DNA of 64,000 nt from Streptococcus oralis (lineage in GTDB: Bacteria; Bacillota; Bacilli; Lactobacillales; Streptococcaceae): assembly GCF_021497945.1 (NCBI RefSeq), contig NZ_CP046524.1:965501-1029500 (forward strand), in the 5' to 3' direction. The position numbers and the translations under genes are program-made. A model generated the notes under the pieces. The model saw only the letters and a program-made list of their open reading frames with translations, searched no databases and was not told the DNA's origin. Positions 1 through 64,000 of the stretch are shown here, in pieces; position 1 is the first letter of the stretch; each line of letters starts with the position of its first letter.

Positions 1-2
1 CA

Positions 3-629
3 GACCATGTTCTTTCTCATAAACTTTTTGATGCCAAATCAACAGATGAACTTTTCAACATGTCTACAGATATATTCGTCGTTGATACTCCGTGGTTGAT
101 TGAACGACTTGAAGAAGAAGTTCAAAAAGAATATCCAGAAAAATTACGCTATGTACTCCGCGATTTAGCTGTAAAAGAAGGTGCTTTTGCTTACGAATAC
201 ACGGGCTATCTAGCCAATATTCACTCCGTTCAATCCTATTATCAAGCCAATATTGATATGTTGGAGTCTCAAAAATTCTACTCTCTCTTCTCACCTAACC
301 AAAAGATTTATACCAAGGTTAAGAATGAAGAACCAACCTACTATGCGAATACTTCAAAAGTAAGTACTTCTCAGTTTGCTTCTGGTAGTATCATTGAGGG
401 TGAAGTAGTTCAGTCAGTCCTATCTCGTAACATTTATGTTCACAAAGATAGTGTGGTGAAAGACAGCATTTTATTCCCTCGTGTTGTGATTGGTCAAGGA
501 GCCCAGGTTGAATATGCCATTCTAGACAAAGGTGTTGAGGTTGCGGACGGTGTTGTCATTCGAGGCACAGCAGAACATCCAGTTGTAGTCAAAAAAGGCG
601 AAAAAGTTACAGAGGATATTCATTCATGA
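3..629 (+). CDS. glgD: GlgD, ADP-glucose pyrophosphorylase regulatory subunit (5' truncated by window)
   Basis: About 208 C-terminal codons are visible; the frame is open to the left edge, so the true start lies outside. The protein belongs with the glucose-1-phosphate adenylyltransferase family and, in Gram-positive bacteria, GlgD partners catalytic GlgC to make ADP-glucose for glycogen. The end of the nucleotidyltransferase domain is followed by a left-handed beta-helix region with hexapeptide-like repeats (for example [15 protein letters not shown] and [18 protein letters not shown]). It overlaps glgA by 4 nt (ATGA), so the two are translationally coupled in a glycogen operon. The assignment to GlgD rather than GlgC rests on overall resemblance and the position directly before glgA. 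Confidence 0.9.
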
Positions 630-2059
630 AAATTTTATTCGTAGCAGCAGAGGGGGCGCCCTTTTCAAAAACAGGTGGTTTGGGAGACGTCATTGGCGCT
701 CTGCCCAAATCACTGGTAAAGGCAGGGCATGAAGTTGCGGTTGTTTTACCTTACTATGACATGGTAGAGGCTAAGTTCGGCGACCAGATTGAGGATGTTC
801 TTCACTTTGAAGTGAGTGTAGGATGGCGTAGACAGTACTGTGGTATTAAGAAGACCATCTTGAATGGTGTTACCTTCTACTTCGTAGACAATCAAACGTA
901 TTTCTTCCGAGGTCATGTTTACGGAGATTTCGATGATGGTGAACGTTTTGCCTTCTTCCAACTGGCTGCTCTTGAAGCCATGGAGCGAATTGATTTCATT
1001 CCAGATATTCTCCATGTTCATGATTACCACACAGCCATGATTCCCTTCTTGTTGAAAGAAAAGTATCATTGGATTCAAGCATATCAAGGAATCAGAACCG
1101 TTTTAACTATTCATAATTTGGAATTTCAAGGTCAATTTTCTGAAGGAATGTTGTGGGATTTGTTTGGTGTTGGATTTGAACGCTATGCTGATGGAACCCT
1201 TCGCTGGAATGATTGCCTCAACTGGATGAAGGCTGGTATCCTATACGCGGATCGTGTCTCAACCGTTTCTCCTAGCTATGCACATGAGATTATGACCAGT
1301 CAGTTTGGTTGCGGTTTGGACCAGATTCTTCGGATGGAGTCAGGTAAGGTTTCAGGTATTGTCAATGGTATTGACGCAGATCTTTATAATCCTCAAACAG
1401 ACCCACTTTTAGACTATCATTTTGATAAGGAAGATTTATCTGGAAAAGCTCAAAACAAAGCAAAATTGCAAGAGAGAGTTGGTCTACCTGTGAGAGCAGA
1501 TGTTCCTCTAGTTGGGATTGTCTCTCGTTTGACCCGTCAAAAAGGCTTTGATGTTGTTGTAGAGAGCTTGCATCGTTTCTTACAAGAGGACGTTCAAATA
1601 GTCCTTTTAGGAACAGGTGACCCGGCTTTTGAACATTCCTTCTCCTGGTTTGCGCAAGTCTATCCTGACAAACTATCAGCAAATATCACTTTTGACGTCA
1701 AGCTCGCTCAAGAAATTTATGCAGCTTGTGATCTCTTCCTCATGCCAAGTCGTTTTGAACCATGTGGCTTGTCACAAATGATGGCTATGCGTTATGGAAC
1801 ACTACCATTGGTTCATGAAGTGGGTGGACTAAGAGATACAGTTCAATCCTTCAATCCGATCGAAGGAACTGGTACTGGATTTAGCTTCGACAATTTAACA
1901 CCATACTGGCTTAACTGGAGTTTTCAAACAGCCTTGGATGTTTATAAGTACCAGCCGGACGTATGGAAAAATCTACAAAAACAAGCTATGGAATGTGATT
2001 TCTCATGGGATACAGCCTGCAAATCTTACCTGGACTTGTACCATAGTTTAGTCAACTAA
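626..2059 (+). CDS. glgA: Glycogen synthase GlgA
   Basis: A 477-residue GT5 glycosyltransferase that transfers glucose from ADP-glucose to growing alpha-1,4-glucan in the cytoplasm. The N-terminal ADP-glucose loop [13 protein letters not shown] (K15) and the C-terminal [17 protein letters not shown] motif (about residues 374-390, with the catalytic Glu) are intact, as is [10 protein letters not shown] in the second Rossmann domain. Length is normal for the family. It starts inside the last codons of glgD (4-nt overlap) and is followed by a strong intrinsic terminator at 2065-2094, so it is the last gene of the glycogen operon. Confidence 0.97.
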
Positions 2060-2064
2060 TAGAT

Positions 2065-2094
2065 AAAATCGTATGATTCTTTCATACGATTTTT
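2065..2094 (+). terminator. Intrinsic terminator after glgA
   Basis: Perfect 12-bp stem (2065-2076 with 2082-2093), 5-nt loop, the 3' arm ending in TTTT. It closes the glycogen operon. Confidence 0.85.
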
Positions 2095-2120
2095 GGGCTG
2101 TTTAGAAAAGAGGAGAAGTG

Positions 2121-2765
2121 ATGACTAAAGTAATGGGGCTCTGTGTCATGGATGTTGATGGTACCTTAATAGCAGAGGAAGTGATTGACCTTTTGGGAAG
2201 AGAAGCAGGTTGCGAAGCGGAAATTTCAAAGATTACCAATCAAGCAATGCAAGGAGAACTGGACTTTGAAGGGAGTTTACGAGCGAGGGTAGCTTTGTTA
2301 AAAGGTCTTCCGATTTCGGTCTTTGATACTGTCTTCAAATCCATTCATCTTTCCCAAAATGCTCAAGAATTTATCTCCATACTTCAAAAGAAGGGTATTC
2401 TAGTCGGTCTAGTGTCTGGTGGATTTACACCAATAGTTGAGAGATTAGCAAAATCCCTCGGTATCTCCTATTTCTCTGCCAACCAGTTGGAAGTCAAAGA
2501 CGGTTTTTTAACAGGTAAATTAGTTGGTGAAATTGTGACAGCCCAAGTAAAACAAGCTACTCTTAAGAAATGGAGAAAAGAATTAAAACTACCCAAAGAA
2601 AGAACGATTGCCATCGGTGATGGTGCCAATGACCTTTTGATGTTAAAGTCAGCAGGTCACGGTATAGCCTTTTGTGCCAAAGAAGTCGTAAAAGCAGAGG
2701 TAGCTTGTCATGTAGATACAAGGGATCTTTTAGAAGTTCTACCTTTGATTGATTTCTTAGAATGA
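2121..2765 (+). CDS. serB: SerB-like phosphoserine phosphatase (HAD family)
   Basis: A 214-residue HAD hydrolase of the phosphoserine phosphatase type. The nucleophile motif DVDGT (D11, D13), motif II in LVSGG and the acid motif GDGANDLLML near residue 167 are all present. The family dephosphorylates O-phosphoserine in serine biosynthesis. An ATG at 2121 preceded by AGGAG at 2111 is preferred over the GTG at 2118, which would sit too close to the Shine-Dalgarno sequence. A glycerate kinase begins 9 nt downstream, so both act near 3-phosphoglycerate/serine metabolism and are probably co-transcribed. Substrate is inferred from the family; other small phosphomonoesters are possible. Confidence 0.85.
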   Translation: MTKVMGLCVMDVDGTLIAEEVIDLLGREAGCEAEISKITNQAMQGELDFEGSLRARVALLKGLPISVFDTVFKSIHLSQNAQEFISILQKKGILVGLVSGGFTPIVERLAKSLGISYFSANQLEVKDGFLTGKLVGEIVTAQVKQATLKKWRKELKLPKERTIAIGDGANDLLMLKSAGHGIAFCAKEVVKAEVACHVDTRDLLEVLPLIDFLE

Positions 2766-2774
2766 GAGGGAACT

Positions 2775-3890
2775 ATGAAAATTGTAATTGCACCCGATTC
2801 TTTTAAAGAAAGTTTGACGGCAGAAGAGGTCGCTCAAGCTATAAAAAGAGGTTTTGAACAGTCAATAACAGATGTAGAATGTCTGCTTTGCCCTGTTGGT
2901 GATGGTGGGGAAGGAACTGTAGATGCTATTCAACATTCTCTTGAACTCGAAAAAAAATGGCAAGAGGTGACGGGACCTTTTGGCCTAAATGAAGCAATGC
3001 GCTACTTTCAGAAAAATCAAACAGCGCTCTTTGAAGTTGCTGACTTGGTTGGTTTAGGAAAGATCCCTCATGAGAAACGAAATCCTCTCCACATCCAAAC
3101 TCGCGGTATCGGAGAGTTGATTCGCCATCTCATTGATCAAGGGATGAAAGAAATCTATATCGGTGTAGGTGGTACGGCTAGTAATGACGGTGGGATAGGC
3201 ATTGCTGCTGGCTTAGGTTATCGTTTTCATGATAAGAATGGAAAGGAATTGCCAGCTTGCGGTCAGACTTTGCTTGAGTTCGAGTCGGTTTCAGACAGCG
3301 AGTTGTATAGGATTCCCGAAGATGTGAAGATTCGCATTTTAGCAGATGTCGTGAGCCCTTTATGTGGTCATCAAGGGGCAACCTATACATTTGGAAAACA
3401 AAAGGGCTTGGATCCTGCTTTGTTTGAGACAGTAGATTTGGCTATGTGGCGGTTCTATGAAAAATTCTCATCTTCCACCCTATCTCTGAAAGGAGCAGGA
3501 GCTGGAGGTGGGATTGCTGCTGGACTCTGCGCCTTTGCTGAGGCTAGTATCGTATCTGGGATTGACACCTGTTTGGATTTGATTGACTTTGATAAGAAAG
3601 TTGCAGGTGCTGACTTGGTTATTGTCGGAGAGGGCAGACTGGACTGTCAAAGCTTTGCTGGAAAAGCTCCTATCGGTGTAGCAAAAAGAACCCCTAACGG
3701 AGTTCCTGTTATCGCTATTTGCGGTAGTCTTGCTGACGATTTGCCTCCCCTACCATTCGAAAATATACAGGCAGCCTTTTCTATTTTAGAGAAAAGTGAA
3801 CCACTAGAAGATAGTCTGAAAAAAGCAAGCCTCTATTTGGAGCACACAGCTGCTAATATTGGTCGTTTATTAAAGTTGAGGAAGAATTAA
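2775..3890 (+). CDS. glxK: Glycerate kinase (GlxK/GarK family)
   Basis: A 371-residue glycerate kinase of family 1, which phosphorylates glycerate with ATP to phosphoglycerate. The N-terminal [15 protein letters not shown] signature, the glycine-rich [15 protein letters not shown] stretch (around residue 135) and the [15 protein letters not shown] motif (around residue 290) are family hallmarks. It follows serB by 9 nt and ends tail-to-tail with the minus-strand DUF1694 gene, sharing 4 bases. No terminator is evident between the two convergent genes. Confidence 0.93.
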
Positions 3891-4333
3891 CCCAACCATT
3901 TTTTCCAGATGGATTTTTTCGGAGTTTCTGTCTTTTTCTCCTCCCAGAGATTCGAGAATGCAAGTCTAAGGTCCTTTTCATCTACTTGAACAGGTTCATT
4001 CGTGTGAATAACTAGACCAAAAGGAGAGGTGATATGATCGTCTGAAACAATAGTCGCCTGGCAGTTGCTTTCCTTTGCTTGTTTTAAGTAAAAGACTTGT
4101 TTGTCAAACTCGATATTTGGGGAAATCTTCACAAAAAGACTCTCTGTCTTTTCTTGAAAGTTTTCCAAAATCGTTAAAAATCCTTTTTGGAGTTGAAGGC
4201 TATTGGCCGTCTCAACATCCGCATATCCAAGAACTCTTTCCTCGAAAGTGCCGAGAAAACGACGTTGTTCATCCGGGTTTAGTTTTGGCCCACCGTGAGC
4301 CTTTTCTAGTAGTTGTTTTGATAAATCTGTCAT
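3887..4333 (-). CDS. DUF1694 (YueI-like) protein
   Basis: A 148-residue protein resembling the DUF1694/YueI family, whose function is not established. Visible traits are a charged N-terminus, a central segment [19 protein letters not shown], a C-terminal basic tail [10 protein letters not shown], no signal peptide and no membrane segment. It is divergent from eno and convergent with glxK, whose stop it overlaps by 4 bases. An extended -10 promoter on the minus strand (TATACT at 4340-4345 with upstream TG) lies immediately before the start, so the leader is very short. It is the only clear minus-strand gene left of the terminus. Confidence 0.8.
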
Positions 4334-4429
4334 AAAATTAGTATATCACAAAAGCTATGAGAAAACAGACCAAAGAAAGCGATTACTTTATAAAGTTAAG
4401 GAAAATTTGCACAAAGATAACGTTTTTCC

Positions 4430-4458
4430 TTGAAAAAGGCGTGTATTTGAGGTATCAT
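4430..4458 (+). promoter_or_regulatory. eno promoter
   Basis: -35 TTGAAA at 4430-4435, 17-bp spacer, -10 TATCAT at 4453-4458, 38 bp before the eno start. The Shine-Dalgarno AAAGGAGAG at about 4481 follows. Confidence 0.75.
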
Positions 4459-4493
4459 AGAGGTGTAAAATAAATAAGCTCAAAGGAGAGTAA

Positions 4494-5801
<1,308 letters not shown>

Positions 5802-5825
5802 TCTAGTTCAGTGAACAAGGTTTGA

Positions 5826-5857
5826 AGCCCCTCGGATTTTATCCGAAGGGCTTTTTT
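5826..5857 (+). terminator. Intrinsic terminator after eno
   Basis: GC-rich hairpin (AGCCC...GGGCT outer arms, TCGGAT/ATCCGA inner arms, one mismatch) followed by six T. Confidence 0.9.
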
Positions 5858-5887
5858 CTGTTCAGGGGGCAAAAAGGGGGCAGTGTT

Positions 5888-5898
5888 TATGGTATAAT
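5888..5898 (+). promoter_or_regulatory. Extended -10 promoter of the YkgJ-family gene
   Basis: TATGGTATAAT matches the TNTGNTATAAT extended -10 consensus exactly; no good -35 is seen. It lies 31 bp before the start codon. Confidence 0.7.
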
Positions 5899-5928
5899 AG
5901 ACAAAAACACTTGTATTAGGAAGAAATT

Positions 5929-6423
5929 ATGTCTAAAGAGATTGATATTGAGTATTATCACCAACTAGCACTGCAAAAGCAGAAGGAGCACCGCAAAGTG
6001 TTAGCTAATCTAAAGAAAAAACCTCCTAAAAACTTAGATAAGATTGCCCAGCAGATTCACCAAGAAGTCTTTGCTGAGATTGATTGCACCGCCTGTGCTA
6101 ACTGTTGCAAGACATTGGGACCCGACTTCAAAGAGGCAGATATTACACGTATTGCTAAGTACTTTAAGATGAAATTACCAGCTTTTGAAGCGGAATTTCT
6201 GCAGGTAGATGAAGATGGGGATAAGGTTTTCAAATCCATGCCCTGTCCCTTTCTAGGAGGAGATAATCTCTGTTCCATCTATGATGTTCGTCCAAAGGCT
6301 TGTCGTGAATTCCCTCATACAGATCGTAAAAAGATCCATCAAATCAACCATTTGACGATTAAGAATACCTTGACCTGCCCAGCGGCTTATCTCTTTGTTG
6401 AGAAATTAAAAGATAAGTTATAA
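5929..6423 (+). CDS. YkgJ family cysteine cluster protein
   Basis: A 164-residue protein of the YkgJ/UPF0153 cysteine-cluster family, thought to bind zinc or an iron-sulfur cluster; biochemical role unknown. Cysteines occur as CTACANCC (C53, C56, C59, C60), then CPFLGGDNLCSIYDVRPKAC and a last TCPAAY, the usual spacing of the family. The N-terminal 45 residues are lysine-rich and helical. It is monocistronic by appearance, with its own extended -10 promoter. Confidence 0.85.
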   Translation: MSKEIDIEYYHQLALQKQKEHRKVLANLKKKPPKNLDKIAQQIHQEVFAEIDCTACANCCKTLGPDFKEADITRIAKYFKMKLPAFEAEFLQVDEDGDKVFKSMPCPFLGGDNLCSIYDVRPKACREFPHTDRKKIHQINHLTIKNTLTCPAAYLFVEKLKDKL

Positions 6424-6588
6424 GGAGTTGAACCTTTAAACCTTGTACAAATATTCTAGGGCGGAAGTATCTTGTATTTGTTAGAATATAGATAGAATTG
6501 AACACTGCCTAAAAGCTATGCGAAAAAGACAAAATTTCACTTTGCTTTTAATGACCTTTGTATCTTGTGGAGGTGAGAAGAAAAGAAT

Positions 6589-7424
6589 ATGATGCATCAA
6601 TTCAATCAAGCCATGGATTATTTGGAGCAGCAACTTTCTGAAGAAGTGGATATGAAAAGATTTCAGCAGCTATCGGGCTATTCATACCCGCTCTTTAGCA
6701 GGCTATTTTCTATCCTGGCTGATATGACATTAGCAGAATACTTGCGCAATCGCAGGTTGTCAGAAGCTGTGACAGACTTGCGGGAAGGCTCTGACAAAAT
6801 CATTGACATAGCAATGAAGTACGGCTACGAGTCTGCTGACGCCTTCAGCACAGCATTTAAGAAATTCCATGGGGCACCCCCCTCAGAAGTTCGAAATGGA
6901 AAACCTTATCGGATCTTTCCTAGACTTCAATTATCCTTAAAGATTACAGGAGGAAAGAACATGGATATCAAGATTCAAAAGAAGCCTGCATTTACCGTGG
7001 CAGGCGTCCTATTGGAAACTATTGACAATAGTCAGTGCCCGTCTGCATGGGAGGAACTCTATGCCAATCACAGCATTGAAAACCTAGAAAGTTTGGGTAG
7101 TGGCCAATCTTTTGGTGTCTGCTCGGATGTCAAAGAAGGCGAAATCATCAACTACATGGCTGCTTATGATGTCGTGGATAAAGCGAAAGCAGACGAGCTA
7201 GGTCTGTTCATCAAAGATATCCCAGCCGCTGAATATGCTATCGTACCAGTCAAAGGTCCTATACCAGCTAGCATTCACCATGCTTGGAATATGTCTTGGA
7301 GGTCTTTTTTCCAGAGACTGGCTATCGCCACTCAGGAGCGCCAGATTTCGAAGTCTATACTGAAGGTGATATGTCGTCACCAGACTATCAAATGGAACTC
7401 TGGATTCCGGTGATTAAGGGCTAG
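6589..7424 (+). pseudogene. AraC family regulator with GyrI-like domain, frameshifted near its 3' end
   Basis: Residues 1-105 form a two-helix-turn-helix AraC DNA-binding domain (SGYSYPLFSRLF, then DIAMKYGYESADAFSTAFKKFH, typical of the second helix). From about residue 125 a GyrI/SOUL-like effector-binding domain begins (MDIKIQKKPAFTVAGVLLET). The frame as read stops at 7413 with an unrelated tail after HAW. One missing base at about 7288-7289 (an A in TGGAA) explains it: the next frame reads FFPETGYRHSGAPDFEVYTE and ends normally at 7424. The family senses small amphipathic compounds. DNA binding may survive while ligand sensing is altered. A sequencing error cannot be excluded. GGAGGTGAG lies at 6569-6577. 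Confidence 0.8.
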
Positions 7425-7458
7425 ATAATTTTCTGACTTTTTATAAAGATGCAAACCT

Positions 7459-7491
7459 AACTCTGTAGAAAGAATCTCTACAGAGTTTTTT
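7459..7491 (+). terminator. Intrinsic terminator after the AraC-type gene
   Basis: 11-bp stem (7459-7469 with 7477-7487), 7-nt loop, six T. Confidence 0.85.
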
Positions 7492-7572
7492 ATTGTTGAC
7501 ATTCATGTCCGTAAATTAAACATACCATATTTTTTGTTTGGATTTTATGGGGCATGCGAATAGTTTTCTCAG

Positions 7573-7600
7573 TATAATAGTCCCATAGAAGATAAGGAGG
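7573..7600 (+). promoter_or_regulatory. -10 box and strong Shine-Dalgarno of the BtrH-like gene
   Basis: TATAAT at 7573-7578 and AAGGAGG at 7594-7600, 7 nt before the ATG at 7608. No convincing -35. Confidence 0.6.
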
Positions 7601-7607
7601 CAGGGAT

Positions 7608-8522
7608 ATGCAGATGTATTTTGGAGATGTGTCGCTTTGCTATAGTTATTCATTGGCAATGGCACTGGATGCCTATGGTTATGACTTTAAAGCAGAGTTT
7701 TTAGAGGCAATTATGGTGATGGGAAATGGCGCTAGTATCGTAAAGGAAGATGACCGGCACCCTCTAGTATTCTTTGATAACGGAATGCCAGATCTTTCAA
7801 TCTCTCATTCTTTAAAAATACTTGGGTTTGACTATGAGGACTTCTATCTAAAAGATGGAGTGAAAGTAGATTTAGAAGAGGTTAAAAGAAAGTTGGAAAC
7901 ATTTCTGTCCAATGGACCTGTCGTACTGGGACCTCTTGATATGGGCCATCTGACCTACAATCCCAATCACACAATCCTTTATGGTGTGGATCACTTTGTA
8001 ACCGTGTATGACATTGATAATCAGTATCTTTATTTACACGATCCAGCTGGGTTTGCCTGTATGAAGGTTGCTTTTAATGACATCTTAGAAGCCTGGAAGG
8101 CAGAGGATATTGACTATAAGCGCGGAGCATACTCCATGTGGGGAAATTTTAAGAAGGTCAAGAGTCCTAGTCAGACTGAAATCTATCAGGAAACAGCAAG
8201 GATTATGAAGAACCGATATTTGAATGGCCAAAACGGTGTTTTGGAATGCTATGCAAAAGCAGTTGCTGAAAACGGCTTAAATACGGAGCAAAAACAATTG
8301 CATCAGTACTTCAGCTTTAAACTTGCTGCTGTTCGAAATCTCTATCTCAGTAAATTCTTAAAAGACCATGATCCCGAAGGGGCAAGATTAAAAGAAGAAT
8401 TGGCTACTTTATTTGGCCAAGCCCACCTTTCATGTTTAAAAGAAGATTACCAAGAACTATCCCATTTGTTCTATCAGATAGCTGAAGCGGACCGTCGCTT
8501 TAGAGATTTATATGTAAAGTAG
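7608..8522 (+). CDS. BtrH N-terminal-like / C39-like papain-fold protein
   Basis: A 304-residue protein. The N-terminal half resembles BtrH_N / C39-like papain-fold domains: a candidate nucleophile Cys11 in SLCYSYSLAMAL, a candidate His129 in GVDHFVTVYDID and Asp145 in YLHDPAG give a Cys-His-Asp set in the expected order. Relatives act as acyltransferases or cysteine peptidases, some in peptide or aminoglycoside biosynthesis. The C-terminal half (about 180-304) is all helical and unrecognised. No signal peptide or membrane segment. It is monocistronic between a -10 box and a terminator at 8538-8568. The substrate cannot be inferred. Confidence 0.7.
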   Translation: MQMYFGDVSLCYSYSLAMALDAYGYDFKAEFLEAIMVMGNGASIVKEDDRHPLVFFDNGMPDLSISHSLKILGFDYEDFYLKDGVKVDLEEVKRKLETFLSNGPVVLGPLDMGHLTYNPNHTILYGVDHFVTVYDIDNQYLYLHDPAGFACMKVAFNDILEAWKAEDIDYKRGAYSMWGNFKKVKSPSQTEIYQETARIMKNRYLNGQNGVLECYAKAVAENGLNTEQKQLHQYFSFKLAAVRNLYLSKFLKDHDPEGARLKEELATLFGQAHLSCLKEDYQELSHLFYQIAEADRRFRDLYVK

Positions 8523-8537
8523 TGACAAATGGTTAGT

Positions 8538-8568
8538 AAAAGCAGTTTTTCGTAAAGAACTGCTTTTT
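8538..8568 (+). terminator. Intrinsic terminator after the BtrH-like gene
   Basis: 10-bp stem AAAAGCAGTT/AACTGCTTTT (8538-8547 with 8558-8567), followed at once by the next promoter. Confidence 0.8.
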
Positions 8569-8571
8569 GAT

Positions 8572-8582
8572 TATGGTATAAT
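8572..8582 (+). promoter_or_regulatory. Extended -10 promoter of the ClbS-like gene
   Basis: TATGGTATAAT, an exact extended -10, starting 3 bp after the preceding terminator. AAGGGAGA near 8614 is the ribosome-binding site. Confidence 0.7.
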
Positions 8583-8630
8583 GAAGTGAGGAAATAGCAT
8601 ATCCAACTAAAAAATGAAGGGAGAACTCCT

Positions 8631-9173
8631 ATGCCTAGACCAAGAACAAAAGAGGAATTAGTGTTAGCCTCTAAGGAAAACTATGAAAAGCTCAATCACT
8701 TTATATCTAAATTAAGTGAAGAGGAACTGCAGACTCCTTTTGATTTTTCAAAAGACCAAAAGAAAAAAGAAGCTCACTGGAAAAGAGATAAAAATCTAAG
8801 AGATGTTCTGATCCATCTCTATGAATGGCATCAGTTACTTTTAACCTGGGTACATTCCAATCAAAAGGGTCATGAAAGACCTTTTCTCCCTGAACCTTAT
8901 AATTGGAAAACTTATGGAGAAATGAATGTCGCTTTTTGGAAGAAGCACCAGAGAACGTCCTTAGAAGAAGCGACCAAACTCCTCAATCAATCGCATAAAG
9001 AGGTTTTAGAGTTGATGGAAGGCTTCAGCAATGACGAATTGTTCACAAAAGGTGTCTATAAGTGGACGGGAGGAACAAGTCTAGGTTCCTACTTTGTCAG
9101 TGCCACTTCCAGTCACTATGATTGGGCTCTGAAAAAACTCAAAGCTCATCAGAGAAATTGTAAGAGTAGTTAG
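8631..9173 (+). CDS. ClbS/DfsB family four-helix-bundle protein
   Basis: A 180-residue protein of the ClbS/DfsB (DUF1706) family, DinB-like four-helix bundles. The N-terminal PRPRTKEELVLASKENYEKL, the LRDVLIHLYEWHQLLLTWV helix and the C-terminal WTGGTSLGSYFVSATSSHYDWA are typical. The founding member ClbS protects colibactin producers by hydrolysing the cyclopropane warhead; most relatives have unknown roles and this one need not share that reaction. Soluble, cytoplasmic. It has its own extended -10 promoter and is followed by a gene-free stretch with phased palindromes (9205-9426). Confidence 0.8.
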   Translation: MPRPRTKEELVLASKENYEKLNHFISKLSEEELQTPFDFSKDQKKKEAHWKRDKNLRDVLIHLYEWHQLLLTWVHSNQKGHERPFLPEPYNWKTYGEMNVAFWKKHQRTSLEEATKLLNQSHKEVLELMEGFSNDELFTKGVYKWTGGTSLGSYFVSATSSHYDWALKKLKAHQRNCKSS

Positions 9174-9204
9174 TTGAAGTGCTATTGAAATTCACCAAAG
9201 GTTC

Positions 9205-9426
9205 TTCTAAGCTTCGAAAAGCTTTATTCTCGTGATTTTTGAACTATTCTAGCTTTAGAATCCTTCAAAAATTAAAATTTAAGGCTATCATAGACTTAGA
9301 ATAGCCCTAAAACATTTATTTTAATGTAATTCTAAGTTTAGAATCACAATGATATTAAAGTAATAGAGCTGTTCGATGCTTAGAATGTCTTGATTCTGAG
9401 AAATCTTGACTAGAAAATGCCTCGAA
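9205..9426. repeat. Array of six phased 14-bp palindrome-like sites, 41-42 bp apart
   Basis: In the 284-bp gap between the ClbS-like gene and the next membrane-protein gene, a degenerate palindrome close to TTCTAAGCTTAGAA recurs at 9205, 9247, 9288, 9330, 9372 and (weakly) 9413. Examples: TTCTAAGCTTCGAA, TTCTAGCTTTAGAA, TTCTAAGTTTAGAA, TTCGATGCTTAGAA. Steps are 42, 41, 42, 42 and 41 bp, about four helical turns, so all sites face the same side of DNA. Sequences between sites are AT-rich and not alike. This looks like cooperative operator DNA; a decayed 14-codon protein repeat is the alternative. No recognised regulon box fits. Confidence 0.6.
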
Positions 9427-9457
9427 TGGCTTTTTTCTGATATAGGTTGATAGATAG

Positions 9458-9961
9458 ATGGGTGAGATGATGAACATACAAAAAGAGAACGTTAGAAAAG
9501 AGTTGGTGTCCCTCTGTTTGGGAGAGTTCACAGCCGTCCTATCCTTTTGGTTTTGTTTTTTCCTTTTGAAAAATCGGCTTGGTGATGAGAATAGTCTAGT
9601 AAACATTCTCTATCCTTTGTCTTTACTGACATTTATTTTGCTTCAAGGCTCAATCTATTGGGCAATTTTGATTAGAAGACTATCGAATCCCCAGTTCGGA
9701 AGTGGAAGTGTCCCCAAACTATATGGTGGTTTCAGAATACTAGACCTTGTTTTACTTATTTCAGGCTTTCCTTTTATAGTTTGGAATACCCAGAGTGTCC
9801 AAGTGACTATCTTAGCCACACTAATACAGCTTTTTGCACTAATCGAATGGATAAATTATTACTTCCTACGTTTATCCTATAGTCTGAATCCACTTGTTTT
9901 ATGGAAACGAATTACTAAGGGAAAACTTGAAAAAAGCAGAATAGCCAAGGAGTTGGGGTAG
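9458..9961 (+). CDS. Hypothetical multi-pass membrane protein
   Basis: A 167-residue protein, not recognised. Four hydrophobic segments are visible (about residues 20-40, 48-70, 92-110, 115-135), followed by a basic C-terminal tail (WKRITKGKLEKSRIAKELG), so an integral membrane protein with a cytoplasmic tail is likely. Starts at 9458, 9467 and 9470 are all in frame; GGTGAG lies between the first and the others and only a weak Shine-Dalgarno precedes 9458, so the start is uncertain. It directly follows the phased palindrome array, which may control it. Confidence 0.6.
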   Translation: MGEMMNIQKENVRKELVSLCLGEFTAVLSFWFCFFLLKNRLGDENSLVNILYPLSLLTFILLQGSIYWAILIRRLSNPQFGSGSVPKLYGGFRILDLVLLISGFPFIVWNTQSVQVTILATLIQLFALIEWINYYFLRLSYSLNPLVLWKRITKGKLEKSRIAKELG

Positions 9962-9995
9962 AGACGAATAAAGAGCTTACCCATTCGTTTTGTAA

Positions 9996-10006
9996 TATGC
10001 TATAAT
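9996..10006 (+). promoter_or_regulatory. Extended -10 promoter before the decayed gene
   Basis: TATGCTATAAT, an exact TNTGNTATAAT. It would now drive the remnant at 10050-10628 and possibly yjjG. Confidence 0.6.
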
Positions 10007-10049
10007 AAATCTATCAATTATTTTAACAACTACTTTAAGTGAGGTAAGT

Positions 10050-10628
10050 ATGCAAATTAACTATAAGAAGACAGAAATCAGATATTGTTATATCTAAACC
10101 GTCAGCCATTGAAGTAGGAAAATACTTGAAAACGTGGAAAAATCTTAAAAATTATCAGTTGCAAGAAGATGCTTTAGATAAATTATTTTTTGAGCTTTTA
10201 CCAATATTTTTTCAGTTTATCCAGTTGCAGAACATATTCTAAGTCTTAAAATTGATGAGAGGTTGAGACAAGGTGATGTAACTTTAGTCAATGAAATTCA
10301 AAATGTTACTATTAATGGAGTCACTAGAAAGTTTTATTCTTTTTCTACCAAATACTGTTCTTATCATAACCCTAACGAATACCCTATTTATGATAGCTAC
10401 GTAGAAAAGGTATTGAAATACTTTAGAAAAACAGATAAATTTTCTAAATTTAAGAATGCAGATCTAAAAGATTATCAAAAATTTAAAAATATAATTATTG
10501 CTTTTAGAGAATATTACGGATTAGAAGAATTTAATCTTAAAGAGATTGATCAGTATTTATGGCAATTGGGAAAAGAATATTTCCCAAATAAATATTATCG
10601 ACTTGTTCTCACTCAGAAAGGAAACTCA
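10050..10628 (+). pseudogene. Decayed gene of unknown function, multiply frameshifted
   Basis: Start-like ATG at 10050 preceded by GTGAGGTAAG gives only 15 codons. Protein-like sequence then continues in a second frame (KSDIVISKPSAIEVGKYLK... to about 10200) and in a third frame (SVYPVAEHILSLKIDERL... from about 10205 to 10628). At least two frameshifts are therefore needed to restore one protein of about 190 residues, and its own stop is missing, so the last frame runs in phase into yjjG. The product is soluble, lysine- and tyrosine-rich and unrecognised. The base composition is more AT-rich than neighbouring genes, which fits acquired DNA. Confidence 0.65.
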
Positions 10629-11321
10629 ATGCCCTACAAATTTTTACTCTTGGACCTAGATCACACTCTTCTTGATTTTGATGTTGCTGAGGATGTGGCA
10701 CTGACGCAACTTCTAAAGGAAGAAGGGGTTGCGGATATTCAAGCCTATAAAGACTATTACGTTCCCATGAACAAAGCTCTCTGGAAGGACTTGGAGCAAA
10801 AGAAAATTAGTAAACAAGAGCTGGTTAACACGCGCTTTTCTCGTTTATTTGCTCATTTTGGACTGGAAAAAGACGGTAGGTTACTTGCCCAGCGTTACCA
10901 ATTTTACTTAGCCCAACAGGGACAAACTTTTTCAGGTGCTCATGAACTTTTGGACAGTCTCATTGAGCGTGATTATGAGCTGTACGCTGCGACAAATGGC
11001 ATTACTGCCATTCAGACAGGACGTTTGGCTCAATCAGGTCTGGCTCCCTATTTCAACCAAGTCTTTATTTCCGAGCAGTTGCAAACGCAAAAACCTGATG
11101 CACTATTCTATGAAAAAATTGGTCAGCAAATTGCTGGTTTTGATAAAGAAAATACGCTGATGATTGGAGATTCTCTAACTGCCGACATTCAAGGTGGGAA
11201 TAATGCCGGCATTAATACTATCTGGTACAACCCTCATCACCTCGAAAATCACACGCAAGCCCAGCCGACCTATGAAGTCCATTCTTATCAAGACTTGCTG
11301 GATTGTTTAGATAAACTGTAA
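10629..11321 (+). CDS. yjjG: YjjG-like HAD hydrolase (noncanonical pyrimidine nucleotidase family)
   Basis: A 230-residue HAD phosphatase. Nucleophile motif LLDLDHTLLDFD, motif II AATNG, the QKPDALFY lysine and the acidic GDSLTADIQGGNNAGINTIWY are complete. YjjG-type enzymes dephosphorylate non-canonical pyrimidine mononucleotides, a house-cleaning role. The open frame extends 366 nt upstream, but those residues are unlike any HAD cap and belong to the decayed gene before it; AGAAAGGAAACTCA precedes the ATG at 10629, which is taken as the start. Terminator at 11320-11346. Confidence 0.85.
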   Translation: MPYKFLLLDLDHTLLDFDVAEDVALTQLLKEEGVADIQAYKDYYVPMNKALWKDLEQKKISKQELVNTRFSRLFAHFGLEKDGRLLAQRYQFYLAQQGQTFSGAHELLDSLIERDYELYAATNGITAIQTGRLAQSGLAPYFNQVFISEQLQTQKPDALFYEKIGQQIAGFDKENTLMIGDSLTADIQGGNNAGINTIWYNPHHLENHTQAQPTYEVHSYQDLLDCLDKL

Positions 11322-11346
11322 AAAGTGGTTTAGATAGCCACTTTTT
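11320..11346 (+). terminator. Intrinsic terminator after yjjG, overlapping the ung promoter
   Basis: AAAAAGTGG/CCACTTTTT stem beginning at the yjjG stop codon; the T-run runs into the next extended -10. Confidence 0.75.
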
Positions 11347-11354
11347 GCTATAAT
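11344..11354 (+). promoter_or_regulatory. ung-mutX-pyrC promoter
   Basis: TTTGCTATAAT fits TNTGNTATAAT; TATAAT at 11349-11354. It is embedded in the 3' side of the preceding terminator. Confidence 0.7.
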
Positions 11355-11382
11355 AGAAGCAGTAAAAACGAAGGAGTTGGCT

Positions 11383-12036
11383 ATGCAACACTCATCTTGG
11401 CATGCTTTGATTAAGGAGCGATTACCTGAAGGTTATTTTGGGAAAATCAATCAGTTTATGGAACGAGTTTATGCTCAGGAAACTGTTTATCCGCCCAGGG
11501 AAAAAGTTTTTCAGGCTCTGTTGACTACACCGCTTGAAGAGGTTAAGGTGGTGATTCTAGGGCAGGATCCCTATCACGGACCAGGTCAGGCTCAGGGCTT
11601 GAGTTTTTCTGTACCCGATGCTATTCCAGCGCCACCATCCTTGCAAAATATCTTGAAAGAATTGTCAGATGATATTGGGGTTAAGAAATCACATGATTTG
11701 ACGGCTTGGGCTGAGCAAGGAGTCTTACTTCTCAATGCTTGCTTGACGGTTCCTGCTGGTCAGGCCAATGGCCATGCTGGGCAGATATGGGAGCCTTTTA
11801 CAGATGCTGTGATTCAGGTGGTCAATAATCTAGATAGACCTGTAGTCTTTGTACTCTGGGGGACCTATGCACGTAAGAAGAAGGCCTTGGTTACCAATCC
11901 TCACCACTTGATTATCGAATCAGCCCATCCCAGTCCGTTATCTGTTTTTAGAGGATTTTGGGGTTCCAAGCCTTTTTCCAAGGCTAATGCATTCTTAACA
12001 GAGACAGGACAAGAGCCAATTGATTGGCTTAGATAA
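11383..12036 (+). CDS. ung: Uracil-DNA glycosylase
   Basis: A 217-residue family-1 uracil-DNA glycosylase that removes uracil from DNA as the first step of base excision repair. The catalytic water-activating motif [17 protein letters not shown] (D62) and the second motif [11 protein letters not shown] are intact. AAGGAG at 11371-11376 stands 6 nt before the ATG at 11383, which is chosen over an upstream in-frame TTG. It is first in an ung-mutX-pyrC operon with gaps of 9 and 12 nt. Confidence 0.97.
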
Positions 12037-12045
12037 GGAGAGAAT

Positions 12046-12510
12046 ATGCCTCAGTTAGCGACGATTTGCTACATTGATAACGGAAAAGAACTGCTCATGC
12101 TGCATCGTAATAAGAAGCTGAATGATGTCCATGAAGGCAAATGGATTGGTGTGGGTGGTAAGTTAGAGCGAGGGGAGACACCTCAGGAATGCGCAGCGCG
12201 TGAAATCTTCGAGGAAACGGGTTTGAAAGCTAAGCCAGTTCTAAAAGGCATTATCACTTTTCCAGAATTCACACCAGATTTAGACTGGTACACCTATGTT
12301 TTTAAGGTGACAGAGTTTGAAGGTGATTTGATTGACTGCAATGAGGGGACGCTAGAATGGGTTCCCTATGATGAAGTTTTGAGCAAGCCAACTTGGGAAG
12401 GTGATCACACCTTTGTTGAGTGGCTTTTAGAGGACAAACCCTTCTTTTCAGCCAAGTTTGTTTATGATGGGGACAAATTATTGGATACCCGAGTTGATTT
12501 TTATGAATAA
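12046..12510 (+). CDS. mutX: MutX, 8-oxo-dGTP-type Nudix hydrolase
   Basis: A 154-residue Nudix hydrolase. The Nudix box GGKLERGETPQECAAREI with FEETG following is complete. MutX/MutT enzymes hydrolyse 8-oxo-dGTP and prevent A:T to C:G transversions, which matters in hydrogen-peroxide-producing streptococci. Pairing with ung in one operon joins two mutation-avoidance functions. Preceded by AAGGAGAG. Confidence 0.95.
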   Translation: MPQLATICYIDNGKELLMLHRNKKLNDVHEGKWIGVGGKLERGETPQECAAREIFEETGLKAKPVLKGIITFPEFTPDLDWYTYVFKVTEFEGDLIDCNEGTLEWVPYDEVLSKPTWEGDHTFVEWLLEDKPFFSAKFVYDGDKLLDTRVDFYE

Positions 12511-12522
12511 AGGAGAGAAGAT

Positions 12523-13791
12523 ATGTTATTAATTAAAAATGGTCGTGTGATGGATCCTAAGTCTGGTTTGGATCAAGTATGTGATGTCTTGGTTAAAGAC
12601 ACAAAAATTGTTGAAATTGCTCCAGAAATCAAGGCAGACGGAGCGCAAGTCCTAGATGCGACTGGTCTAGTAGTAGCGCCTGGTTTAGTGGACATTCATG
12701 TTCACTTCCGTGAGCCTGGTCAAACCCACAAGGAGGATATTCATACCGGTGCACTAGCGGCAGCGGCAGGTGGTTTCACAACGGTTGTCATGATGGCTAA
12801 TACGAACCCTACCATCTCGGATGTAGAGACCTTGCAAGAAGTTCTCCAGTCTGCTGCCAAGGAAAAGATTAACGTCAAAACGGTTGCGACTATTACCAAG
12901 AACTTTAATGGCCAAGACTTGACTGACTTTAAGGCACTTTTAGAAGCTGGAGCCGTTGGATTTTCAGATGATGGAATTCCGCTTGAAAGTAGCAAGGTTC
13001 TCAAAGAAGCCTTGGAAACTGCTAAAAAACTTGGCACTTTTGTCTGCCTTCATGAGGAAGACCCTGGTTTGAATGGTGTTCTTGGTTTCAATGAAAATAT
13101 CGCCAAAGAACATTTCCGTTTTTGCGGAGCGACAGGGGTAGCAGAATACGCCATGATTGCGCGTGATGTCATGATTGCCTATGCAACCAAGGCCCATGTT
13201 CACATCCAGCATTTGTCTAAGGAAGAAAGTGTTAAAGTAGTAGAATTTGCTCAGGGACTGGGGGCTCAAGTCACAGCAGAAGTGGCACCGCAACATTTCT
13301 CTAAGACAGAAACCCTCCTCTTGACTCAAGGAAGCAATGCTAAAATGAATCCTCCGCTACGTCTAGAGTCAGATCGTCAAGCCGTTATCGAAGGCCTCAA
13401 GTCAGGTGTCATCACTGTGATTGCGACAGACCACGCGCCTCACCATGCAGATGAAAAAAATGTAGAAGATATCACCAAAGCGCCATCTGGTATGACAGGT
13501 TTGGAAACCTCTCTTTCTCTTGGTTTGACTTATTTGGTGGAAGCTGGTGAGCTAAGCTTGATGGAATTACTAGAAAAAATGACTGTCAATCCAGCTAAAC
13601 TGTATGATTTTGAAGCAGGCTACTTGGCTGAAAATGGTCCAGCGGATATCACCATCTTTGATGACAAGGCTGATCGTCTTATCGGACCAAACTTTGCTTC
13701 TAAAGCTGCCAATTCGCCATTTATCGGTGAAACTCTTAAGGGACAGGTTAAGTACACTATCTGTAAAGGCGAAATCGTCTATCAGGGTTAA
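12523..13791 (+). CDS. pyrC: Dihydroorotase
   Basis: A 422-residue class I dihydroorotase, third step of de novo pyrimidine synthesis (carbamoyl-aspartate to dihydroorotate). Zinc-binding [14 protein letters not shown], the metal-ligand region with CLHEEDPG and HIQHLSKEE, and the catalytic ATDHAPHH are present. Last gene of the ung-mutX-pyrC operon; no PyrR-type attenuator is visible in front of it, so it is not obviously under local pyrimidine control. Confidence 0.97.
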
Positions 13792-13837
13792 ATGGGGAAA
13801 ACCTGCTCTATAGTTTTTAAGAATTGAGAGTGAGTGT

Positions 13838-15202
13838 ATGTACCAAACCCATCAATTTAAAGATAAGTTTGTCTTATTTCTTAAGATATTTTTCCCTATC
13901 CTGATTTATCAGTTTGCCAATTATTCTGCCTCTTTTGTCGATACAACCATGACGGGGCAGTACAATACCATGGACTTGGCTGGTGTTTCAACTGCAACGA
14001 GTCTCTGGAATCCTTTCTTTACCTTTTTAACAGGGATTGTTTCGGCCATGGTTCCCATCATCGGCCATCATCTAGGAAGAGGCAAAAAGGAAGAAGTAGC
14101 ATCTGACTTTTACCAATTCATCTATTTAGCTTTCGGGCTATCTTTGGTTTTGCTTGGCATGGTGCTTTTTCTAGCGCCTCCAGTCTTAAACCATATCGGA
14201 CTAGAAGCCCAAGTGGCGACAGTTGCGGTTTCTTATCTTTGGTACCTTTCTATCGGGATTATTCCCTTGTTGCTCTTTAGTGTTATCCGATCGCTACTTG
14301 ATTCTCTCGGTTTGACCAAACTATCCATGTATCTCATGCTCATTTTATTGCCTTTAAATTGTGGGTTTAATTATTTATTAATCTACGGAGCTTTTGGGTT
14401 TCCAGAGTTAGGTGGAGCAGGAGCAGGGCTGGGAACCTCACTTGCCTATTGGTGCCTACTAGGAATTTCTATTATCATCTTGATTAAGCAGAAAAATCTA
14501 AAAGAATTTCATTTAGAACGACGCGCCCCTCTGAAATTAGAGAGAATTATAGAGGGAATTCGCTTGGGATTACCAATTGGTGGAACTGTTTTTGCTGAAG
14601 TCATCATTTTTTCAGTCGTTGGTTTGATTATGGCTAAGTTTTCGTCTATGATTATTGCCAGCCACCAGTCAGCCATGAACTTTTCGACGCTCATGTATGC
14701 TTTTCCCATGAGTATTTCTTCTGCCATGGCCATCGTTGTTTCTTATGAGGTGGGGGCTAAGCGTTTTGATGATGCCAAGACCTATATCAAACTTGGACGT
14801 TGTATAGCACTGATATTTGCAGGCTTTACATTGAGCTTTCTCTATATTTTGAGAGATGTCGTAGCCAGTTTATATGGAAATAATCCTGATTTCATTGATC
14901 TAACATCTACCTTCCTAACTTATAGTCTTTTTTTCCAGTTAGCTGACACCGTTGCAGCTCCTTTACAAGGAATACTGAGAGGCTATAAGGATACGGTTGT
15001 TCCCTTCTATCTAGGAGTAATTGCTTACTGGGCTGTGTCCATTCCATTAGGCTTATTCTTAGATCATGTGACAACTTTGGGAGCCTATTCTTACTGGATT
15101 GGTCTAATAGCGAGTTTGGTCGTTAGTGCTATCCTCTATCAATGGCGTTTGCAAAAAATTATGAAAAGATTTGAAGTTTCCAATGTCAAATTAACTTTGT
15201 GA
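13838..15202 (+). CDS. MATE family efflux transporter
   Basis: A 454-residue protein with about 12 hydrophobic segments, matching the multidrug and toxic compound extrusion family (Na+ or H+ antiporters). The N-terminal FPILIYQFANYSASFVDTTM and the central LGLPIGGTVFAEVIIFSVVG are characteristic. Gap from pyrC is 46 nt with no clear terminator, so read-through from the operon is possible. The Shine-Dalgarno is weak (GAGAGTGAG). Substrate unknown. Terminator at 15222-15252. Confidence 0.9.
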   Translation: MYQTHQFKDKFVLFLKIFFPILIYQFANYSASFVDTTMTGQYNTMDLAGVSTATSLWNPFFTFLTGIVSAMVPIIGHHLGRGKKEEVASDFYQFIYLAFGLSLVLLGMVLFLAPPVLNHIGLEAQVATVAVSYLWYLSIGIIPLLLFSVIRSLLDSLGLTKLSMYLMLILLPLNCGFNYLLIYGAFGFPELGGAGAGLGTSLAYWCLLGISIIILIKQKNLKEFHLERRAPLKLERIIEGIRLGLPIGGTVFAEVIIFSVVGLIMAKFSSMIIASHQSAMNFSTLMYAFPMSISSAMAIVVSYEVGAKRFDDAKTYIKLGRCIALIFAGFTLSFLYILRDVVASLYGNNPDFIDLTSTFLTYSLFFQLADTVAAPLQGILRGYKDTVVPFYLGVIAYWAVSIPLGLFLDHVTTLGAYSYWIGLIASLVVSAILYQWRLQKIMKRFEVSNVKLTL

Positions 15203-15221
15203 AAAAATGTTTTAATTTATA

Positions 15222-15252
15222 GAAAATCCCGATAAACTGGGGTTTTCTTTTT
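15222..15252 (+). terminator. Intrinsic terminator after the MATE gene
   Basis: 9-bp stem (15222-15230 with 15239-15247, one G-T pair) followed by a T-rich tract. Confidence 0.8.
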
Positions 15253-15282
15253 GTATTTTGTGAAAGAATCTAAGCATATATT

Positions 15283-15311
15283 TTGACAGTGCTTTCATAA
15301 TGCGATAGAAT
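15283..15311 (+). promoter_or_regulatory. Promoter of the dehydrogenase-complex operon
   Basis: Consensus -35 TTGACA at 15283-15288, 17-bp spacer, -10 TAGAAT at 15306-15311, 37 bp before the E1alpha start. Confidence 0.8.
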
Positions 15312-15347
15312 GAGGACATAAAACTTTAAACCTAGAAAGGCGAGATT

Positions 15348-16316
15348 ATGTCAACTTTAGATAGAAATCTCTTGCTAGAGATGTTCCGTAAGATGGAAGA
15401 AATCCGTCGAATGGACTTAAAAATTGCACAATTAGTAAAAAAAGGGAAAGTTCCTGGTATGACTCACTTTTCGGTTGGTGAGGAAGCAGCAAACGTTGGT
15501 GCTATGCTCGCTTTGAATGAAGATGACTTGATTACTTCCAACCACCGTGGACACGGGCAAGCTATCGCCAAAGGGATTGACCTCAATGGAATGATGGCAG
15601 AAATCCTTGGTAAGTACACTGGAACCTGTAAAGGAAAAGGTGGTTCCATGCATATTGCTGACCTTGATGCTGGTAACCTTGGAGCTAACGGTATCGTAGG
15701 TGGCGGTATGGGGATTGCTGTCGGTGCAGCCCTTAGCCAGCAAATGCAACATACTGGTAAAATCGTTGTTTGCTTCTTTGGAGATGGTGCGACCAACGAA
15801 GGTGTTTTCCACGAAGCAGTAAATATGGCTTCTATCTGGAACCTGCCAGTCATTTTCTACTGTATTAACAACGGTTATGGGATCTCTGCGGATATCAAGA
15901 AAATGACCAATGTAGAACATATTCATCACCGTAGTGCTGCATATGGAATCCCTGGAATGTTTATCGAAGATGGAAACAATGTGATTGACGTCTATGAGGG
16001 GTTTAAGAAAGCTGTGGACCATGTTCGCGGAGGAAATGGTCCAGTCTTGATCGAAAGTGTAACCTATCGCTGGCTTGGTCACTCATCATCTGACCCTGGT
16101 AAATATCGTACGCGTGAAGAAGTGGAATTGTGGAAACAAAAAGATCCAATCGAAAACCTTCGTAACTACCTTGTTGAAAATAACATTGCAAGTGCTCAAG
16201 AATTGGAAGAAATCCAAGCACAAGTCAAGGAAGCAGTAGAAGCCTCTGTTAAATTTGCAGAAGAAAGCCCATTCCCACCACTAGAATCCGCATTTGAAGA
16301 TATTTACGCAGACTAA
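15348..16316 (+). CDS. acoA: 2-oxoacid (pyruvate/acetoin) dehydrogenase E1 alpha subunit
   Basis: A 322-residue thiamine-diphosphate enzyme subunit. The ThDP/Mg motif starts GDGATNEGVFHEAVNMAS and continues to NNGYGIS; the phosphorylation-loop region TYRWLGHSSSDPGKYRT is typical of E1alpha. With E1beta it decarboxylates a 2-oxoacid and reductively acylates lipoyl groups. Streptococcal homologues are annotated both as pyruvate and acetoin dehydrogenases; no acetoin-specific neighbour is seen, so pyruvate is the more likely substrate. First gene of an operon of five. Confidence 0.93.
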   Translation: MSTLDRNLLLEMFRKMEEIRRMDLKIAQLVKKGKVPGMTHFSVGEEAANVGAMLALNEDDLITSNHRGHGQAIAKGIDLNGMMAEILGKYTGTCKGKGGSMHIADLDAGNLGANGIVGGGMGIAVGAALSQQMQHTGKIVVCFFGDGATNEGVFHEAVNMASIWNLPVIFYCINNGYGISADIKKMTNVEHIHHRSAAYGIPGMFIEDGNNVIDVYEGFKKAVDHVRGGNGPVLIESVTYRWLGHSSSDPGKYRTREEVELWKQKDPIENLRNYLVENNIASAQELEEIQAQVKEAVEASVKFAEESPFPPLESAFEDIYAD

Positions 16317-16331
16317 GGAGAAAGAGATAAA

Positions 16332-17324
16332 ATGGAAACAAAAACAATGTCGTTCCGTGACACCATTATCCTTGCTATGTCTGAGGAAATGCGTCGCGAT
16401 GAAAATGTACTCTTGATGGGAGAAGACGTCGGTGTCTTCGGAGGAGACTTCGGAACTTCTGTCGGAATGCTTGAAGAATTTGGTCCAGAACGTGTCCGTG
16501 ACTGTCCGATTTCTGAAGCTGCCATCTCGGGAGCAGCAGCAGGAGCAGCTATGACAGGACTTCGCCCAATCGTTGATATGACCTTTATGGATTTCTCAGT
16601 CATTGCCATGGACAATATCGTCAACCAAGCTGCTAAAACACGTTATATGTTTGGTGGTAAAGGTCAGGTTCCAATGACAGTTCGATGTGCAGCTGGTAAC
16701 GGAGTTGGTTCTGCGGCACAGCACTCGCAATCCTTAGAGTCTTGGTTCACTCACATTCCTGGACTTAAGGTTGTAGCACCAGGTACACCTGCTGACATGA
16801 AAGGATTACTTAAGTCTTCTATCCGTGATAATAACCCTGTTATCATTCTTGAGTACAAGTCAGAATTTAACCAAAAAGGGGAAGTGCCAGTTGATCCAGA
16901 CTACACAATCCCACTTGGAGTTGGCGAAATTAAACGCGAAGGAACGGATGTAACAGTTGTTACTTACGGTAAAATGCTTCGCCGTGTGGTTCAAGCAGCT
17001 GAAGAATTGGCAGAAGAAGGAATTTCGGTTGAAATTGTGGACCCACGTACCCTTGTACCGCTTGATAAGGATATCATCATTAACTCAGTTAAGAAGACTG
17101 GAAAGGTCGTTCTGGTCAACGATGCCCACAAAACAAGTGGCTATATCGGCGAGATTTCAGCAATTATTTCAGAATCAGAAGCATTTGACTATCTAGATGC
17201 ACCAATCCGCCGTTGTGCCGGAGAAGATGTGCCAATGCCTTACGCACAAAACCTAGAAAATGCTATGATTCCAACCGTTGAAAGCATCAAAGATGCAATC
17301 CGTAAGACTTATAACAAAGAATAA
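16332..17324 (+). CDS. acoB: 2-oxoacid (pyruvate/acetoin) dehydrogenase E1 beta subunit
   Basis: A 330-residue transketolase-like subunit that completes the E1 heterotetramer. The N-terminal GEDVGVFGGDFGTS, the central DMTFMDFSVIAMDNIVNQAAK and the C-terminal transketolase domain starting near LGVGEIKREGTDVTVVTYGK are visible. It begins 15 nt after E1alpha behind AAGGAGAAAG. The next gene (E2) is 321 bp away, an unusually long gap inside the operon that carries tandem hairpin repeats. Confidence 0.93.
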   Translation: METKTMSFRDTIILAMSEEMRRDENVLLMGEDVGVFGGDFGTSVGMLEEFGPERVRDCPISEAAISGAAAGAAMTGLRPIVDMTFMDFSVIAMDNIVNQAAKTRYMFGGKGQVPMTVRCAAGNGVGSAAQHSQSLESWFTHIPGLKVVAPGTPADMKGLLKSSIRDNNPVIILEYKSEFNQKGEVPVDPDYTIPLGVGEIKREGTDVTVVTYGKMLRRVVQAAEELAEEGISVEIVDPRTLVPLDKDIIINSVKKTGKVVLVNDAHKTSGYIGEISAIISESEAFDYLDAPIRRCAGEDVPMPYAQNLENAMIPTVESIKDAIRKTYNKE

Positions 17325-17430
17325 GGTTGAATAAGATAAGTTATGTAAACATTTTGGGTTTTAAACTGTAGTAGCTTGAGACACGTTTTGTGTCCAAGTT
17401 ACTTGTAGAGTTAAACATGGGCTAAAAGCT

Positions 17431-17636
17431 CGGAAAAAAGATAAATCTCCTTGACTTCATCGAAGCCTACGTCGATTTCCTATTTTTCAGTCGCTTTTTA
17501 CGCCCTTAGTATCATTTAATTGAATTCGGACGGGGGTCTGCGAAAAAAAGATAGATTTCCTTGTGTTCATCGAACACATCGTCAATCTCCTATTTTTTCA
17601 TTACCCTCTTCGTCCTTAATATCTTAGTATAGAATT
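17431..17636. repeat. Two tandem ~96-bp imperfect hairpin repeats between E1beta and E2
   Basis: Copy 1 (17431-17526) and copy 2 (17541-17636), 110 bp apart, align through GAAAAAAGAT, the TTCATCGA core, a CTCC/TTCC-TATTTTT segment and a terminal GAATT. In each, the 5' A-rich arm (GAAAAAAGATAAATC) is roughly complementary to the 3' arm (GATTTCCTATTTTTC), so each can form a long imperfect hairpin. A related stretch (CCTAAAAGCTATGCGAAAAA, starting at 6508) occurs before the AraC-type gene. The rest of the gap 17325-17645 has a small GACAC/GTGTC hairpin near 17380 and no gene. Confidence 0.6.
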
Positions 17637-17645
17637 GGAGAGGTC

Positions 17646-18689
17646 ATGGCTGATGACAAGCTAAGAGCGACTCCTGCGGCTAGAAAGTTAGCGGATGATC
17701 TAGGGATCAACCTCTACGACGTTTCTGGCTCAGGTGCAAACGGTCGTGTCCACAAAGAAGACGTGGAAACTTATAAAGACACAAACGTGGTTCGCATTTC
17801 GCCACTTGCAAAACGAATTGCCCTCGAACACAATATTGCTTGGCAAGAGATTCAAGGAACTGGCCATCGTGGCAAGATTATGAAGAAGGACGTTTTGGCC
17901 TTGCTTCCTGAAAATATCGAAAACGACACCATCAAGTCTCCTGCTCAAATCGAAAAAGTGGAAGAAGTTCCAGACAATATCACTCCTTATGGTGAAATTG
18001 AGCGTATTCCAATGACACCAATGCGTAAGGTTATCGCCCAACGTATGGTTGAATCTTACCTAACTGCGCCAACCTTCACACTCAACTACGATGTCGATAT
18101 GTCAGAAATGTTGACTCTTCGTAAAAAGGTTCTTGATCCGATTATGGAAGCAACTGGTAAGAAAATTACGGTTACAGACCTTCTTTCACTCGCAGTTGTT
18201 AAGACCTTAATGAAGCACCCTTACATCAACGCTTCATTGACCGAAGACGGCAAGACCATTATCACTCATAACTATGTCAACCTTGCGATGGCAGTTGGAA
18301 TGGATAATGGATTGATGACACCTGTTGTTTACAATGCTGAGAAGATGAGCTTGTCAGAGTTGGTTGTAGCCTTCAAGGATGTCATTGGTCGTACATTGGA
18401 TGGTAAATTGGCTCCAAGCGAACTGCAAAATTCAACATTCACAATCAGTAACTTGGGAATGTTTGGTGTTCAGTCCTTTGGTCCGATTATCAACCAACCA
18501 AACTCAGCAATCCTCGGGGTTAGCTCAACAGTTGAGAAACCTGTTGTTGTCAATGGTGAGATTGTCATTCGCCCAATCATGAGCCTTGGATTAACTATTG
18601 ATCACCGTGTTGTAGATGGTATGGCTGGTGCTAAGTTTATGAAAGACTTGAAAGCATTGATTGAGAATCCAATCTCAATGTTGGTTTAA
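17646..18689 (+). CDS. acoC: Dihydrolipoamide acyltransferase E2 lacking a lipoyl domain, with two E3/E1-binding domains
   Basis: A 347-residue E2. Instead of an N-terminal lipoyl domain it begins with two consecutive peripheral-subunit-binding domains: residues about 5-40 (RATPAARKLADDLGINLYDV...GANGRVHKEDV) and 49-85 (ISPLAKRIALEHNIAW...GHRGKIMKKDV). The catalytic acyltransferase domain follows from about residue 115 and ends with the active-site DHRVVDGMAGAKFM. The missing lipoyl domain is found on the next gene product (E3), an arrangement known in pneumococcus. GGAGAGGTC precedes the start. Shorter than typical E2 (400-550) for this reason. Confidence 0.93.
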   Translation: MADDKLRATPAARKLADDLGINLYDVSGSGANGRVHKEDVETYKDTNVVRISPLAKRIALEHNIAWQEIQGTGHRGKIMKKDVLALLPENIENDTIKSPAQIEKVEEVPDNITPYGEIERIPMTPMRKVIAQRMVESYLTAPTFTLNYDVDMSEMLTLRKKVLDPIMEATGKKITVTDLLSLAVVKTLMKHPYINASLTEDGKTIITHNYVNLAMAVGMDNGLMTPVVYNAEKMSLSELVVAFKDVIGRTLDGKLAPSELQNSTFTISNLGMFGVQSFGPIINQPNSAILGVSSTVEKPVVVNGEIVIRPIMSLGLTIDHRVVDGMAGAKFMKDLKALIENPISMLV

Positions 18690-18733
18690 GTCAGCTATTG
18701 TTTTTTTAGAGATTTAGATAAAGGAAGTAAGAC

Positions 18734-20437
18734 ATGGCCTTAGAAGTAATTATGCCAAAAGCCGGCGTGGATATGACAGAAGGACAAATTGTCCAATGGA
18801 ATAAGAAAGTCGGAGAATTTGTAAAAGAAGGAGAAATCCTTTTGGAAATCATGACTGACAAAGTCAGCATGGAATTGGAAGCCGAAGAAGATGGATACTT
18901 GATTGCCATCCTCAAAGGAGATGGTGAAACTGTTCCAGTAACTGAAGTTATCGGTTACCTTGGTGAAGAAGGTGAAAATATCCCAACAGCTGGAGCGGCA
19001 GCGCCAGAAGCTAGCCCAGCGCCTGCAGTTAGTGTCTCAAACGACGACGGTAAGAGCGATGATGTCTTTGATATCGTTGTGATTGGTGGAGGTCCTGCTG
19101 GATATGTGGCAGCCATTAAAGCTGCCCAACTCGGTGGGAAGGTAGCCCTTGTTGAAAAATCTGAACTCGGTGGAACCTGCTTGAACCGTGGATGTATCCC
19201 AACCAAGACCTACCTTCATAACGCTGAAATCATCGAAAACATCGGTCATGCAGCAAACCGTGGTATTGTCATCGAAAATCCCAACTTCACTGTTGATATG
19301 GACAAACTTTTAGAAACTAAATCTAAAGTTGTCAGTACCTTGGTAGGTGGTGTTGCGGGTCTTCTTCGTAGTTACGGAGTTACTGTTCATAAGGGTGTTG
19401 GTACGATTACTAAAGACAAGAATGTCTTGGTAAATGGTTCAGAATTGCTTGAAACCAAGAAAATCATCCTTGCTGGTGGTTCAAAGGTTAGCAAGATCAA
19501 CGTTCCTGGTATGGAATCATCACTTGTAATGACCAGTGATGACATTCTTGAAATGAACGAAGTTCCAGAAAGCCTTGTTATCATCGGTGGTGGCGTTGTC
19601 GGTATCGAACTCGGTCAGGCCTTCATGACATTTGGTTCAAAAGTGACTGTTATCGAAATGATGGACCGTATCGTTCCAGCTATGGATGCGGAAGTTTCTA
19701 AGAACCTTCGCTTGATTCTTGAACGTAAAGGTATGACCATCTTGACAGGTACAAAATTGCAAGAAATCATCGAAGAAAATGGTCAACTTCGTATCAAGGT
19801 TGAAGGAAAAGACGATATCATAGCTAGCAAAGCTCTTCTTTCAATCGGTCGTGTACCAGATCTTGAAGGAATTGGCGATGTTGAGTTTGAATTGGATCGT
19901 GGACGTATCAAGGTCAACGAATACATGGAAACTTCTGTTCCTGGAATCTACGCACCAGGTGACATCAACGGTACTAAAATGTTGGCGCACGCAGCCTTCC
20001 GCATGGGTGAAGTTGCCGCTGAAAATGCGCTTAAAGGAAATCACGTTGTAGCGAAACTTAACTTGACTCCTGCAGCGATTTACACTCTTCCTGAAGTAGC
20101 AGCAGTAGGTCTAACAGAAGAACAAGCACGTGAGAAATACGATGTGGCCATCGGTAAATTCAATTTTGCTGCTAACGGCCGTGCCATTGCATCAGATGCA
20201 GCACAAGGTTTCGTAAAAGTCATTGCAGATAAGAAATACGGAGAAATTCTTGGTGTTCACATCATCGGTCCTGCAGCTGCAGAATTGATCAACGAAGCGT
20301 CAAGCATTATTGAAATGGAAATCACTGTTGAAGAAATGCTGAAGACTATCCACGGACACCCAACCTACTCTGAAGTGATGTACGAAGCATTTGCGGATGT
20401 ACTAGGAATGGCCATCCATTCACCTAAGAAAAAATAA
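18734..20437 (+). CDS. lpd: Dihydrolipoamide dehydrogenase E3 with N-terminal lipoyl domain
   Basis: A 567-residue protein. Residues 1-80 are a lipoyl domain (attachment Lys43 in IMTDKVSMELE), followed by an Ala/Pro-rich linker and, from about residue 112, the flavoprotein disulfide reductase: FAD motif IGGGPAGYVAA, redox disulfide GGTCLNRGCIPTK, NAD motif IGGGVVGIELG and C-terminal HGHPTYSE base. It reoxidises lipoyl groups with NAD+. The domain supplies the lipoyl arm that E2 lacks. AAGGAAG precedes the ATG. Followed by an inverted-repeat element and lplA. Confidence 0.96.
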   Translation: MALEVIMPKAGVDMTEGQIVQWNKKVGEFVKEGEILLEIMTDKVSMELEAEEDGYLIAILKGDGETVPVTEVIGYLGEEGENIPTAGAAAPEASPAPAVSVSNDDGKSDDVFDIVVIGGGPAGYVAAIKAAQLGGKVALVEKSELGGTCLNRGCIPTKTYLHNAEIIENIGHAANRGIVIENPNFTVDMDKLLETKSKVVSTLVGGVAGLLRSYGVTVHKGVGTITKDKNVLVNGSELLETKKIILAGGSKVSKINVPGMESSLVMTSDDILEMNEVPESLVIIGGGVVGIELGQAFMTFGSKVTVIEMMDRIVPAMDAEVSKNLRLILERKGMTILTGTKLQEIIEENGQLRIKVEGKDDIIASKALLSIGRVPDLEGIGDVEFELDRGRIKVNEYMETSVPGIYAPGDINGTKMLAHAAFRMGEVAAENALKGNHVVAKLNLTPAAIYTLPEVAAVGLTEEQAREKYDVAIGKFNFAANGRAIASDAAQGFVKVIADKKYGEILGVHIIGPAAAELINEASSIIEMEITVEEMLKTIHGHPTYSEVMYEAFADVLGMAIHSPKKK

Positions 20438-20453
20438 ATAAGTTTTTCAACTA

Positions 20454-20587
20454 AATTTTCTTAAAGTAGTACGGACGGCAGCGACCTCTATTAGAGTTCC
20501 ATGCCTAAAAATTGAGCCTCTTGTCTCAATTTTTCCGAGAAATGTAACGATAACACGTTACATTTCTTTTTACCACTTTAGAAAATT
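20454..20587. repeat. Nested inverted-repeat element (RUP-like candidate) with terminator
   Basis: Bounded by imperfect inverted arms of about 17 nt (20454-20471 with 20571-20587). Inside are two perfect hairpins: 10-bp stem 20507-20516/20525-20534 and 11-bp stem 20539-20549/20556-20566, the latter followed by TTTTT and a likely terminator for the dehydrogenase operon. The nested symmetry and intergenic position recall pneumococcal RUP-type miniature elements, but the match is from memory and unverified. It separates lpd from lplA, which may therefore be transcribed apart. Confidence 0.55.
20539..20571 (+). terminator. Intrinsic terminator after lpd
   Basis: Perfect 11-bp stem GAAATGTAACG/CGTTACATTTC with 6-nt loop and five T. 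Confidence 0.8.
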
Positions 20588-20632
20588 GGATTGCTATGAA
20601 CAGAATTTAAAAACTAAATTTTTGGAAATACT

Positions 20633-21622
20633 ATGAAATATATTATCAATCATTCAAACGACACTGCCTTTAATATCGCCTTGGAAGAATATGCCTTTAA
20701 ACATCTTTTGGATGAGGATCAAATCTTCCTACTTTGGATTAACAAGCCATCTATCATTGTTGGACGTCACCAGAACACTATCGAAGAAATCAACCGTGAT
20801 TATGTTCGAGAAAATGGTATTGAGGTAGTCCGCCGTATCAGTGGTGGTGGAGCTGTTTATCACGATCTAAACAACCTCAACTACACGATCATCTCAAAAG
20901 AAGATGAAAACCGCGCCTTTGACTTTAAGAGTTTTTCAACTCCAGTCATCAATACCTTGGCTCAACTTGGTGTTAAAGCTGAGTTCACAGGCCGTAATGA
21001 CCTTGAGATTGACGGTAAGAAATTCTGTGGAAATGCCCAGGCCTATATCAATGGGCGTATCATGCACCACGGTTGCTTGCTCTTTGACGTTGATTTGTCA
21101 GTCCTTGCTAACGCCCTCAAGGTTTCAAAAGATAAGTTTGAATCAAAAGGTGTGAAATCCGTCCGTGCTCGTGTAACCAATATTATCAATGAATTACCAG
21201 AAAAAATCACAGTTGAAGAATTCCGTGATTTGCTATTGGAATACATGAAAAAAGAGTATCCAGAGATGTCTGAATACGTTTTTTCTGAGGAAGAATTGGC
21301 TGAAATCAACCACATCAAGGAGACCAAGTTCGGTACTTGGGACTGGAACTACGGTAAATCACCTGAATTTAACGTCCATCGTGGTACAAAATTTACTAGT
21401 GGTAAGGTTGAGGTTTTTGCCAACGTCATTGAATCAAAAATCCAAGATATCAAGATATATGGTGACTTCTTTGGTATCGAAGATGTTGCAGCTGTAGAAG
21501 ATGTCCTTCGTGGCGTGAAATATGAACGCGAAGATGTCCTTAAAGCTCTAGAAACTATTGATATTACACGCTACTTTGCTGGTATTAGCCGTGAAGAAAT
21601 CGCTGAAGCGGTAGTGGGATAA
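20633..21622 (+). CDS. lplA: Lipoate-protein ligase A
   Basis: A 329-residue lipoate-protein ligase that activates free lipoate with ATP and attaches it to lipoyl-domain lysines. The signature RRISGGGAVYHDLNNLNY (about residues 64-81), the GRNDLEIDGKKFCGNAQ lysine region and the C-terminal LplA accessory domain (about 250-329) are present. Its place beside the dehydrogenase genes suggests that Lys43 of E3 is a target. Streptococci usually scavenge lipoate, which this gene would permit. Terminator at 21630-21658. Confidence 0.95.
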   Translation: MKYIINHSNDTAFNIALEEYAFKHLLDEDQIFLLWINKPSIIVGRHQNTIEEINRDYVRENGIEVVRRISGGGAVYHDLNNLNYTIISKEDENRAFDFKSFSTPVINTLAQLGVKAEFTGRNDLEIDGKKFCGNAQAYINGRIMHHGCLLFDVDLSVLANALKVSKDKFESKGVKSVRARVTNIINELPEKITVEEFRDLLLEYMKKEYPEMSEYVFSEEELAEINHIKETKFGTWDWNYGKSPEFNVHRGTKFTSGKVEVFANVIESKIQDIKIYGDFFGIEDVAAVEDVLRGVKYEREDVLKALETIDITRYFAGISREEIAEAVVG

Positions 21623-21629
21623 ATCAAAC

Positions 21630-21658
21630 GAAGTTGGTTGCAGAACCAGCTTCTTTTT
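21630..21658 (+). terminator. Intrinsic terminator after lplA
   Basis: 10-bp stem (GAAGTTGGTT with AACCAGCTTC, one G-T pair), 4-nt loop, five T. Confidence 0.85.
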
Positions 21659-21695
21659 ATGAGTTCCAGTTTACATAATTTATAGTATGTAACAT

Positions 21696-22766
21696 CTACA
21701 AACTATCTAGAGCATTCTTTTGTTCATCATTGACGATATGGGTATAGAGGTCAGTGACTTGTGTACTGGCGTGTCCTAGCTGGTGACTGACTAAAACTTG
21801 CGATTTAGTCGCATCATAGAGCCTAGTTGCTAGGGTATGCCGTAGTTTATGGGGAGTTACACGCACTTTGAAATCCTCAGAGTACTTAGCAACCATTTTC
21901 TCAACGCTGGAAGCATCAATACGGTTCGGAACACCTCGGTAGAGTGTCAGAAAGAGTGCTGTATCCGTCTTTTCAGTCTTATATCGTTGATTTCGAATGG
22001 CGAGATAATTCTCTAGGTAAGGCTTAGCAAAGGCAGCGACATTGACCGAGTCACGTTTGCCACCTTTTCGAGTGACATCAATAACCATCATTTTGAGATT
22101 AAGGTCTCTTAGATCCAGATTAACAGCTTCAGATAATCGGACACCAGATGCCAAGAGAAGGGCAATAATGGCTAAATCACGTTCCTTATTTCTATTGAAT
22201 GACGAGAGAGCGCGATTTGAGAGTTGTTGTGGGTACACTTGGTCGATATAAGTTAGAAAACCCTCTGTTTCATCACCCAGAAAGAGTTTTTGCTTGATGT
22301 TTTCAGCTCTGGCAGCAAGTGTTTCTTTCTTTTTCTTAGTTGAAACTTTCTTCATTACATTACGATAGAAATAAGGCTCCCCTTGGTCGTTTTCAACTTC
22401 CTCAGTTAGATACTTGTAAAGACTGGAAAGAGCTGATAAGGTCCGATTGATAGTTGTCTGTGAAACACCTTGTTTGGTTGTATTAGCATTCAGCAAAGGT
22501 CGTTCTCGTAGATATAGGATAAAGGATTCCATGTCTTTTTTAGACATATTTTCTAAAACCGATAAAGGAATGTCAGAAATTTTATCAGCGTTTGAAATAT
22601 CAGATTCCAAAACCCAGCTAAAAAATCGATCGTATTCCTTCAGGTATTCGTACAAGGTTGTAAAACTATAGGGGACAGCAAGCTTAGATTGGTAGTATTC
22701 CAGAACATACCAAGGCATGATTTGTTTTAGTTTGTCGATTCGTTCCAGTAAAATCTCACGTTTCAT
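21696..22766 (-). CDS. xerS: Tyrosine recombinase XerS
   Basis: A 356-residue tyrosine recombinase, the single-subunit XerS that resolves chromosome dimers at difSL in streptococci. An N-terminal SAM-like core-binding domain (about 20-125) precedes the catalytic domain with Arg in [36 protein letters not shown] and the nucleophile Tyr in LYTHI. GGAGAAAATAC precedes the ATG. difSL lies 53 bp upstream of the start codon, the arrangement known for this system. It is the first gene after the coding strand switches. Confidence 0.97.
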
Positions 22767-22778
22767 GTATTTTCTCCA

Positions 22779-22816
22779 TATATAAGTCTACTAGTAGTAT
22801 AGCATAGACTTATATA
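22779..22816. promoter_or_regulatory. Inverted repeat overlapping the xerS promoter
   Basis: Perfect 12-bp arms TATATAAGTCTA (22779-22790) and TAGACTTATATA (22805-22816). The minus-strand extended -10 of xerS (TATGCTATACT; TATACT at 22796-22801) lies within and beside the loop, so the inverted repeat spans the promoter and 5' end of the message. A bound protein or an mRNA hairpin could limit xerS expression. Confidence 0.6.
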
Positions 22817-22818
22817 TA

Positions 22819-22849
22819 TTTCAAGAAAATTATAGTTTTTCGGAAAGAT
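22819..22849 (-). other. difSL chromosome-dimer resolution site
   Basis: A 31-bp site whose minus-strand sequence starts ATCTTTCCGAAAAACT and ends TTTTCTTGAAA, matching the difSL site of lactococci and streptococci as I recall it, and sited directly upstream of xerS. It marks the replication terminus; the dominant coding strand changes from + to - here. Confidence 0.9.
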
Positions 22850-22874
22850 GTTATGAGTGTTTGATAAATTCTAG

Positions 22875-22919
22875 AAAAAACAAAGACCTGGTTCCACAAT
22901 CATAAGAAACAGGTCTTTT
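22875..22919 (-). terminator. Terminator after the MepB-family gene
   Basis: Stem AAAGACCTG (22882-22890) with CAGGTCTTT (22910-22918). On the minus strand the hairpin is followed by a T-run (plus-strand A-run at 22875-22884). Confidence 0.75.
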
Positions 22920-22944
22920 GTGTGTATGTAATCCGGCAATCTGT

Positions 22945-23382
22945 TTATATTTCAATTTCTCTAAAATATTGCAATTGCCATTTTTGTGTTGCTCGAGCTG
23001 TTGTATTTAAATTTGAGCACCAAGGAGGATAAAATCGCATAGACATTTTTCCATTGCTATCTTTTGTCGACAGAATGTTTTTACGAATAGCCACCTCGTT
23101 TGGAATAATGAATAGTCCCCTCTTATCATTATCAATGATAACGATTATAAGTTCATTCCCTAAGTCCTCATTGGTATAAGGAATGTTCTTGTTGTTTTGG
23201 TCTTTTTTCCAGAAAACGGTAAAATATCCTTCTTTTTTCGGTGTTTTTTTTGCCCAGCAGCATCTTTTATATTCTTGCTCTTCCTTTATCTTGATAAGAA
23301 TACCTTCGTATTTTTCATTGTATTTTTCTTCAATGAAATCAAAATCGCCATAAAAATTATATAGAACATCGCGTATTTTCAT
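22945..23382 (-). CDS. MepB family protein
   Basis: A 145-residue MepB-family protein; the family is named after a staphylococcal gene beside the MepA efflux pump and has no settled function. The C-terminal PPWCSNLNTTARATQKWQLQYF is the family hallmark. The frame opens 8 codons upstream, but that stretch contains the Shine-Dalgarno AGGAGG, so the ATG at 23382 (MKIRDVLYNF) is chosen. No signal peptide or membrane span. Terminator at 22875-22919. Confidence 0.85.
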   Translation of the reverse strand: MKIRDVLYNFYGDFDFIEEKYNEKYEGILIKIKEEQEYKRCCWAKKTPKKEGYFTVFWKKDQNNKNIPYTNEDLGNELIIVIIDNDKRGLFIIPNEVAIRKNILSTKDSNGKMSMRFYPPWCSNLNTTARATQKWQLQYFREIEI

Positions 23383-23447
23383 TATGATGTATGTCCTCCT
23401 TAGCAAATAACTTTTCCAAAGAATGATACTGTTTCCAACAAAATCAG

Positions 23448-24188
23448 CTACCGCCTATACTCATCTTTTTTATATATTACCATATAGCAGGATACCAAGA
23501 TGACGAAGATTTTAATCAGGTAGGTTTCGTATCGATCAGTATCTATGGTTAGCTGAGACAAGACGTTAATGATCGAATGAGTCATAACGCAAATCCAAAG
23601 ATTCTTTGTTTTGATATAAAGAGCTGAGAGTATGAAAGAATTTGTCAGCAATCCAAATAAAAACGGGAGAGTTTGCAGAGTTGCTAGGGAACCATCTATG
23701 TAAAAGAACAACAGATGCCAAATCGCCCAGCTGAAAAAAGTTAGGATTGTTGAGTGAAAATACGGTAGCTTCTCTTGTAAAATTGGTTGAAAGACATATC
23801 GCCATCCAATCTCTTCTATACCACCAAAGACAATAAATTTGAAGAACATCAAAAATGGGAGATACCAGCTAAATTCTACTATTTTCCCACCAAACATTAG
23901 AAAAGAAAAATCAAGGATAATTAGGAAAAAAGATAATAAATAGTGTTTATAACTGGTATGAATGTTTAAAAAATCGTTTACGATTTTCTTAAAATGAATA
24001 TGAAAATAGTGAATTGCAACAATTATTCCCCAAAGAGCTGAAGAAATCCCACCTAGAAAGATTCCTAAAATAGTTAATAGATTGGAATGAATAGAAAAAT
24101 GATTCAAGAGAAAGAAAAGGAGACAAGCTGATACTATTTGGCTAAATGTGCCTAGCAAATATACCACAATTGCCTTATTTCTTTTCAT
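23448..24188 (-). CDS. CPBP family intramembrane metalloprotease
   Basis: A 246-residue protein with about seven hydrophobic segments. The CPBP/Abi (Rce1-like) motifs are present: GGIEEIGWRYVF (EExxxR-type), the His of WAIWHLLFF and the C-terminal THSIINVL. The family includes prenyl-protein proteases and bacteriocin self-immunity proteins. GAAAGGATTCTCT precedes the ATG at 24188, preferred to an upstream TTG. It lies 52 nt after the ClC gene on the same strand. No bacteriocin genes are seen nearby, so an immunity role is unproven. Confidence 0.85.
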   Translation of the reverse strand: MKRNKAIVVYLLGTFSQIVSACLLFFLLNHFSIHSNLLTILGIFLGGISSALWGIIVAIHYFHIHFKKIVNDFLNIHTSYKHYLLSFFLIILDFSFLMFGGKIVEFSWYLPFLMFFKFIVFGGIEEIGWRYVFQPILQEKLPYFHSTILTFFSWAIWHLLFFYIDGSLATLQTLPFLFGLLTNSFILSALYIKTKNLWICVMTHSIINVLSQLTIDTDRYETYLIKIFVILVSCYMVIYKKDEYRR

Positions 24189-24240
24189 AGAGAATCCTTT
24201 CAATAATATTTTACGTAAAATAAATTATGTAAACAAAAGC

Positions 24241-25791
24241 TTACAACAACAAATCTTTTACTTTTCCAATTTCACTTTTGGGAATCACCAAGTGAATCAT
24301 ATCACCCAGATACATTCTAGTTGAGCCGTTAACTGTTTGGCTTTTGCCATTATGGACTTGGGTGGTGATGAGTACGTTATGTGGCAAGTTGAGTTCGTGA
24401 ACCTGTTTTCCAGCGATTTTGTCAGATACAGGAATTTCAATTAGTGTTACTTCTCCTTCGTCTGTTGCTTCTTCTGGTAGCATTTTTTCCAGCATGGCCT
24501 CATAGACTGGAGCACCCTTGAGCAGATCCATGACGATATAGGCTACCAAGGTCACTAAGCCAAGTGGCATGAGGTTGCGAATATCTCCAACCATTTCGGT
24601 TACGAGTATCATGGCAGTTAAAGGAGCCTTGGATATTGCCCCAAAGTAGCCACTCATTCCTAAAATGACAAATATAGGGAATTGCTCCTGACTGACAAGC
24701 CTGAGATTGACACAAATGACACCAACTAGGGCACCAAGTAAGGAACCAAGCGCCAGAATGGGAAGGAAAATTCCTCCTGGAAGGCCACTTCCATAACTAA
24801 TCATACTCCAAATAAAGCGGATCAAAAAGTATGCTAATAGAACCTGAAAATTAAAATCTTGCTCAGTCAAAGAAAGAACGACCTGATTTCCACCACCAAG
24901 GATTTGTGGCAAGAAAATCCCGACTGGTATGATAAGGATAAAGGCTAGGATTGGATAATAAGCTTTATCCAAATGGATTTTTTGACCAATCCAGTCATAA
25001 ATTCGACCAACATTGAGTACAGCTTTCTCATAGAGAAAACCAGAGAGTCCTAGAAAAACTCCCATAAGGAGATAAATCCAATACTGGTCCAGGGTCATGA
25101 GAGGAATATTATCTGGCATATCCAGTACGGGTGTTAAGCCAAATATGAGTAATGAGACAAAGTTTGCTACGAGACTGGCTGCTAGAGTTGATACCCAGAA
25201 AAATCGGGAAAAATGGTGATAGACTTCTTCTACAACAAAGAGGAGACCTGCAATCGGTGCATTAAAGGCAGCAGCTAAACCTGCAGCAGCTCCACTGGCA
25301 ATCAGGGAGCGTTCCTCTACTGGGCTAGATTTGAGCCACTTGGCAATACCTTTACCACCAACTGCTCCAAGTTGAATACTTGGCCCTTCTCGACCTAGCA
25401 TAAGGCCACTGGCAATAGCAAGAATACCTAATACATATTTCTTCCAGAGAACACTCCACCAATTAAGTGACATGAGCCCTTTTAATTCGGCTTCGACTTG
25501 AGGAATTCCTGAACCCTTAATATCTTTTTCTGACCGAGTTAATCTCGCACTGAGCCAGCAAACTATTAAATAAAATAGGCCAATGATAAAAAGATTGCGC
25601 ACTAGGTGCGCTTGATCTTGATAAAGGCCTTGAACAAGGTGAAAACCTTTTTCAATCAAATAACGAAAAGAACCTACGATGAGACCGACAAAGATACCAA
25701 CGATAATTCCTCGTCCAACTTGGGATAATATAGTGCTTGAGGCAAAGGCAAATTCTTTCTTGGAGCGGATTATTTCTGACTGTTCCTCCAT
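24241..25791 (-). CDS. ClC-type chloride channel/antiporter with TrkA-C domain
   Basis: A 516-residue ClC family membrane protein. Selectivity-filter motifs GSGIPQVE (near 92), GREGPSIQLG with its gating Glu (near 133) and GGIFLPILALG (near 343) are intact. Residues about 440-516 form a cytosolic RCK/TrkA_C regulatory domain (ending in VIPKSEIGKVKDLLL). The gating Glu suggests Cl-/H+ exchange rather than a passive channel. It begins 12 nt after rnhB, so is probably the third gene of rbgA-rnhB-clc. Confidence 0.93.
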   Translation of the reverse strand: MEEQSEIIRSKKEFAFASSTILSQVGRGIIVGIFVGLIVGSFRYLIEKGFHLVQGLYQDQAHLVRNLFIIGLFYLIVCWLSARLTRSEKDIKGSGIPQVEAELKGLMSLNWWSVLWKKYVLGILAIASGLMLGREGPSIQLGAVGGKGIAKWLKSSPVEERSLIASGAAAGLAAAFNAPIAGLLFVVEEVYHHFSRFFWVSTLAASLVANFVSLLIFGLTPVLDMPDNIPLMTLDQYWIYLLMGVFLGLSGFLYEKAVLNVGRIYDWIGQKIHLDKAYYPILAFILIIPVGIFLPQILGGGNQVVLSLTEQDFNFQVLLAYFLIRFIWSMISYGSGLPGGIFLPILALGSLLGALVGVICVNLRLVSQEQFPIFVILGMSGYFGAISKAPLTAMILVTEMVGDIRNLMPLGLVTLVAYIVMDLLKGAPVYEAMLEKMLPEEATDEGEVTLIEIPVSDKIAGKQVHELNLPHNVLITTQVHNGKSQTVNGSTRMYLGDMIHLVIPKSEIGKVKDLLL

Positions 25792-25803
25792 AATTATTTC
25801 CTC

Positions 25804-26583
25804 TTACTTATCTTTCTTAGTTGAAACCAGTGTTTTGACTGGTTCAAAACTGGTTCGGTGAATTGGGGTGACACCTAGTTTTTCTAGTCCTTCTAGGTGT
25901 TTAGCTGTTCCATAGCCTGCATTAGTCCTGAAATCATAGTCAGGATATTGATTATCATAGTCCTTCATAATATTATCCCGTGTTACCTTGGCCACTATAG
26001 ATGCGGCCGCGATTGAGAGGGAGTTAGCATCTCCTTTGATAATGGAGGTTTGTGAAATTGGTAACTCCAGTTTCATGGCATCTATCAAGAGATGCTCAGG
26101 TTGCGGACTGAGCTGGAAGATTGCTTCCTTCATGGCCAGTTTGGTCGCTTCGTAGATATTGACTTGGTCAATGATGTAATTATCCATGATTCCGACGCCG
26201 ATTGCCAATGCTTGTTCTTGAACGGCTTGATAAATTTCCAAATGTTTCTTTTTGGGGATTTTTTTGCTATCGTTGAGACCTCTGATTTTACAATCTTTCG
26301 GCAAGATAACGGCTGCAGCGACCACAGGTCCAGCCAGTGGACCACGACCAACCTCGTCAACACCTGCTATCAAGGTCATTCCTTGCTTGTAAAGTTCTTT
26401 TTCATAGGACAGCATGGATTCCAACCGAAGATCCTCATCCAGTTCTGCCTGAATGGCTTTTTTACGCTTGTTGATTTCCTTTTGAACTCCAGATCGAGTA
26501 TCTTTTTCGAATTCCAGAAAAAGAGGATTGCCTAATTCTTTGACAGTAGCAAGAAGTTCTCTGATTTCTTTAATCGTCGTCAT
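25804..26583 (-). CDS. rnhB: Ribonuclease HII
   Basis: A 259-residue RNase HII that nicks at ribonucleotides in DNA and degrades RNA:DNA hybrids. The catalytic motif [19 protein letters not shown] (first Asp-Glu pair), [11 protein letters not shown] (third carboxylate) and the Asp/Tyr-containing [14 protein letters not shown] are present. The N-terminal 70-residue helical extension is usual in Firmicutes. It overlaps the end of rbgA by 14 nt, indicating coupled translation. Confidence 0.97.
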
Positions 26584-27421
26584 CTATATCGTCCAATGTA
26601 TCTAAGGTGTAGTTACCGAGTTTTCCATCACGAACTTCCTTCACGAAAAGACTGTAAAAGCGGTCGTAGTCATCTCGGAAACCGAGGGCACGGGTCATAT
26701 CCATGATGATAACAGGAGCTTCTTCTTCAATTTTCATTTGTTTGAAACGTTCAGCTAGCTTATCTGGATAATGTTTTTTGAAATAATTGAGACCAAAAAT
26801 AGTCACTTCATCCATTGGGAGTAGTTGATCTTTGATAGCTCCCGTCAAGGCTAGTTTAAGTGCGACAGCATCATCCTCAAACTTAGGCCAGAGAATCCCT
26901 GGTGTATCTAGGATTTCAAGGTCTTTATTGGTTTTGAGCCATTGTTGCCCCTTGGTAACACCTGGTTTATTGCCGACCACCGCAATCTTTTTACCAGCCA
27001 AACGGTTCATGAGAGTTGACTTACCGGCATTTGGAATTCCGATAATCATGGTCCGCAAGGTTTCAATTTTAATACCGCGTTCTTTCTGGCGTGCAATCTT
27101 ATCAGCCATAAGCTTTTTAGCAGCATCAGTCACAACTTTTACAGTAACTTGCTCTTTGGAATTGATGGCCAGTGTTTGAATTCCCTGTGATTCAAAATAC
27201 TGACGCCATTCTTTTGTCATCGCTGGATCAGCTAGGTCTGCCTTGTTTAAAATTAAGAGTTTGGGTTTATCACCAACAATTTTATTTAACATAGGATTTT
27301 GACTAGATAAAGGTAGACGCGCATCCACCAAAATCGTCACAAAATCAACAAATTTTAAATTCTCCTGAACCTGTCGCCGAGCCTTAGACATGTGGCCCGG
27401 AAACCATTGAATAGTAGCCAT
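26570..27421 (-). CDS. rbgA: Ribosome biogenesis GTPase RbgA (YlqF)
   Basis: A 283-residue circularly permuted GTPase that acts in late assembly of the 50S subunit. As expected for the YlqF/YawG group, G4 (NKADL, about residue 58) precedes G1 ([10 protein letters not shown], about 127) and G3 (DTPGILWP, about 171). The N-terminal [13 protein letters not shown] is the family signature. First gene of the rbgA-rnhB-clc operon. Confidence 0.97.
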
Positions 27422-27571
27422 AATATTTTCCCCTTCCGACTAAAAAAACGTAATAAAACGTTTTCTTTCTCACCATCTATTCTATCATAAATTAGGTGCT
27501 TTTGCACAGGCTTTGACTAAAATAAAATCATGCTATATCACATAACTTAATTTATGTAATTCAATGTTTGC

Positions 27572-27612
27572 TTGACTTTATTTGCCGTTTCGTATATACT
27601 TTGTATATACGA
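27572..27612 (+). promoter_or_regulatory. Toxin-antitoxin promoter with embedded palindromic operator
   Basis: -35 TTGACT (27572-27577), 17-bp spacer, -10 TATACT (27595-27600). The -10 lies inside a perfect 23-bp palindrome, 27590-27612 (arms TCGTATATAC and GTATATACGA around TTT). Autoregulation by the antitoxin or the complex is the natural reading. A second, weaker palindrome ACATAA...TTATGT lies at 27540-27557. Confidence 0.75.
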
Positions 27613-27630
27613 TTTCGTGGAGGTAGAGTG

Positions 27631-27846
27631 ATGAATACAGTAAAGACTCGGAAGGTGGGAAATTCTCTCACTGTGACCATTCCTAAAAATTTGGGTATGA
27701 CGGAAGGTCAAGAAATGGTTGTCTACAAAGGAGTTGATGGGGTTATTGTCTTGGCTCCGAAACTAAAAGATCCTTTTGATGGGATTGCTGATTTAAGAAT
27801 GACAAATGATTTTGAAGGAGTAAGGTTACTTGATAGCGAAATCTGA
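27631..27846 (+). CDS. mazE: MazE/AbrB-type antitoxin
   Basis: A 71-residue antitoxin with an N-terminal SpoVT/AbrB-like swapped-hairpin DNA-binding domain (TRKVGNSLTVTIPKNLGMTEGQ) and an acidic C-terminus (FDGIADLRMTNDFEGVRLLDSEI) that would wrap the toxin. GGAGGTAGAG lies before the ATG at 27631. The toxin frame starts 17 nt before the antitoxin stop, so synthesis is coupled with antitoxin first. Both run against the surrounding minus-strand genes, consistent with a mobile module. Confidence 0.85.
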   Translation: MNTVKTRKVGNSLTVTIPKNLGMTEGQEMVVYKGVDGVIVLAPKLKDPFDGIADLRMTNDFEGVRLLDSEI

Positions 27847-28186
27847 GTATATTCCTGAAAAGCAAGATATCATTTGGCTGGACTTTGATCCATCAGTTGG
27901 TCGGGAAATTCAAAAACGGCGCCCTGCCTTGGTTGTTTCTAGGAGAGAATATGCCTTGCGAACTGGTTTTGTGGCCGTCTGTCCTATCACTCATGGTCAA
28001 CAACGTTTGGCAGAAAAAGGCTTGCTCGTTCCAGTCTCGTCGGATAAGGTAAATGGTGCTGTCAATCCCTTTCAACTCTATACCTTTGATTTTCGAATGC
28101 GGAATGCTCAAAAAATAACTAGAATGGATACGCAACGTTTTCAGAAAGTGGTTCAACTGTATCAATATATCTTTGAAGATACTTAA
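27830..28186 (+). CDS. mazF: MazF/PemK-type mRNA interferase toxin
   Basis: A 118-residue PemK/MazF toxin, a ribosome-independent endoribonuclease that cuts mRNA at short sequences. Typical features are QDIIWLDFDPSVGREIQKRRPALVVS at the N-terminus (catalytic Arg in the RRPALVV turn), CPIT in the core strand and the C-terminal helix ITRMDTQRFQKVVQLYQ. Start is a TTG within the antitoxin gene with AAGGAG 10 nt before it; a low-efficiency start fits limited toxin production. Terminator at 28185-28219. Confidence 0.88.
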   Translation: MIAKSEYIPEKQDIIWLDFDPSVGREIQKRRPALVVSRREYALRTGFVAVCPITHGQQRLAEKGLLVPVSSDKVNGAVNPFQLYTFDFRMRNAQKITRMDTQRFQKVVQLYQYIFEDT

Positions 28187-28219
28187 ATCCTACCATGTAT
28201 AGACAAGGTAGGATTTTTT
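28185..28219 (+). terminator. Intrinsic terminator after mazF
   Basis: 10-bp stem AAATCCTACC/GGTAGGATTT overlapping the stop codon, followed by T-run. Confidence 0.85.
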
Positions 28220-29403
28220 CTATATGAGCAATCTATCTAAAAATGGGTGAAGGCAATTGAGGAGAATCCCTCTAATCCAAGTTGATTGAGCTGAAGATAG
28301 GTGGTCCGTTTCTAGACATTCTTTTAGAAAATTCCTCACCTGATCTGGAGCAATTTCAAACTCAAAGGCCTTCATCTTGTAGAAAAAGTCGATTAAATGC
28401 TCAGACATGTAATCCTCTGAAAAGGGAACTTCTCCAGTTTTTCGATATTCTAGTAAGAGTCGGGAGAATCTTGCTTTTTCATCTGGCAAATCACGAAAAT
28501 AAGAATTGAGAATCCAAGTCTGCTTCTGCTTTCTTTCAATAGGATCTTGATTTGCAATTCGCTGGTCTTTTTCCAGCTCTTTTTGGTTTTGCTTTGCCTT
28601 GATGGCCCGTTCTTCTCTATTTTTACCAAAAAGGATTTTCTCCCACTTTCGTTCTTCTGGTGTGAGAGTTTCTGTAAAGCCGAAGTAATCTTGATAGGCG
28701 CGTTCAGCGGGCCCCATGGCTAGGATGAGATTATCTGCGTATTGCTTGGCGATTTTATCTCTTTTCTTGCGTTCTTTCTCTGCCTGAATCCGTAAATGCT
28801 GCTCGCAGTCTATTTTCTCCTTGCCTAGTTTGATAAGGTATAGTTGGTCATCAGACTTTCCGAGTAGAAAGGGTTTGATGCACTTTTCAAGGACTTCTTC
28901 CAGACGAGCCTTCTTTTTTGGCTCTGCCTTAGTCCAACTTCCTCCTTGAAAGACTTCTAGGAAAAGCTGGTAATCTTTCTCAGGTGCAAATTGATTGCCA
29001 CGATTGGCTTTGAAAACACCTTTTTCCCAAAACCATTTTAGAAGTCGTTCGTCAAAGTCGCTTTTATTGACCTTGATTTTTTCCTTTTTCTTGACTTTTC
29101 TAGTCAGATTTTCAAGCTTTCTGAGAAGTTTTTCTTCCTCTTACAGTTGCTGCTCGAGACTAATACGATGAAAATGTCGAACACAGTCACTTCCGATAGG
29201 AAAGAGACGTTGTCCTGTGACATTGTTAAAGAGTTCGTAAGCGTACTTAATGGCATTTCCGCAGATACAGTTACTGCGCCCAATACCATTAAAAATCAAG
29301 GAAACTTCATTCCATTCCATTCCTTGGTAGCTTGATCCCAAGTATCAGCTTTTGAAGCCTGTAACACCGCATCATGCAGGGATTTTCTAACTGGAAGTGG
29401 CAT
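28220..29403 (-). pseudogene. Decayed gene for a lysine-rich protein of unknown function
   Basis: The original product was about 390 residues. From ATG at 29403 (AGAAAGGAAACCTC before it) the frame reads MPLPVRKSLHDAVLQASKAD and then shifts at a 5-bp duplication (GGAAT repeated, near 29313). The restored frame (NEVSLIFNGIGRSNCICGNAI, a possible zinc-binding CxC) meets one in-frame TAA at 29141-29143 and continues in the same frame for 141 codons to the intact C-terminal part beginning MGPAERAYQDYFGF (28717-28220). One insertion and one nonsense codon thus break it. The middle is highly charged and helical. Function unknown. Confidence 0.85.
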
Positions 29404-29417
29404 GAGGTTTCCTTTCT

Positions 29418-29615
29418 AATACTCAATGAAAATCAAAGAGCAAACTAGGAAGCTAGCTGCAGGTTGGTCAAAGCACTGCTTTGAGGTTGTAGATAGAACT
29501 GACGAAGTCAGCTCAAAACACTGTTTTGAGGTTGTAGATGAAACTGACGAAGTCAGTAACCTTACATACGGCAAGGTGAAGCTGACGTGGTTTGAAGAGA
29601 TTTTCGAAGAGTATA
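29418..29615. repeat. BOX element (boxA-boxB-boxB-boxC)
   Basis: Begins ATACTCAATGAAAATCAAAG (boxA), holds two 45-bp boxB units beginning at 29468 and 29513 (exactly 45 bp apart; TCAAAGCACTG and TCAAAACACTG), and ends with boxC (ACGTGGTTTGAAGAG to GAGTAT). BOX elements are intergenic repeats characteristic of S. pneumoniae and close relatives and can form long RNA hairpins. It lies between the rexA stop codon (3 nt away) and the decayed gene. Confidence 0.93.
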
Positions 29616-29617
29616 AA

Positions 29618-32600
29618 TTATACTTTTACAACTTGAACCTCGTCTTTACCAAGTAAAATCAAGTATTTTTCAATGTTTTCAATCGAATAAGCCCGTGACA
29701 AGGCTTCTCCATAGAGGGCTAACTGACCACGATAGCGGTCTATGAGTTGACTTGGTTGATCGTAACGGTCTGTTTTGTAGTCGAAAAGAACGATACGATC
29801 CTCATAAAGCAGATAGCCGTCCAAGATCCCACGGACAACAAAGTCTTCCTGACTCTTTTGGTCGCGTTTGAGCATAGAAAAAGGTTGCTCGCGGTAAAGA
29901 TGGCTGGTATTAGCGAGAATTTCCTGACCAAGTGCTGTATCAAAGAATGCTAGGATTTTAGAAAGATTGATCTTGTCTCTAGCAGCTGGACTAGTTTGAA
30001 CTTGTTTGAGAGTTTCTGTCAGGCTAGCAAGGGTTGGTTGCTGACTGAGGTTAATTCTCTGCATGAGTTCGTGGATTGCACTACCAATCTCAGCTCCTGT
30101 TACCTTTTCTTTAGTTGCAAAATCTGGTAAATCAAAGCTGATTCGCTTTTCCGGTGATTGAGTTTGGTTAGTAATTTCTACCCCTTCCATATCCATAACC
30201 GGTTCGTAGAATTTCTTGATTTGGCTTGGGGTTTGAACACTAGGAAGCTCAATAGCTGCGTGGTGAAGAGTATTATAAACTTCCACCTCTTTCAGCATTT
30301 CCAGAGCTTCTTTGATGGTCTCTGACTGACGGTTGCTTGATTGAGAGCTATCTTGTAGAGGACTCTTGTTTTCCAACTCTCCGATAGCTTCTCCAGTCAA
30401 CTGGTCTTCACCAATAAAACGATAGCTAAAGTTGAGATCTTCCTTGGCAAATACTTTACTGATAGCCCAGACCCAATCTTGGAAATTTCTTGCTTGCAGT
30501 CTGGTATTGCTATCTAATTTTCCGTTATTTGCTGCTGGGTATTCCTTTGCTTCCAGCTTTTCACGAGAACCCTTGCCAACAAGATAAAGTTTTCTCTCCG
30601 CCCTCGTCATGGCAACATACAGCAGACGCATCTGCTCTGAATAGCTAGCCAGTTGCAGTTCTTCTTCATTCTGCGTATAAGTTAGGCTAGGAATGGAGAG
30701 TTTGAGGGTTTTAGGATAGTGTGCTTCCACTGCTCCTGTTTCCACCTTGGCAATGTATTTGACACCAAGCCCATTTTGACGGCTGAGAATGACGTCTGAC
30801 ATCGAGTCTTGCTTGTTGAAGTCCTGATCCATATTGAGGATAAAGACGTAAGGGAACTCCAGCCCTTTGCTCTTGTGAATAGTCATGAGTTCCACGGCAT
30901 CTTTAGGCGGTGCGACGGCTACGCTTGCGAGGTCATGCTGAGCTTCTAGGACTTGGTCAATCATACGGATAAAACGAGATAAGCCCTTAAAATTACTCTT
31001 TTCAAACTGGTCAGCGCGCAGAGCTAGGGCATAGAGATTAGCTTGTCTAGCAGGTCCGTTTGGCAAGGCTCCAACATAGTCATAATAAAAACGGTCACTA
31101 TAAATCTTCCAAATTAAGTCATAGAGAGAGTGGGTTTTGGCATACAAGCGCCAAGAATCCAAAATATCCATGAACTGATTTAATTTTTCCGCTAGAGCTG
31201 TATGAATTAACTCTTTCTGGCTAGCTACTTGTTTTTGAGCAGTGACCAGTTTCTCATATAGATTCTCTTGGACTTTATCTTCTACTTTCTGAAGGGACAA
31301 GCGTGCCAACTCGTCCTCATCAAAGCTAAACATAGGAGACTTCATAAGGGCAACCAAGGCATAGTCTTGCAGGGGATTGTGGATGACACGGAGAGTGTCC
31401 AGCATGACTTGTACTTCTAGGGATTGGAGATAATTGTTTTGCTCACCGTCGGTTTTGATAGGAATCCCGTACTCAGACAGGGCAAGTAGAATCTGGTCAT
31501 TTCGACTGCGACTGGAGGTCAAAAGTGCGATTTCCTTAAAAGCAACACCTTTTTCCTGATGAAGCTTCAGGATTTCCTTGATGACCAGGCGCATTTCCCC
31601 AGTGAGTTTCGTGTCTGCCTGACTCTCTTCCTCTTCTTGCCCACTATCGTCCTTATCGTAGAGGAGAAATTCTGCCTTGTTGTCTGGATTAGGAGTTAGT
31701 TTGGTATTGGCAAAAACAAGCTGGTGCATGCTGTCATAGTTGATTTCGCCGACCTCTTGGTCCATAAGGCGTGCAAAAACATCATTGGTTGCAGACAGCA
31801 CTTCTGAACTACTACGGAAATTTTCCTTGAGGAGAATCAGCTTGCCTTCTTGAGGATTTTGCGCATAGCGTTGGAATTTTTCATTGAAAATCTGCGGGTC
31901 TGCCTGACGGAACCGGTAGATGGACTGCTTGATATCTCCCACCATAAAGCGATTGTGGCCATTCGACAGCAATTCCAGCATTCGTTCTTGAATGTGGTTG
32001 GTGTCCTGATACTCATCGACCATGACCTCGTGGAATCGTTCCTGATAAGCCTCGCGGACTTGTGGGAAATTTTCTAAAATTTCAATGGTATAATGGCTGA
32101 TATCAGCGAATTCAAAGGCGTTTTCCTGACGTTTACATTCACGATAAGCCTCCACAAAATCACTCATAAAGGTTTGGAAGGTTTTAGCTAGCTCCCAAGT
32201 ATCTTCATGATAATGTTCTTGGTAGTCGAGAATCGTTATCTGGTCCGCCAGTTGTCCAAGTTTTGAAAACTGGGCCTTTCTCTCCTCATTGTAGGCATCT
32301 GCCAGTGGCTTCAAATCAGCCTTTCGACTAGAGTTAGCTAGAGCCCGACCATTTTTCTCCTTAGAGATGACGACAACACGAGCAAGCACTTCTTGATAAG
32401 CCAGACTATCGGACTCTTGATTTAAGGAGCTAATTTCATCCAGAACCTGTTGAACAGCTTCTAAATAGGCAGCTTTGGGAAACTCCTTGGCATCATTATC
32501 CAGATGATAACAGAAGAAACTTTCCAAGTCCCAAAGCGCCTGCTTGATTTGCTCAGTTAGTTTGTCTTTCTCATTTGCAAAGTCAGCTTCTTCAAACCCT

Positions 32601-33271
32601 TTGAGAAAAAACTCGTTCAACCATGTTTGGGGACTGCTGGTGGATTGAAGAAAATCATAGATTTTGTAGACTTGCTGGCGCAGACCTCGTTCATCCTTGC
32701 CTCGTCCAGCAAAGTTCTTCACCAAGCTACTAAATTTCTCTTTATTCTCACCTTGGTAATGGGCTTCAAAAACCTGATGAAAAACTTCGTTCTTTAAGAG
32801 TAACTGTTCACTTTCATTTTGCAGAATACGGAAGTTCGGTGCAATATCAATCAGATAGCCATGTTTGTCAAGGAATTTTTGTGTGAAGGAGTCCATGGTT
32901 CCGATGGACGCGTTTGGCAGATCTGCCAACTGGCGTCCCAAGTGTTGTTTGAGATCAACATCATCGGTTTCTTGGATTTTCTGGCTGATTTTTTTCTCCA
33001 AGCGTTCCTTGAGTTCAGTCGCAGCCTTAACGGTAAAGGTTGAGATAAAGAGTTGACTGATTTCCACACCACGTGCCAATTGGTCCAGAATGCGCTCGGA
33101 CATAACAAAAGTCTTTCCAGAACCAGCAGACGCTGAAACGAGGATATTTTGACCAGAAGTGTAGATGGCTTCGATTTGCTCGGCTGTTTTCTTCTGTTCC
33201 TTGCTCGAACTCGCTTCTGCTTCTTGCAATTTTTGAATTTCTTCCTCAGTTAAAAAGGGAATAGCATTCAT
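29618..33271 (-). CDS. rexA: RexA (AddA) ATP-dependent exonuclease, helicase-nuclease subunit
   Basis: A 1217-residue UvrD-like helicase with C-terminal RecB nuclease. Walker A is [10 protein letters not shown] (K53); helicase motifs include [28 protein letters not shown] and MTRAERKLY; the nuclease motif is DYKTDRYD at about 1164. With RexB it processes double-strand breaks up to Chi sites, the streptococcal counterpart of RecBCD. It overlaps rexB by 4 nt. A BOX element begins 3 nt past its stop codon, so mRNA 3' structure may derive from BOX. Confidence 0.97.
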
Positions 33272-36200
33272 CGATTCAACTCCTCTCTCATTTTTTCAAA
33301 CCAAGCTTGCTTGAGCTTTTCTCCGACCAGACGCTTGCCATCCTCTAGGTCTAACTTTTCTAGGAAACGGGCTTGTCCCAAGTGGTAATTAGCTTCAAAG
33401 CCAGTAATAGCCTGATGTTGTTGAACGTATGGGGCAATACTTCTGCCATTCTCTGTGTATGGATTGATGGCGAACTTACCTTGTAAAATCTTCTCAGCTG
33501 CCTTCTTGTAAAGATGGGCATTATAGTCTAGTAAGAGCTGGAATTCCTCGTCTGTCAGCTGATTGGCCTTGTTTTTATTGTAAAATTCGCCTAAATGACT
33601 ACTTTCTTTCTCTAAAAAGAGGCCTTGATATTTCATAGACTTGCTGGCTTCCACTACTGCTCCTGCCAAACTCTTAACGGTCAAGAGAGATTGGACAGGC
33701 TCTGCCATTTCCAAGTACATAGCGCCGAAAAAGTTCTGCTCTCCTGCTCTTTTAAGTGCAGCAAGATAGGTTGGCAGTTGGGAATTAAGTCCATTAAAGA
33801 AATGAGGAAACTGGAACTGAGTCAAACTTGACTTATAGTCTACCACTCCTAGCGCTCCATCAGCTTTCAAACGGTCAATTCGGTCCACCTTACCTCGCAC
33901 ATGGACACTGCGACCATTATCCAACTGGATAAAGGGTTGGTCTCTGCCGCCAAATGTTGCCTCTTCCTGAATGGTCTCAATGGCTGGATTATGACGTAGG
34001 ATGTGGCAAGTGGTCCTAGCGACATCAAGAAGAACTTCCTTGGTAAACTGGGCTTCAAAACTTTCTTGATAAATGGCTTCAAATTCCCGTTCTTGACTTG
34101 TTTCCTTAATAGCTTGTTCCAGACGGTGGTCAAAGGAATTTTCAGCAGGTAGTTTCAAGGCACGTTCAAAAATACGATGCAAGAAATTCCCGTGACTGCG
34201 AGCATCTGGGCGCAGGCGCAATTCTTCCTGCAAACCTAAGACATAACGGAGGAAATAACTGTATTCATTGCGGTAAAACTCTGTCAAACCAGATGTAGAC
34301 AGGTAAAACTCTTTGTCAGCAGGGTATAGAGCCTGCAAGGTCTCTTTCTCTAATGGCTTGCTGCTTGGACTGGTTGGGAGTGCTGGATTTGTAAGACCTT
34401 TTTGATCGAGTTTTTTACCCATCACACGCGCCAAGACCTTGACAAAGGTCACATCTTGTTCATTTTCACTAGAAGCAGTTTGCTGATGATAGGCAACGAG
34501 ACTAGACAAGAGACTGTGATAAGAACCCATATCTTCTTTGCTAAGATTTTTATGGTTCATCCTCTTTTCTATCCGGCTAAATCCAAAACTCACCAGTTCC
34601 TGAAGATAGGCAGATTCCTTGCTCTCGTTTTCATTGAGAAGACTGGGTGCTGATAACACCAACTGTTTACGGGCAGCATTAACTAAGGAAAGCATGGTAT
34701 AGCGATTTTTCTTGAGATTTTCGCTACTTGCAATCAGTAATTGCGCTCCCTCTTCTGTCGCTTGGTTTAGGCTTTGTCTTTCTTCATCTGTTAAAAGGCT
34801 GGTATTTTGCGCGATTTTTGGCAAATGATCCTGAGTCAGCCCAATGGCGTAGACAAAGTCAGCGGTCAGAGGTGCAATCAGATCGTAACTCTGCACCAGA
34901 ACGGTGTCCACAGTTGCTGGAATAGTACGGTACTGAGAAAGGCTCATCCCAGAATGAAGCAAGGACAGGAAGTCTTCTAGACTAACTTGTGAACCGGCAA
35001 AAACGGTCGCAAATTGTTCAAAAACATGGCAGAAAGCTTTCCAAACTTCGGCTTGTCTTTCCTGTTCTAGAGTTTCCATAGTAGCTGTCAATTCTTGCAT
35101 CTGCTTGCTTAAAGCAGCACTTTTTAGAAAAGTATTCCACTTTTGCAAGAGATTTTCAGTCTTTTGCTTCCGACTGGCAAATAAGGTTTCAAGTGGAGCC
35201 AAAACTCGCAGACGAATGGCGTTCAAACGTGCCAAATCAAATTTTCCGTGGTGGGATTTTGTGAAGGGCTGCTGAAAAGCTGGCAAGCCATTGATGCCAA
35301 GATAGCGGAGATATTGCTCAAAAGCATCAATATCAGCTTGGCTAAGGTCAGTATACAGACCAGTTCTGAGGAGATTAATCAAATCCTCCTGACGGAAACG
35401 GTAGCGTTTCAAACGTAAAATAGACTCCACATACTGGGTTAAGGGATGATGGGCCATGGATTCACTTCTACCAAGATAGAACGGAATCTGGTACTGGTCA
35501 AAAATAGTTTTCAGTGATAACTGATAAGAAGCTACATCTCCCAAGAGAATACGAAAATTCTTGTAACTCAGGTCTGGATGGTCATGTAATTTCTGACGAA
35601 TGCTACGGGCTACTAGTTCCAACTCCTCTTTTTGTGTCAAACAAGACCAGATTTGCAAATTTTCACGGTCCTTCTCATCGACATCTAAAGCGAGTTCTGA
35701 AAAGTCATAAGAAGACTCCAGCAAACGAGAGGCCTTGTCAAAACTATCTATTTTCTCATGAGTCTGAGAACGATTCTGAGCAGGTGTTTGGTATTTTGCC
35801 CCCAAATGATGAAGAAATTCCACACTGGCTTGGTAGAGATTCCCTTCAGTGAACGGACTGGTATAGGACTTCTTGCTTGCATAGGCCCCAATAACAATCT
35901 CGGCACCTTTGCGATGGAGTAGATCCACCACATGTCCTTCCTCAGCAGAAAAACGGGTAAAACCGTCAATAATCAAGGCAATCTGACTGAAATCACTACT
36001 TACCTTATCATTCTCAATAGCCTCAATCAAATGGGATAACTGACTTCCCTGAGCCAACTGACCTTGATTGAGATAGGCTGTTACTTTCTCAAAAATCAAG
36101 AGTAAATCTGCTCGCTTATCCTCATCTGTCAAACTTTCCAAGTCCAAAAAGTTCATCTGAGCAGTCGTCATCTCATGATAAAGTTCAACCAACTGCTGGA

Positions 36201-36543
36201 TAAACTGAGGATCTTGTTTAATAGCACCATAAACACGCAAGTCCTTGGGATCTAGTTCTGCAAGACATTTATAAAAAGCCATCCCAAGCCCGATGTCATC
36301 TAGACTTGTTTTAGTCGGCAAATCATTCAAGATTAAGTAACGAGCCATCTGAGCAAAACGCGTGACGGTAATCGCAAAAGAAGCCTGCTGGGACAAGCAT
36401 TCCAGCACGGCGCGTTCCTTTTCAAATGAAAGAGAGTTGGGGGCGATGTAGAAAACCCGCTTGCCAGCAGCAACTAGCTCCTCCGCCTCTCTAGTCAGGA
36501 TTTTTGTCAAAGAAGTCCGAATATCAGTATAAAGTAATTTCAT
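33268..36543 (-). CDS. rexB: RexB (AddB) ATP-dependent exonuclease subunit
   Basis: A 1091-residue partner of RexA. The N-terminal inactivated helicase fold lacks a canonical Walker A, as in streptococcal RexB; a C-terminal nuclease domain contains [14 protein letters not shown] and [12 protein letters not shown]. The frame opens 10 codons upstream at 36573, but the promoter (TATAAT on the minus strand, 36576-36581) places the transcript start around 36569, so the ATG at 36543 ([11 protein letters not shown]) with GAGG before it is chosen, giving 1091 residues. Divergent from the Cof-type gene. Confidence 0.96.
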
Positions 36544-36575
36544 CTCAGCCTCGTTTGATTTTTTCATTACCATTT

Positions 36576-36581
36576 ATTATA
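36576..36581 (-). promoter_or_regulatory. -10 of the rexB-rexA promoter
   Basis: TATAAT on the minus strand with upstream TG (ATGGTATAAT). It helps fix the rexB start. Confidence 0.6.
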
Positions 36582-36621
36582 CCATGTTTTAACAGAAGAT
36601 TCTGTCTCCTTATTACCAAAA

Positions 36622-36632
36622 TATGATATAAT
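36622..36632 (+). promoter_or_regulatory. Extended -10 promoter of the Cof-type phosphatase
   Basis: TATGATATAAT, exact extended -10, 30 bp before the start; AAGGAAG at about 36652. Confidence 0.7.
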
Positions 36633-36662
36633 AAAAGCAAAACACCTAGAAAAGGAAGTCTT

Positions 36663-37472
36663 ATGATTAAACTACTAGCCTTGGATATGGACGGAACCCT
36701 CCTTAACGAAGCCAAGGAAATCCCGCAAGCCCACATCACTGCCATTCATCAAGCTATCGAAAAAGGGGTGAAATTGGTTCTCTGTACAGGTCGTCCACTT
36801 TTTGGGGTTCTCCCCTACTATGAAAAACTTGGGCTTGATCTAGAAAATGAATACCTTATCGTTAACAATGGTTGTTCAACCCACCAAACTAGTGACTGGG
36901 GCTTGGTGGACTGGCAAGAGCTCAGTCCGACCGACATCGACTACCTCTATGGCCTTGCTGAAAAGAGTGATGTTCAGTTTACCTTATTTGACGAAGAACA
37001 TTACTTTGTTCTTGGGGGCAAGCCTAATCAAGTCATCGAAAAGGATGCCAAACTAGTCTTTACTAGCCCAACTGAAATTTCACTAGAAGAAGCTCTCAGT
37101 GGCAAACATCGTATGTTCCAAGGCATGTTTTTAGGCACAAAAGAGCAAACAGACGATTTTGAGCAGCGGTTCGCTGAAGAGCTCTGCCAACGATTCAGTG
37201 GAGTTCGTTCGCAGCCTGTCATTTATGAAGCTATGCCGCTTGGAACGACAAAAGCCTCTGCTCTTTCGCGACTAGCAGCGATTTTGAAGATTGAGCCATC
37301 AGAGATTATGGCCATGGGCGATGCCAATAATGATATCGAAATGCTTCAGTTTGCAGGACTGGGCATTGCAATGGGAAATGCCAGCAATCATGTCAAATCC
37401 CTAGCCAATGACGTTACAGCCAGCAACGAAGAAGACGGCGTTGCGCGTGCGATTGAGAAGTATATTTTATAG
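36663..37472 (+). CDS. Cof-type HAD-IIB phosphatase
   Basis: A 269-residue Cof/YidA-like HAD-IIB hydrolase. Motif I ALDMDGTLL, motif II CTGRP, the C2B cap (about 85-185) and the C-terminal TTKASALSRLAAIL and MAMGDANNDIEML motifs are complete. The family dephosphorylates sugar phosphates and cofactors such as pyridoxal phosphate; the substrate here is unknown. Own promoter, terminator at 37481-37507. It is transcribed divergently from rexB. Confidence 0.9.
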   Translation: MIKLLALDMDGTLLNEAKEIPQAHITAIHQAIEKGVKLVLCTGRPLFGVLPYYEKLGLDLENEYLIVNNGCSTHQTSDWGLVDWQELSPTDIDYLYGLAEKSDVQFTLFDEEHYFVLGGKPNQVIEKDAKLVFTSPTEISLEEALSGKHRMFQGMFLGTKEQTDDFEQRFAEELCQRFSGVRSQPVIYEAMPLGTTKASALSRLAAILKIEPSEIMAMGDANNDIEMLQFAGLGIAMGNASNHVKSLANDVTASNEEDGVARAIEKYIL

Positions 37473-37480
37473 AGAAAAGC

Positions 37481-37507
37481 CCCAGTTAAATCCTTAACTG
37501 GGTTTTT
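37481..37507 (+). terminator. Intrinsic terminator after the Cof-type gene
   Basis: CCCAGTTAA/TTAACTGGG stem, 4-nt loop, five T. Confidence 0.9.
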
Positions 37508-37528
37508 GACATTTTAAAAATCTGAAAA

Positions 37529-37583
37529 CTTTAGAAACTCTTTAGAATTACTTGATGTTTCTTTGATTTCTATACCTTATACT
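37529..37583 (+). promoter_or_regulatory. ABC-transporter promoter region with an 11-bp-spaced direct repeat
   Basis: -10 TATACT at 37578-37583 with no good -35. Upstream, CTTTAGAAA (37529-37537) and CTTTAGAAT (37540-37548) are direct repeats one helical turn apart, the usual layout of an OmpR-type response-regulator site. The response regulator of the convergent operon is the obvious candidate. Confidence 0.5.
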
Positions 37584-37616
37584 AAAGTTAGTAAAACAAA
37601 TCAAAAGGAGAAAATC

Positions 37617-38525
37617 ATGAAAACAGTACTCGAAATTCATGGACTGACCAAACAATTTGGTAAACAAGCTATTCTTCAAGATCTTAGTCTAACGATAAAA
37701 GAGGGAGATATTTATGGTCTAATTGGAAAAAACGGAGCAGGTAAAACCACTCTTATCAAAATCATTACACAACTACTGTTTGCGGATACAGGAACTGTTT
37801 CCCTCTTTTCTAGTCAAGAACAAAATGAGTGGACCAAGGCTTTATCTCGAGTAGGTTCAGTTATCGAATCACCTGTAGCCCATAATCACTTAACAGCTTA
37901 TCAAAACCTTAAATATTATTGTATGATACGTCATATTCCAAATGCTGATAAGGTGATTCATGAAACCTTAGACTATGTTGGTTTGTCAGATACAGGAAAA
38001 AAAGTCTTTCGTGATTTCTCACTAGGAATGAAGCAAAGACTTGGCATTGCCATTGCCCTCCTATCAAAACCCGACTTCCTGATTCTTGATGAACCTATTA
38101 ACGGTCTCGACCCAATTGGAATCAAAGAATTTCGTCTCATGATCCAGCGACTCAATCAAGAAAAAGGCATAACTATCCTCATCTCTAGCCATATCTTGTC
38201 AGAACTCTATCTCTTAGCTAATCGCTTTGGTATTCTGGATCAAGGTAAGATTATCCGTGAAATCAGTAAAGCTGAATTTGAAACACTGAGTGAGGATTAT
38301 ATTGTGCTTAAAACAAGCGACAAAGAAAGAGCTTGTCAGGTATTGAAAGAACAAATCCAACTCCAATTTAAGGTTGTCAATCCTGAAAATGAAATCCATA
38401 TCTTTGGTAATGAACAAGATGTCAAACAGATACTTAAGCAACTAACTTTGGCCGATGTTGCTATTGATGAGATTTACTTTGCCCGTCAAAACCTAGAAGA
38501 ATACTTCACCCAATTAGTAGAATAG
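37617..38525 (+). CDS. ABC transporter ATP-binding protein (antimicrobial-peptide type)
   Basis: A 302-residue ABC ATPase. Walker A GKNGAGKTT (residues 37-45), signature FSLGMKQRLGIAIAL and Walker B FLILDEPINGLDP are intact, with a C-terminal extension typical of BcrA/lantibiotic-immunity (LanF-like) ATPases. The ATG at 37617 with AAAGGAG before it is used; the frame opens earlier at 37563 without a ribosome-binding site. A single permease follows 10 nt later. Convergent two-component genes suggest a peptide-antibiotic sensing and detoxification module. Confidence 0.92.
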   Translation: MKTVLEIHGLTKQFGKQAILQDLSLTIKEGDIYGLIGKNGAGKTTLIKIITQLLFADTGTVSLFSSQEQNEWTKALSRVGSVIESPVAHNHLTAYQNLKYYCMIRHIPNADKVIHETLDYVGLSDTGKKVFRDFSLGMKQRLGIAIALLSKPDFLILDEPINGLDPIGIKEFRLMIQRLNQEKGITILISSHILSELYLLANRFGILDQGKIIREISKAEFETLSEDYIVLKTSDKERACQVLKEQIQLQFKVVNPENEIHIFGNEQDVKQILKQLTLADVAIDEIYFARQNLEEYFTQLVE

Positions 38526-38535
38526 GAGAAAAATC

Positions 38536-39291
38536 ATGATACACACCATTCAAGCAGATTTTTACCGTCTTTTCCGCTCCAAAGGATTCTGGATTACAGA
38601 ATTCATTCTCTTTGCACTTATGTTAATGGGTGCTACTATCGGAGCTACAGGACATCTAATGTCAGTAAATACTACACCTGAAACAGAATTTCCGACCAAA
38701 GGTTGGGACGGCGTCCAAGCTCTTATCAACGCGTCTAGCAATGGTTCAAACCTCGTTTTCCTTTGTATTATTCTAGTATGTTTAGTTCTTGGGGTCGATC
38801 TAATCGGCAAGCTTTATAAAAATAATTTAACAGTGGGTGTTTCTCGTACCGAGTTTTTCCTAGCCAAAACCTTTGTACTTGCTAGTATCGCTTTCTTACA
38901 ACTTATCGTTAGCCTTGTTATTGCCTTTATTCCCGCGACTCTACTAAACGGACTTGGTACAATGCCTGATGGTTTTATTACAAATCTCCTCTTGACGATT
39001 TCCCTCCAATTTCTCTGCCTCCTAGCTTGGCTTTCGATTGTTTCCTTTATTCTCTATGTGACTCACTCCTATCTTGCCGTATTTATCGGCTATCTAGTTA
39101 CCTCTATCATCCTTTCTACGCCAATGCTTGTTTTCCCAGACATTGAAATTCTACGATATCTGAGCTTAAATTTTGCCTATGCCATGACTGCTGATAGTCA
39201 ATCAGTTCTCTATACCATAACGGTTTGCATCGCTATCATACTTTTCTTCTCTCTCAGTGGACTGACTGTTTTCAAGAAGAAAAGCTTATAA
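38536..39291 (+). CDS. ABC-2 type permease
   Basis: A 251-residue permease with six hydrophobic segments (first at about 16-38, last at about 228-246), partner of the ATPase 10 nt upstream. It resembles BcrB/LanE-type ABC-2 permeases of bacteriocin-immunity exporters. Only one permease gene is present, so a homodimer is likely. A hairpin at 39297-39321 ends transcription from both sides. Confidence 0.88.
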   Translation: MIHTIQADFYRLFRSKGFWITEFILFALMLMGATIGATGHLMSVNTTPETEFPTKGWDGVQALINASSNGSNLVFLCIILVCLVLGVDLIGKLYKNNLTVGVSRTEFFLAKTFVLASIAFLQLIVSLVIAFIPATLLNGLGTMPDGFITNLLLTISLQFLCLLAWLSIVSFILYVTHSYLAVFIGYLVTSIILSTPMLVFPDIEILRYLSLNFAYAMTADSQSVLYTITVCIAIILFFSLSGLTVFKKKSL

Positions 39292-39296
39292 AAAGG

Positions 39297-39321
39297 ACCT
39301 CCTCTATATCCTAGAGGAGGT
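39297..39321. terminator. Bidirectional terminator between permease and histidine kinase
   Basis: 10-bp stem ACCTCCTCTA/TAGAGGAGGT with a 5-nt loop, A/T runs on both sides. Confidence 0.75.
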
Positions 39322-39329
39322 TTCTTCTG

Positions 39330-40208
39330 TTAAAAATAGATAAAGACCGAAAACCATTCTCCATCAGTGGCTAGTTTCATATCCGCTCCAAGAAGATGAA
39401 CTAATTCCTCGGTAATATAGAGGCCTAAACCAGACGATTCTTCGGTATCTGACATATTTTCAGAATAAAAACGATTGCTGAGATTGTCTATATTCTTGAT
39501 AGGTTTTTTGACTAGATTATCAATTTCCAAAACAAGCCTATTTTCTTCCTTTTTCAAAGAAAGTCGAGCCTTCTCCTTGCCGTGCTTAAGAACATTTCCA
39601 AGGAGGTTTTGTATAATTCGATCAAGCAAGTCCTCATCAGTCGTCGTTTTCAATCCTGGTTCAACGTTAAAATCAAGAACAATCTGTGAAGATTGAAAAA
39701 CGTCGTAATAAGCTAAAGTCTTTTTCGTTATAAAAGTTGATAAATCAAGCTCTTCCAGTTTCGGTTTGACTGCTCCTTCCATCAAATGACGGTATTCAAG
39801 AAGAGCTTCCAAACGTTTGGAAACCAAATCAAGATGATGGGCTATTTTGTTTAAGGTTTCTGGACTATTATCGGGATGTTTTATCAGTTGCTGAGTATAT
39901 CCTGAAGCGATTGTCAAAGGTGTCCGAATATCATGAGCTATGTTACTGATTGCCATATCTAGGGTGCGTTTTTCACGCTTCATGATTAGCTGGTTTTGCT
40001 CCACTTCTTGAAATAGATTCTCAATTTGGTTATGTAGACGCAAAATGGTCTTTGAAAAGAAATTTACCCCGATCCTCTTCATGCTACCAGAGCGAATCTT
40101 TTCTTCCATTTGTCTGCTTAAATCTCTAACTGTTAGATGATAGCGAATCAAAGAAATCGCCAAAATAATGTTAGTAAGGAGTAATATTGATATCAAAATG
40201 TAATTCAT
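39330..40208 (-). CDS. Sensor histidine kinase
   Basis: A 292-residue kinase. One N-terminal membrane segment (about 3-22) and almost no extracellular part; then HisKA with H92 in SNIAHDIRTPL and an HATPase domain (LLGNVLKHG, SSGLGLYITEEL). The second hydrophobic helix of classic intramembrane-sensing kinases is missing. Such kinases often depend on a partner transporter for sensing. The start at 40208 (AAAAGGAG before it) overlaps the response-regulator stop (TAATG). Co-transcribed with the regulator. Confidence 0.9.
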   Translation of the reverse strand: MNYILISILLLTNIILAISLIRYHLTVRDLSRQMEEKIRSGSMKRIGVNFFSKTILRLHNQIENLFQEVEQNQLIMKREKRTLDMAISNIAHDIRTPLTIASGYTQQLIKHPDNSPETLNKIAHHLDLVSKRLEALLEYRHLMEGAVKPKLEELDLSTFITKKTLAYYDVFQSSQIVLDFNVEPGLKTTTDEDLLDRIIQNLLGNVLKHGKEKARLSLKKEENRLVLEIDNLVKKPIKNIDNLSNRFYSENMSDTEESSGLGLYITEELVHLLGADMKLATDGEWFSVFIYF

Positions 40209-40906
40209 TATTTGTCTCCTTTTAATCGAACACCAACTCCCCAAATGGTTTCAATGTACTCATGATTTGGATCCAGTTGATACAGTTTTTTACGGAGATT
40301 GCTTAGATGAGTGTTGAGCGTATTATCTCCAGGCAGGTAACTTTCTTCCCAGATCAATTCATAGAGTTCTTCCTTGGTGAAGATTTTTTTAGGATGATGG
40401 AGCAACATTTGGAGAATCTGACACTCTTTCTTTGCAAGGCGAATGATTTCAGTAGAGTTGCTTATTTCAAAACTATCTGCATCAAACTGGATATTTTTAA
40501 AATTTTGTACGAGGTTATCAATTTCTCTTCGATCTTCTGACTGATGTTCACCACTTTGGCGTAATTGAACAGTGACTCTGGCAAAGACTTCGTCCAAATC
40601 AAAAGGTTTTACTACATAATCATTGGCACCGTCTAGTAGATATTGGCTGATGAGCTTTTTATCACCTAAAGCAGTAAGCATGATGACCGGAGTCTGACTA
40701 GTTTGTCGAATAGCTTGCAAGACTTGGTCGCCATTTTTCCCAGGGAGCATGATATCTAGCAAGACGAGATCGATGCCACCTTTGTCAAATTGTATTATAC
40801 CTTCTGTCCCAGAAAATGCTTGAATCACCTCGTGTTCCTCTGCAAGAAGGGTTCTTAAAATTTCCTGGATGTCATTATTATCTTCAATTACAAGAATGCT
40901 CGCCAT
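40208..40906 (-). CDS. OmpR-family response regulator
   Basis: A 232-residue regulator. Receiver domain with acidic pocket E8/D9 and phospho-acceptor D51 (LVLLDIMLPG), K in VVKPFD; winged-helix DNA-binding domain about 135-230 (LSNLRKKLYQLDPNHEYIETI, WGVGVRLKGDK). It is first in the regulator-kinase operon with its own -10 (TATAAT on the minus strand, 40929-40934). Its likely target is the ABC operon promoter 2.6 kb away, where an 11-bp-spaced direct repeat is present. Confidence 0.92.
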   Translation of the reverse strand: MASILVIEDNNDIQEILRTLLAEEHEVIQAFSGTEGIIQFDKGGIDLVLLDIMLPGKNGDQVLQAIRQTSQTPVIMLTALGDKKLISQYLLDGANDYVVKPFDLDEVFARVTVQLRQSGEHQSEDRREIDNLVQNFKNIQFDADSFEISNSTEIIRLAKKECQILQMLLHHPKKIFTKEELYELIWEESYLPGDNTLNTHLSNLRKKLYQLDPNHEYIETIWGVGVRLKGDK

Positions 40907-40963
40907 AAACCTCGTCCTTTCTAAAACTATTATAACATGTTTTATTAGGAATTCCAGATACAG

Positions 40964-40998
40964 AAAAGCTCCTCTAACATTTTAAGCAAGAAGGAGCT
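40964..40998 (-). terminator. Terminator after the TraX-family gene
   Basis: AGCTCCT (40967-40973) pairs with AGGAGCT (40992-40998); on the minus strand the hairpin ends in TTTT. Confidence 0.55.
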
Positions 40999-41010
40999 AA
41001 TAAATTGAAT

Positions 41011-41748
41011 CTACTTAACCAAATAAGCAATCAAGGTTATAATCCATAGATGAGCTGGGTAGAAAATATAAAAGAAATATTTATTCCAGCTAGTTTCCTT
41101 TCCTCGCTGTCCATTATACAAGGCCATAAAAGGAAATACAGTGATAAAGAGCCAGTCAGAATTGTAAAGCATCATTTCCAAGGTTTGGTACCAAGTATCA
41201 TAGGTATGGATAGAAGTCACTAATAGAAAGGCCCAAAGGAGAGTATAGAGGAGATTTCGCAATCCCTTACGATTCCGACAAGAGTAACTAATCAAGAGAA
41301 ATGGTAGCATAGTGATACCACCCTCAGTAAAAAGACTACCAAATATCAGAATACCCGCAACCCCAATCCGACGCCACAACTTCTCTTTTTTATCCAGCTC
41401 TTTTCTGGGAAAACCAATCAAAAGCATGGTGACACCGATGGCCAAAGTCAAGAAAATGTTACTATTGACCATTACCCCTTTAGCTGCAAATAGGGTATTG
41501 AGGAGGCTATTTCCTGCGAACATGACAAGCGCCCAACTCCAGAGACGGATGAGATAGTTTTTCAAATTTCGAGTATGGATAAAACCTTCCATAGCCATAT
41601 ACGCAAACCAAACTCCCACACAACGGGTCATAGCGTGGAAAATACCTTCCCACAGAGGAGAAACGATTCCGGTAATATGAGGGACATGGTCTAGAACCAT
41701 TACTGCTGCCATCAGATACTTCAACTGCGTCGCATTCCATTTTTTCAT
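41011..41748 (-). CDS. TraX family membrane protein
   Basis: A 245-residue protein with seven to eight hydrophobic segments, resembling the TraX family. TraX acetylates F pilin; chromosomal relatives in Firmicutes belong to the acyltransferase-3-like group and have unknown substrates. The N-terminal ATQLKYLMAAVMVLDHV and the C-terminal FYIFYPAHLWIITLIAYLV are typical. No conjugation gene is nearby. Monocistronic by appearance. Confidence 0.85.
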   Translation of the reverse strand: MKKWNATQLKYLMAAVMVLDHVPHITGIVSPLWEGIFHAMTRCVGVWFAYMAMEGFIHTRNLKNYLIRLWSWALVMFAGNSLLNTLFAAKGVMVNSNIFLTLAIGVTMLLIGFPRKELDKKEKLWRRIGVAGILIFGSLFTEGGITMLPFLLISYSCRNRKGLRNLLYTLLWAFLLVTSIHTYDTWYQTLEMMLYNSDWLFITVFPFMALYNGQRGKETSWNKYFFYIFYPAHLWIITLIAYLVK

Positions 41749-41824
41749 AATAAATCTCTTTCTTTTTGATCTACATAGAGTATAGCATACATTTCCACGT
41801 ATAATCGTACACCCATCTTACATT

Positions 41825-41858
41825 TAAAAAGCCTATCTTACATTTTTGTAAGACAGGC
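41825..41858 (-). terminator. Terminator of the polyamine operon
   Basis: 12-bp stem (41831-41842 with 41847-41858, one mismatch-type wobble), on the minus strand followed by five T. Confidence 0.85.
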
Positions 41859-41892
41859 GTGAATATCAAAAGTTTATTCTGAAAGTTACCTT

Positions 41893-42768
41893 CTAGTCGG
41901 TAATCCGTTGATACATTTCTGGTCTCCTATCACGAAACAAGCCCCAGTTTAGGCGTTCGCTTTCTCCCTTGTCAAGCTCATAAGTGGCTACCAAAACAGC
42001 TTCACCTTGTCTTTCAGCTCTCTCTAAAATAGCTCCTGTTTCATCCGTCATAAAGGAGGAACCGTAGAAGTCAAGACTGGAACTTTGTCCACCATTTTCC
42101 TCGCTAGGAGTGACTTCCTCCAAACCATAACGATTGGCTGCAATGACTGGGACAATATTCGCTGCTGCGTGGCCTTGCATCGTACGTTGCCAGTGCCCAC
42201 AACTGTCTGTATCCAGAATTGGCTCTGAACCGATGGCTGTTGGATAAAAGAGCAATTCAGCACCATTCAATGCAAGACAGCGCGCTGTTTCGGGGAACCA
42301 TTGATCCCAACAGATACCGATACCAATCTTAGCATAGCGAGTATCCCAGACCTTGAAACCAGTGTTACCAGGCGTAAAGTAAAACTTTTCTTGATAATAA
42401 TGGTCATCTGGTATGTGGGTCTTTCGATAAACACCCAGCACTTCCCCATCAGCATCAATGACGGCGATAGAGTTATACAAGACATTGCCATCTTTTTCAT
42501 AGAAACTAATCGGCAGAACAACTTCTAGTTCCTTAGCAATCGATTTAAAATGTTGAATAGCTGTATTTTCTATCACCGACTGGGCATACTGGTAGTAGTC
42601 ATACTGGCGTTCCTGACAGAAATAGGGACGTTCAAACAACTCTGGTAAGAGGATGATTTGTGCACCTTTGTCTGCAGCTTGACGTACTAAACGCTCCGCT
42701 GTTTGGATATTTGTTGCTACATCCTTGGCACATTGCATCTGGATTGCTGCAACTCTTACATTTCTCAT
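41893..42768 (-). CDS. aguB: N-carbamoylputrescine amidase
   Basis: A 291-residue nitrilase-superfamily enzyme that hydrolyses N-carbamoylputrescine to putrescine, CO2 and ammonia. The Glu-Lys-Cys triad is visible in LPELFERPYFC, YRKTHIPDDHYY and GICWDQWFPE (Cys about 158). Last gene of the polyamine operon; 9 nt after aguA. With SpeA and AguA it gives the arginine-agmatine-carbamoylputrescine-putrescine route. Confidence 0.96.
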   Translation of the reverse strand: MRNVRVAAIQMQCAKDVATNIQTAERLVRQAADKGAQIILLPELFERPYFCQERQYDYYQYAQSVIENTAIQHFKSIAKELEVVLPISFYEKDGNVLYNSIAVIDADGEVLGVYRKTHIPDDHYYQEKFYFTPGNTGFKVWDTRYAKIGIGICWDQWFPETARCLALNGAELLFYPTAIGSEPILDTDSCGHWQRTMQGHAAANIVPVIAANRYGLEEVTPSEENGGQSSSLDFYGSSFMTDETGAILERAERQGEAVLVATYELDKGESERLNWGLFRDRRPEMYQRITD

Positions 42769-42777
42769 CTTTTTCTC

Positions 42778-43863
42778 CTATTCAGGGATTTGTTGGGTGA
42801 TACAGTGGATATTGCCACCACCTAAAAGAATATCTCTAGCTGGTATTCCGACAACTTTACGATCTGGGAAACAGTTGCTGAGGATATCTAGGGCCACTTG
42901 GTCGTTTACATCCTCAAACTGGGGAACCAAGACAGATTTGTTGGCAATATAAAAATTGACATAGGAAGCTGCAAGACGTTCACCTGCATAACGCTCTTCT
43001 TCCCCTTCTTCATAGATGTAGCCTGGCAAATCCTCTTCGGTTACAACTTGATGAAGCGCTGGGATTGGCAATTTATGAATAGTGAAGGGACGCCCTTTTG
43101 CATCTGTTTCCTTCTCTAAAAGAGCTAAATCAGCTACAGACATAGCATACTGGGGATCGTTTTGATCATCTGTCCAAGCTAAGACAAGTTCCGCAGGACC
43201 AACAAAGGCAGCAACATTGTCAACATGTTCATTGGTTTCGTCCTGATAAATACCGTAAGGAAGCCAAATAACTTTTTCGGCACCAAGACTCTCTAATAAG
43301 GTGTTTTCAATTTGCTCTTTAGACAGGTGGGGATTGCGTCCAGGACTTAGAAGACAACTTTCAGTCACAAGAATGGTTCCTTGACCATCACTATGTATCG
43401 CGCCGCCTTCCAGTACAAAAGGTTTGGCATCATAGACAGGCATTTCCAAGAAATCAGCAAAACGACTGGCTACTTGGTCATCATCTTCATAATCTTGGTA
43501 GAGGCCATCGACTGCACCACCCCAGGCATTGAAAGACCAATCGACGGCCAACTTTTCTCTTTTATCATTGACGAGAATAGTCGGACCCGTATCACGTGCC
43601 CAGGCATCATTTGTCGGAATTTCTAGATAAACAACCTTGTCTCCAAGATAAGATTGGGCTTCAGATAGATGGTCCTGGTCCACCAAAAGATAAACAGTTT
43701 CCCCTTCTGCTATGGTCTTTATAATTTGGCTAAATGCTCTTTTGGCAGCTTTTCCTTGAGAGGGCCATGAACCTGGTCTAGTCGGCCAGATCATGAGGGT
43801 TCCATGATGTGGTTCGTACTCTGCTGGCATACGATAGCCTAATTTTTTTGGACTGTCCATCAT
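42778..43863 (-). CDS. aguA: Agmatine deiminase
   Basis: A 361-residue agmatine deiminase (guanidino-modifying superfamily) that makes N-carbamoylputrescine from agmatine. The N-terminal [16 protein letters not shown], central [20 protein letters not shown] and the catalytic Cys354 in GGGNIHC are intact. It overlaps nspC by 4 nt and precedes aguB by 9 nt. No agmatine-putrescine antiporter or carbamate kinase is adjacent, so the role is biosynthetic rather than energy-yielding. Confidence 0.96.
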
Positions 43864-44987
43864 GATAATCTCCCTTTAAAGTCTTGATAACCGAAGGCTT
43901 TGACTAAACTGCAGTCTCCCTGCTCGTCCATAAGATAGAGACTTGGCAAGCCAATACCGTTAAAAGTATTATTTTTGACAAAGGAGTAAATAGCCATGTC
44001 TTCAAAGTAAAGTCTGTCTCCAATCTCAACTGGATTTTCAAAACTATAGTCGCCAATCACATCGCCTGTTAGACAAGTATTGGAAGAAAGTCTATAGGTA
44101 TGGGCTTTTTCCTGAGCCTCAAATCCATTTCTCAAAGGTGGACGATAGGGCATCTCAAGTACATCTGGCATATGGCAGGTCGCGGAGGCATCTAAAACCA
44201 AGATCTCCATACCGTTTTCTACAATATCCAATACTTCAGTTGCTAGATAACCCGCATTGAGCGCAATAGCTTCACCCGGCTCGATGTAGACTTCAAGATC
44301 GTAAGTTTCTCGGATACGCTTGATTTCAGAAATCAGCAAATCGATATCATAGTCTTCTCTTGTAATGTGGTGGCCACCGCCCATATTGAGCCATTTAACC
44401 TCATGTAAATAAGGACCAAACTGCGCTTCTACAGCTTTCAAAGTTGTCTCTAAATCATCTGCCCCTTGCTCACAAAGAGTATGAAAATGAAGGCCGTCTA
44501 CCAAGTCCAGCAAATCACTCGGTATCTTGTCTAGGGTAACTCCAAAACGGGAGCCAGGTGCACAAGGATCGTAGAGCGCGTGGTCACCCTGCGTTGAACA
44601 TTGAGGATTGATGCGCAAACCGACACTGATACCAGCCTCACGACAACGAGCACCATGTTTATGCAACTGTCTCTCAGAGTTAAAAACAATATGGTCCGTT
44701 ATCTCCAGCAATTCCTCCAAGTCCGTATCCTTGAAAGCTGGCGCAAAGACATGAACTTCCCCCGGAAATTCTTCTCTAGCGAGCTTAGCTTCATAGAGAC
44801 CACTAGCCGTCGTACCAGAGAGATACTGGCTGATCAAGGGATAGGTTTTGTAGAGTGAATAAGCCTTCTGGGCAAGCAAAACCTTGCAACCGCCCTCTTC
44901 TTGTACATATTGTAGAATGCGGCAGTTGGCTTCTAACTTTGCCAAGTCAATGACGTAAGCTGGTGTTGGTACCTGTTCTAGCTTCAT
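43860..44987 (-). CDS. nspC: Carboxynorspermidine decarboxylase
   Basis: A 375-residue PLP enzyme of the alanine-racemase-fold decarboxylases. PLP lysine in [10 protein letters not shown], glycine-rich [21 protein letters not shown] and the catalytic Cys region [15 protein letters not shown]. It decarboxylates carboxy(nor)spermidine in the alternative spermidine pathway. It overlaps the dehydrogenase gene by 1 nt and aguA by 4 nt, confirming a tightly coupled operon. Confidence 0.94.
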
Positions 44988-46246
44988 TAGTCCACCATTT
45001 GTGGATTTTCAACCACAACCCAAGGCAATCCGTACTCATTCAAAGCTTCCATGAATGGATCTGGATCCAATTCTTCAAGGTTATATACTCCAGGTTGTTT
45101 CCAAGTTCCATTCATCACTAATTTGGTCCCAATCATGGCTGGAACGCCTGTCGTGTAAGAAATTGCTTGTGAACCAACTTCTGCATAACATTCCTGATGG
45201 TCGCAAACATTGTAGATATAGATAGTCTTTTCAACGCCGTCTTTGATACCTGTAAAGATACAACCGATATTGGTTTTACCAACTGTGCGTGGACCAAGGC
45301 TGGCTGGATCTGGAAGCAAGGCTTTCAAAAATTGGATTGGCACAATTTCTTGACCGTTAAAGTTAATGGTATCCGTACGAAGGAGTCCGACATTTTCCAA
45401 GCATTTCATGTGCGTTAGATAAGATTGCCCAAAGGTCATAAAGAAACGAATGCGTTTAACACCTGGAATGTTTTTCGCCAATGATTCAATTTCTTCATGG
45501 TGAAGGAGATACATGTCTTTCTGTCCAACTTGAGGGAAATCATACTCACGTTTGATAGACATGGCTTCGACTTCGACCCATTTTCCATCTTCCCAGTAAG
45601 AACCTGGCGCAGAAACCTCGCGGAGATTGATTTCTGGATTAAAATTCGTCGCAAATGGATAACCGTGATCTCCACCATTACAGTCTAAAATGTCGATATA
45701 GTGGATTTCATCAAAATAGTGTTTCAAAGCATAAGCTGAAAAGACACTGGTCACACCTGGGTCAAAACCAGAACCAAGAAGAGCTGTCAAGCCTGCTTCT
45801 TTGAATTTCTCCTGATAAGCCCACTGCCATGAGTAGTCAAAGTAAGCTGTAAAACCTAGTTCCTTGCAACGTTTTTCATAAATGGCGCGCCATTCAGGGT
45901 CTTCTGTATTCTCAGCCTCATAGTTGGCAGTATCTATATAGTGGACACCTGTCGCCAAACAAGCATCCATGATAGTTAAGTCTTGGTATGGCAGAGCTAC
46001 GTTCAAAACGGCTTCTGGTTTGTAGCTTTCAATCAAAGCAATCACTTCTTCTACCTTATCAGCATCAAGAGCAGCTGTTTCAATCTTTGTACTTGTTTTG
46101 CCTTCTAATTTAGCCTTCAAATCATCACATTTTGACTTTGTACGGCTAGCAATCATAATCTCTGTAAAGGTTTCGCTATCTTGACAAATCTTTGAAATGG
46201 CAACTTGGGCAACGCCCCCACATCCAATGACTAATAAACGACTCAT
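44987..46246 (-). CDS. Carboxynorspermidine dehydrogenase (saccharopine dehydrogenase-like)
   Basis: A 419-residue oxidoreductase of the saccharopine dehydrogenase/Lys1 family. NAD(P)-binding VIGCGGVAQVAISK at residues 5-18 and the GSGFDPGVTSVFSAYA loop near 158 are present. Placed directly before nspC, it most likely condenses aspartate semialdehyde with a diamine to carboxy(nor)spermidine. Overlaps speE by 4 nt. Annotators often call it saccharopine dehydrogenase; the operon argues for the polyamine role. Confidence 0.92.
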   Translation of the reverse strand: MSRLLVIGCGGVAQVAISKICQDSETFTEIMIASRTKSKCDDLKAKLEGKTSTKIETAALDADKVEEVIALIESYKPEAVLNVALPYQDLTIMDACLATGVHYIDTANYEAENTEDPEWRAIYEKRCKELGFTAYFDYSWQWAYQEKFKEAGLTALLGSGFDPGVTSVFSAYALKHYFDEIHYIDILDCNGGDHGYPFATNFNPEINLREVSAPGSYWEDGKWVEVEAMSIKREYDFPQVGQKDMYLLHHEEIESLAKNIPGVKRIRFFMTFGQSYLTHMKCLENVGLLRTDTINFNGQEIVPIQFLKALLPDPASLGPRTVGKTNIGCIFTGIKDGVEKTIYIYNVCDHQECYAEVGSQAISYTTGVPAMIGTKLVMNGTWKQPGVYNLEELDPDPFMEALNEYGLPWVVVENPQMVD

Positions 46247-47103
46247 TTTTTCCCTTCCTCTTCTTCTAAAATGTCTTCTACATACTTAGGCAACATAAAG
46301 GCTCCCACATGTAAGTTTGCAGTGTAGTATTCTGTGAAAAGCTGGCGTTTTTTCCAGCCTTCCTTATCAAAATCTTTAACAGGGTGGTATTTTTTCGATG
46401 CAAATCCAAATAGCCAATAGCCAGCTGGACTGGTTGGGATGTGCGCCTGATAAACCCGACTGATTGGAAAGGCTTGATTGACCTTACGGTGCATGCTTCG
46501 GCAAGCTGACTCATCTTCGTCAAAGAAAGGACTACCATGCTGATAAATCATGATACCGTCTTCTTTGAGAGCTCTGTAACTGTTTCCATAAAATTCCTTG
46601 GTAAAGAGCCCTTCCGTATGTCCAAATGGATCCGTCGCATCGTTGATAATGATATCGTAATCATCCTCACAGTTTCTCAAAAATCTCAGTCCATTTTGAT
46701 AATAAATCGTAACACGAGGGTCATCTAGCCCTGCAGCAAAGTCTGGGAAATACTCACGACAAACCTCAACAAGCATTTCATCTGGTTCCACGATATCGAT
46801 TTGCTCCAGTTCAGGATAGAGTGTTAATACTTGGGCAACTCCGCCGTCGCCCCCCCCTATAACCAAGACTTTCTTTGGATTGGGATGGACAGCCATCGGT
46901 ACGTGGACGGTCATTTCATTGTAGACAAAATCATCTGCATCTGAAAACAAGACATGGCCATTTAAGATTAATATTTTCCCAAAAGCGGGAGTATCTAATA
47001 CTTCTATATCCTGCCATTCACTTTTTCCAGCGTAGAGTTGCTTAGCTGTTCTCAAAGATAATTTCACATCTGGAGTATGAACTTCAGAAAACCACAAATC
47101 CAT
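46243..47103 (-). CDS. speE: Spermidine synthase family aminopropyltransferase
   Basis: A 286-residue spermidine-synthase-like protein. The decarboxylated-SAM site VIGGGDGGVAQVLTLYPEL and the catalytic Asp region INDATDPFGHTEGLFT are intact. It follows speA by no gap and overlaps the dehydrogenase. No S-adenosylmethionine decarboxylase is in the window, so the aminopropyl donor must come from elsewhere or the enzyme uses another substrate; the carboxyspermidine genes beside it offer a route without that donor. Confidence 0.93.
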   Translation of the reverse strand: MDLWFSEVHTPDVKLSLRTAKQLYAGKSEWQDIEVLDTPAFGKILILNGHVLFSDADDFVYNEMTVHVPMAVHPNPKKVLVIGGGDGGVAQVLTLYPELEQIDIVEPDEMLVEVCREYFPDFAAGLDDPRVTIYYQNGLRFLRNCEDDYDIIINDATDPFGHTEGLFTKEFYGNSYRALKEDGIMIYQHGSPFFDEDESACRSMHRKVNQAFPISRVYQAHIPTSPAGYWLFGFASKKYHPVKDFDKEGWKKRQLFTEYYTANLHVGAFMLPKYVEDILEEEEGKK

Positions 47104-48582
47104 CTAGTTCTCCTTTCTATCAATAACGTTGATGTGATTGACTTCTGGATCTTCCGTCCCTTGGAGGGAGCAACCACGTTCTTTGGCAAATAGGATATAA
47201 TCCACAATTTCTCGTGTAATACGTTCACCTGGTGCTAGGATTGGAATCCCTGGAGGATAGCACATGACAAATTCCCCACAGACCTGTCCAACAGACTCAT
47301 CCAAGGTTAAACTTCTTCTCTCTGAATAGAAGGCTTCCTGAGGAGATAGCACTAACTCTGGTTGGATATATTCTCCAGCAATCAAGTCCTTTCCATCTCT
47401 TGAATAGAGTCTCTTAATATCAGCTAAAGCACCGACCAGACGCTCTATGTCTTGGATGCGGTCGCCGATGGAAATATAAGCCAAGATATTGCCAATATCC
47501 CCAAACTCAATCTGAATATCATATTCGTCTCGCAGGAGGTCATAAACTTCGATACCTGTTAAGCCAATACCCTGAGTGTAGACTGACAGCTTGGTCACGT
47601 CAAAATCACAGACCGACACACCGTCTATTAACTCTTTTGAGTAGGCATAGTAACCACCGATAGCATTGATTTCACGACGAGCATACTCGGATAGTTCAAT
47701 AACCTTCTCAAAAGACTCTTTACCACGAAGAGCTAGATTACGACGTGAAATATCAAGGCTTGCCATCAACAAGTAAGAGGCAGATGTAGACTGGGTCAGG
47801 TTAATGATCTGTCGAACATATTCAGGATTCATATGCTCCCCGATAAGCAGGATGGAGCTCTGGGTCAAACTCCCACCAGACTTATGCATAGAGACCGCCG
47901 CCATATCAGCGCCAGCGTCCATAGCAGATAGTGGCAATTTGTCTGTAAAATGCAAATGCGCTCCATGGGCTTCATCCACTAAAACCAGCATGCCAGCTTC
48001 ATGAGCCATTTCCGTTAAACTCTTGAGGTCTGAACAAATCCCATAGTAGGTAGGATTGTTGATTAGGATAGCTTTAGCATCCGGATGTTCCTTGATGGCC
48101 TGTGCAACACGGTCATTTTCAAGACCTAAAGCGATGCCAATTTTAGGATCTACACTCATCTCGATATAGATGGGAATGGCACCACATAGAACCAGCGCAT
48201 TGATAGCAGATTTGTGAACATTTCGCGGCAGAATAATCTTATCTCCAGCCTTGCAGGTGGAAAGAATCATAGTTTGAACAGATGATGTTGTTCCACCAAT
48301 CATGAGAAAGGCATGCGCTGCTCCAAAAGCATCCGCAGCCAGCTCCTCTGCATCTCGAATAATCGAAATGGGATGGCCTAGATTATCCAAGGGTTTCATA
48401 GAATTGACATCAATGCCAACACATTTTTCTCCCAACAATTCAACAAGTTCTGGATTTCCCCGTCCGCGTTTATGACCTGGTACATCAAAGGGAACAATCC
48501 TTTTCTTTCGTAACTTAATCAGACCTTCATAAATAGGGGCCTGGTTCTGATCTAACTTTATCAAGACATACTCCTTTACCAT
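47104..48582 (-). CDS. speA: Orn/Lys/Arg decarboxylase, probably arginine decarboxylase SpeA
   Basis: A 492-residue fold-I PLP decarboxylase. The PLP lysine is in SMHKSGGSLTQSS, preceded by LVDEAHGAHLHF; the C-terminal domain ends with GERITREIVDYILFAKERG. Adjacent aguA and aguB argue that it makes agmatine from arginine, though cad (lysine decarboxylase) is a common label. The frame extends to 48648, but those codons translate a terminator hairpin (48629-48654), so they are rejected. ATG at 48582 has a poor Shine-Dalgarno; an in-frame TTG at 48564 follows AAAGGAG ideally and is a real alternative. First gene of the polyamine operon. Confidence 0.92.
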   Translation of the reverse strand: MVKEYVLIKLDQNQAPIYEGLIKLRKKRIVPFDVPGHKRGRGNPELVELLGEKCVGIDVNSMKPLDNLGHPISIIRDAEELAADAFGAAHAFLMIGGTTSSVQTMILSTCKAGDKIILPRNVHKSAINALVLCGAIPIYIEMSVDPKIGIALGLENDRVAQAIKEHPDAKAILINNPTYYGICSDLKSLTEMAHEAGMLVLVDEAHGAHLHFTDKLPLSAMDAGADMAAVSMHKSGGSLTQSSILLIGEHMNPEYVRQIINLTQSTSASYLLMASLDISRRNLALRGKESFEKVIELSEYARREINAIGGYYAYSKELIDGVSVCDFDVTKLSVYTQGIGLTGIEVYDLLRDEYDIQIEFGDIGNILAYISIGDRIQDIERLVGALADIKRLYSRDGKDLIAGEYIQPELVLSPQEAFYSERRSLTLDESVGQVCGEFVMCYPPGIPILAPGERITREIVDYILFAKERGCSLQGTEDPEVNHINVIDRKEN

Positions 48583-48628
48583 ATTTTTAGCGCCTAAAAA
48601 AATGAAGGCGACCAAAGCTTGACTTATG

Positions 48629-48654
48629 AAAAAAGAGCAGGTTTTCACCTGCTC
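48629..48654 (-). terminator. Terminator/attenuator between the leader RNA and speA
   Basis: Perfect 8-bp GAGCAGGT/ACCTGCTC stem with 4-nt loop and six U on the minus strand, 47 nt before the speA ATG. It would end the leader RNA or attenuate the polyamine operon. Confidence 0.85.
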
Positions 48655-48962
48655 TGCAATCTTCTGACGTTTTTATTTTGGTTTCTGTTGAGTATGTCTG
48701 TTCCCGATGTTTCCTAACTCTCTAGTAGCAAATATTACGTACTTTATTGATCGTTTCACAAGATGACGTGTGCTTTCACCACACTAAAATTTATGAATTA
48801 GGACAAGCGTCCTAACATCAACTTATAAAAGTAGGCTTTTAACCCTATCAATAATGTGGCTTTTCAACCACGCTTCGGCATTCAACCCTGCCTGTCCGTA
48901 GGCATTTTTTACTCGGGTTTATATTTGCTAGAAAACATCATCTCATTTTCTAAGCCTTATAA
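48655..48962 (-). ncRNA. Structured leader or small RNA upstream of speA, about 330 nt with its terminator
   Basis: On the minus strand a promoter (TTTACA, 17 bp, TATAGT) is followed by a gene-free transcribed region ending in the terminator at 48629-48654. Clear stems in order: GCCU-ACGGAC-AGGC enclosed by AACCC...GGGUU; GUGGUU-GAAA-AGCCAC; UUAGGAC-GCUU-GUCCUAA; GUGUG-GUGAAAG-CACAC. A second GGGUU could compete for AACCC. Very short frames (MPTDRQG, MPKRG) overlap the first stems. It lacks the core sequences of tmRNA, RNase P RNA and T-boxes. Either an independent RNA or a cis-regulatory leader of the polyamine operon. Confidence 0.6.
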
Positions 48963-48967
48963 CTATA

Positions 48968-48996
48968 TCATGTTTACAAGAGCTTGTAAAGTACTT
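48968..48996 (-). promoter_or_regulatory. Promoter of the speA-upstream RNA
   Basis: Minus strand: -35 TTTACA, 17-bp spacer, -10 TATAGT, ending about 6 nt before the first structured segment. It drives the leader RNA and probably the whole polyamine operon when the terminator is read through. Confidence 0.65.
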
Positions 48997-49076
48997 TTTT
49001 AAAATTTTCTTAAATTTTGTTCGCGAATAGTTAAATTACCACCCAAAAGTTAAAGTTTAATCAACTGAAAATGATT

Positions 49077-49103
49077 ACAAAAGGAACTAATTTTTTAGTT
49101 CCT
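49077..49103 (-). terminator. Terminator after the 103-residue gene
   Basis: 9-bp stem AGGAACTAA/TTAGTTCCT with 4-nt loop; T-rich on the minus strand side. Confidence 0.8.
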
Positions 49104-49110
49104 CTCAAAA

Positions 49111-49422
49111 TTATTTAATCTTATGCTTATTCATTTTTTCTTGGAAAATATCTGTAATGATTTGGCGCAATTCTTCTCTTTCCTTCTCAGGAATCTCACC
49201 ACTTCTCTTGGCAACTGCGTAGAGCTCTGGATGTTCGATAGAAATACGCTTTATTGTCCGAGTTGTTGCGTGGTTTCTCACAAAAAATGGGATGCGTTTG
49301 ATCCATTCCTGAGGTACTAGGGCAAGGATTTTCGCAGCGGTTTCCTTATCGCTAATTTCAGATGTTGTCAATCCCTGCCTTATCATCTCCTGTTCTTTTT
49401 CTGTAAAATCTTTTAATTCCAT
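49111..49422 (-). CDS. Conserved hypothetical small protein
   Basis: A 103-residue, soluble, highly charged protein, not recognised. It looks all-helical (KDFTEKEQEMIRQGL, EEREELRQIITDIFQEKMNKHK) with a conserved-looking aromatic/basic centre QEWIKRIPFFVRNHATTRT. No cysteine pairs, no signal peptide. It has AGGAGAAGG before the ATG and its own terminator, so it is an independent unit between the speA leader RNA and the accessory region. Confidence 0.75.
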   Translation of the reverse strand: MELKDFTEKEQEMIRQGLTTSEISDKETAAKILALVPQEWIKRIPFFVRNHATTRTIKRISIEHPELYAVAKRSGEIPEKEREELRQIITDIFQEKMNKHKIK

Positions 49423-49527
49423 TTCCTTCTCCTAGCCAGTAAATTTTTCTATCGTAAATTATATACTAATCCTGATTAAAGTGCAAATAGAACAACGTCC
49501 GAAGACTATATTAGAATACCATTTCCT

Positions 49528-50547
49528 TCAATCATCACGCGCTACTTCTCCAACTAGCTCAAAATCTATCATATAGTAGTTTTCATCCAAGCGAATTAAG
49601 GAAAAATATTCATTCCAAAACAGGTGATCACTGCGACTTTTCCACTGGATACCATACCATAGTTGGGTCGAATCTAGAGGATGGGCAGGCGGGACAGACC
49701 ATAATTTATCACCAAAAGTAGTTCGCATATTCCCTTCCTCAAACCTAGCTAGTAAATCCACACCATCCAGCTTGTAGGAGATAGCTTTTGATTTTGCTGC
49801 TTTGATACGATCTTCATCTAGCTTAAATTGGATAATTTTACAGTCCTCTAAGGCAATTTCTTTTGTTTCATCTCCGTATAAGGCAATACTTCCAAGGACT
49901 AAGCCATCTTTTCCAAGAAGATAGGGAGAATGGGATACAGCATTGCTATCTAGACGGAAGCCTTTCTTTATAAAAACACTCTTATCAGCTTGGTATTTCT
50001 TGATTTCCCCTGAAGAAATATTCGCTTCATAATCATTGCCAAAACTATCCTCCCTCCTGATATAAATGTCAAAACCTTCTTTCAGAAGATCACTCACACT
50101 TGTTTGTGTTAGCGTGATCGACTTGTCATCTATCGTCAATTCTGGTGCTTTTGGTGGCAACCCTATCTGACCATAGGCTATCATAAGAAATAAAGCCATC
50201 ATAAAAGAAACCACAAGTGCGATCATCGCTTTTCCCGTGCGTTTTCTAGCATTAAAAAGTGCCATAACTGGTGGTAGGATCACAATTCTTGCCAAGATAG
50301 CATTACCAGTTCCTCCCCTACTCATTATTTGCACTACAAAAACGCCAGCAATCGCAATTATCGACAAGTAAACTAGAAGCTCGCCAAGCCCCATCTTATC
50401 TGTACGAGTTTGCTCATTTACTGGCTCGTCTAAGACGGATTTCCCATTCACTACCAGCCTTTTGAGGAAGAAATACATTCCGAGTCCAATCCCCAAAAAT
50501 GCTAGTCCAAGAAAAACTAGTGATCCGATTGCAATCATTCTGCCCAT
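49528..50547 (-). CDS. Membrane-anchored hypothetical protein, paralogue of the 54505 gene
   Basis: A 339-residue protein, not recognised. Four hydrophobic segments (about 5-28, 55-75, 85-100, 105-128) are followed by an extracellular domain from about 135 with the pattern ITLTQTSVSDLLKEGFDIYI, then ISYKLDGVDLLARF and FGDKLWSVP. The same layout and sequence pattern (VVVGETRASELLDQGFSF, KINGQDLSKL) recur in the plus-strand gene at 54505-55527. AAGGAG precedes the start. Located 13 nt after the 148-residue membrane gene, so co-transcribed. Confidence 0.7.
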   Translation of the reverse strand: MGRMIAIGSLVFLGLAFLGIGLGMYFFLKRLVVNGKSVLDEPVNEQTRTDKMGLGELLVYLSIIAIAGVFVVQIMSRGGTGNAILARIVILPPVMALFNARKRTGKAMIALVVSFMMALFLMIAYGQIGLPPKAPELTIDDKSITLTQTSVSDLLKEGFDIYIRREDSFGNDYEANISSGEIKKYQADKSVFIKKGFRLDSNAVSHSPYLLGKDGLVLGSIALYGDETKEIALEDCKIIQFKLDEDRIKAAKSKAISYKLDGVDLLARFEEGNMRTTFGDKLWSVPPAHPLDSTQLWYGIQWKSRSDHLFWNEYFSLIRLDENYYMIDFELVGEVARDD

Positions 50548-50560
50548 CTCTATTTTCTCC

Positions 50561-51007
50561 TTAGTTGATACATTCAGCCTTCATTTTCTTTTTTAAAATT
50601 CTATTTGCAATCAGTAGTACAAGCAAAAGAAAGGGTACACCATTAAGAACAAATATAGGGAAGGCCTTGATAGAAATCCATAAAATCGTCCCTTTTTTCT
50701 CAATCCAACTACTTCCCCAATCACCATTGATTAATGGAAATAGTGATTCTATATAGCCTTGATACCATAGAAAAAATGGATTTTGGGAGCAATTCGCATT
50801 CAGCCAGATAATTATCAAACAAAACAGAATCAAGTAGACCAGACCAACAAATACACTAATCCGTCTGGTAGTCTTTGTCGCCTGCTGACAGATTCTTTCT
50901 TTGGTCTCTTGATTAATGCCTTCAAGACCACTATTCTTGCAAGCTTCCTTTTCAAATCTGTAGAGTAGATACCGATAGAGGTAATCCTTTCGCATATTGC
51001 CTTTCAT
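50561..51007 (-). CDS. Hypothetical two-span membrane protein
   Basis: A 148-residue protein, not recognised. The soluble N-terminal 45 residues include a lone pair of cysteines (ACKNSGLEG, RICQQ); two hydrophobic segments follow (about 48-70 and 118-138) with a WxxxxGYIESLFPLINGDWGSS loop between. GAGG stands 7 nt before the ATG. It precedes the 339-residue membrane gene by 13 nt, and the two may form a membrane pair. Confidence 0.6.
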   Translation of the reverse strand: MKGNMRKDYLYRYLLYRFEKEACKNSGLEGINQETKERICQQATKTTRRISVFVGLVYLILFCLIIIWLNANCSQNPFFLWYQGYIESLFPLINGDWGSSWIEKKGTILWISIKAFPIFVLNGVPFLLLVLLIANRILKKKMKAECIN

Positions 51008-51050
51008 ACTAAAACCTCGTCTAAAGCTTGGAGAACGAATTAAAAATCTT

Positions 51051-51614
51051 CTAATTCAAGGAATTGCAGTCTAGATAATTTGTGATTATTGGTGAAGGGA
51101 ACATAGGGATCTTGTTCAGAGCATATCGACATACCATGTTTTTTTCACCGCCAAATCCATAGAATTTCTCACCAATCAACCATTTGCCATCTATCAACCT
51201 AAGCACAAACTTATGTTTCATTTCCAAAGCTTCCTCATAGTATAGTATGACCGTCGCCCTATCCTCTTTTTGCATGGTAAACTGAACGGAAAAATTCTTG
51301 CCTCGTAAATACGAATACTCACTTGGATGGCCATAGGAGTTCCTAGCCCCTTTTGATAAGAGTTTCTCGCTTACACAGCCATCCAGGAGAGCTAGATAGC
51401 GTTGATGGTATTCGTCCATCAGTTCATTCCACTCGGGATGGATCTGATGTGAAGGTATCTTGAGTAGCCTTTTTTCAGCATCGAGTTCCTTGTTGCGTTC
51501 ATAGATTTCTTCTTCCAACAAGGTTAATTTCTGTAATAATTCCAATAAGGGAGGTAAAAGTTCATCTACCATTTTTTTGTATTTTTCAGGGGTGCTTTTT
51601 AACGTCAGTTCCAT
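51051..51614 (-). CDS. NTF2-fold immunity-like protein
   Basis: A 187-residue soluble protein. The first 70 residues are a helical, Leu-rich coiled segment (LLPPLLELLQKLTLLEEEI). The C-terminal part RATVILYYEEALEMKHKFVL followed by RLIDGKWLIGEKFYGF resembles NTF2-fold immunity proteins of polymorphic toxin systems. That reading is by pattern only. It follows the next upstream gene by 6 nt, so they are co-transcribed. No cognate toxin is visible in the window. Confidence 0.55.
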   Translation of the reverse strand: MELTLKSTPEKYKKMVDELLPPLLELLQKLTLLEEEIYERNKELDAEKRLLKIPSHQIHPEWNELMDEYHQRYLALLDGCVSEKLLSKGARNSYGHPSEYSYLRGKNFSVQFTMQKEDRATVILYYEEALEMKHKFVLRLIDGKWLIGEKFYGFGGEKNMVCRYALNKIPMFPSPIITNYLDCNSLN

Positions 51615-51620
51615 TATTTT

Positions 51621-52184
51621 CTAACCTCGATATTCATGTGTCAGTTCTGCCAATTCTCTATCAGACAGACTACCATCAGTATAGAGTTTTGTCAGTAACT
51701 GATCATCAAATTCAAAAGAATAGTATTCTGTCACAAATTCTTGAAATCGTTCGAACGTATCAAAGAGGTAGGCCAATAACCAAGTTCCGCCATTATTATT
51801 CTCAATGTTATTTTGATGAATGGTACCATCATACCAGATACAAAATGTTGTTTCTTCTCTTTCTTTTAAAGTTAAAAGATTCAGCCATTTTTCATCAATA
51901 CCTTCATAAATCCTGTCGATAATGTTCTGATTCCATTGGTCAGCTGCAAACTGATTGAGACTATTTTCATGATCAAATCCCTTTATCAAGACCACTTCTT
52001 CTGTAAAAATCACATCCAAAGAATCCCCAGCACCGTTATCAATGCTGTATCGGCTAGTGAAGTCCGTTACTTTCTTTCGTCGTATCAATCTCAAATAGTC
52101 TTTTGAAGGATCTGTTAAATAATCATCCAAAACATACAAGGCCTCAAGGCTTTTTTGCATATTGTCCCGGTCTAAGTGCTTCAT
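51621..52184 (-). CDS. Hypothetical acidic protein
   Basis: A 187-residue acidic soluble protein, not recognised. A beta-rich central part (VVLIKGFDHENSLNQF, TTFCIWYDGTIHQNNI) is followed by a helical C-terminus with Phe/Tyr-rich FERFQEFVTEYYSFEFDD. Size, acidity and context (6 nt before the NTF2-like gene, 28 nt after the 153-residue gene) fit an immunity-type protein, but there is no domain evidence. AAGGTGAGAT precedes the start. Confidence 0.55.
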   Translation of the reverse strand: MKHLDRDNMQKSLEALYVLDDYLTDPSKDYLRLIRRKKVTDFTSRYSIDNGAGDSLDVIFTEEVVLIKGFDHENSLNQFAADQWNQNIIDRIYEGIDEKWLNLLTLKEREETTFCIWYDGTIHQNNIENNNGGTWLLAYLFDTFERFQEFVTEYYSFEFDDQLLTKLYTDGSLSDRELAELTHEYRG

Positions 52185-52212
52185 ATCTCACCTTTTCTAC
52201 CCATCTTTTCCA

Positions 52213-52674
52213 TTACTTGCTAAAATCGCAATTCTTATAGCGAGAAGAGACAAAGCCTGAAATCGAAATCTGAGGAATATTCCATTCATTAGCTAGGTAA
52301 ATCCTGCACTCAATTTCATCTCCTTTAGGAGTCCTTGCAATAAATTCGTATCTTCCTAATTCTTCATTGTTTCTATTTCTTTCAATCCTTTCGAAATAGC
52401 TTTCTTTAAAAAACTTCTGAAACTCATCCCAAATCAGCTCAACCTCATTAAGTGATAATTCGACTTTTAGACCATATCCCAAACCAACCTTACATCTCAT
52501 CTTTCGACCCGTTTCATCAGCTTTGCAAGTTTTTACGCTTCCTTTATTATGAACCCAATCGATACTATCCAATTGATTGATCTTACTAGCTAATAAGTCT
52601 TTGAATCCAGTCATTTGTCCTAGAAAATACTTAGATGCAATCTCAAAAATCTCCAAATTCTCCAATGCCATCAT
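52213..52674 (-). CDS. Hypothetical soluble protein
   Basis: A 153-residue protein, not recognised. A helical N-terminus is followed by alternating strands (MRCKVGLGYGLKVELSLNEV, YEFIARTPKGDEIECRIYLA). The Shine-Dalgarno GAGAGG abuts the first ATG, so translation may instead start at the in-frame TTG three codons on. Upstream lies a gene remnant (52721-52880) in the same orientation. Co-directional with the two following hypothetical genes. Confidence 0.5.
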   Translation of the reverse strand: MMALENLEIFEIASKYFLGQMTGFKDLLASKINQLDSIDWVHNKGSVKTCKADETGRKMRCKVGLGYGLKVELSLNEVELIWDEFQKFFKESYFERIERNRNNEELGRYEFIARTPKGDEIECRIYLANEWNIPQISISGFVSSRYKNCDFSK

Positions 52675-52720
52675 CCTCTCTTATAATTTGAATCTTTCTT
52701 GGCCAGCTTACACTAGTTTC

Positions 52721-52880
52721 CTAATCCGCATCTACCCAGAGATGATATTTTTTACAGTCAAGACATCTGAATAGATAGCCACAAACGGATCTATTACCAT
52801 CCTCTATTAATATTGGATCTTGGAACCCTTTATATCTCGTTTTTCTTTTATTATACCACTTATAGGACAAAAGCCTGTAA
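52721..52880 (-). pseudogene. 3' remnant of a CbrC-like gene
   Basis: Minus-strand reading gives YKGFQDPILIEDGNRSVCGY followed by LFRCLDCKKYHLWVDAD and a stop at 52721-52723. The CxxC finger followed by a Tyr/Trp-rich end is like the C-terminus of CbrC/UPF0167 proteins. The frame is closed by a TGA at about 52886 and no proper start or ribosome-binding site is present, so only about 50 codons survive. The rest of the 379-bp gap (52675-53053) holds a terminator at 52868-52899 and otherwise AT-rich sequence with no gene. Confidence 0.4.
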
Positions 52881-52899
52881 TTTCAGTGTACTACAGGCT
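52868..52899 (-). terminator. Terminator downstream of the HEAT-repeat gene
   Basis: Stem AGCCTGTA (52872-52879) with TACAGGCT (52892-52899), TTTT following on the minus strand. Confidence 0.65.
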
Positions 52900-53053
52900 A
52901 ACTATGTTGAATAATCACATATTTAAAATATTTCAAGGGCAGATAGTGAGAATCTGTTTTTAAGTAGTTTTAGAGCTGTATTGTTTCTCAATTTGAGAGC
53001 TATAAATACTTATTCGATCAATAAGCTTTCCAATGCTTCTATATGGTTATCCC

Positions 53054-53824
53054 TTAAAACTTCTTTAGGAATCTAATAGCAGATTTTTGAGCCTTTGCTA
53101 TTTTTTCAAGCTCCACATTTTCCACCGCAGAAGATGATATCCATCTCTTGCCAAATAATAGTTGAGCTGCTTCTATCATCAAACCACAAGCATAAGGATC
53201 TTTTTCTTCAGTAATGGCTTGAATAAAACTGGCCTTTGCTTTTTTGGATATAATTTCTGCTTTTACCCTATGAAAGGATAGTTGCATGAGACTCGTCGCA
53301 GACCATGCACGACAAAGGGCGTCTTCATCATCAAGCATTTGTCTCGTCAAAAGTTCAATTTCTTTTGCTGATCCTACCCAACCTAAAGCTATGACCACCT
53401 TTTGACGAAGAATAGTATTCTTTATATCTAAAAGTGAAATGAGAATAGGAATCAGTTGGTCACAAAGCGACCAATAAAAATCTCGATGCTTTGATTTAGA
53501 AAGGATTTCCGCTATAAGATACGCAGTCAATACACTTTGTTTTTCATCTTTAACTTCATCCAACTGTTCAAATAGAAACTCTAATCCATCTCTTCCATGT
53601 TTATCGAAGCTACCTTCTAAATGCAGGTTTCTACCTTCATTCCAATCTTTGCAAATCAGTTCATAATGATATGCGATTTCTTGGGAACTACCCAAATTAG
53701 CTACAAATTTGATTCTTTTACCAGAAGGAAAGCTTTCTTTTTCCAAGTCAAGATATGCTTTTTGTAAATCTTCTTTATCCATTTTTAACCTCAAGCTGCT
53801 TAATTCTTTGAGATACCTTTGCAA
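53054..53824 (-). CDS. HEAT-repeat-like protein
   Basis: A 256-residue all-helical protein. Repeated helical pairs such as LIPILISLLDIKNTILRQKVVIALGWVGSAK and DEDALCRAWSATSLMQLSFH resemble HEAT/armadillo repeats. Such proteins occur among immunity genes and as phycobilin-lyase-like scaffolds; the role here is unknown. It starts 6 nt after the DUF1877 gene, so the two form an operon. Its terminator is at 52868-52899. Confidence 0.65.
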   Translation of the reverse strand: MQRYLKELSSLRLKMDKEDLQKAYLDLEKESFPSGKRIKFVANLGSSQEIAYHYELICKDWNEGRNLHLEGSFDKHGRDGLEFLFEQLDEVKDEKQSVLTAYLIAEILSKSKHRDFYWSLCDQLIPILISLLDIKNTILRQKVVIALGWVGSAKEIELLTRQMLDDEDALCRAWSATSLMQLSFHRVKAEIISKKAKASFIQAITEEKDPYACGLMIEAAQLLFGKRWISSSAVENVELEKIAKAQKSAIRFLKKF

Positions 53825-53830
53825 AGCTTT

Positions 53831-54328
53831 CTAAGAAATAGTAACCATGACATTCCCATTGAGCTCTAAAATCTTCTGGTAAAACTCTTTCATCGCTTGG
53901 AAATAATCGCAAATTTCTTCTTTAATCTCTTCCTCTTCGTCATCATAATCCCAAATATCGGGATAAAGATCTGCCTTTTTACAAGATTGCATACTAAAAT
54001 GCGCCATGGCTTCTTCCATATCAAAGTTTTCTAAAGCCGAACAAATCTCTGATACTTTTGATTTTTCTGTATAGGCAATATATTCCGCAACATTTTCAAG
54101 TGGCGTCACACCCAAAACAGCCACGCTCAAAGTATTATTCCGACTAGGGTTTGAACTTCCAACCCCTGTAAGCACAAAATGAAGAACATCCCACATTTTA
54201 TCTATATCAAGTAAAAGTTCTTCTTCCTCTTCTACTACCTCAAATTGATCATCTCCTTCACCATTAAAGGCCTTCAGTTGATGTAAGTACTGATCATTGA
54301 TATATCTATAATTAGCAATCATTCCCAT
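53831..54328 (-). CDS. DUF1877 (YfbM-like) protein
   Basis: A 165-residue protein of the YfbM-like DUF1877 family. The N-terminal MGMIANYRYI, the DIDKMWDVLHFVLTG motif and the GVTPLENVAEYIA segment are typical. Family function is unknown, but members are frequent in toxin-immunity gene clusters. GGAGGAAAAACAA precedes the ATG at 54328, which is chosen over an upstream in-frame start at 54364. Heads a two-gene operon with the HEAT-like gene. Confidence 0.8.
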   Translation of the reverse strand: MGMIANYRYINDQYLHQLKAFNGEGDDQFEVVEEEEELLLDIDKMWDVLHFVLTGVGSSNPSRNNTLSVAVLGVTPLENVAEYIAYTEKSKVSEICSALENFDMEEAMAHFSMQSCKKADLYPDIWDYDDEEEEIKEEICDYFQAMKEFYQKILELNGNVMVTIS

Positions 54329-54451
54329 TTGTTTTTCCTCCAAAATTTCTATGTTGAATGACAATATTTATATTTTATAAAAGCTTATTATCGCTAAGGT
54401 CTGATTCTTATCTGATGAATAGTATTTTCAGATGTTTTCCTTATAAAGTGT

Positions 54452-54457
54452 TATAAT
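54452..54457 (+). promoter_or_regulatory. -10 of the plus-strand membrane protein gene
   Basis: TATAAT with upstream TG (AGTGTTATAAT), about 48 bp before the start; AAAGGAG lies 7 nt before the ATG at 54505. Confidence 0.6.
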
Positions 54458-54504
54458 GTAGGTGTATCCAAAATATGTTTTATAGCCTAAAAAGGAGAAT
54501 GGAG

Positions 54505-55527
54505 ATGGGCTTTTTTATATTTGCTTTGACTTTTTATTTTATTTTTTACCTGTTCTTAGTCTGTACGATTTATCTCTATTTTAAACTGGCGAGTGCCGTT
54601 AGAGCCGGCGAAGAAGTTCCTAAGTGGATGTATCAGTTTGGGCAAGGTTTTCAAGGACGTTACCATATTGAATATGAAGATATCACTAATAGGAACGCTC
54701 TCAAGGAAGTAAACCTATTTATTTTCTATTTTGTTCTGGCTAATATCCTCACTCTAGTGGCACTGTATGTTAAAATGGATAATTTTTCAGCAGCTCTTTA
54801 TACTTGTTTAAAGGCTCAATTTGCCATTGTTGTAGCAAGTATGCTGTTTAGAAACCTTATCAACTTAATGTTATTTATAGTAAAGCGTCCAAGGAAAAAC
54901 CATCACCGCTATTCATCATCCAATGCGGTTGTGGGTGCTGTCTTTTTGACCGCTTTCATCTTTACTTTTTGCATCTTCATTACTGGCTTTCCTGCTCAAC
55001 CTATTGGAATTCAAATCGATAAGACCAATGTTGTGGTCGGAGAAACAAGAGCTTCAGAACTACTGGATCAGGGGTTCAGCTTTACCGGAAAAAATCCTGA
55101 GAGCGAGATTGTGAACAAACGCAATGACCACTTCTACTACGGAGAACTGCTCGAAATTGTTCGGGATGGTCAATCTTACGGTCTAATGAGCATTACACCA
55201 AAGTGGAAAGACTCTGATAAACTCGAGAACTGCGTCGTCACATACTATGAAATCTCAGCAGACAGCCCACAACTATCCAAAGTTAAAATCAACGGCCAAG
55301 ACCTCTCCAAACTCACAATCACTGATTTTAAAACGAAAAACTTAACAGATATCTTTTCACTAAAACCTGCTGATGCTAAAGAAGTGAAGCATGATACCTA
55401 CTTCAGTCTGAGGCTGCAAACTGCTGACTATGTACTATGGAACAGCTATCAATTTGTGGCGAATTTCAATAATGATCAGTCTCCCAATCGATACGGCGTA
55501 AGAGCTCAGAATACAATCTGGGAGTGA
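54505..55527 (+). CDS. Membrane-anchored hypothetical protein, paralogue of the 49528 gene
   Basis: A 340-residue protein, not recognised. Four hydrophobic segments (about 2-28, 75-95, 100-125, 145-170) precede a C-terminal extracellular domain from about 175 (VVVGETRASELLDQGFSF, LENCVVTYYEI, KINGQDLSKL). The order and several positions match the 339-residue protein at 49528-50547. AAAGGAG before ATG 54505 decides the start over the upstream ATG at 54475. It is the only plus-strand gene in the last 24 kb and is convergent, 9 bp apart, with a lipoprotein gene. Confidence 0.7.
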   Translation: MGFFIFALTFYFIFYLFLVCTIYLYFKLASAVRAGEEVPKWMYQFGQGFQGRYHIEYEDITNRNALKEVNLFIFYFVLANILTLVALYVKMDNFSAALYTCLKAQFAIVVASMLFRNLINLMLFIVKRPRKNHHRYSSSNAVVGAVFLTAFIFTFCIFITGFPAQPIGIQIDKTNVVVGETRASELLDQGFSFTGKNPESEIVNKRNDHFYYGELLEIVRDGQSYGLMSITPKWKDSDKLENCVVTYYEISADSPQLSKVKINGQDLSKLTITDFKTKNLTDIFSLKPADAKEVKHDTYFSLRLQTADYVLWNSYQFVANFNNDQSPNRYGVRAQNTIWE

Positions 55528-55536
55528 GAAAAATTC

Positions 55537-56691
55537 CTACTCCTGATAGGTTAATGTAACGCTGTCTATCTCTTTGAAATAGGTCTTCATCTTAAACAAA
55601 ACTTTTATATTTTGATAAACTACTCCTTTGCTCTCCTCTTCGCTAGTGGAGGGCTTTTTTATTCCAAGCATATCATATAAATCAGCAGTTAATTCTTTTC
55701 TCTTATCAAATTCAAAATAGACATCCCCAATATAGATACTTGCCGGATCAGAGACTACAGTTTTCACCAACGTTCCCTCTAAAAGAGAACATTCCTTATC
55801 GCTTAGGTTTTTCACCTGAATTTTAAATTTTGTATAATAAGATAGACTTCCAACATTATAGACTCTAGATAATATATAGCTTTCACTGACTTCTCCAGGT
55901 TGTAAGTAAATCTTTTTGAGTTCCCCTATTGTGGTTGATTCTAATTCAACATCCTTATCTAAACAATCATCAAGCGTATCACTTCCCAGTACAAAGGAGG
56001 TCGTGTTTACTACAAATACAAATCCCTTTGAATTCTCAAGGTGTGTTCGTAGTTTGGGTTCCAATTCTTGACGAATTTCTTCAAAAGGTCTTATGTTTAA
56101 TTTCCCATTTTCTGCATTGCAAACTTGTCGATAAATACTGGTATCGATTGACCCATCAAGATTCCTCCTTGAGCTCTTTAATCGAATACCACTGATATCC
56201 ATTCGTACCCCGAAACAATCAGTTTCTACTAAAATAGGATACTTCAAGCTAGTATAGTTGATAAACTCCAACATCTTGGCATAGGATTCTTTTAGCTGAT
56301 CTAAATTTGTTACTTCTGTAGAATAGACAAAATTTACGGGATGCAGATAGGAAAGGACATCATCACCTAGATTATGATTTTCCTTATATTCCGCAAGAGC
56401 TCTTGTGCAGAATGCTTCTTCAAAATCAGAATGAATAAAAGGTGATCCCATTGCTAGCCAATCATGGGACACACTACAAGTAAAGGGAATATTCGGATAA
56501 TCCTTCAATGTCACAAACCAATAATAGGAATGCCTAGAATCTTCTTTCATCACATAAGTATTTTCTCCATAGGCGTTATTGAGATATCGAACCAGTCGCT
56601 CTTTGTCTTCTTTATGCGAGGTACAGGCACTTAGTAGAAAGGCGCCAACTATAATAATAAATAGACAGGAAATTTTTTTAAATAGTTTCAT
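55537..56691 (-). CDS. Hypothetical lipoprotein
   Basis: A 384-residue protein with a lipoprotein signal (basic MKLFKK, hydrophobic core, lipobox LLSAC with Cys22). The mature part is unrecognised: an alpha/beta region to about 150 and a beta-rich C-terminus (ECSLLEGTLVKTVV, YIGDVYFEFDK) whose strand pattern recalls the extracellular part of the two membrane paralogues. It would sit on the outer face of the membrane. Ends 9 bp from the convergent membrane gene; no terminator between. Confidence 0.75.
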   Translation of the reverse strand: MKLFKKISCLFIIIVGAFLLSACTSHKEDKERLVRYLNNAYGENTYVMKEDSRHSYYWFVTLKDYPNIPFTCSVSHDWLAMGSPFIHSDFEEAFCTRALAEYKENHNLGDDVLSYLHPVNFVYSTEVTNLDQLKESYAKMLEFINYTSLKYPILVETDCFGVRMDISGIRLKSSRRNLDGSIDTSIYRQVCNAENGKLNIRPFEEIRQELEPKLRTHLENSKGFVFVVNTTSFVLGSDTLDDCLDKDVELESTTIGELKKIYLQPGEVSESYILSRVYNVGSLSYYTKFKIQVKNLSDKECSLLEGTLVKTVVSDPASIYIGDVYFEFDKRKELTADLYDMLGIKKPSTSEEESKGVVYQNIKVLFKMKTYFKEIDSVTLTYQE

Positions 56692-56742
56692 TTTTTCCTC
56701 TTCCTTGCTATCTAATCAATATTCTCTACGATAAAGGGACTT

Positions 56743-56979
56743 TTATAAGTTGAGTTCTTTGACTTGCTTCCTTCTAATGATAGTATGAGTGGATAATAAA
56801 TTCTTCACTTCTTCAACACTAGCTTGACTATTTAAATTCGAGTAAGTTGAACTAGATTGAGTAAACTCAGATTTGACTGGACTCTTCTCTGAATCTTTCT
56901 GTGATTGAGTGCAACCTGCTAATGTTAGAACAAAAGCTACACATAATCCTAATTTTAATATTCTATGGTATTTTTTCAT
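56743..56979 (-). CDS. Small hypothetical lipoprotein
   Basis: A 78-residue protein with a clear lipoprotein signal (MKKYHRILKLGLCVAFVLTLAGC, lipobox LAGC) and a 55-residue Ser-rich mature part (SPVKSEFTQSSSTYSNL, then SVEEVKNLLSTH). The short length and abrupt basic end suggest a truncated relative of a longer lipoprotein, but no continuing frame is obvious. Lies 51 bp upstream of the larger lipoprotein on the same strand. Confidence 0.65.
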   Translation of the reverse strand: MKKYHRILKLGLCVAFVLTLAGCTQSQKDSEKSPVKSEFTQSSSTYSNLNSQASVEEVKNLLSTHTIIRRKQVKELNL

Positions 56980-57052
56980 GCTTCTCCTCTTTCATTAACT
57001 GTAACTCACTGCACTCTAGCATCTGCAATCTCTGCGATATAAAATACTCTCA

Positions 57053-57379
57053 TCAAATAAATTTGCTCAAATCCTCAAATGAATAATCTTTATAGATTTG
57101 ATTTGGTTTAAGTACAGAATCAGTTGTAACAGGCAAATTTTCCAGTAACCTTTTCGTATTTACCCCTTGTGGTAAGGAAATCAACTCTCCAGCCATGTTT
57201 TCCTGTCTATGCGCAGTAAATAGAAACTCCCCTTTTTCCCAATCTATTGCAAAATCATTCATCACTTCAGATTTGGATATGTCTAACAATTCTTCCTGTT
57301 GTGCTATAAAGTTTTCATAGATAAATTCATAAAGTGCTTCTTTATCTATTTTTACAACTCTAAGTATGTTAGCGTCCAT
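57053..57379 (-). CDS. Hypothetical small protein
   Basis: A 108-residue acidic protein, not recognised. An N-terminal helical part (DKEALYEFIYENFIAQQEELL) is followed by a strand-rich segment (AIDWEKGEFLFTAH) and a polar C-terminus. AAAGGAG stands before the ATG. No signal peptide. Its size and neighbours fit the immunity-type gene group. Confidence 0.55.
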   Translation of the reverse strand: MDANILRVVKIDKEALYEFIYENFIAQQEELLDISKSEVMNDFAIDWEKGEFLFTAHRQENMAGELISLPQGVNTKRLLENLPVTTDSVLKPNQIYKDYSFEDLSKFI

Positions 57380-57448
57380 TGATTTTCATACTCCTTTTAA
57401 AGCGAGAGCAAATTATTGTCTTAACATGAACTGTCTTGATAACTAAAA

Positions 57449-58003
57449 TTATAATAGCTCGACTTCAATACCAGCCGCATCGAAGATTTCTTTCACGCTA
57501 TCAAAATTGCTGCTTAAAATAGTTGCTTCTTTTAAGTTTGGAAATTGTTGCAATTCGGATAAGCTGAGCTCATTCAAATCAAATGTTTCATCCTCTCCAT
57601 CCCATTGTGGAATGATATTCATATAAATCTCATTTCCACCATCCATATAAATTTCTTTGACCTCTTCAGCATATTTCTTAGGAATAGATAATGCTTCAAA
57701 ATACTCAAGAGCAGGCCTTATAACTTCCATGCTTTCAGTATCAATCTCTTCTTCACTGTATTGATCAGCAAAATCATAAATATCAAAGGATGGTTCAAGC
57801 ACTTCTAAATCATACATTAAGACCTGAATGACGGCCAATTTAAAATTCAAATGATCAAAATGGAGGATTTGTTCAGAATCCACATTTGCTTCATCATTTT
57901 CTAAATCAAGTTTCCTTTCAGAAACAGCCTGATTTTCTTTAGCCTTGTCATGCGACTCCTGATTGAACCGCTTGTTTCTTTTTCGCTTAAAAAAATTAAA
58001 CAT
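57449..58003 (-). CDS. Probable DUF6892-type protein
   Basis: A 184-residue protein with a basic N-terminus (FKRKRNKRF) and a very acidic rest. The segment HFDHLNFKLAVIQVLMYDL, then IPKKYAEEVKEIYMDGGNEI and IIPQWDGEDETFDLNEL resemble DUF6892, a family seen with immunity-like genes; the match is from memory. The end (VKEIFDAAGIEVELL) is typical of a small alpha/beta domain. AAGGAGAAATC precedes the ATG. Next upstream gene is a frameshifted remnant. Confidence 0.6.
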   Translation of the reverse strand: MFNFFKRKRNKRFNQESHDKAKENQAVSERKLDLENDEANVDSEQILHFDHLNFKLAVIQVLMYDLEVLEPSFDIYDFADQYSEEEIDTESMEVIRPALEYFEALSIPKKYAEEVKEIYMDGGNEIYMNIIPQWDGEDETFDLNELSLSELQQFPNLKEATILSSNFDSVKEIFDAAGIEVELL

Positions 58004-58015
58004 GATTTCTCCTTA

Positions 58016-58281
58016 CTAAGTTTCATCTAAATAAATTTTTACTTTGAGGTATTCCTTGTCTTTAGCATCGGCAAAGACCTCAGAGTTTCGAATATAGTCA
58101 AAGATATTCTCATCAGGATCTTCGTCCCATATAGACTCTCTAAACTCTGCATCTCACTAGTCGGCTTATAGAAAATATCTAAATGGACTTGATAAAATTC
58201 TTCATCGTCATTAGGAGCCTGTCGAACCAAAGAGATTTGGTCAGTGATCTTTTCTTTTAAAGATTGGACTAGATGGTTCAT
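58016..58281 (-). pseudogene. Frameshifted small hypothetical gene
   Basis: From ATG 58281 the frame reads MNHLVQSLKEKITDQISLVR and then ...YQVHLDIFYKPTSEMQ, after which a shift near 58147-58160 gives a low-complexity tail ending at 58039. The neighbouring frame supplies a sensible acidic C-terminus (EFRESIWDEDPDENIFDYI, then SEVFADAKDKEYLKVKIYL) with a stop at 58016. One missing base restores a protein of about 88 residues. Unrecognised; by position part of the immunity-type group. Confidence 0.65.
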
Positions 58282-58395
58282 CGTTCTCTTTTTTCTAAGG
58301 GTTTACCTCTGGTATTTCCTTTATTATACTACATAAATAGAAAAAAGACTGGAACGAATGGTTGCCCATCATTACAGTCTTTTTGATTACATTTT

Positions 58396-60135
58396 TTATT
58401 GAATCACAAATCCTTTGGGCAATATCACCAGTTGCTGTTCCAATTCTTGGCAATGACTGGCTAGCGCTACAACATCACTATCTACAAGATAATTTTCAGT
58501 TGATTGGTTAAAAATAGCTTGGAGTTTTTGTCCATCATAATTCCATTCGAGAGCTAGCACGTCCGGCTTGATTTCTTTCAGGTTGTAGGTTCCATGTTGG
58601 ATAATGCCTGAAACACTCTTGCGAAGCTGAATCAATTTCTTCATGAAATTAAGCATGTCATTGCTGTCGGAAACACGTTCCCAAGGCATAACGCGACGAC
58701 AATCTGGGTCTGGCCCTCCGTCTAATTCTAGCTCGGTTCCATAGTAGAAACACGGTGTTCCCCTTTGTAAAAAGAGGCAGGCTAGGGCAGACTTAACAAG
58801 TTGGCTATCTCCCTTGGCAGTAGCCAAAATGCGCTCTGTATCGTGCGAATCCAAAAGATTAAACATAACCTCTGAAATCTGCTGTCTATAATACATGGAC
58901 TGTCCATTGATCTCATCGATAAATTGACTGGTCTTCTTAACCCCACGCAAGAAATAATCCTTGATACTATCAGATAGAGGATAGTTCATAACTGCGTGAA
59001 ACTCATCGCCATTTAGCCAAGGCTGAGATGTGTGCCAGACTTCTCCAAGAATATAAAGGTCGGGCTTCTTAGCTAAAACTGCCTTTCGAAAATCTCGCCA
59101 AAATTGGTGGTCTACTTCATTAGCCACATCCAAGCGCCAAGCATCGATATAAAACTCTTCAATCCAATAGGTTGCAACACTTAACAAATAGTCTCTTACT
59201 TGAGGATTTGCCGTATTGAGCTTGGGCATATAGCTCTCAAAGGCAAATGTATGGTAGGATAGTTCTCTTTTATTAACAATATTTTCTTTAACGACTGGAA
59301 AGTTTTGAATATGGAACCAGTCTTTATAAATAGAATCTTCACCGTGTTTGAGAACATCTTGCCATTGAGGAGATTGGTCTCCAATATGATTGAAAACAGC
59401 ATCCAGCATGATCTTCATGCCACGCTCATGGGCTTGCTCCACTAATTGACGGAAAGTCTTTTTATCTCCAAAATGACGATCAATTTCAAAATAATCTGTC
59501 GTATTGTACTTGTGATTACTTGGAGACCCAAAGATAGGACAGAGATAAATCCCAGTAATTCCTAAGTCTTGTAAGTAATCCAGATGATCAATGATCCCTT
59601 GTAAATCCCCACCAAAGAAATCACTAGTCTTTGGTTTGATAGAGGAATCCCAAGCTAGAGCCTCTTCTGGAGAAATCTCAGGATTGCCATTAGCAAAGCG
59701 TTCAGGAAAAATCTGGTACCATACCGTTTCAGCTACCCAGTCAGGAACATGGCAAGCATCAATCTCATGGATATAAGGAATTTTAAAGCCGTTTCCTTCG
59801 TAATGAAGATTTTCTAGCGTGTTTTCAACACATCCCTTATCGCCAAACAAGGTACTCTGACCTTGCTTATCCTTGAGTTCAAAGAGATACTGGAGTCGTG
59901 CATGGCCAACTGTAACCTCCACTTGCCAGTAATCAAACAAAGCATCGGAGGTAACTTTGCTCATCTCCTTGATTACTTCATAACGATCCTCTATAAAGAT
60001 AAAAGGATCTCCATAATGCAAGTTGATGCTTTCAATATCATCTTTCTTGGTCCGGATACGAATGTGCATTGTCATATCCTTATAGAGATAAGCATACTCC
60101 GACTCTGGTCTATGGTAAATGGCTGTTAATTCCAT
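58396..60135 (-). CDS. GH13 neopullulanase/maltogenic amylase-type glycosidase
   Basis: A 579-residue GH13 (subfamily 20-like) enzyme: an N-terminal beta domain (about 1-115) precedes the catalytic barrel. Conserved regions: DAVFNHIG, the nucleophile in WRLDVANEVDH, acid/base Glu in ILGEVWH and the transition-state Asp in LLDSHDTERIL. It acts on maltodextrins or cyclodextrins in the cytoplasm (no signal peptide). AGGAG 9 nt before the ATG at 60135 decides the start over 60162. A CcpA-type site lies in the leader. Confidence 0.93.
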   Translation of the reverse strand: MELTAIYHRPESEYAYLYKDMTMHIRIRTKKDDIESINLHYGDPFIFIEDRYEVIKEMSKVTSDALFDYWQVEVTVGHARLQYLFELKDKQGQSTLFGDKGCVENTLENLHYEGNGFKIPYIHEIDACHVPDWVAETVWYQIFPERFANGNPEISPEEALAWDSSIKPKTSDFFGGDLQGIIDHLDYLQDLGITGIYLCPIFGSPSNHKYNTTDYFEIDRHFGDKKTFRQLVEQAHERGMKIMLDAVFNHIGDQSPQWQDVLKHGEDSIYKDWFHIQNFPVVKENIVNKRELSYHTFAFESYMPKLNTANPQVRDYLLSVATYWIEEFYIDAWRLDVANEVDHQFWRDFRKAVLAKKPDLYILGEVWHTSQPWLNGDEFHAVMNYPLSDSIKDYFLRGVKKTSQFIDEINGQSMYYRQQISEVMFNLLDSHDTERILATAKGDSQLVKSALACLFLQRGTPCFYYGTELELDGGPDPDCRRVMPWERVSDSNDMLNFMKKLIQLRKSVSGIIQHGTYNLKEIKPDVLALEWNYDGQKLQAIFNQSTENYLVDSDVVALASHCQELEQQLVILPKGFVIQ

Positions 60136-60172
60136 TGTATCTGTCTCCTGATTTACTTTCATTCATCTGTAG

Positions 60173-60186
60173 CGCAAACGTTTTCA
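60173..60186 (-). promoter_or_regulatory. cre-like CcpA site in the glycosidase leader
   Basis: TGAAAACGTTTGCG on the minus strand matches 12 of 14 positions of the catabolite-responsive element. It lies just after the predicted transcript start, the usual roadblock position. Confidence 0.65.
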
Positions 60187-60199
60187 TAATTATGATTCT

Positions 60200-60228
60200 A
60201 GTATACTATTTTAAAATAATATTTGCAA
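60200..60228 (-). promoter_or_regulatory. Glycosidase promoter
   Basis: Minus strand: -35 TTGCAA (60223-60228), 17-bp spacer, -10 TATACT (60200-60205). Confidence 0.7.
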
Positions 60229-60395
60229 GCTATTCTTCTTGGTTATTACCGAGATAGTATTCATATGTAAAGAAAAGGTTCTCATTTTTACGTGTCTTCC
60301 TACACACTCAACAGTTCATTGTATCGTGTCAACACTTTTTTGACCAACTATCGTATGCACAAAATGTAAACACCTTACGATTATATCATTGCCTA

Positions 60396-60782
60396 CTATG
60401 CTGGAATATCAGGAATTTCAATTAATGCAAGGAAAGTGAATAGTAACGAAATTCCAACTATAATAAATGTAAAAATAATTAGAAGAATCTTAAAGAGTAG
60501 TTTTAATATCCTTAACCGTTTATTTGTGTTTGCCGATTTACAATTATTTTTATTTCTTGTTTTATTAATTTTGAAATTTATGACACGCATAATTATAGAG
60601 ATTAATAAAGAAATATATGCAATACAGTTTGCTATAAGTCCATAATGTAAAAATCTTTCCAATTCTTCAAGCCTAGTTATTGGCATAATATGAATCAAAT
60701 TCAAATTTTGCAAAATAACTAATAACATTAAAATTAAACTTAATACAAAAAAGATATTAGCAATAACATTGAACTTTTTCAT
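60396..60782 (-). CDS. Hypothetical membrane protein
   Basis: A 128-residue protein, not recognised, with three hydrophobic segments (about 8-28, 48-70, 92-122) and a very basic Lys/Asn-rich loop (FKINKTRNKNNCKSANTNKR) between the second and third. Base composition is strongly AT-rich compared with housekeeping genes. The Shine-Dalgarno is poor. It lies 33 nt after the TPR gene on the same strand. Confidence 0.55.
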   Translation of the reverse strand: MKKFNVIANIFFVLSLILMLLVILQNLNLIHIMPITRLEELERFLHYGLIANCIAYISLLISIIMRVINFKINKTRNKNNCKSANTNKRLRILKLLFKILLIIFTFIIVGISLLFTFLALIEIPDIPA

Positions 60783-60815
60783 GAAATCATTAATAATACC
60801 AGCTCGTCCATTCTT

Positions 60816-61931
60816 TCAAAACCTATGCCTAACGCAGTTCACCATAAAGCAGGAATACTCAGGATATAGTTTCAGCTCCATTGCTGGTCTTGAGGCATGC
60901 TCTTTTATCCGAGATAGCATTTCCTCAAATTTTACTTTGTTTTCTTTCCAGCTAGCGATAGTTCCCAGCTTTTCCTCTTCACTATCGTGGTTTTCATCAG
61001 CCATAGCTTCTTTGATAGCCTCATCCAAGTAGGTACGGTTCTTATCTTCAAGCTTGACAAAGCGTTCCATCTTGCCCTTTAGCCACAGAGCATAAAACAA
61101 ATGCGCCCAATCAGCTGTATAACAGCTATCATCCACCTCTTCGTCGCAATAGCTTAGAAATATATCATATTCTTCGAGCGCATAGTAAGCGTCAAAGATT
61201 TGATACTCTGCAATATCATCCGTGCTCAAATAATTATTATCATCTTGCCCAGGTTTTACCTGCTCTAAATATGAAATTGCCTCTTCTTTGTTTCCAAGAT
61301 GTACCTCGCAATAAGCGATGCACAGTTTGAGCCACATCCTATCCGAATAAAGGCTAAGCAAATCTAAGAATAGATTCTTCGCCTTTTCGTATTCCTTAAG
61401 CTCGTATAGAGAAACTGCATAGTTAAGAGAACACTCATAGCTTTCATCTATGTCTCTTGCCATCTTGAAATATTCATTGCTTATCGATATGTTTTTTTGG
61501 TTTCTATAAAACTCATATTCTGAAAAATAATAAAGTCCAAGAGCTGTATATGTCTCAGCAAATGGCGATTTCAACTCCTCAGCCTGAGTTAAATACTCTA
61601 GCGACTTTCTGGAATAGTCCTCAGCAAATGCAATATTTGTATAAATTCTTGCTTTGTCCTTGTCATCTAAAGCATTATCAAACTTATCCAGAAAATTCTC
61701 AAGAAACTCTACATATTCCGCTTCGCCCTCTCTTAGTTCCAGCATAACAGACGCAAGCGTGCACACCACGTCAACATTTGATGGGCATTCTTCCAGCTTT
61801 GATTGAAGATAGCTTTGCATTTGTTCAAGATATTTTTTTGATTGATTAAAATCGCCTAGAAATGTATCCCCATATCTATTTTCGTATTCTGTTTTTAGAT
61901 TATACCAATATGCTTTTATTTCTTCTAGCAT
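60816..61931 (-). CDS. TPR-repeat protein
   Basis: A 371-residue all-helical protein. Several 34-residue-like repeats are visible, such as AETYTALGLYYFSEYEFYRN, CSLNYAVSLYELKEYEKAKN and LKLCIAYCEVHLGNKEEAIS. TPR proteins mediate protein contacts; no enzyme domain is attached. GAGGTG stands 5 nt before the ATG, immediately after the frameshifted small gene (61941-62130). Part of a run of co-directional genes from the right edge. Confidence 0.75.
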   Translation of the reverse strand: MLEEIKAYWYNLKTEYENRYGDTFLGDFNQSKKYLEQMQSYLQSKLEECPSNVDVVCTLASVMLELREGEAEYVEFLENFLDKFDNALDDKDKARIYTNIAFAEDYSRKSLEYLTQAEELKSPFAETYTALGLYYFSEYEFYRNQKNISISNEYFKMARDIDESYECSLNYAVSLYELKEYEKAKNLFLDLLSLYSDRMWLKLCIAYCEVHLGNKEEAISYLEQVKPGQDDNNYLSTDDIAEYQIFDAYYALEEYDIFLSYCDEEVDDSCYTADWAHLFYALWLKGKMERFVKLEDKNRTYLDEAIKEAMADENHDSEEEKLGTIASWKENKVKFEEMLSRIKEHASRPAMELKLYPEYSCFMVNCVRHRF

Positions 61932-61940
61932 TTCATCACC

Positions 61941-62130
61941 TCATAAGTCCCTACCTGCAATTATTAGCATAAATAAAATCCCACAGATGCCCTCTATCAT
62001 CAAACCTTTAGTTTCCTGAGACAGCATTACCACGCCATTCCTATACTTGCCTATCAACAGAAACAAGTGGAGCAACTTTTGAAAGTTTTTCTATCTCTAA
62101 TTTATATATGTTTCCTCTTAATTTTGCCAT
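61941..62130 (-). pseudogene. Frameshifted small membrane-protein gene
   Basis: An ATG overlaps the stop codon of the gene before it (TAATG). The first frame reads MAKLRGNIYKLEIEKLSKVA then PLVSVDRQV and stops at 62041. One base shifted, the frame continues YRNGVVMLSQETKGLMIEGI and CGILFMLIIAGRDL, ending at 61941 just before the ribosome-binding site of the TPR gene. Total length is 3n+1. A protein of about 62 residues with a C-terminal membrane segment is implied. Mutation, sequencing error or programmed frameshifting are all possible; no slippery heptamer is obvious. Confidence 0.5.
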
Positions 62131-62537
62131 TATTTGGCACAATCCATCATGCTCTCTATCATAACTAAAAGGAGTTTTTCCTGATTTACATCAAAATTAT
62201 CAGCAGTAATCCTTTTATTAAAGTAAGCTACCGACTTATCGTGATTGAGATATTTATTGAGACTAAGGTACTGCTCAATCTCATCAAGTATAAAAGCACT
62301 TTCTTTTAAGGTAGGATCACTGAAGCCATTTGCGTAGTGAATGCTTTTCATAATTCGTTTTAGCCTTGTGTTTGGATATTCTACTTTGAGTGCATCCCTC
62401 AGTGAAATTACAAGGCTGTCAAAGCTTTGACCATTAACATCATCTACTATCGTATGATGAATAAAATTTTCTGAATGTAAGTGCTCAATGAGCTCAATCA
62501 AGCTTCGCTTTAAATCAATTACATTATTGTCATTCAT
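62130..62537 (-). CDS. Hypothetical soluble protein
   Basis: A 135-residue helical protein, not recognised. Motif-like stretches: DLKRSLIELIEHLHSENFIHH, SFDSLVISLRDALKVEYPN, RLKRIMKSIHYANGFSD. No signal peptide. Its stop overlaps the ATG of the following frameshifted gene; the gene before it ends 33 nt upstream. Probably a member of one operon reaching from the right edge. Confidence 0.55.
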   Translation of the reverse strand: MNDNNVIDLKRSLIELIEHLHSENFIHHTIVDDVNGQSFDSLVISLRDALKVEYPNTRLKRIMKSIHYANGFSDPTLKESAFILDEIEQYLSLNKYLNHDKSVAYFNKRITADNFDVNQEKLLLVMIESMMDCAK

Positions 62538-62570
62538 TAAAATCTGCTCCGTTCGTTTTCTTGCCTAATC

Positions 62571-62948
62571 TCACTCTATTTGAAATGTGATTTCGGATTT
62601 TGGACTTTTTAAATTTGGAAATCCATATTCTTCTATGCTATTTAGTGCTTTTTGAAGTTGCTCAATTATATTTTTCTTGTTAATTGGTAAGTTGCATATG
62701 ATATAGATAATCCCATCCTGTTTTGCTGGACAGATAACCCCAGATTTATCTTCGTTATTTATCATGCGCAGCAGGTAAACATCGTATTTTGTTTCGACAT
62801 AAAAATCAATTTCTTCATTATCGTAAAGCTCATTCGGAATCATGTGAACCGGAGCAACGATACAGTCTTTGATTTGAAAACTGTTATTTCCAAAATGCAC
62901 CTTACAATTGCGTTTTCGCTTCTTTCTCTCTATCCATTCAATCATCAT
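62571..62948 (-). CDS. Hypothetical soluble protein
   Basis: A 125-residue protein, not recognised. After a basic N-terminus (ERKKRKRNCKVHF) it is beta-rich (YVETKYDVYLLRMI, GIIYIICNLPI) and ends with a helix and strand (EQLQKALNSIEEYGF, SEITFQIE). GTGGAG stands before tandem ATGs. No signal peptide. Confidence 0.55.
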   Translation of the reverse strand: MMIEWIERKKRKRNCKVHFGNNSFQIKDCIVAPVHMIPNELYDNEEIDFYVETKYDVYLLRMINNEDKSGVICPAKQDGIIYIICNLPINKKNIIEQLQKALNSIEEYGFPNLKSPKSEITFQIE

Positions 62949-62962
62949 TATTACTCCACTAC

Positions 62963-63181
62963 TTACAGTTCTGTTTTAAGAGCATCCATGTTAGACAAAT
63001 CTTATTTACCGCTGTCAGAAACTACGAACCTAACTTTTTCAATTACTGCTGCAGTAGTTTTCATCTGAAAAATAGTTTTGAGCTAATACGATAAAGCTAT
63101 GCCATATCCACTGACATCTTTTAGCGATAACTGTTGGCAAGGTTTTATATGAAATCGACGCTGTATCTTATAAATATCCAT
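62963..63181 (-). pseudogene. Possible small gene broken by two nonsense codons
   Basis: A single 73-codon frame on the minus strand reads MDIYKIQRRFHIKPCQQLSL then KDVSGYGIALSY, TAG, LKTIFQMKTTAAVIEKVRFV then VSDSGK, TAA, DLSNMDALKTEL, stop. Composition and helix pattern look coding on both sides of the internal stops. No clear Shine-Dalgarno. It occupies most of the gap between two genes of the same strand. No homologue is recognised, so this rests on composition only. Confidence 0.35.
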
Positions 63182-63219
63182 AGCCACAACATTTTTTTAA
63201 TCGCGTATTCCTGCAATAT

Positions 63220-63894
63220 TTAAGAGAGCTTTAAACCATATTCAGAAATAAACTTTTCTTTTTCTGAGTTTATTGCTTTCTTTTGTTGCAAATACATTTT
63301 TAGCTCCATTTCTTCCTTATGTCTTTGCTCTGTTAAGTTTTTTTCTCTCTTTTCTATTTCAAGATAAGATACAAGAGTGAAAAACGATACATCGGGATTC
63401 ATCTTTTTGAGCCGAAAATACTCCACTACGTCATACTGCAAATCAAACATTTTGATTTTAGGTGTAACTTTGATAAAATACCTGTTTAATTCAATTTTCC
63501 CAAATTCCTTCTCGAGCATTTCCCATTGTTCATGTGATAAAACACAAAATCTGTGAGTATCATCTTCCATGCTCGCGGAGAACAATCGAATCGAAAAGTC
63601 ATCTTTGATGGTTTCGTTTATCGCTTTTATCGTTGTATCCCTATCTTTCTTTTCATGATATGGGATCTTCACACTTTTATCTTTATAGTTTAAAATGATA
63701 TCATCACCATATGGCTCTTCATTATTCTCCGTCTGAACAGAAATGTTATTGCCTATCGCATGATTAAAATATTTTACAACCTCTTCATCATACTCGCGCC
63801 AATCAATCTCAATAAGTGCATTGCTTTCCCAAAGCTGATCTGTGCTTTGCGGATTTGCTAAAAAAAATTTAATTGCTTCATAACTCTTATTCAT
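63220..63894 (-). CDS. Hypothetical charged protein with C-terminal coiled coil
   Basis: A 224-residue protein, not recognised. An acidic alpha/beta N-terminal part (FFLANPQSTDQLWESNALIE) is followed from about 165 by a highly charged helix (EIEKREKNLTEQRHKEEMEL, KMYLQQKKAINSEKEKF) likely to be a coiled coil. GAGG 6 nt before the ATG at 63894 decides the start; the frame opens earlier with a TTG. It begins 19 nt after the stop of the membrane protein at the right edge. Confidence 0.6.
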   Translation of the reverse strand: MNKSYEAIKFFLANPQSTDQLWESNALIEIDWREYDEEVVKYFNHAIGNNISVQTENNEEPYGDDIILNYKDKSVKIPYHEKKDRDTTIKAINETIKDDFSIRLFSASMEDDTHRFCVLSHEQWEMLEKEFGKIELNRYFIKVTPKIKMFDLQYDVVEYFRLKKMNPDVSFFTLVSYLEIEKREKNLTEQRHKEEMELKMYLQQKKAINSEKEKFISEYGLKLS

Positions 63895-63913
63895 AATAAC
63901 CTCATAAATTATA

Positions 63914-64000
63914 TTAGAAGATCCCGATGATTTTAACAAGTTGTATAAAATAATATATAACTATTAGACAACCTGCGATAAAAGCTAACCCAACTATTCC
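63914..64000 (-). CDS. C-terminal end of a membrane protein (truncated by window)
   Basis: The minus strand is open from the window edge for 28 codons and ends with TAA at 63914-63916. The sequence GIVGLAFIAGCLIVIYYFIQ followed by LVKIIGIF is one hydrophobic span, so it is the last membrane helix of a protein encoded beyond the edge. It lies 19 nt before the next gene, indicating the operon continues to the right. Family unknown. Confidence 0.6.
   Translation of the reverse strand, partial: GIVGLAFIAGCLIVIYYFIQLVKIIGIF

Follow-up and report, generated by a model that had tools for sequence, protein, structure and literature searches.

A structured RNA before the arginine decarboxylase gene speA of Streptococcus, a probable orphan riboswitch and putative counterpart of the pneumococcal small RNA srf-13

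A discrete RNA of 327–328 nt has been listed in pneumococcal surveys as srf-13, srn235, F59, SN20 or Spd_sr49, located before SP_0916 and on the same strand as this gene, the pneumococcal speA counterpart that encodes arginine decarboxylase (PMC7531197). In TIGR4, positions 869478–869804 are assigned to srn235/F59/Spd_sr49 (PMC12323649), and F59, mapped at 869510–869591 in the gap that separates SP0915 from SP0916 and with the orientation of SP0916 (PMC3395615), falls inside this interval; in D39V, positions 826260–826587 are assigned to srf-13, described as "ncRNA of unknown function" (PMC6212727). A lung fitness of 0.05 by Tn-seq was given for srn235 and SN20 (PMC3395615). The D39V authors regarded RNAs that precede genes with no extra start site as likely RNA switches, 27 of their 29 RNA switches being named through a database match, and srf-13 was placed in the small-RNA table, apart from these 29 (PMC6212727). 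In these listings the transcript stands as a small RNA, and neither a full-length fold nor a leader role is described there.

With regard to polyamines, earlier riboswitch claims have been judged unconvincing; the first class regarded as clear is the spermidine riboswitch, a rare variant of SAM-I and a terminator-based off-switch that lies before polyamine genes including ldcC of Trichococcus (PMC10853860). Other candidate control elements at polyamine-linked genes are the odc1 motif, described with a pseudoknot, and potE, a weak candidate (PMC8632094).

The RNA analyzed here, from a stretch of DNA of 64 kb (hereafter the window), shares the position, strand and length of the pneumococcal transcript. 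Its identification with srf-13 is a putative one that rests on position, strand, length and an Rfam fragment. In the open-licence literature the transcript was found and no leader or riboswitch proposal, and the main texts of PMC6296669, PMC10942264, PMC6212715 and PMC11701578 do not mention speA. The transcript and a 54-nt Rfam fragment were already known; the full-length fold, the linkage to speA and a second leader in other genera are new here.

Layout, fold and covariation of the streptococcal RNA

On the minus strand of the window, the order is promoter, a 328-nt RNA ending in a terminator, and speA (Table 1). The earlier note, made from the sequence alone, had described an RNA of about 330 nt with its own promoter and with a terminator just before speA, and both the unit and its terminator stem were confirmed; the gap of 462 bp it gave upstream of speA is 546 nt instead, counted from the ORF end at 49111 to the probable TTG start at 48564. 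The ORFs that follow speA are presumably the remainder of the polyamine operon, which they resemble.

The promoter claimed in the earlier note, TTTACA-17-TATAGT, is present and matches the consensus at 10 of 12 positions, with TG preceding the -10 element. In a 1.1-kb stretch scanned on both strands, five terminator-like sites compare with 0.7 (sd 0.8) in shuffled sequence, and four promoter-like sites compare with 2.8 (sd 1.8), so that the promoter has no significance by count alone; its position is kept in relatives, the best promoter lying 25–45 nt before a common anchor in 67 of 71 distinct upstream regions, with the extended -10 in all 67. Downstream, the terminator is separated from the ribosome-binding site by 28–33 nt in the commonest S. 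suis-type loci and by more in three rows (by eye), and the speA strand of this gap holds no promoter-like site in the three loci scanned (the window, L033 and L031). A weak promoter-like site is present within the RNA. The hairpin that follows the terminator in mitis-type loci changes its paired bases between loci and was not seen in S. suis-type loci.

Table 1. Features of the speA leader region, in positions of the window
Feature	Position	Strand	Remark
Promoter, -35 TTTACA (48990–48985), -10 TATAGT (48967–48962), extended TG	48962..48990	-	kept in position, 67/71 distinct upstream regions
Whole structured RNA, 328 nt, putative counterpart of pneumococcal srf-13	48629..48956	-	length, strand and position as D39V srf-13 (826260–826587)
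P0, weak 5' hairpin (UUAGAAAA paired to UUUUCUAG); its formation would preclude the P1 extension	48928..48953	-	3/38 rows at or below 0.05 against shuffles
P1, 5' strand GCAAAUAU	48921..48928	-	nearly invariant
P1, 3' strand AUAUUUGC	48728..48735	-	nearly invariant
P1 extension, 3' strand UUAGGAAACAUC, pairs with 48939–48928	48706..48717	-	35/38 rows beat 95% of shuffles
P2 (AACCC/GGGUU) and inner hairpin P2a (48903–48890); part in Rfam RF02440	48884..48919	-	
Conserved joining segment GAAUGCCGAAGCG	48871..48883	-	
P3 hairpin	48857..48870	-	12 distinct stems among 73 sequences
P4 (48854–48847 with 48751–48744), encloses P4a, P5, P6 and P7	48744..48854	-	
P4a hairpin	48833..48846	-	both-side changes in two pairs
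P5 (UUUUAUAAG..CUUGUGAAA), encloses P6 and P7	48754..48830	-	hardly varies
P6 hairpin	48798..48815	-	both-side changes in three pairs
P7 hairpin	48768..48784	-	hardly varies
AGAGUUAGG, candidate antiterminator strand, complement of the 3' arm of the terminator	48713..48721	-	suggestive only
Intrinsic terminator AGAGCAGG..CCUGCUCU, then U run	48634..48655	-	kept in 18 aligned relatives, different in L045
Second hairpin, in mitis-type loci, after the terminator and before the ribosome-binding site of speA	48586..48616	-	variants among loci
speA ribosome-binding site AAAGGAG	48571..48577	-	
speA, arginine decarboxylase	47104..48564	-	Pfam PF01276

The 328-nt sequence folds at -88.4 kcal/mol (z -4.47), a value equalled by none of 100 shuffles, and the whole RNA is one multi-helix fold in which P2, P3, P4a and P6 covary across the streptococcal speA leaders. 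The four or more stem-loops proposed earlier are thereby backed by both-side changes in these helices, while P1, P4, P5 and P7 keep their pairing with little variation. For the P4–P7 domain, examined in an alignment of 34 of the 45 distinct sequences, 96.9% of the cells are paired, a share that never exceeds 49.1% in slid registers. Both-side changes number 26 cells, compared with 8.3 (sd 2.0) after shuffling, and the score is 0.094 against 0.068; none of 500 shuffles reached either value. Measures of pair count and pair type for this domain were reached by 26 and 46 of 500 shuffles, respectively. P2 occurs as seven stem types among 73 sequences and forms 4.71 of its 5 pairs against 3.45 (sd 0.41) when shuffled, 2 of 2000 shuffles being as good, with P2 and P3 read in the best-pairing register and the P2 5' strand chosen for pairing, which favours the native state. 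The automatic full-length consensus has both-side changes in just 2 of 59 pairs because P2 and P3 are broken up in that alignment. Two loci carry insertions, well over 100 nt long, exactly within a loop, namely the P3 loop of L043 and the P4a loop of L045. Separately, P2 of the S. suis type (e.g. L033) carries an inserted hairpin, and 24-nt matches to this insert recur elsewhere in several such genomes, in the manner of a small dispersed repeat.

The competing AACCC/GGGUU pairings put forward in the earlier note correspond to P2 against the P4a loop. As P4a reads UGAG/CUCA or CGAG/CUCG in several lineages, this competition is not conserved, and the switch built on it was ruled out. An antiterminator through the early arm of the terminator with CAUCUUGUGAAACG was likewise rejected, this duplex being the best in 13 of 20 sequences and not in seven (L031, L033, L035, L041, L045, L081 and L094); in folded truncated transcripts it formed in L044, L081 and L095 only. 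The late arm with AGAGUAGG is kept as a suggestive candidate: AGAGU(U)AGG paired to the 3' arm of the terminator, the late arm, outperforms 95% of shuffles in only 13 of 38 rows; two of its pairs are missing in L094, and in no row is it as strong as the terminator. A switch between P0 and the P1 extension is weak on the P0 side (Table 1). No antiterminator valid in every lineage was found among the streptococcal pairings tested, nor was a consistent one shared by the sequences of the second leader described below.

Linkage to speA and a second leader in other genera

Of 284 Streptococcus genomes, 120 carry the RNA (123 gave a match, of which G010, G016 and G048 were set aside as short chance matches), and 117 have a close speA with at least 82% identity (119 speA genomes less G026 and G244, at 62–63% identity). 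All 117 genomes with a close speA carry the RNA, and the other 164 of the 284 gave no RNA match at the sensitivity of the search used. A first sample had given matches in 85 of 197 genomes, including short chance matches in G044 and G091. In 48 of 50 loci the RNA lies directly upstream of speA on the same strand; as to the two exceptions, L039 ends at a contig end and in L042 speA stands just beyond the flank (seen as L087). The nearest upstream ORFs of 93 loci, some genomes being counted repeatedly, fall into 18 groups, and at least eight upstream genes are plainly different once insertion-sequence genes, one masked and one antisense ORF and the genes of one mitis-group cluster are set aside. 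Pfam assigned VIT1, NusG, RNase HII, an oxidoreductase and a MarR regulator among these ORFs, the others being compared by eye. It can therefore be deduced that the RNA and speA change address together.

Three genomes hold the RNA with no close speA: G015, where the contig stops, and also G110 and G150. The latter two (L081 and L082) lack the speA operon, and their terminator is followed directly by an element with an IS200-like transposase (PF01797); the RNA looks intact in both, and the nearly identical junction that they share at the operon loss indicates that the loss may be recent. Beyond these samples, the streptococcal form was confined to one genus in both a pattern search (31 of 395 genomes, 80 genera) and a model search (16 of 295 genomes, 74 genera), and 24 of 26 exact-pattern loci in named genomes were streptococcal, the remaining L121 and L132 being without the RNA. 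An origin from phages or plasmids was rejected: the streptococcal leader gave no match in phages, its pattern was absent from viral contigs, and the second leader gave no match in plasmids or phages.

This second leader, highly conserved and covarying, precedes a more distant speA in 12 genomes of seven genera and four families, comprising two streptococcal genomes (G026 and G244) and 10 genomes of other genera. It lies on the speA strand in all 12 (17 loci), its core ending 157–966 nt before speA. Across nine sequences, 99.2% of the cells in 56 consensus pairs are paired and eight pairs changed on both sides compare with 2.7 (sd 1.3), reached by none of 500 shuffles; for pair types, 69 of 500 shuffles did as well. 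Nine of the 12 genomes came from inspection of the region that precedes speA, so that the link to speA is partly by selection. Searches that started from the RNA found the leader in 3 of 4, 1 of 1, 2 of 4 and 7 of 42 genomes and added G520, G481 and G473, where it stands before speA too. Among nine non-streptococcal genomes whose speA has at least 59% identity, seven carry this leader, and it was not seen in the available speA flank of G272 and G341.

In helix order and motifs (P3, P4a, and UUUUAUAA with CUUGUGAAA then ACG) the second leader resembles the streptococcal RNA. One of its models (R2) matched the window RNA in register as the best place in 20 kb (16.0 bits, E 0.038); the RNA ranked second in the whole 64-kb window (E 0.45), and across 12 streptococcal loci (E 0.034) it was second to an unrelated place (E 0.028). 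The reverse search with model R3 put the right place third (E 0.56), and model R1 gave nothing convincing there. Common descent of the two leaders is considered probable, with a marginal statistical link.

Further observations at these loci concern L147 (G227), where nearly 1 kb of repeated hairpin-rich units lies between the second-type leader and speA, and the plus strand of the window, where positions 15352–15451 match a second-leader model (18.9 bits, E 0.081) more strongly than the RNA itself does.

Proposed mechanism and rival explanations

Taken as a whole, the observations are best explained, and with somewhat better than even confidence, by a cis leader of the speA operon that would sense a metabolite and, as a riboswitch or attenuator, switch transcription off. 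The parts of this reading differ in strength. That the RNA is a cis-acting 5' leader of speA is likely, its occurrence in all 117 close-speA genomes behind at least eight different upstream genes being most simply understood in this way; that it senses a metabolite directly is putative, with chances about evenly balanced. RNA polymerase would start at the leader's own promoter, and the leader would fold into a closed multi-branch domain from P1 to P7, after which the terminator at its end would stop transcription and yield the 328-nt RNA listed as srf-13, while read-through would presumably give the speA mRNA. The conserved domain would most likely respond to a pathway product, either a polyamine or one of its close precursors, and plentiful product would favour termination, a direction suggested by the pathway and by analogy with the spermidine switch. 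Given the short gap, promoter-free in the three loci scanned, and the kept promoter of the RNA, speA is most simply transcribed by read-through, with the discrete RNA as the terminated leader; it may instead start from a promoter overlapping the terminator, or from the weak site inside the RNA. The earlier note's suggestion of a riboswitch-like or attenuator-like leader thus survives as a structured leader tied to an arginine decarboxylase gene, without the alternative pairing it named.

The principal rival is a trans-acting small RNA whose gene merely happens to stand before speA, the terminator being constitutive and the A-rich 3' part or the loops pairing with mRNAs elsewhere or binding a protein. 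The earlier note had called this equally possible; it is now disfavoured and considered unlikely, as the RNA accompanies all 117 close speA genes behind differing upstream genes and 164 of 284 genomes gave no match at the search sensitivity used. It would accord with the discrete pneumococcal RNA and with the lung fitness of srn235 and SN20; however, deletion of speA is itself reported as attenuating (PMC7531197), and insertions in the RNA could also lower speA, so that this fitness value does not separate trans from cis. The intact-looking RNA of G110 and G150, which have no speA, would likewise suit a trans function, but the junction shared by the two allows a recent operon loss, and these genomes alone cannot tell the two apart. 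A protein-dependent attenuator, in which the conserved domain binds a regulatory protein in place of a metabolite, draws on the large fold with its many invariant positions and otherwise on the same support as the metabolite reading; no common regulator gene adjoins the module, whose upstream genes differ, and we regard it as rather improbable.

A plain 5' untranslated region whose terminator leaks without regulation would account for the strong terminator and for its hardly changing sequence, yet it leaves unexplained the covarying P2, P3, P4a and P6, the junctions invariant across the genus and the second conserved leader in other genera, and is therefore very improbable. Attenuation through a leader peptide encoded by a short ORF is hardly credible: AUG codons do occur in the leader, for instance before CCGAAGCG, but this one is absent in L045 and the later reading frames vary by lineage (by eye), and the reading was disfavoured because the start codon is not conserved. 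Hence the cis leader of speA is retained and taken as a probable orphan riboswitch that would respond to a metabolite of the polyamine pathway, with srf-13 as its terminated product. A wider proposal, that the streptococcal type and the second type, from other genera of the order, are subtypes of one ancient leader class, a new non-SAM riboswitch for polyamine, agmatine or arginine that would control speA in at least seven genera and leave srf-13, with its lung fitness effect, as terminated product, is tentative and somewhat doubtful.

Comparison with known RNA families and riboswitches

No Rfam family reached its gathering score in the whole 64-kb window. In a permissive search RF02440 (SpF59_sRNA; ldcC RNA) matched P2/P2a at 28.5 bits, below its curated 37.2; among 11 relatives scanned, five reach 37.2 bits (L095, L038, L031, L033 and L044), three stay below (L041, L045 and L042) and three gave no match up to E 0.1. 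This family is 54 nt only and covers the P2/P2a fragment of the longer RNA analyzed here. RNase P RNA, 6S RNA, T-box and the lysine riboswitch were absent at gathering score from the 64 kb and up to E 10 from the region, RF00162 (SAM-I) had no match up to E 10 in 48560–49130, and ARAGORN found no tmRNA or tRNA gene in the window, in agreement with the earlier failure to match the RNA to tmRNA, RNase P RNA, T-box or the lysine riboswitch. In 13 loci scanned in connection with the second leader, no Rfam family matched up to E 0.1 except RF00162 in L169 and L170. Neither the full-length RNA nor the second leader has an Rfam family of its own.

Typically, cobalamin, lysine and T-box leaders combine a promoter, a large multi-helix domain and a terminator before a biosynthetic operon. 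The streptococcal RNA shares this architecture, while differing in that it has no Rfam match at gathering score or, regionally, up to E 10. What generally marks a riboswitch, a conserved structured domain in a 5' leader, is found here in position and structure only. Like the odc1 motif and potE, with which it is compared by description alone, the RNA is a candidate control element at a polyamine-linked gene (PMC8632094). The RF00162 matches in L169 and L170, from two (G252 and G451) of the four genomes of another genus, score exactly the threshold value and precede a decarboxylase gene of 41% identity, a position like that of the spermidine off-switch, and may possibly be the spermidine variant (PMC10853860). 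The spermidine riboswitch also lies before polyamine genes, but its fold differs from that of the streptococcal RNA (PMC10853860). If the proposed reading is true, the pneumococcal small RNA srf-13 would become the leader of a virulence-linked pathway gene, and arginine decarboxylase genes would offer, in a second leader unrelated to the spermidine class, a direct, testable case of a polyamine riboswitch.
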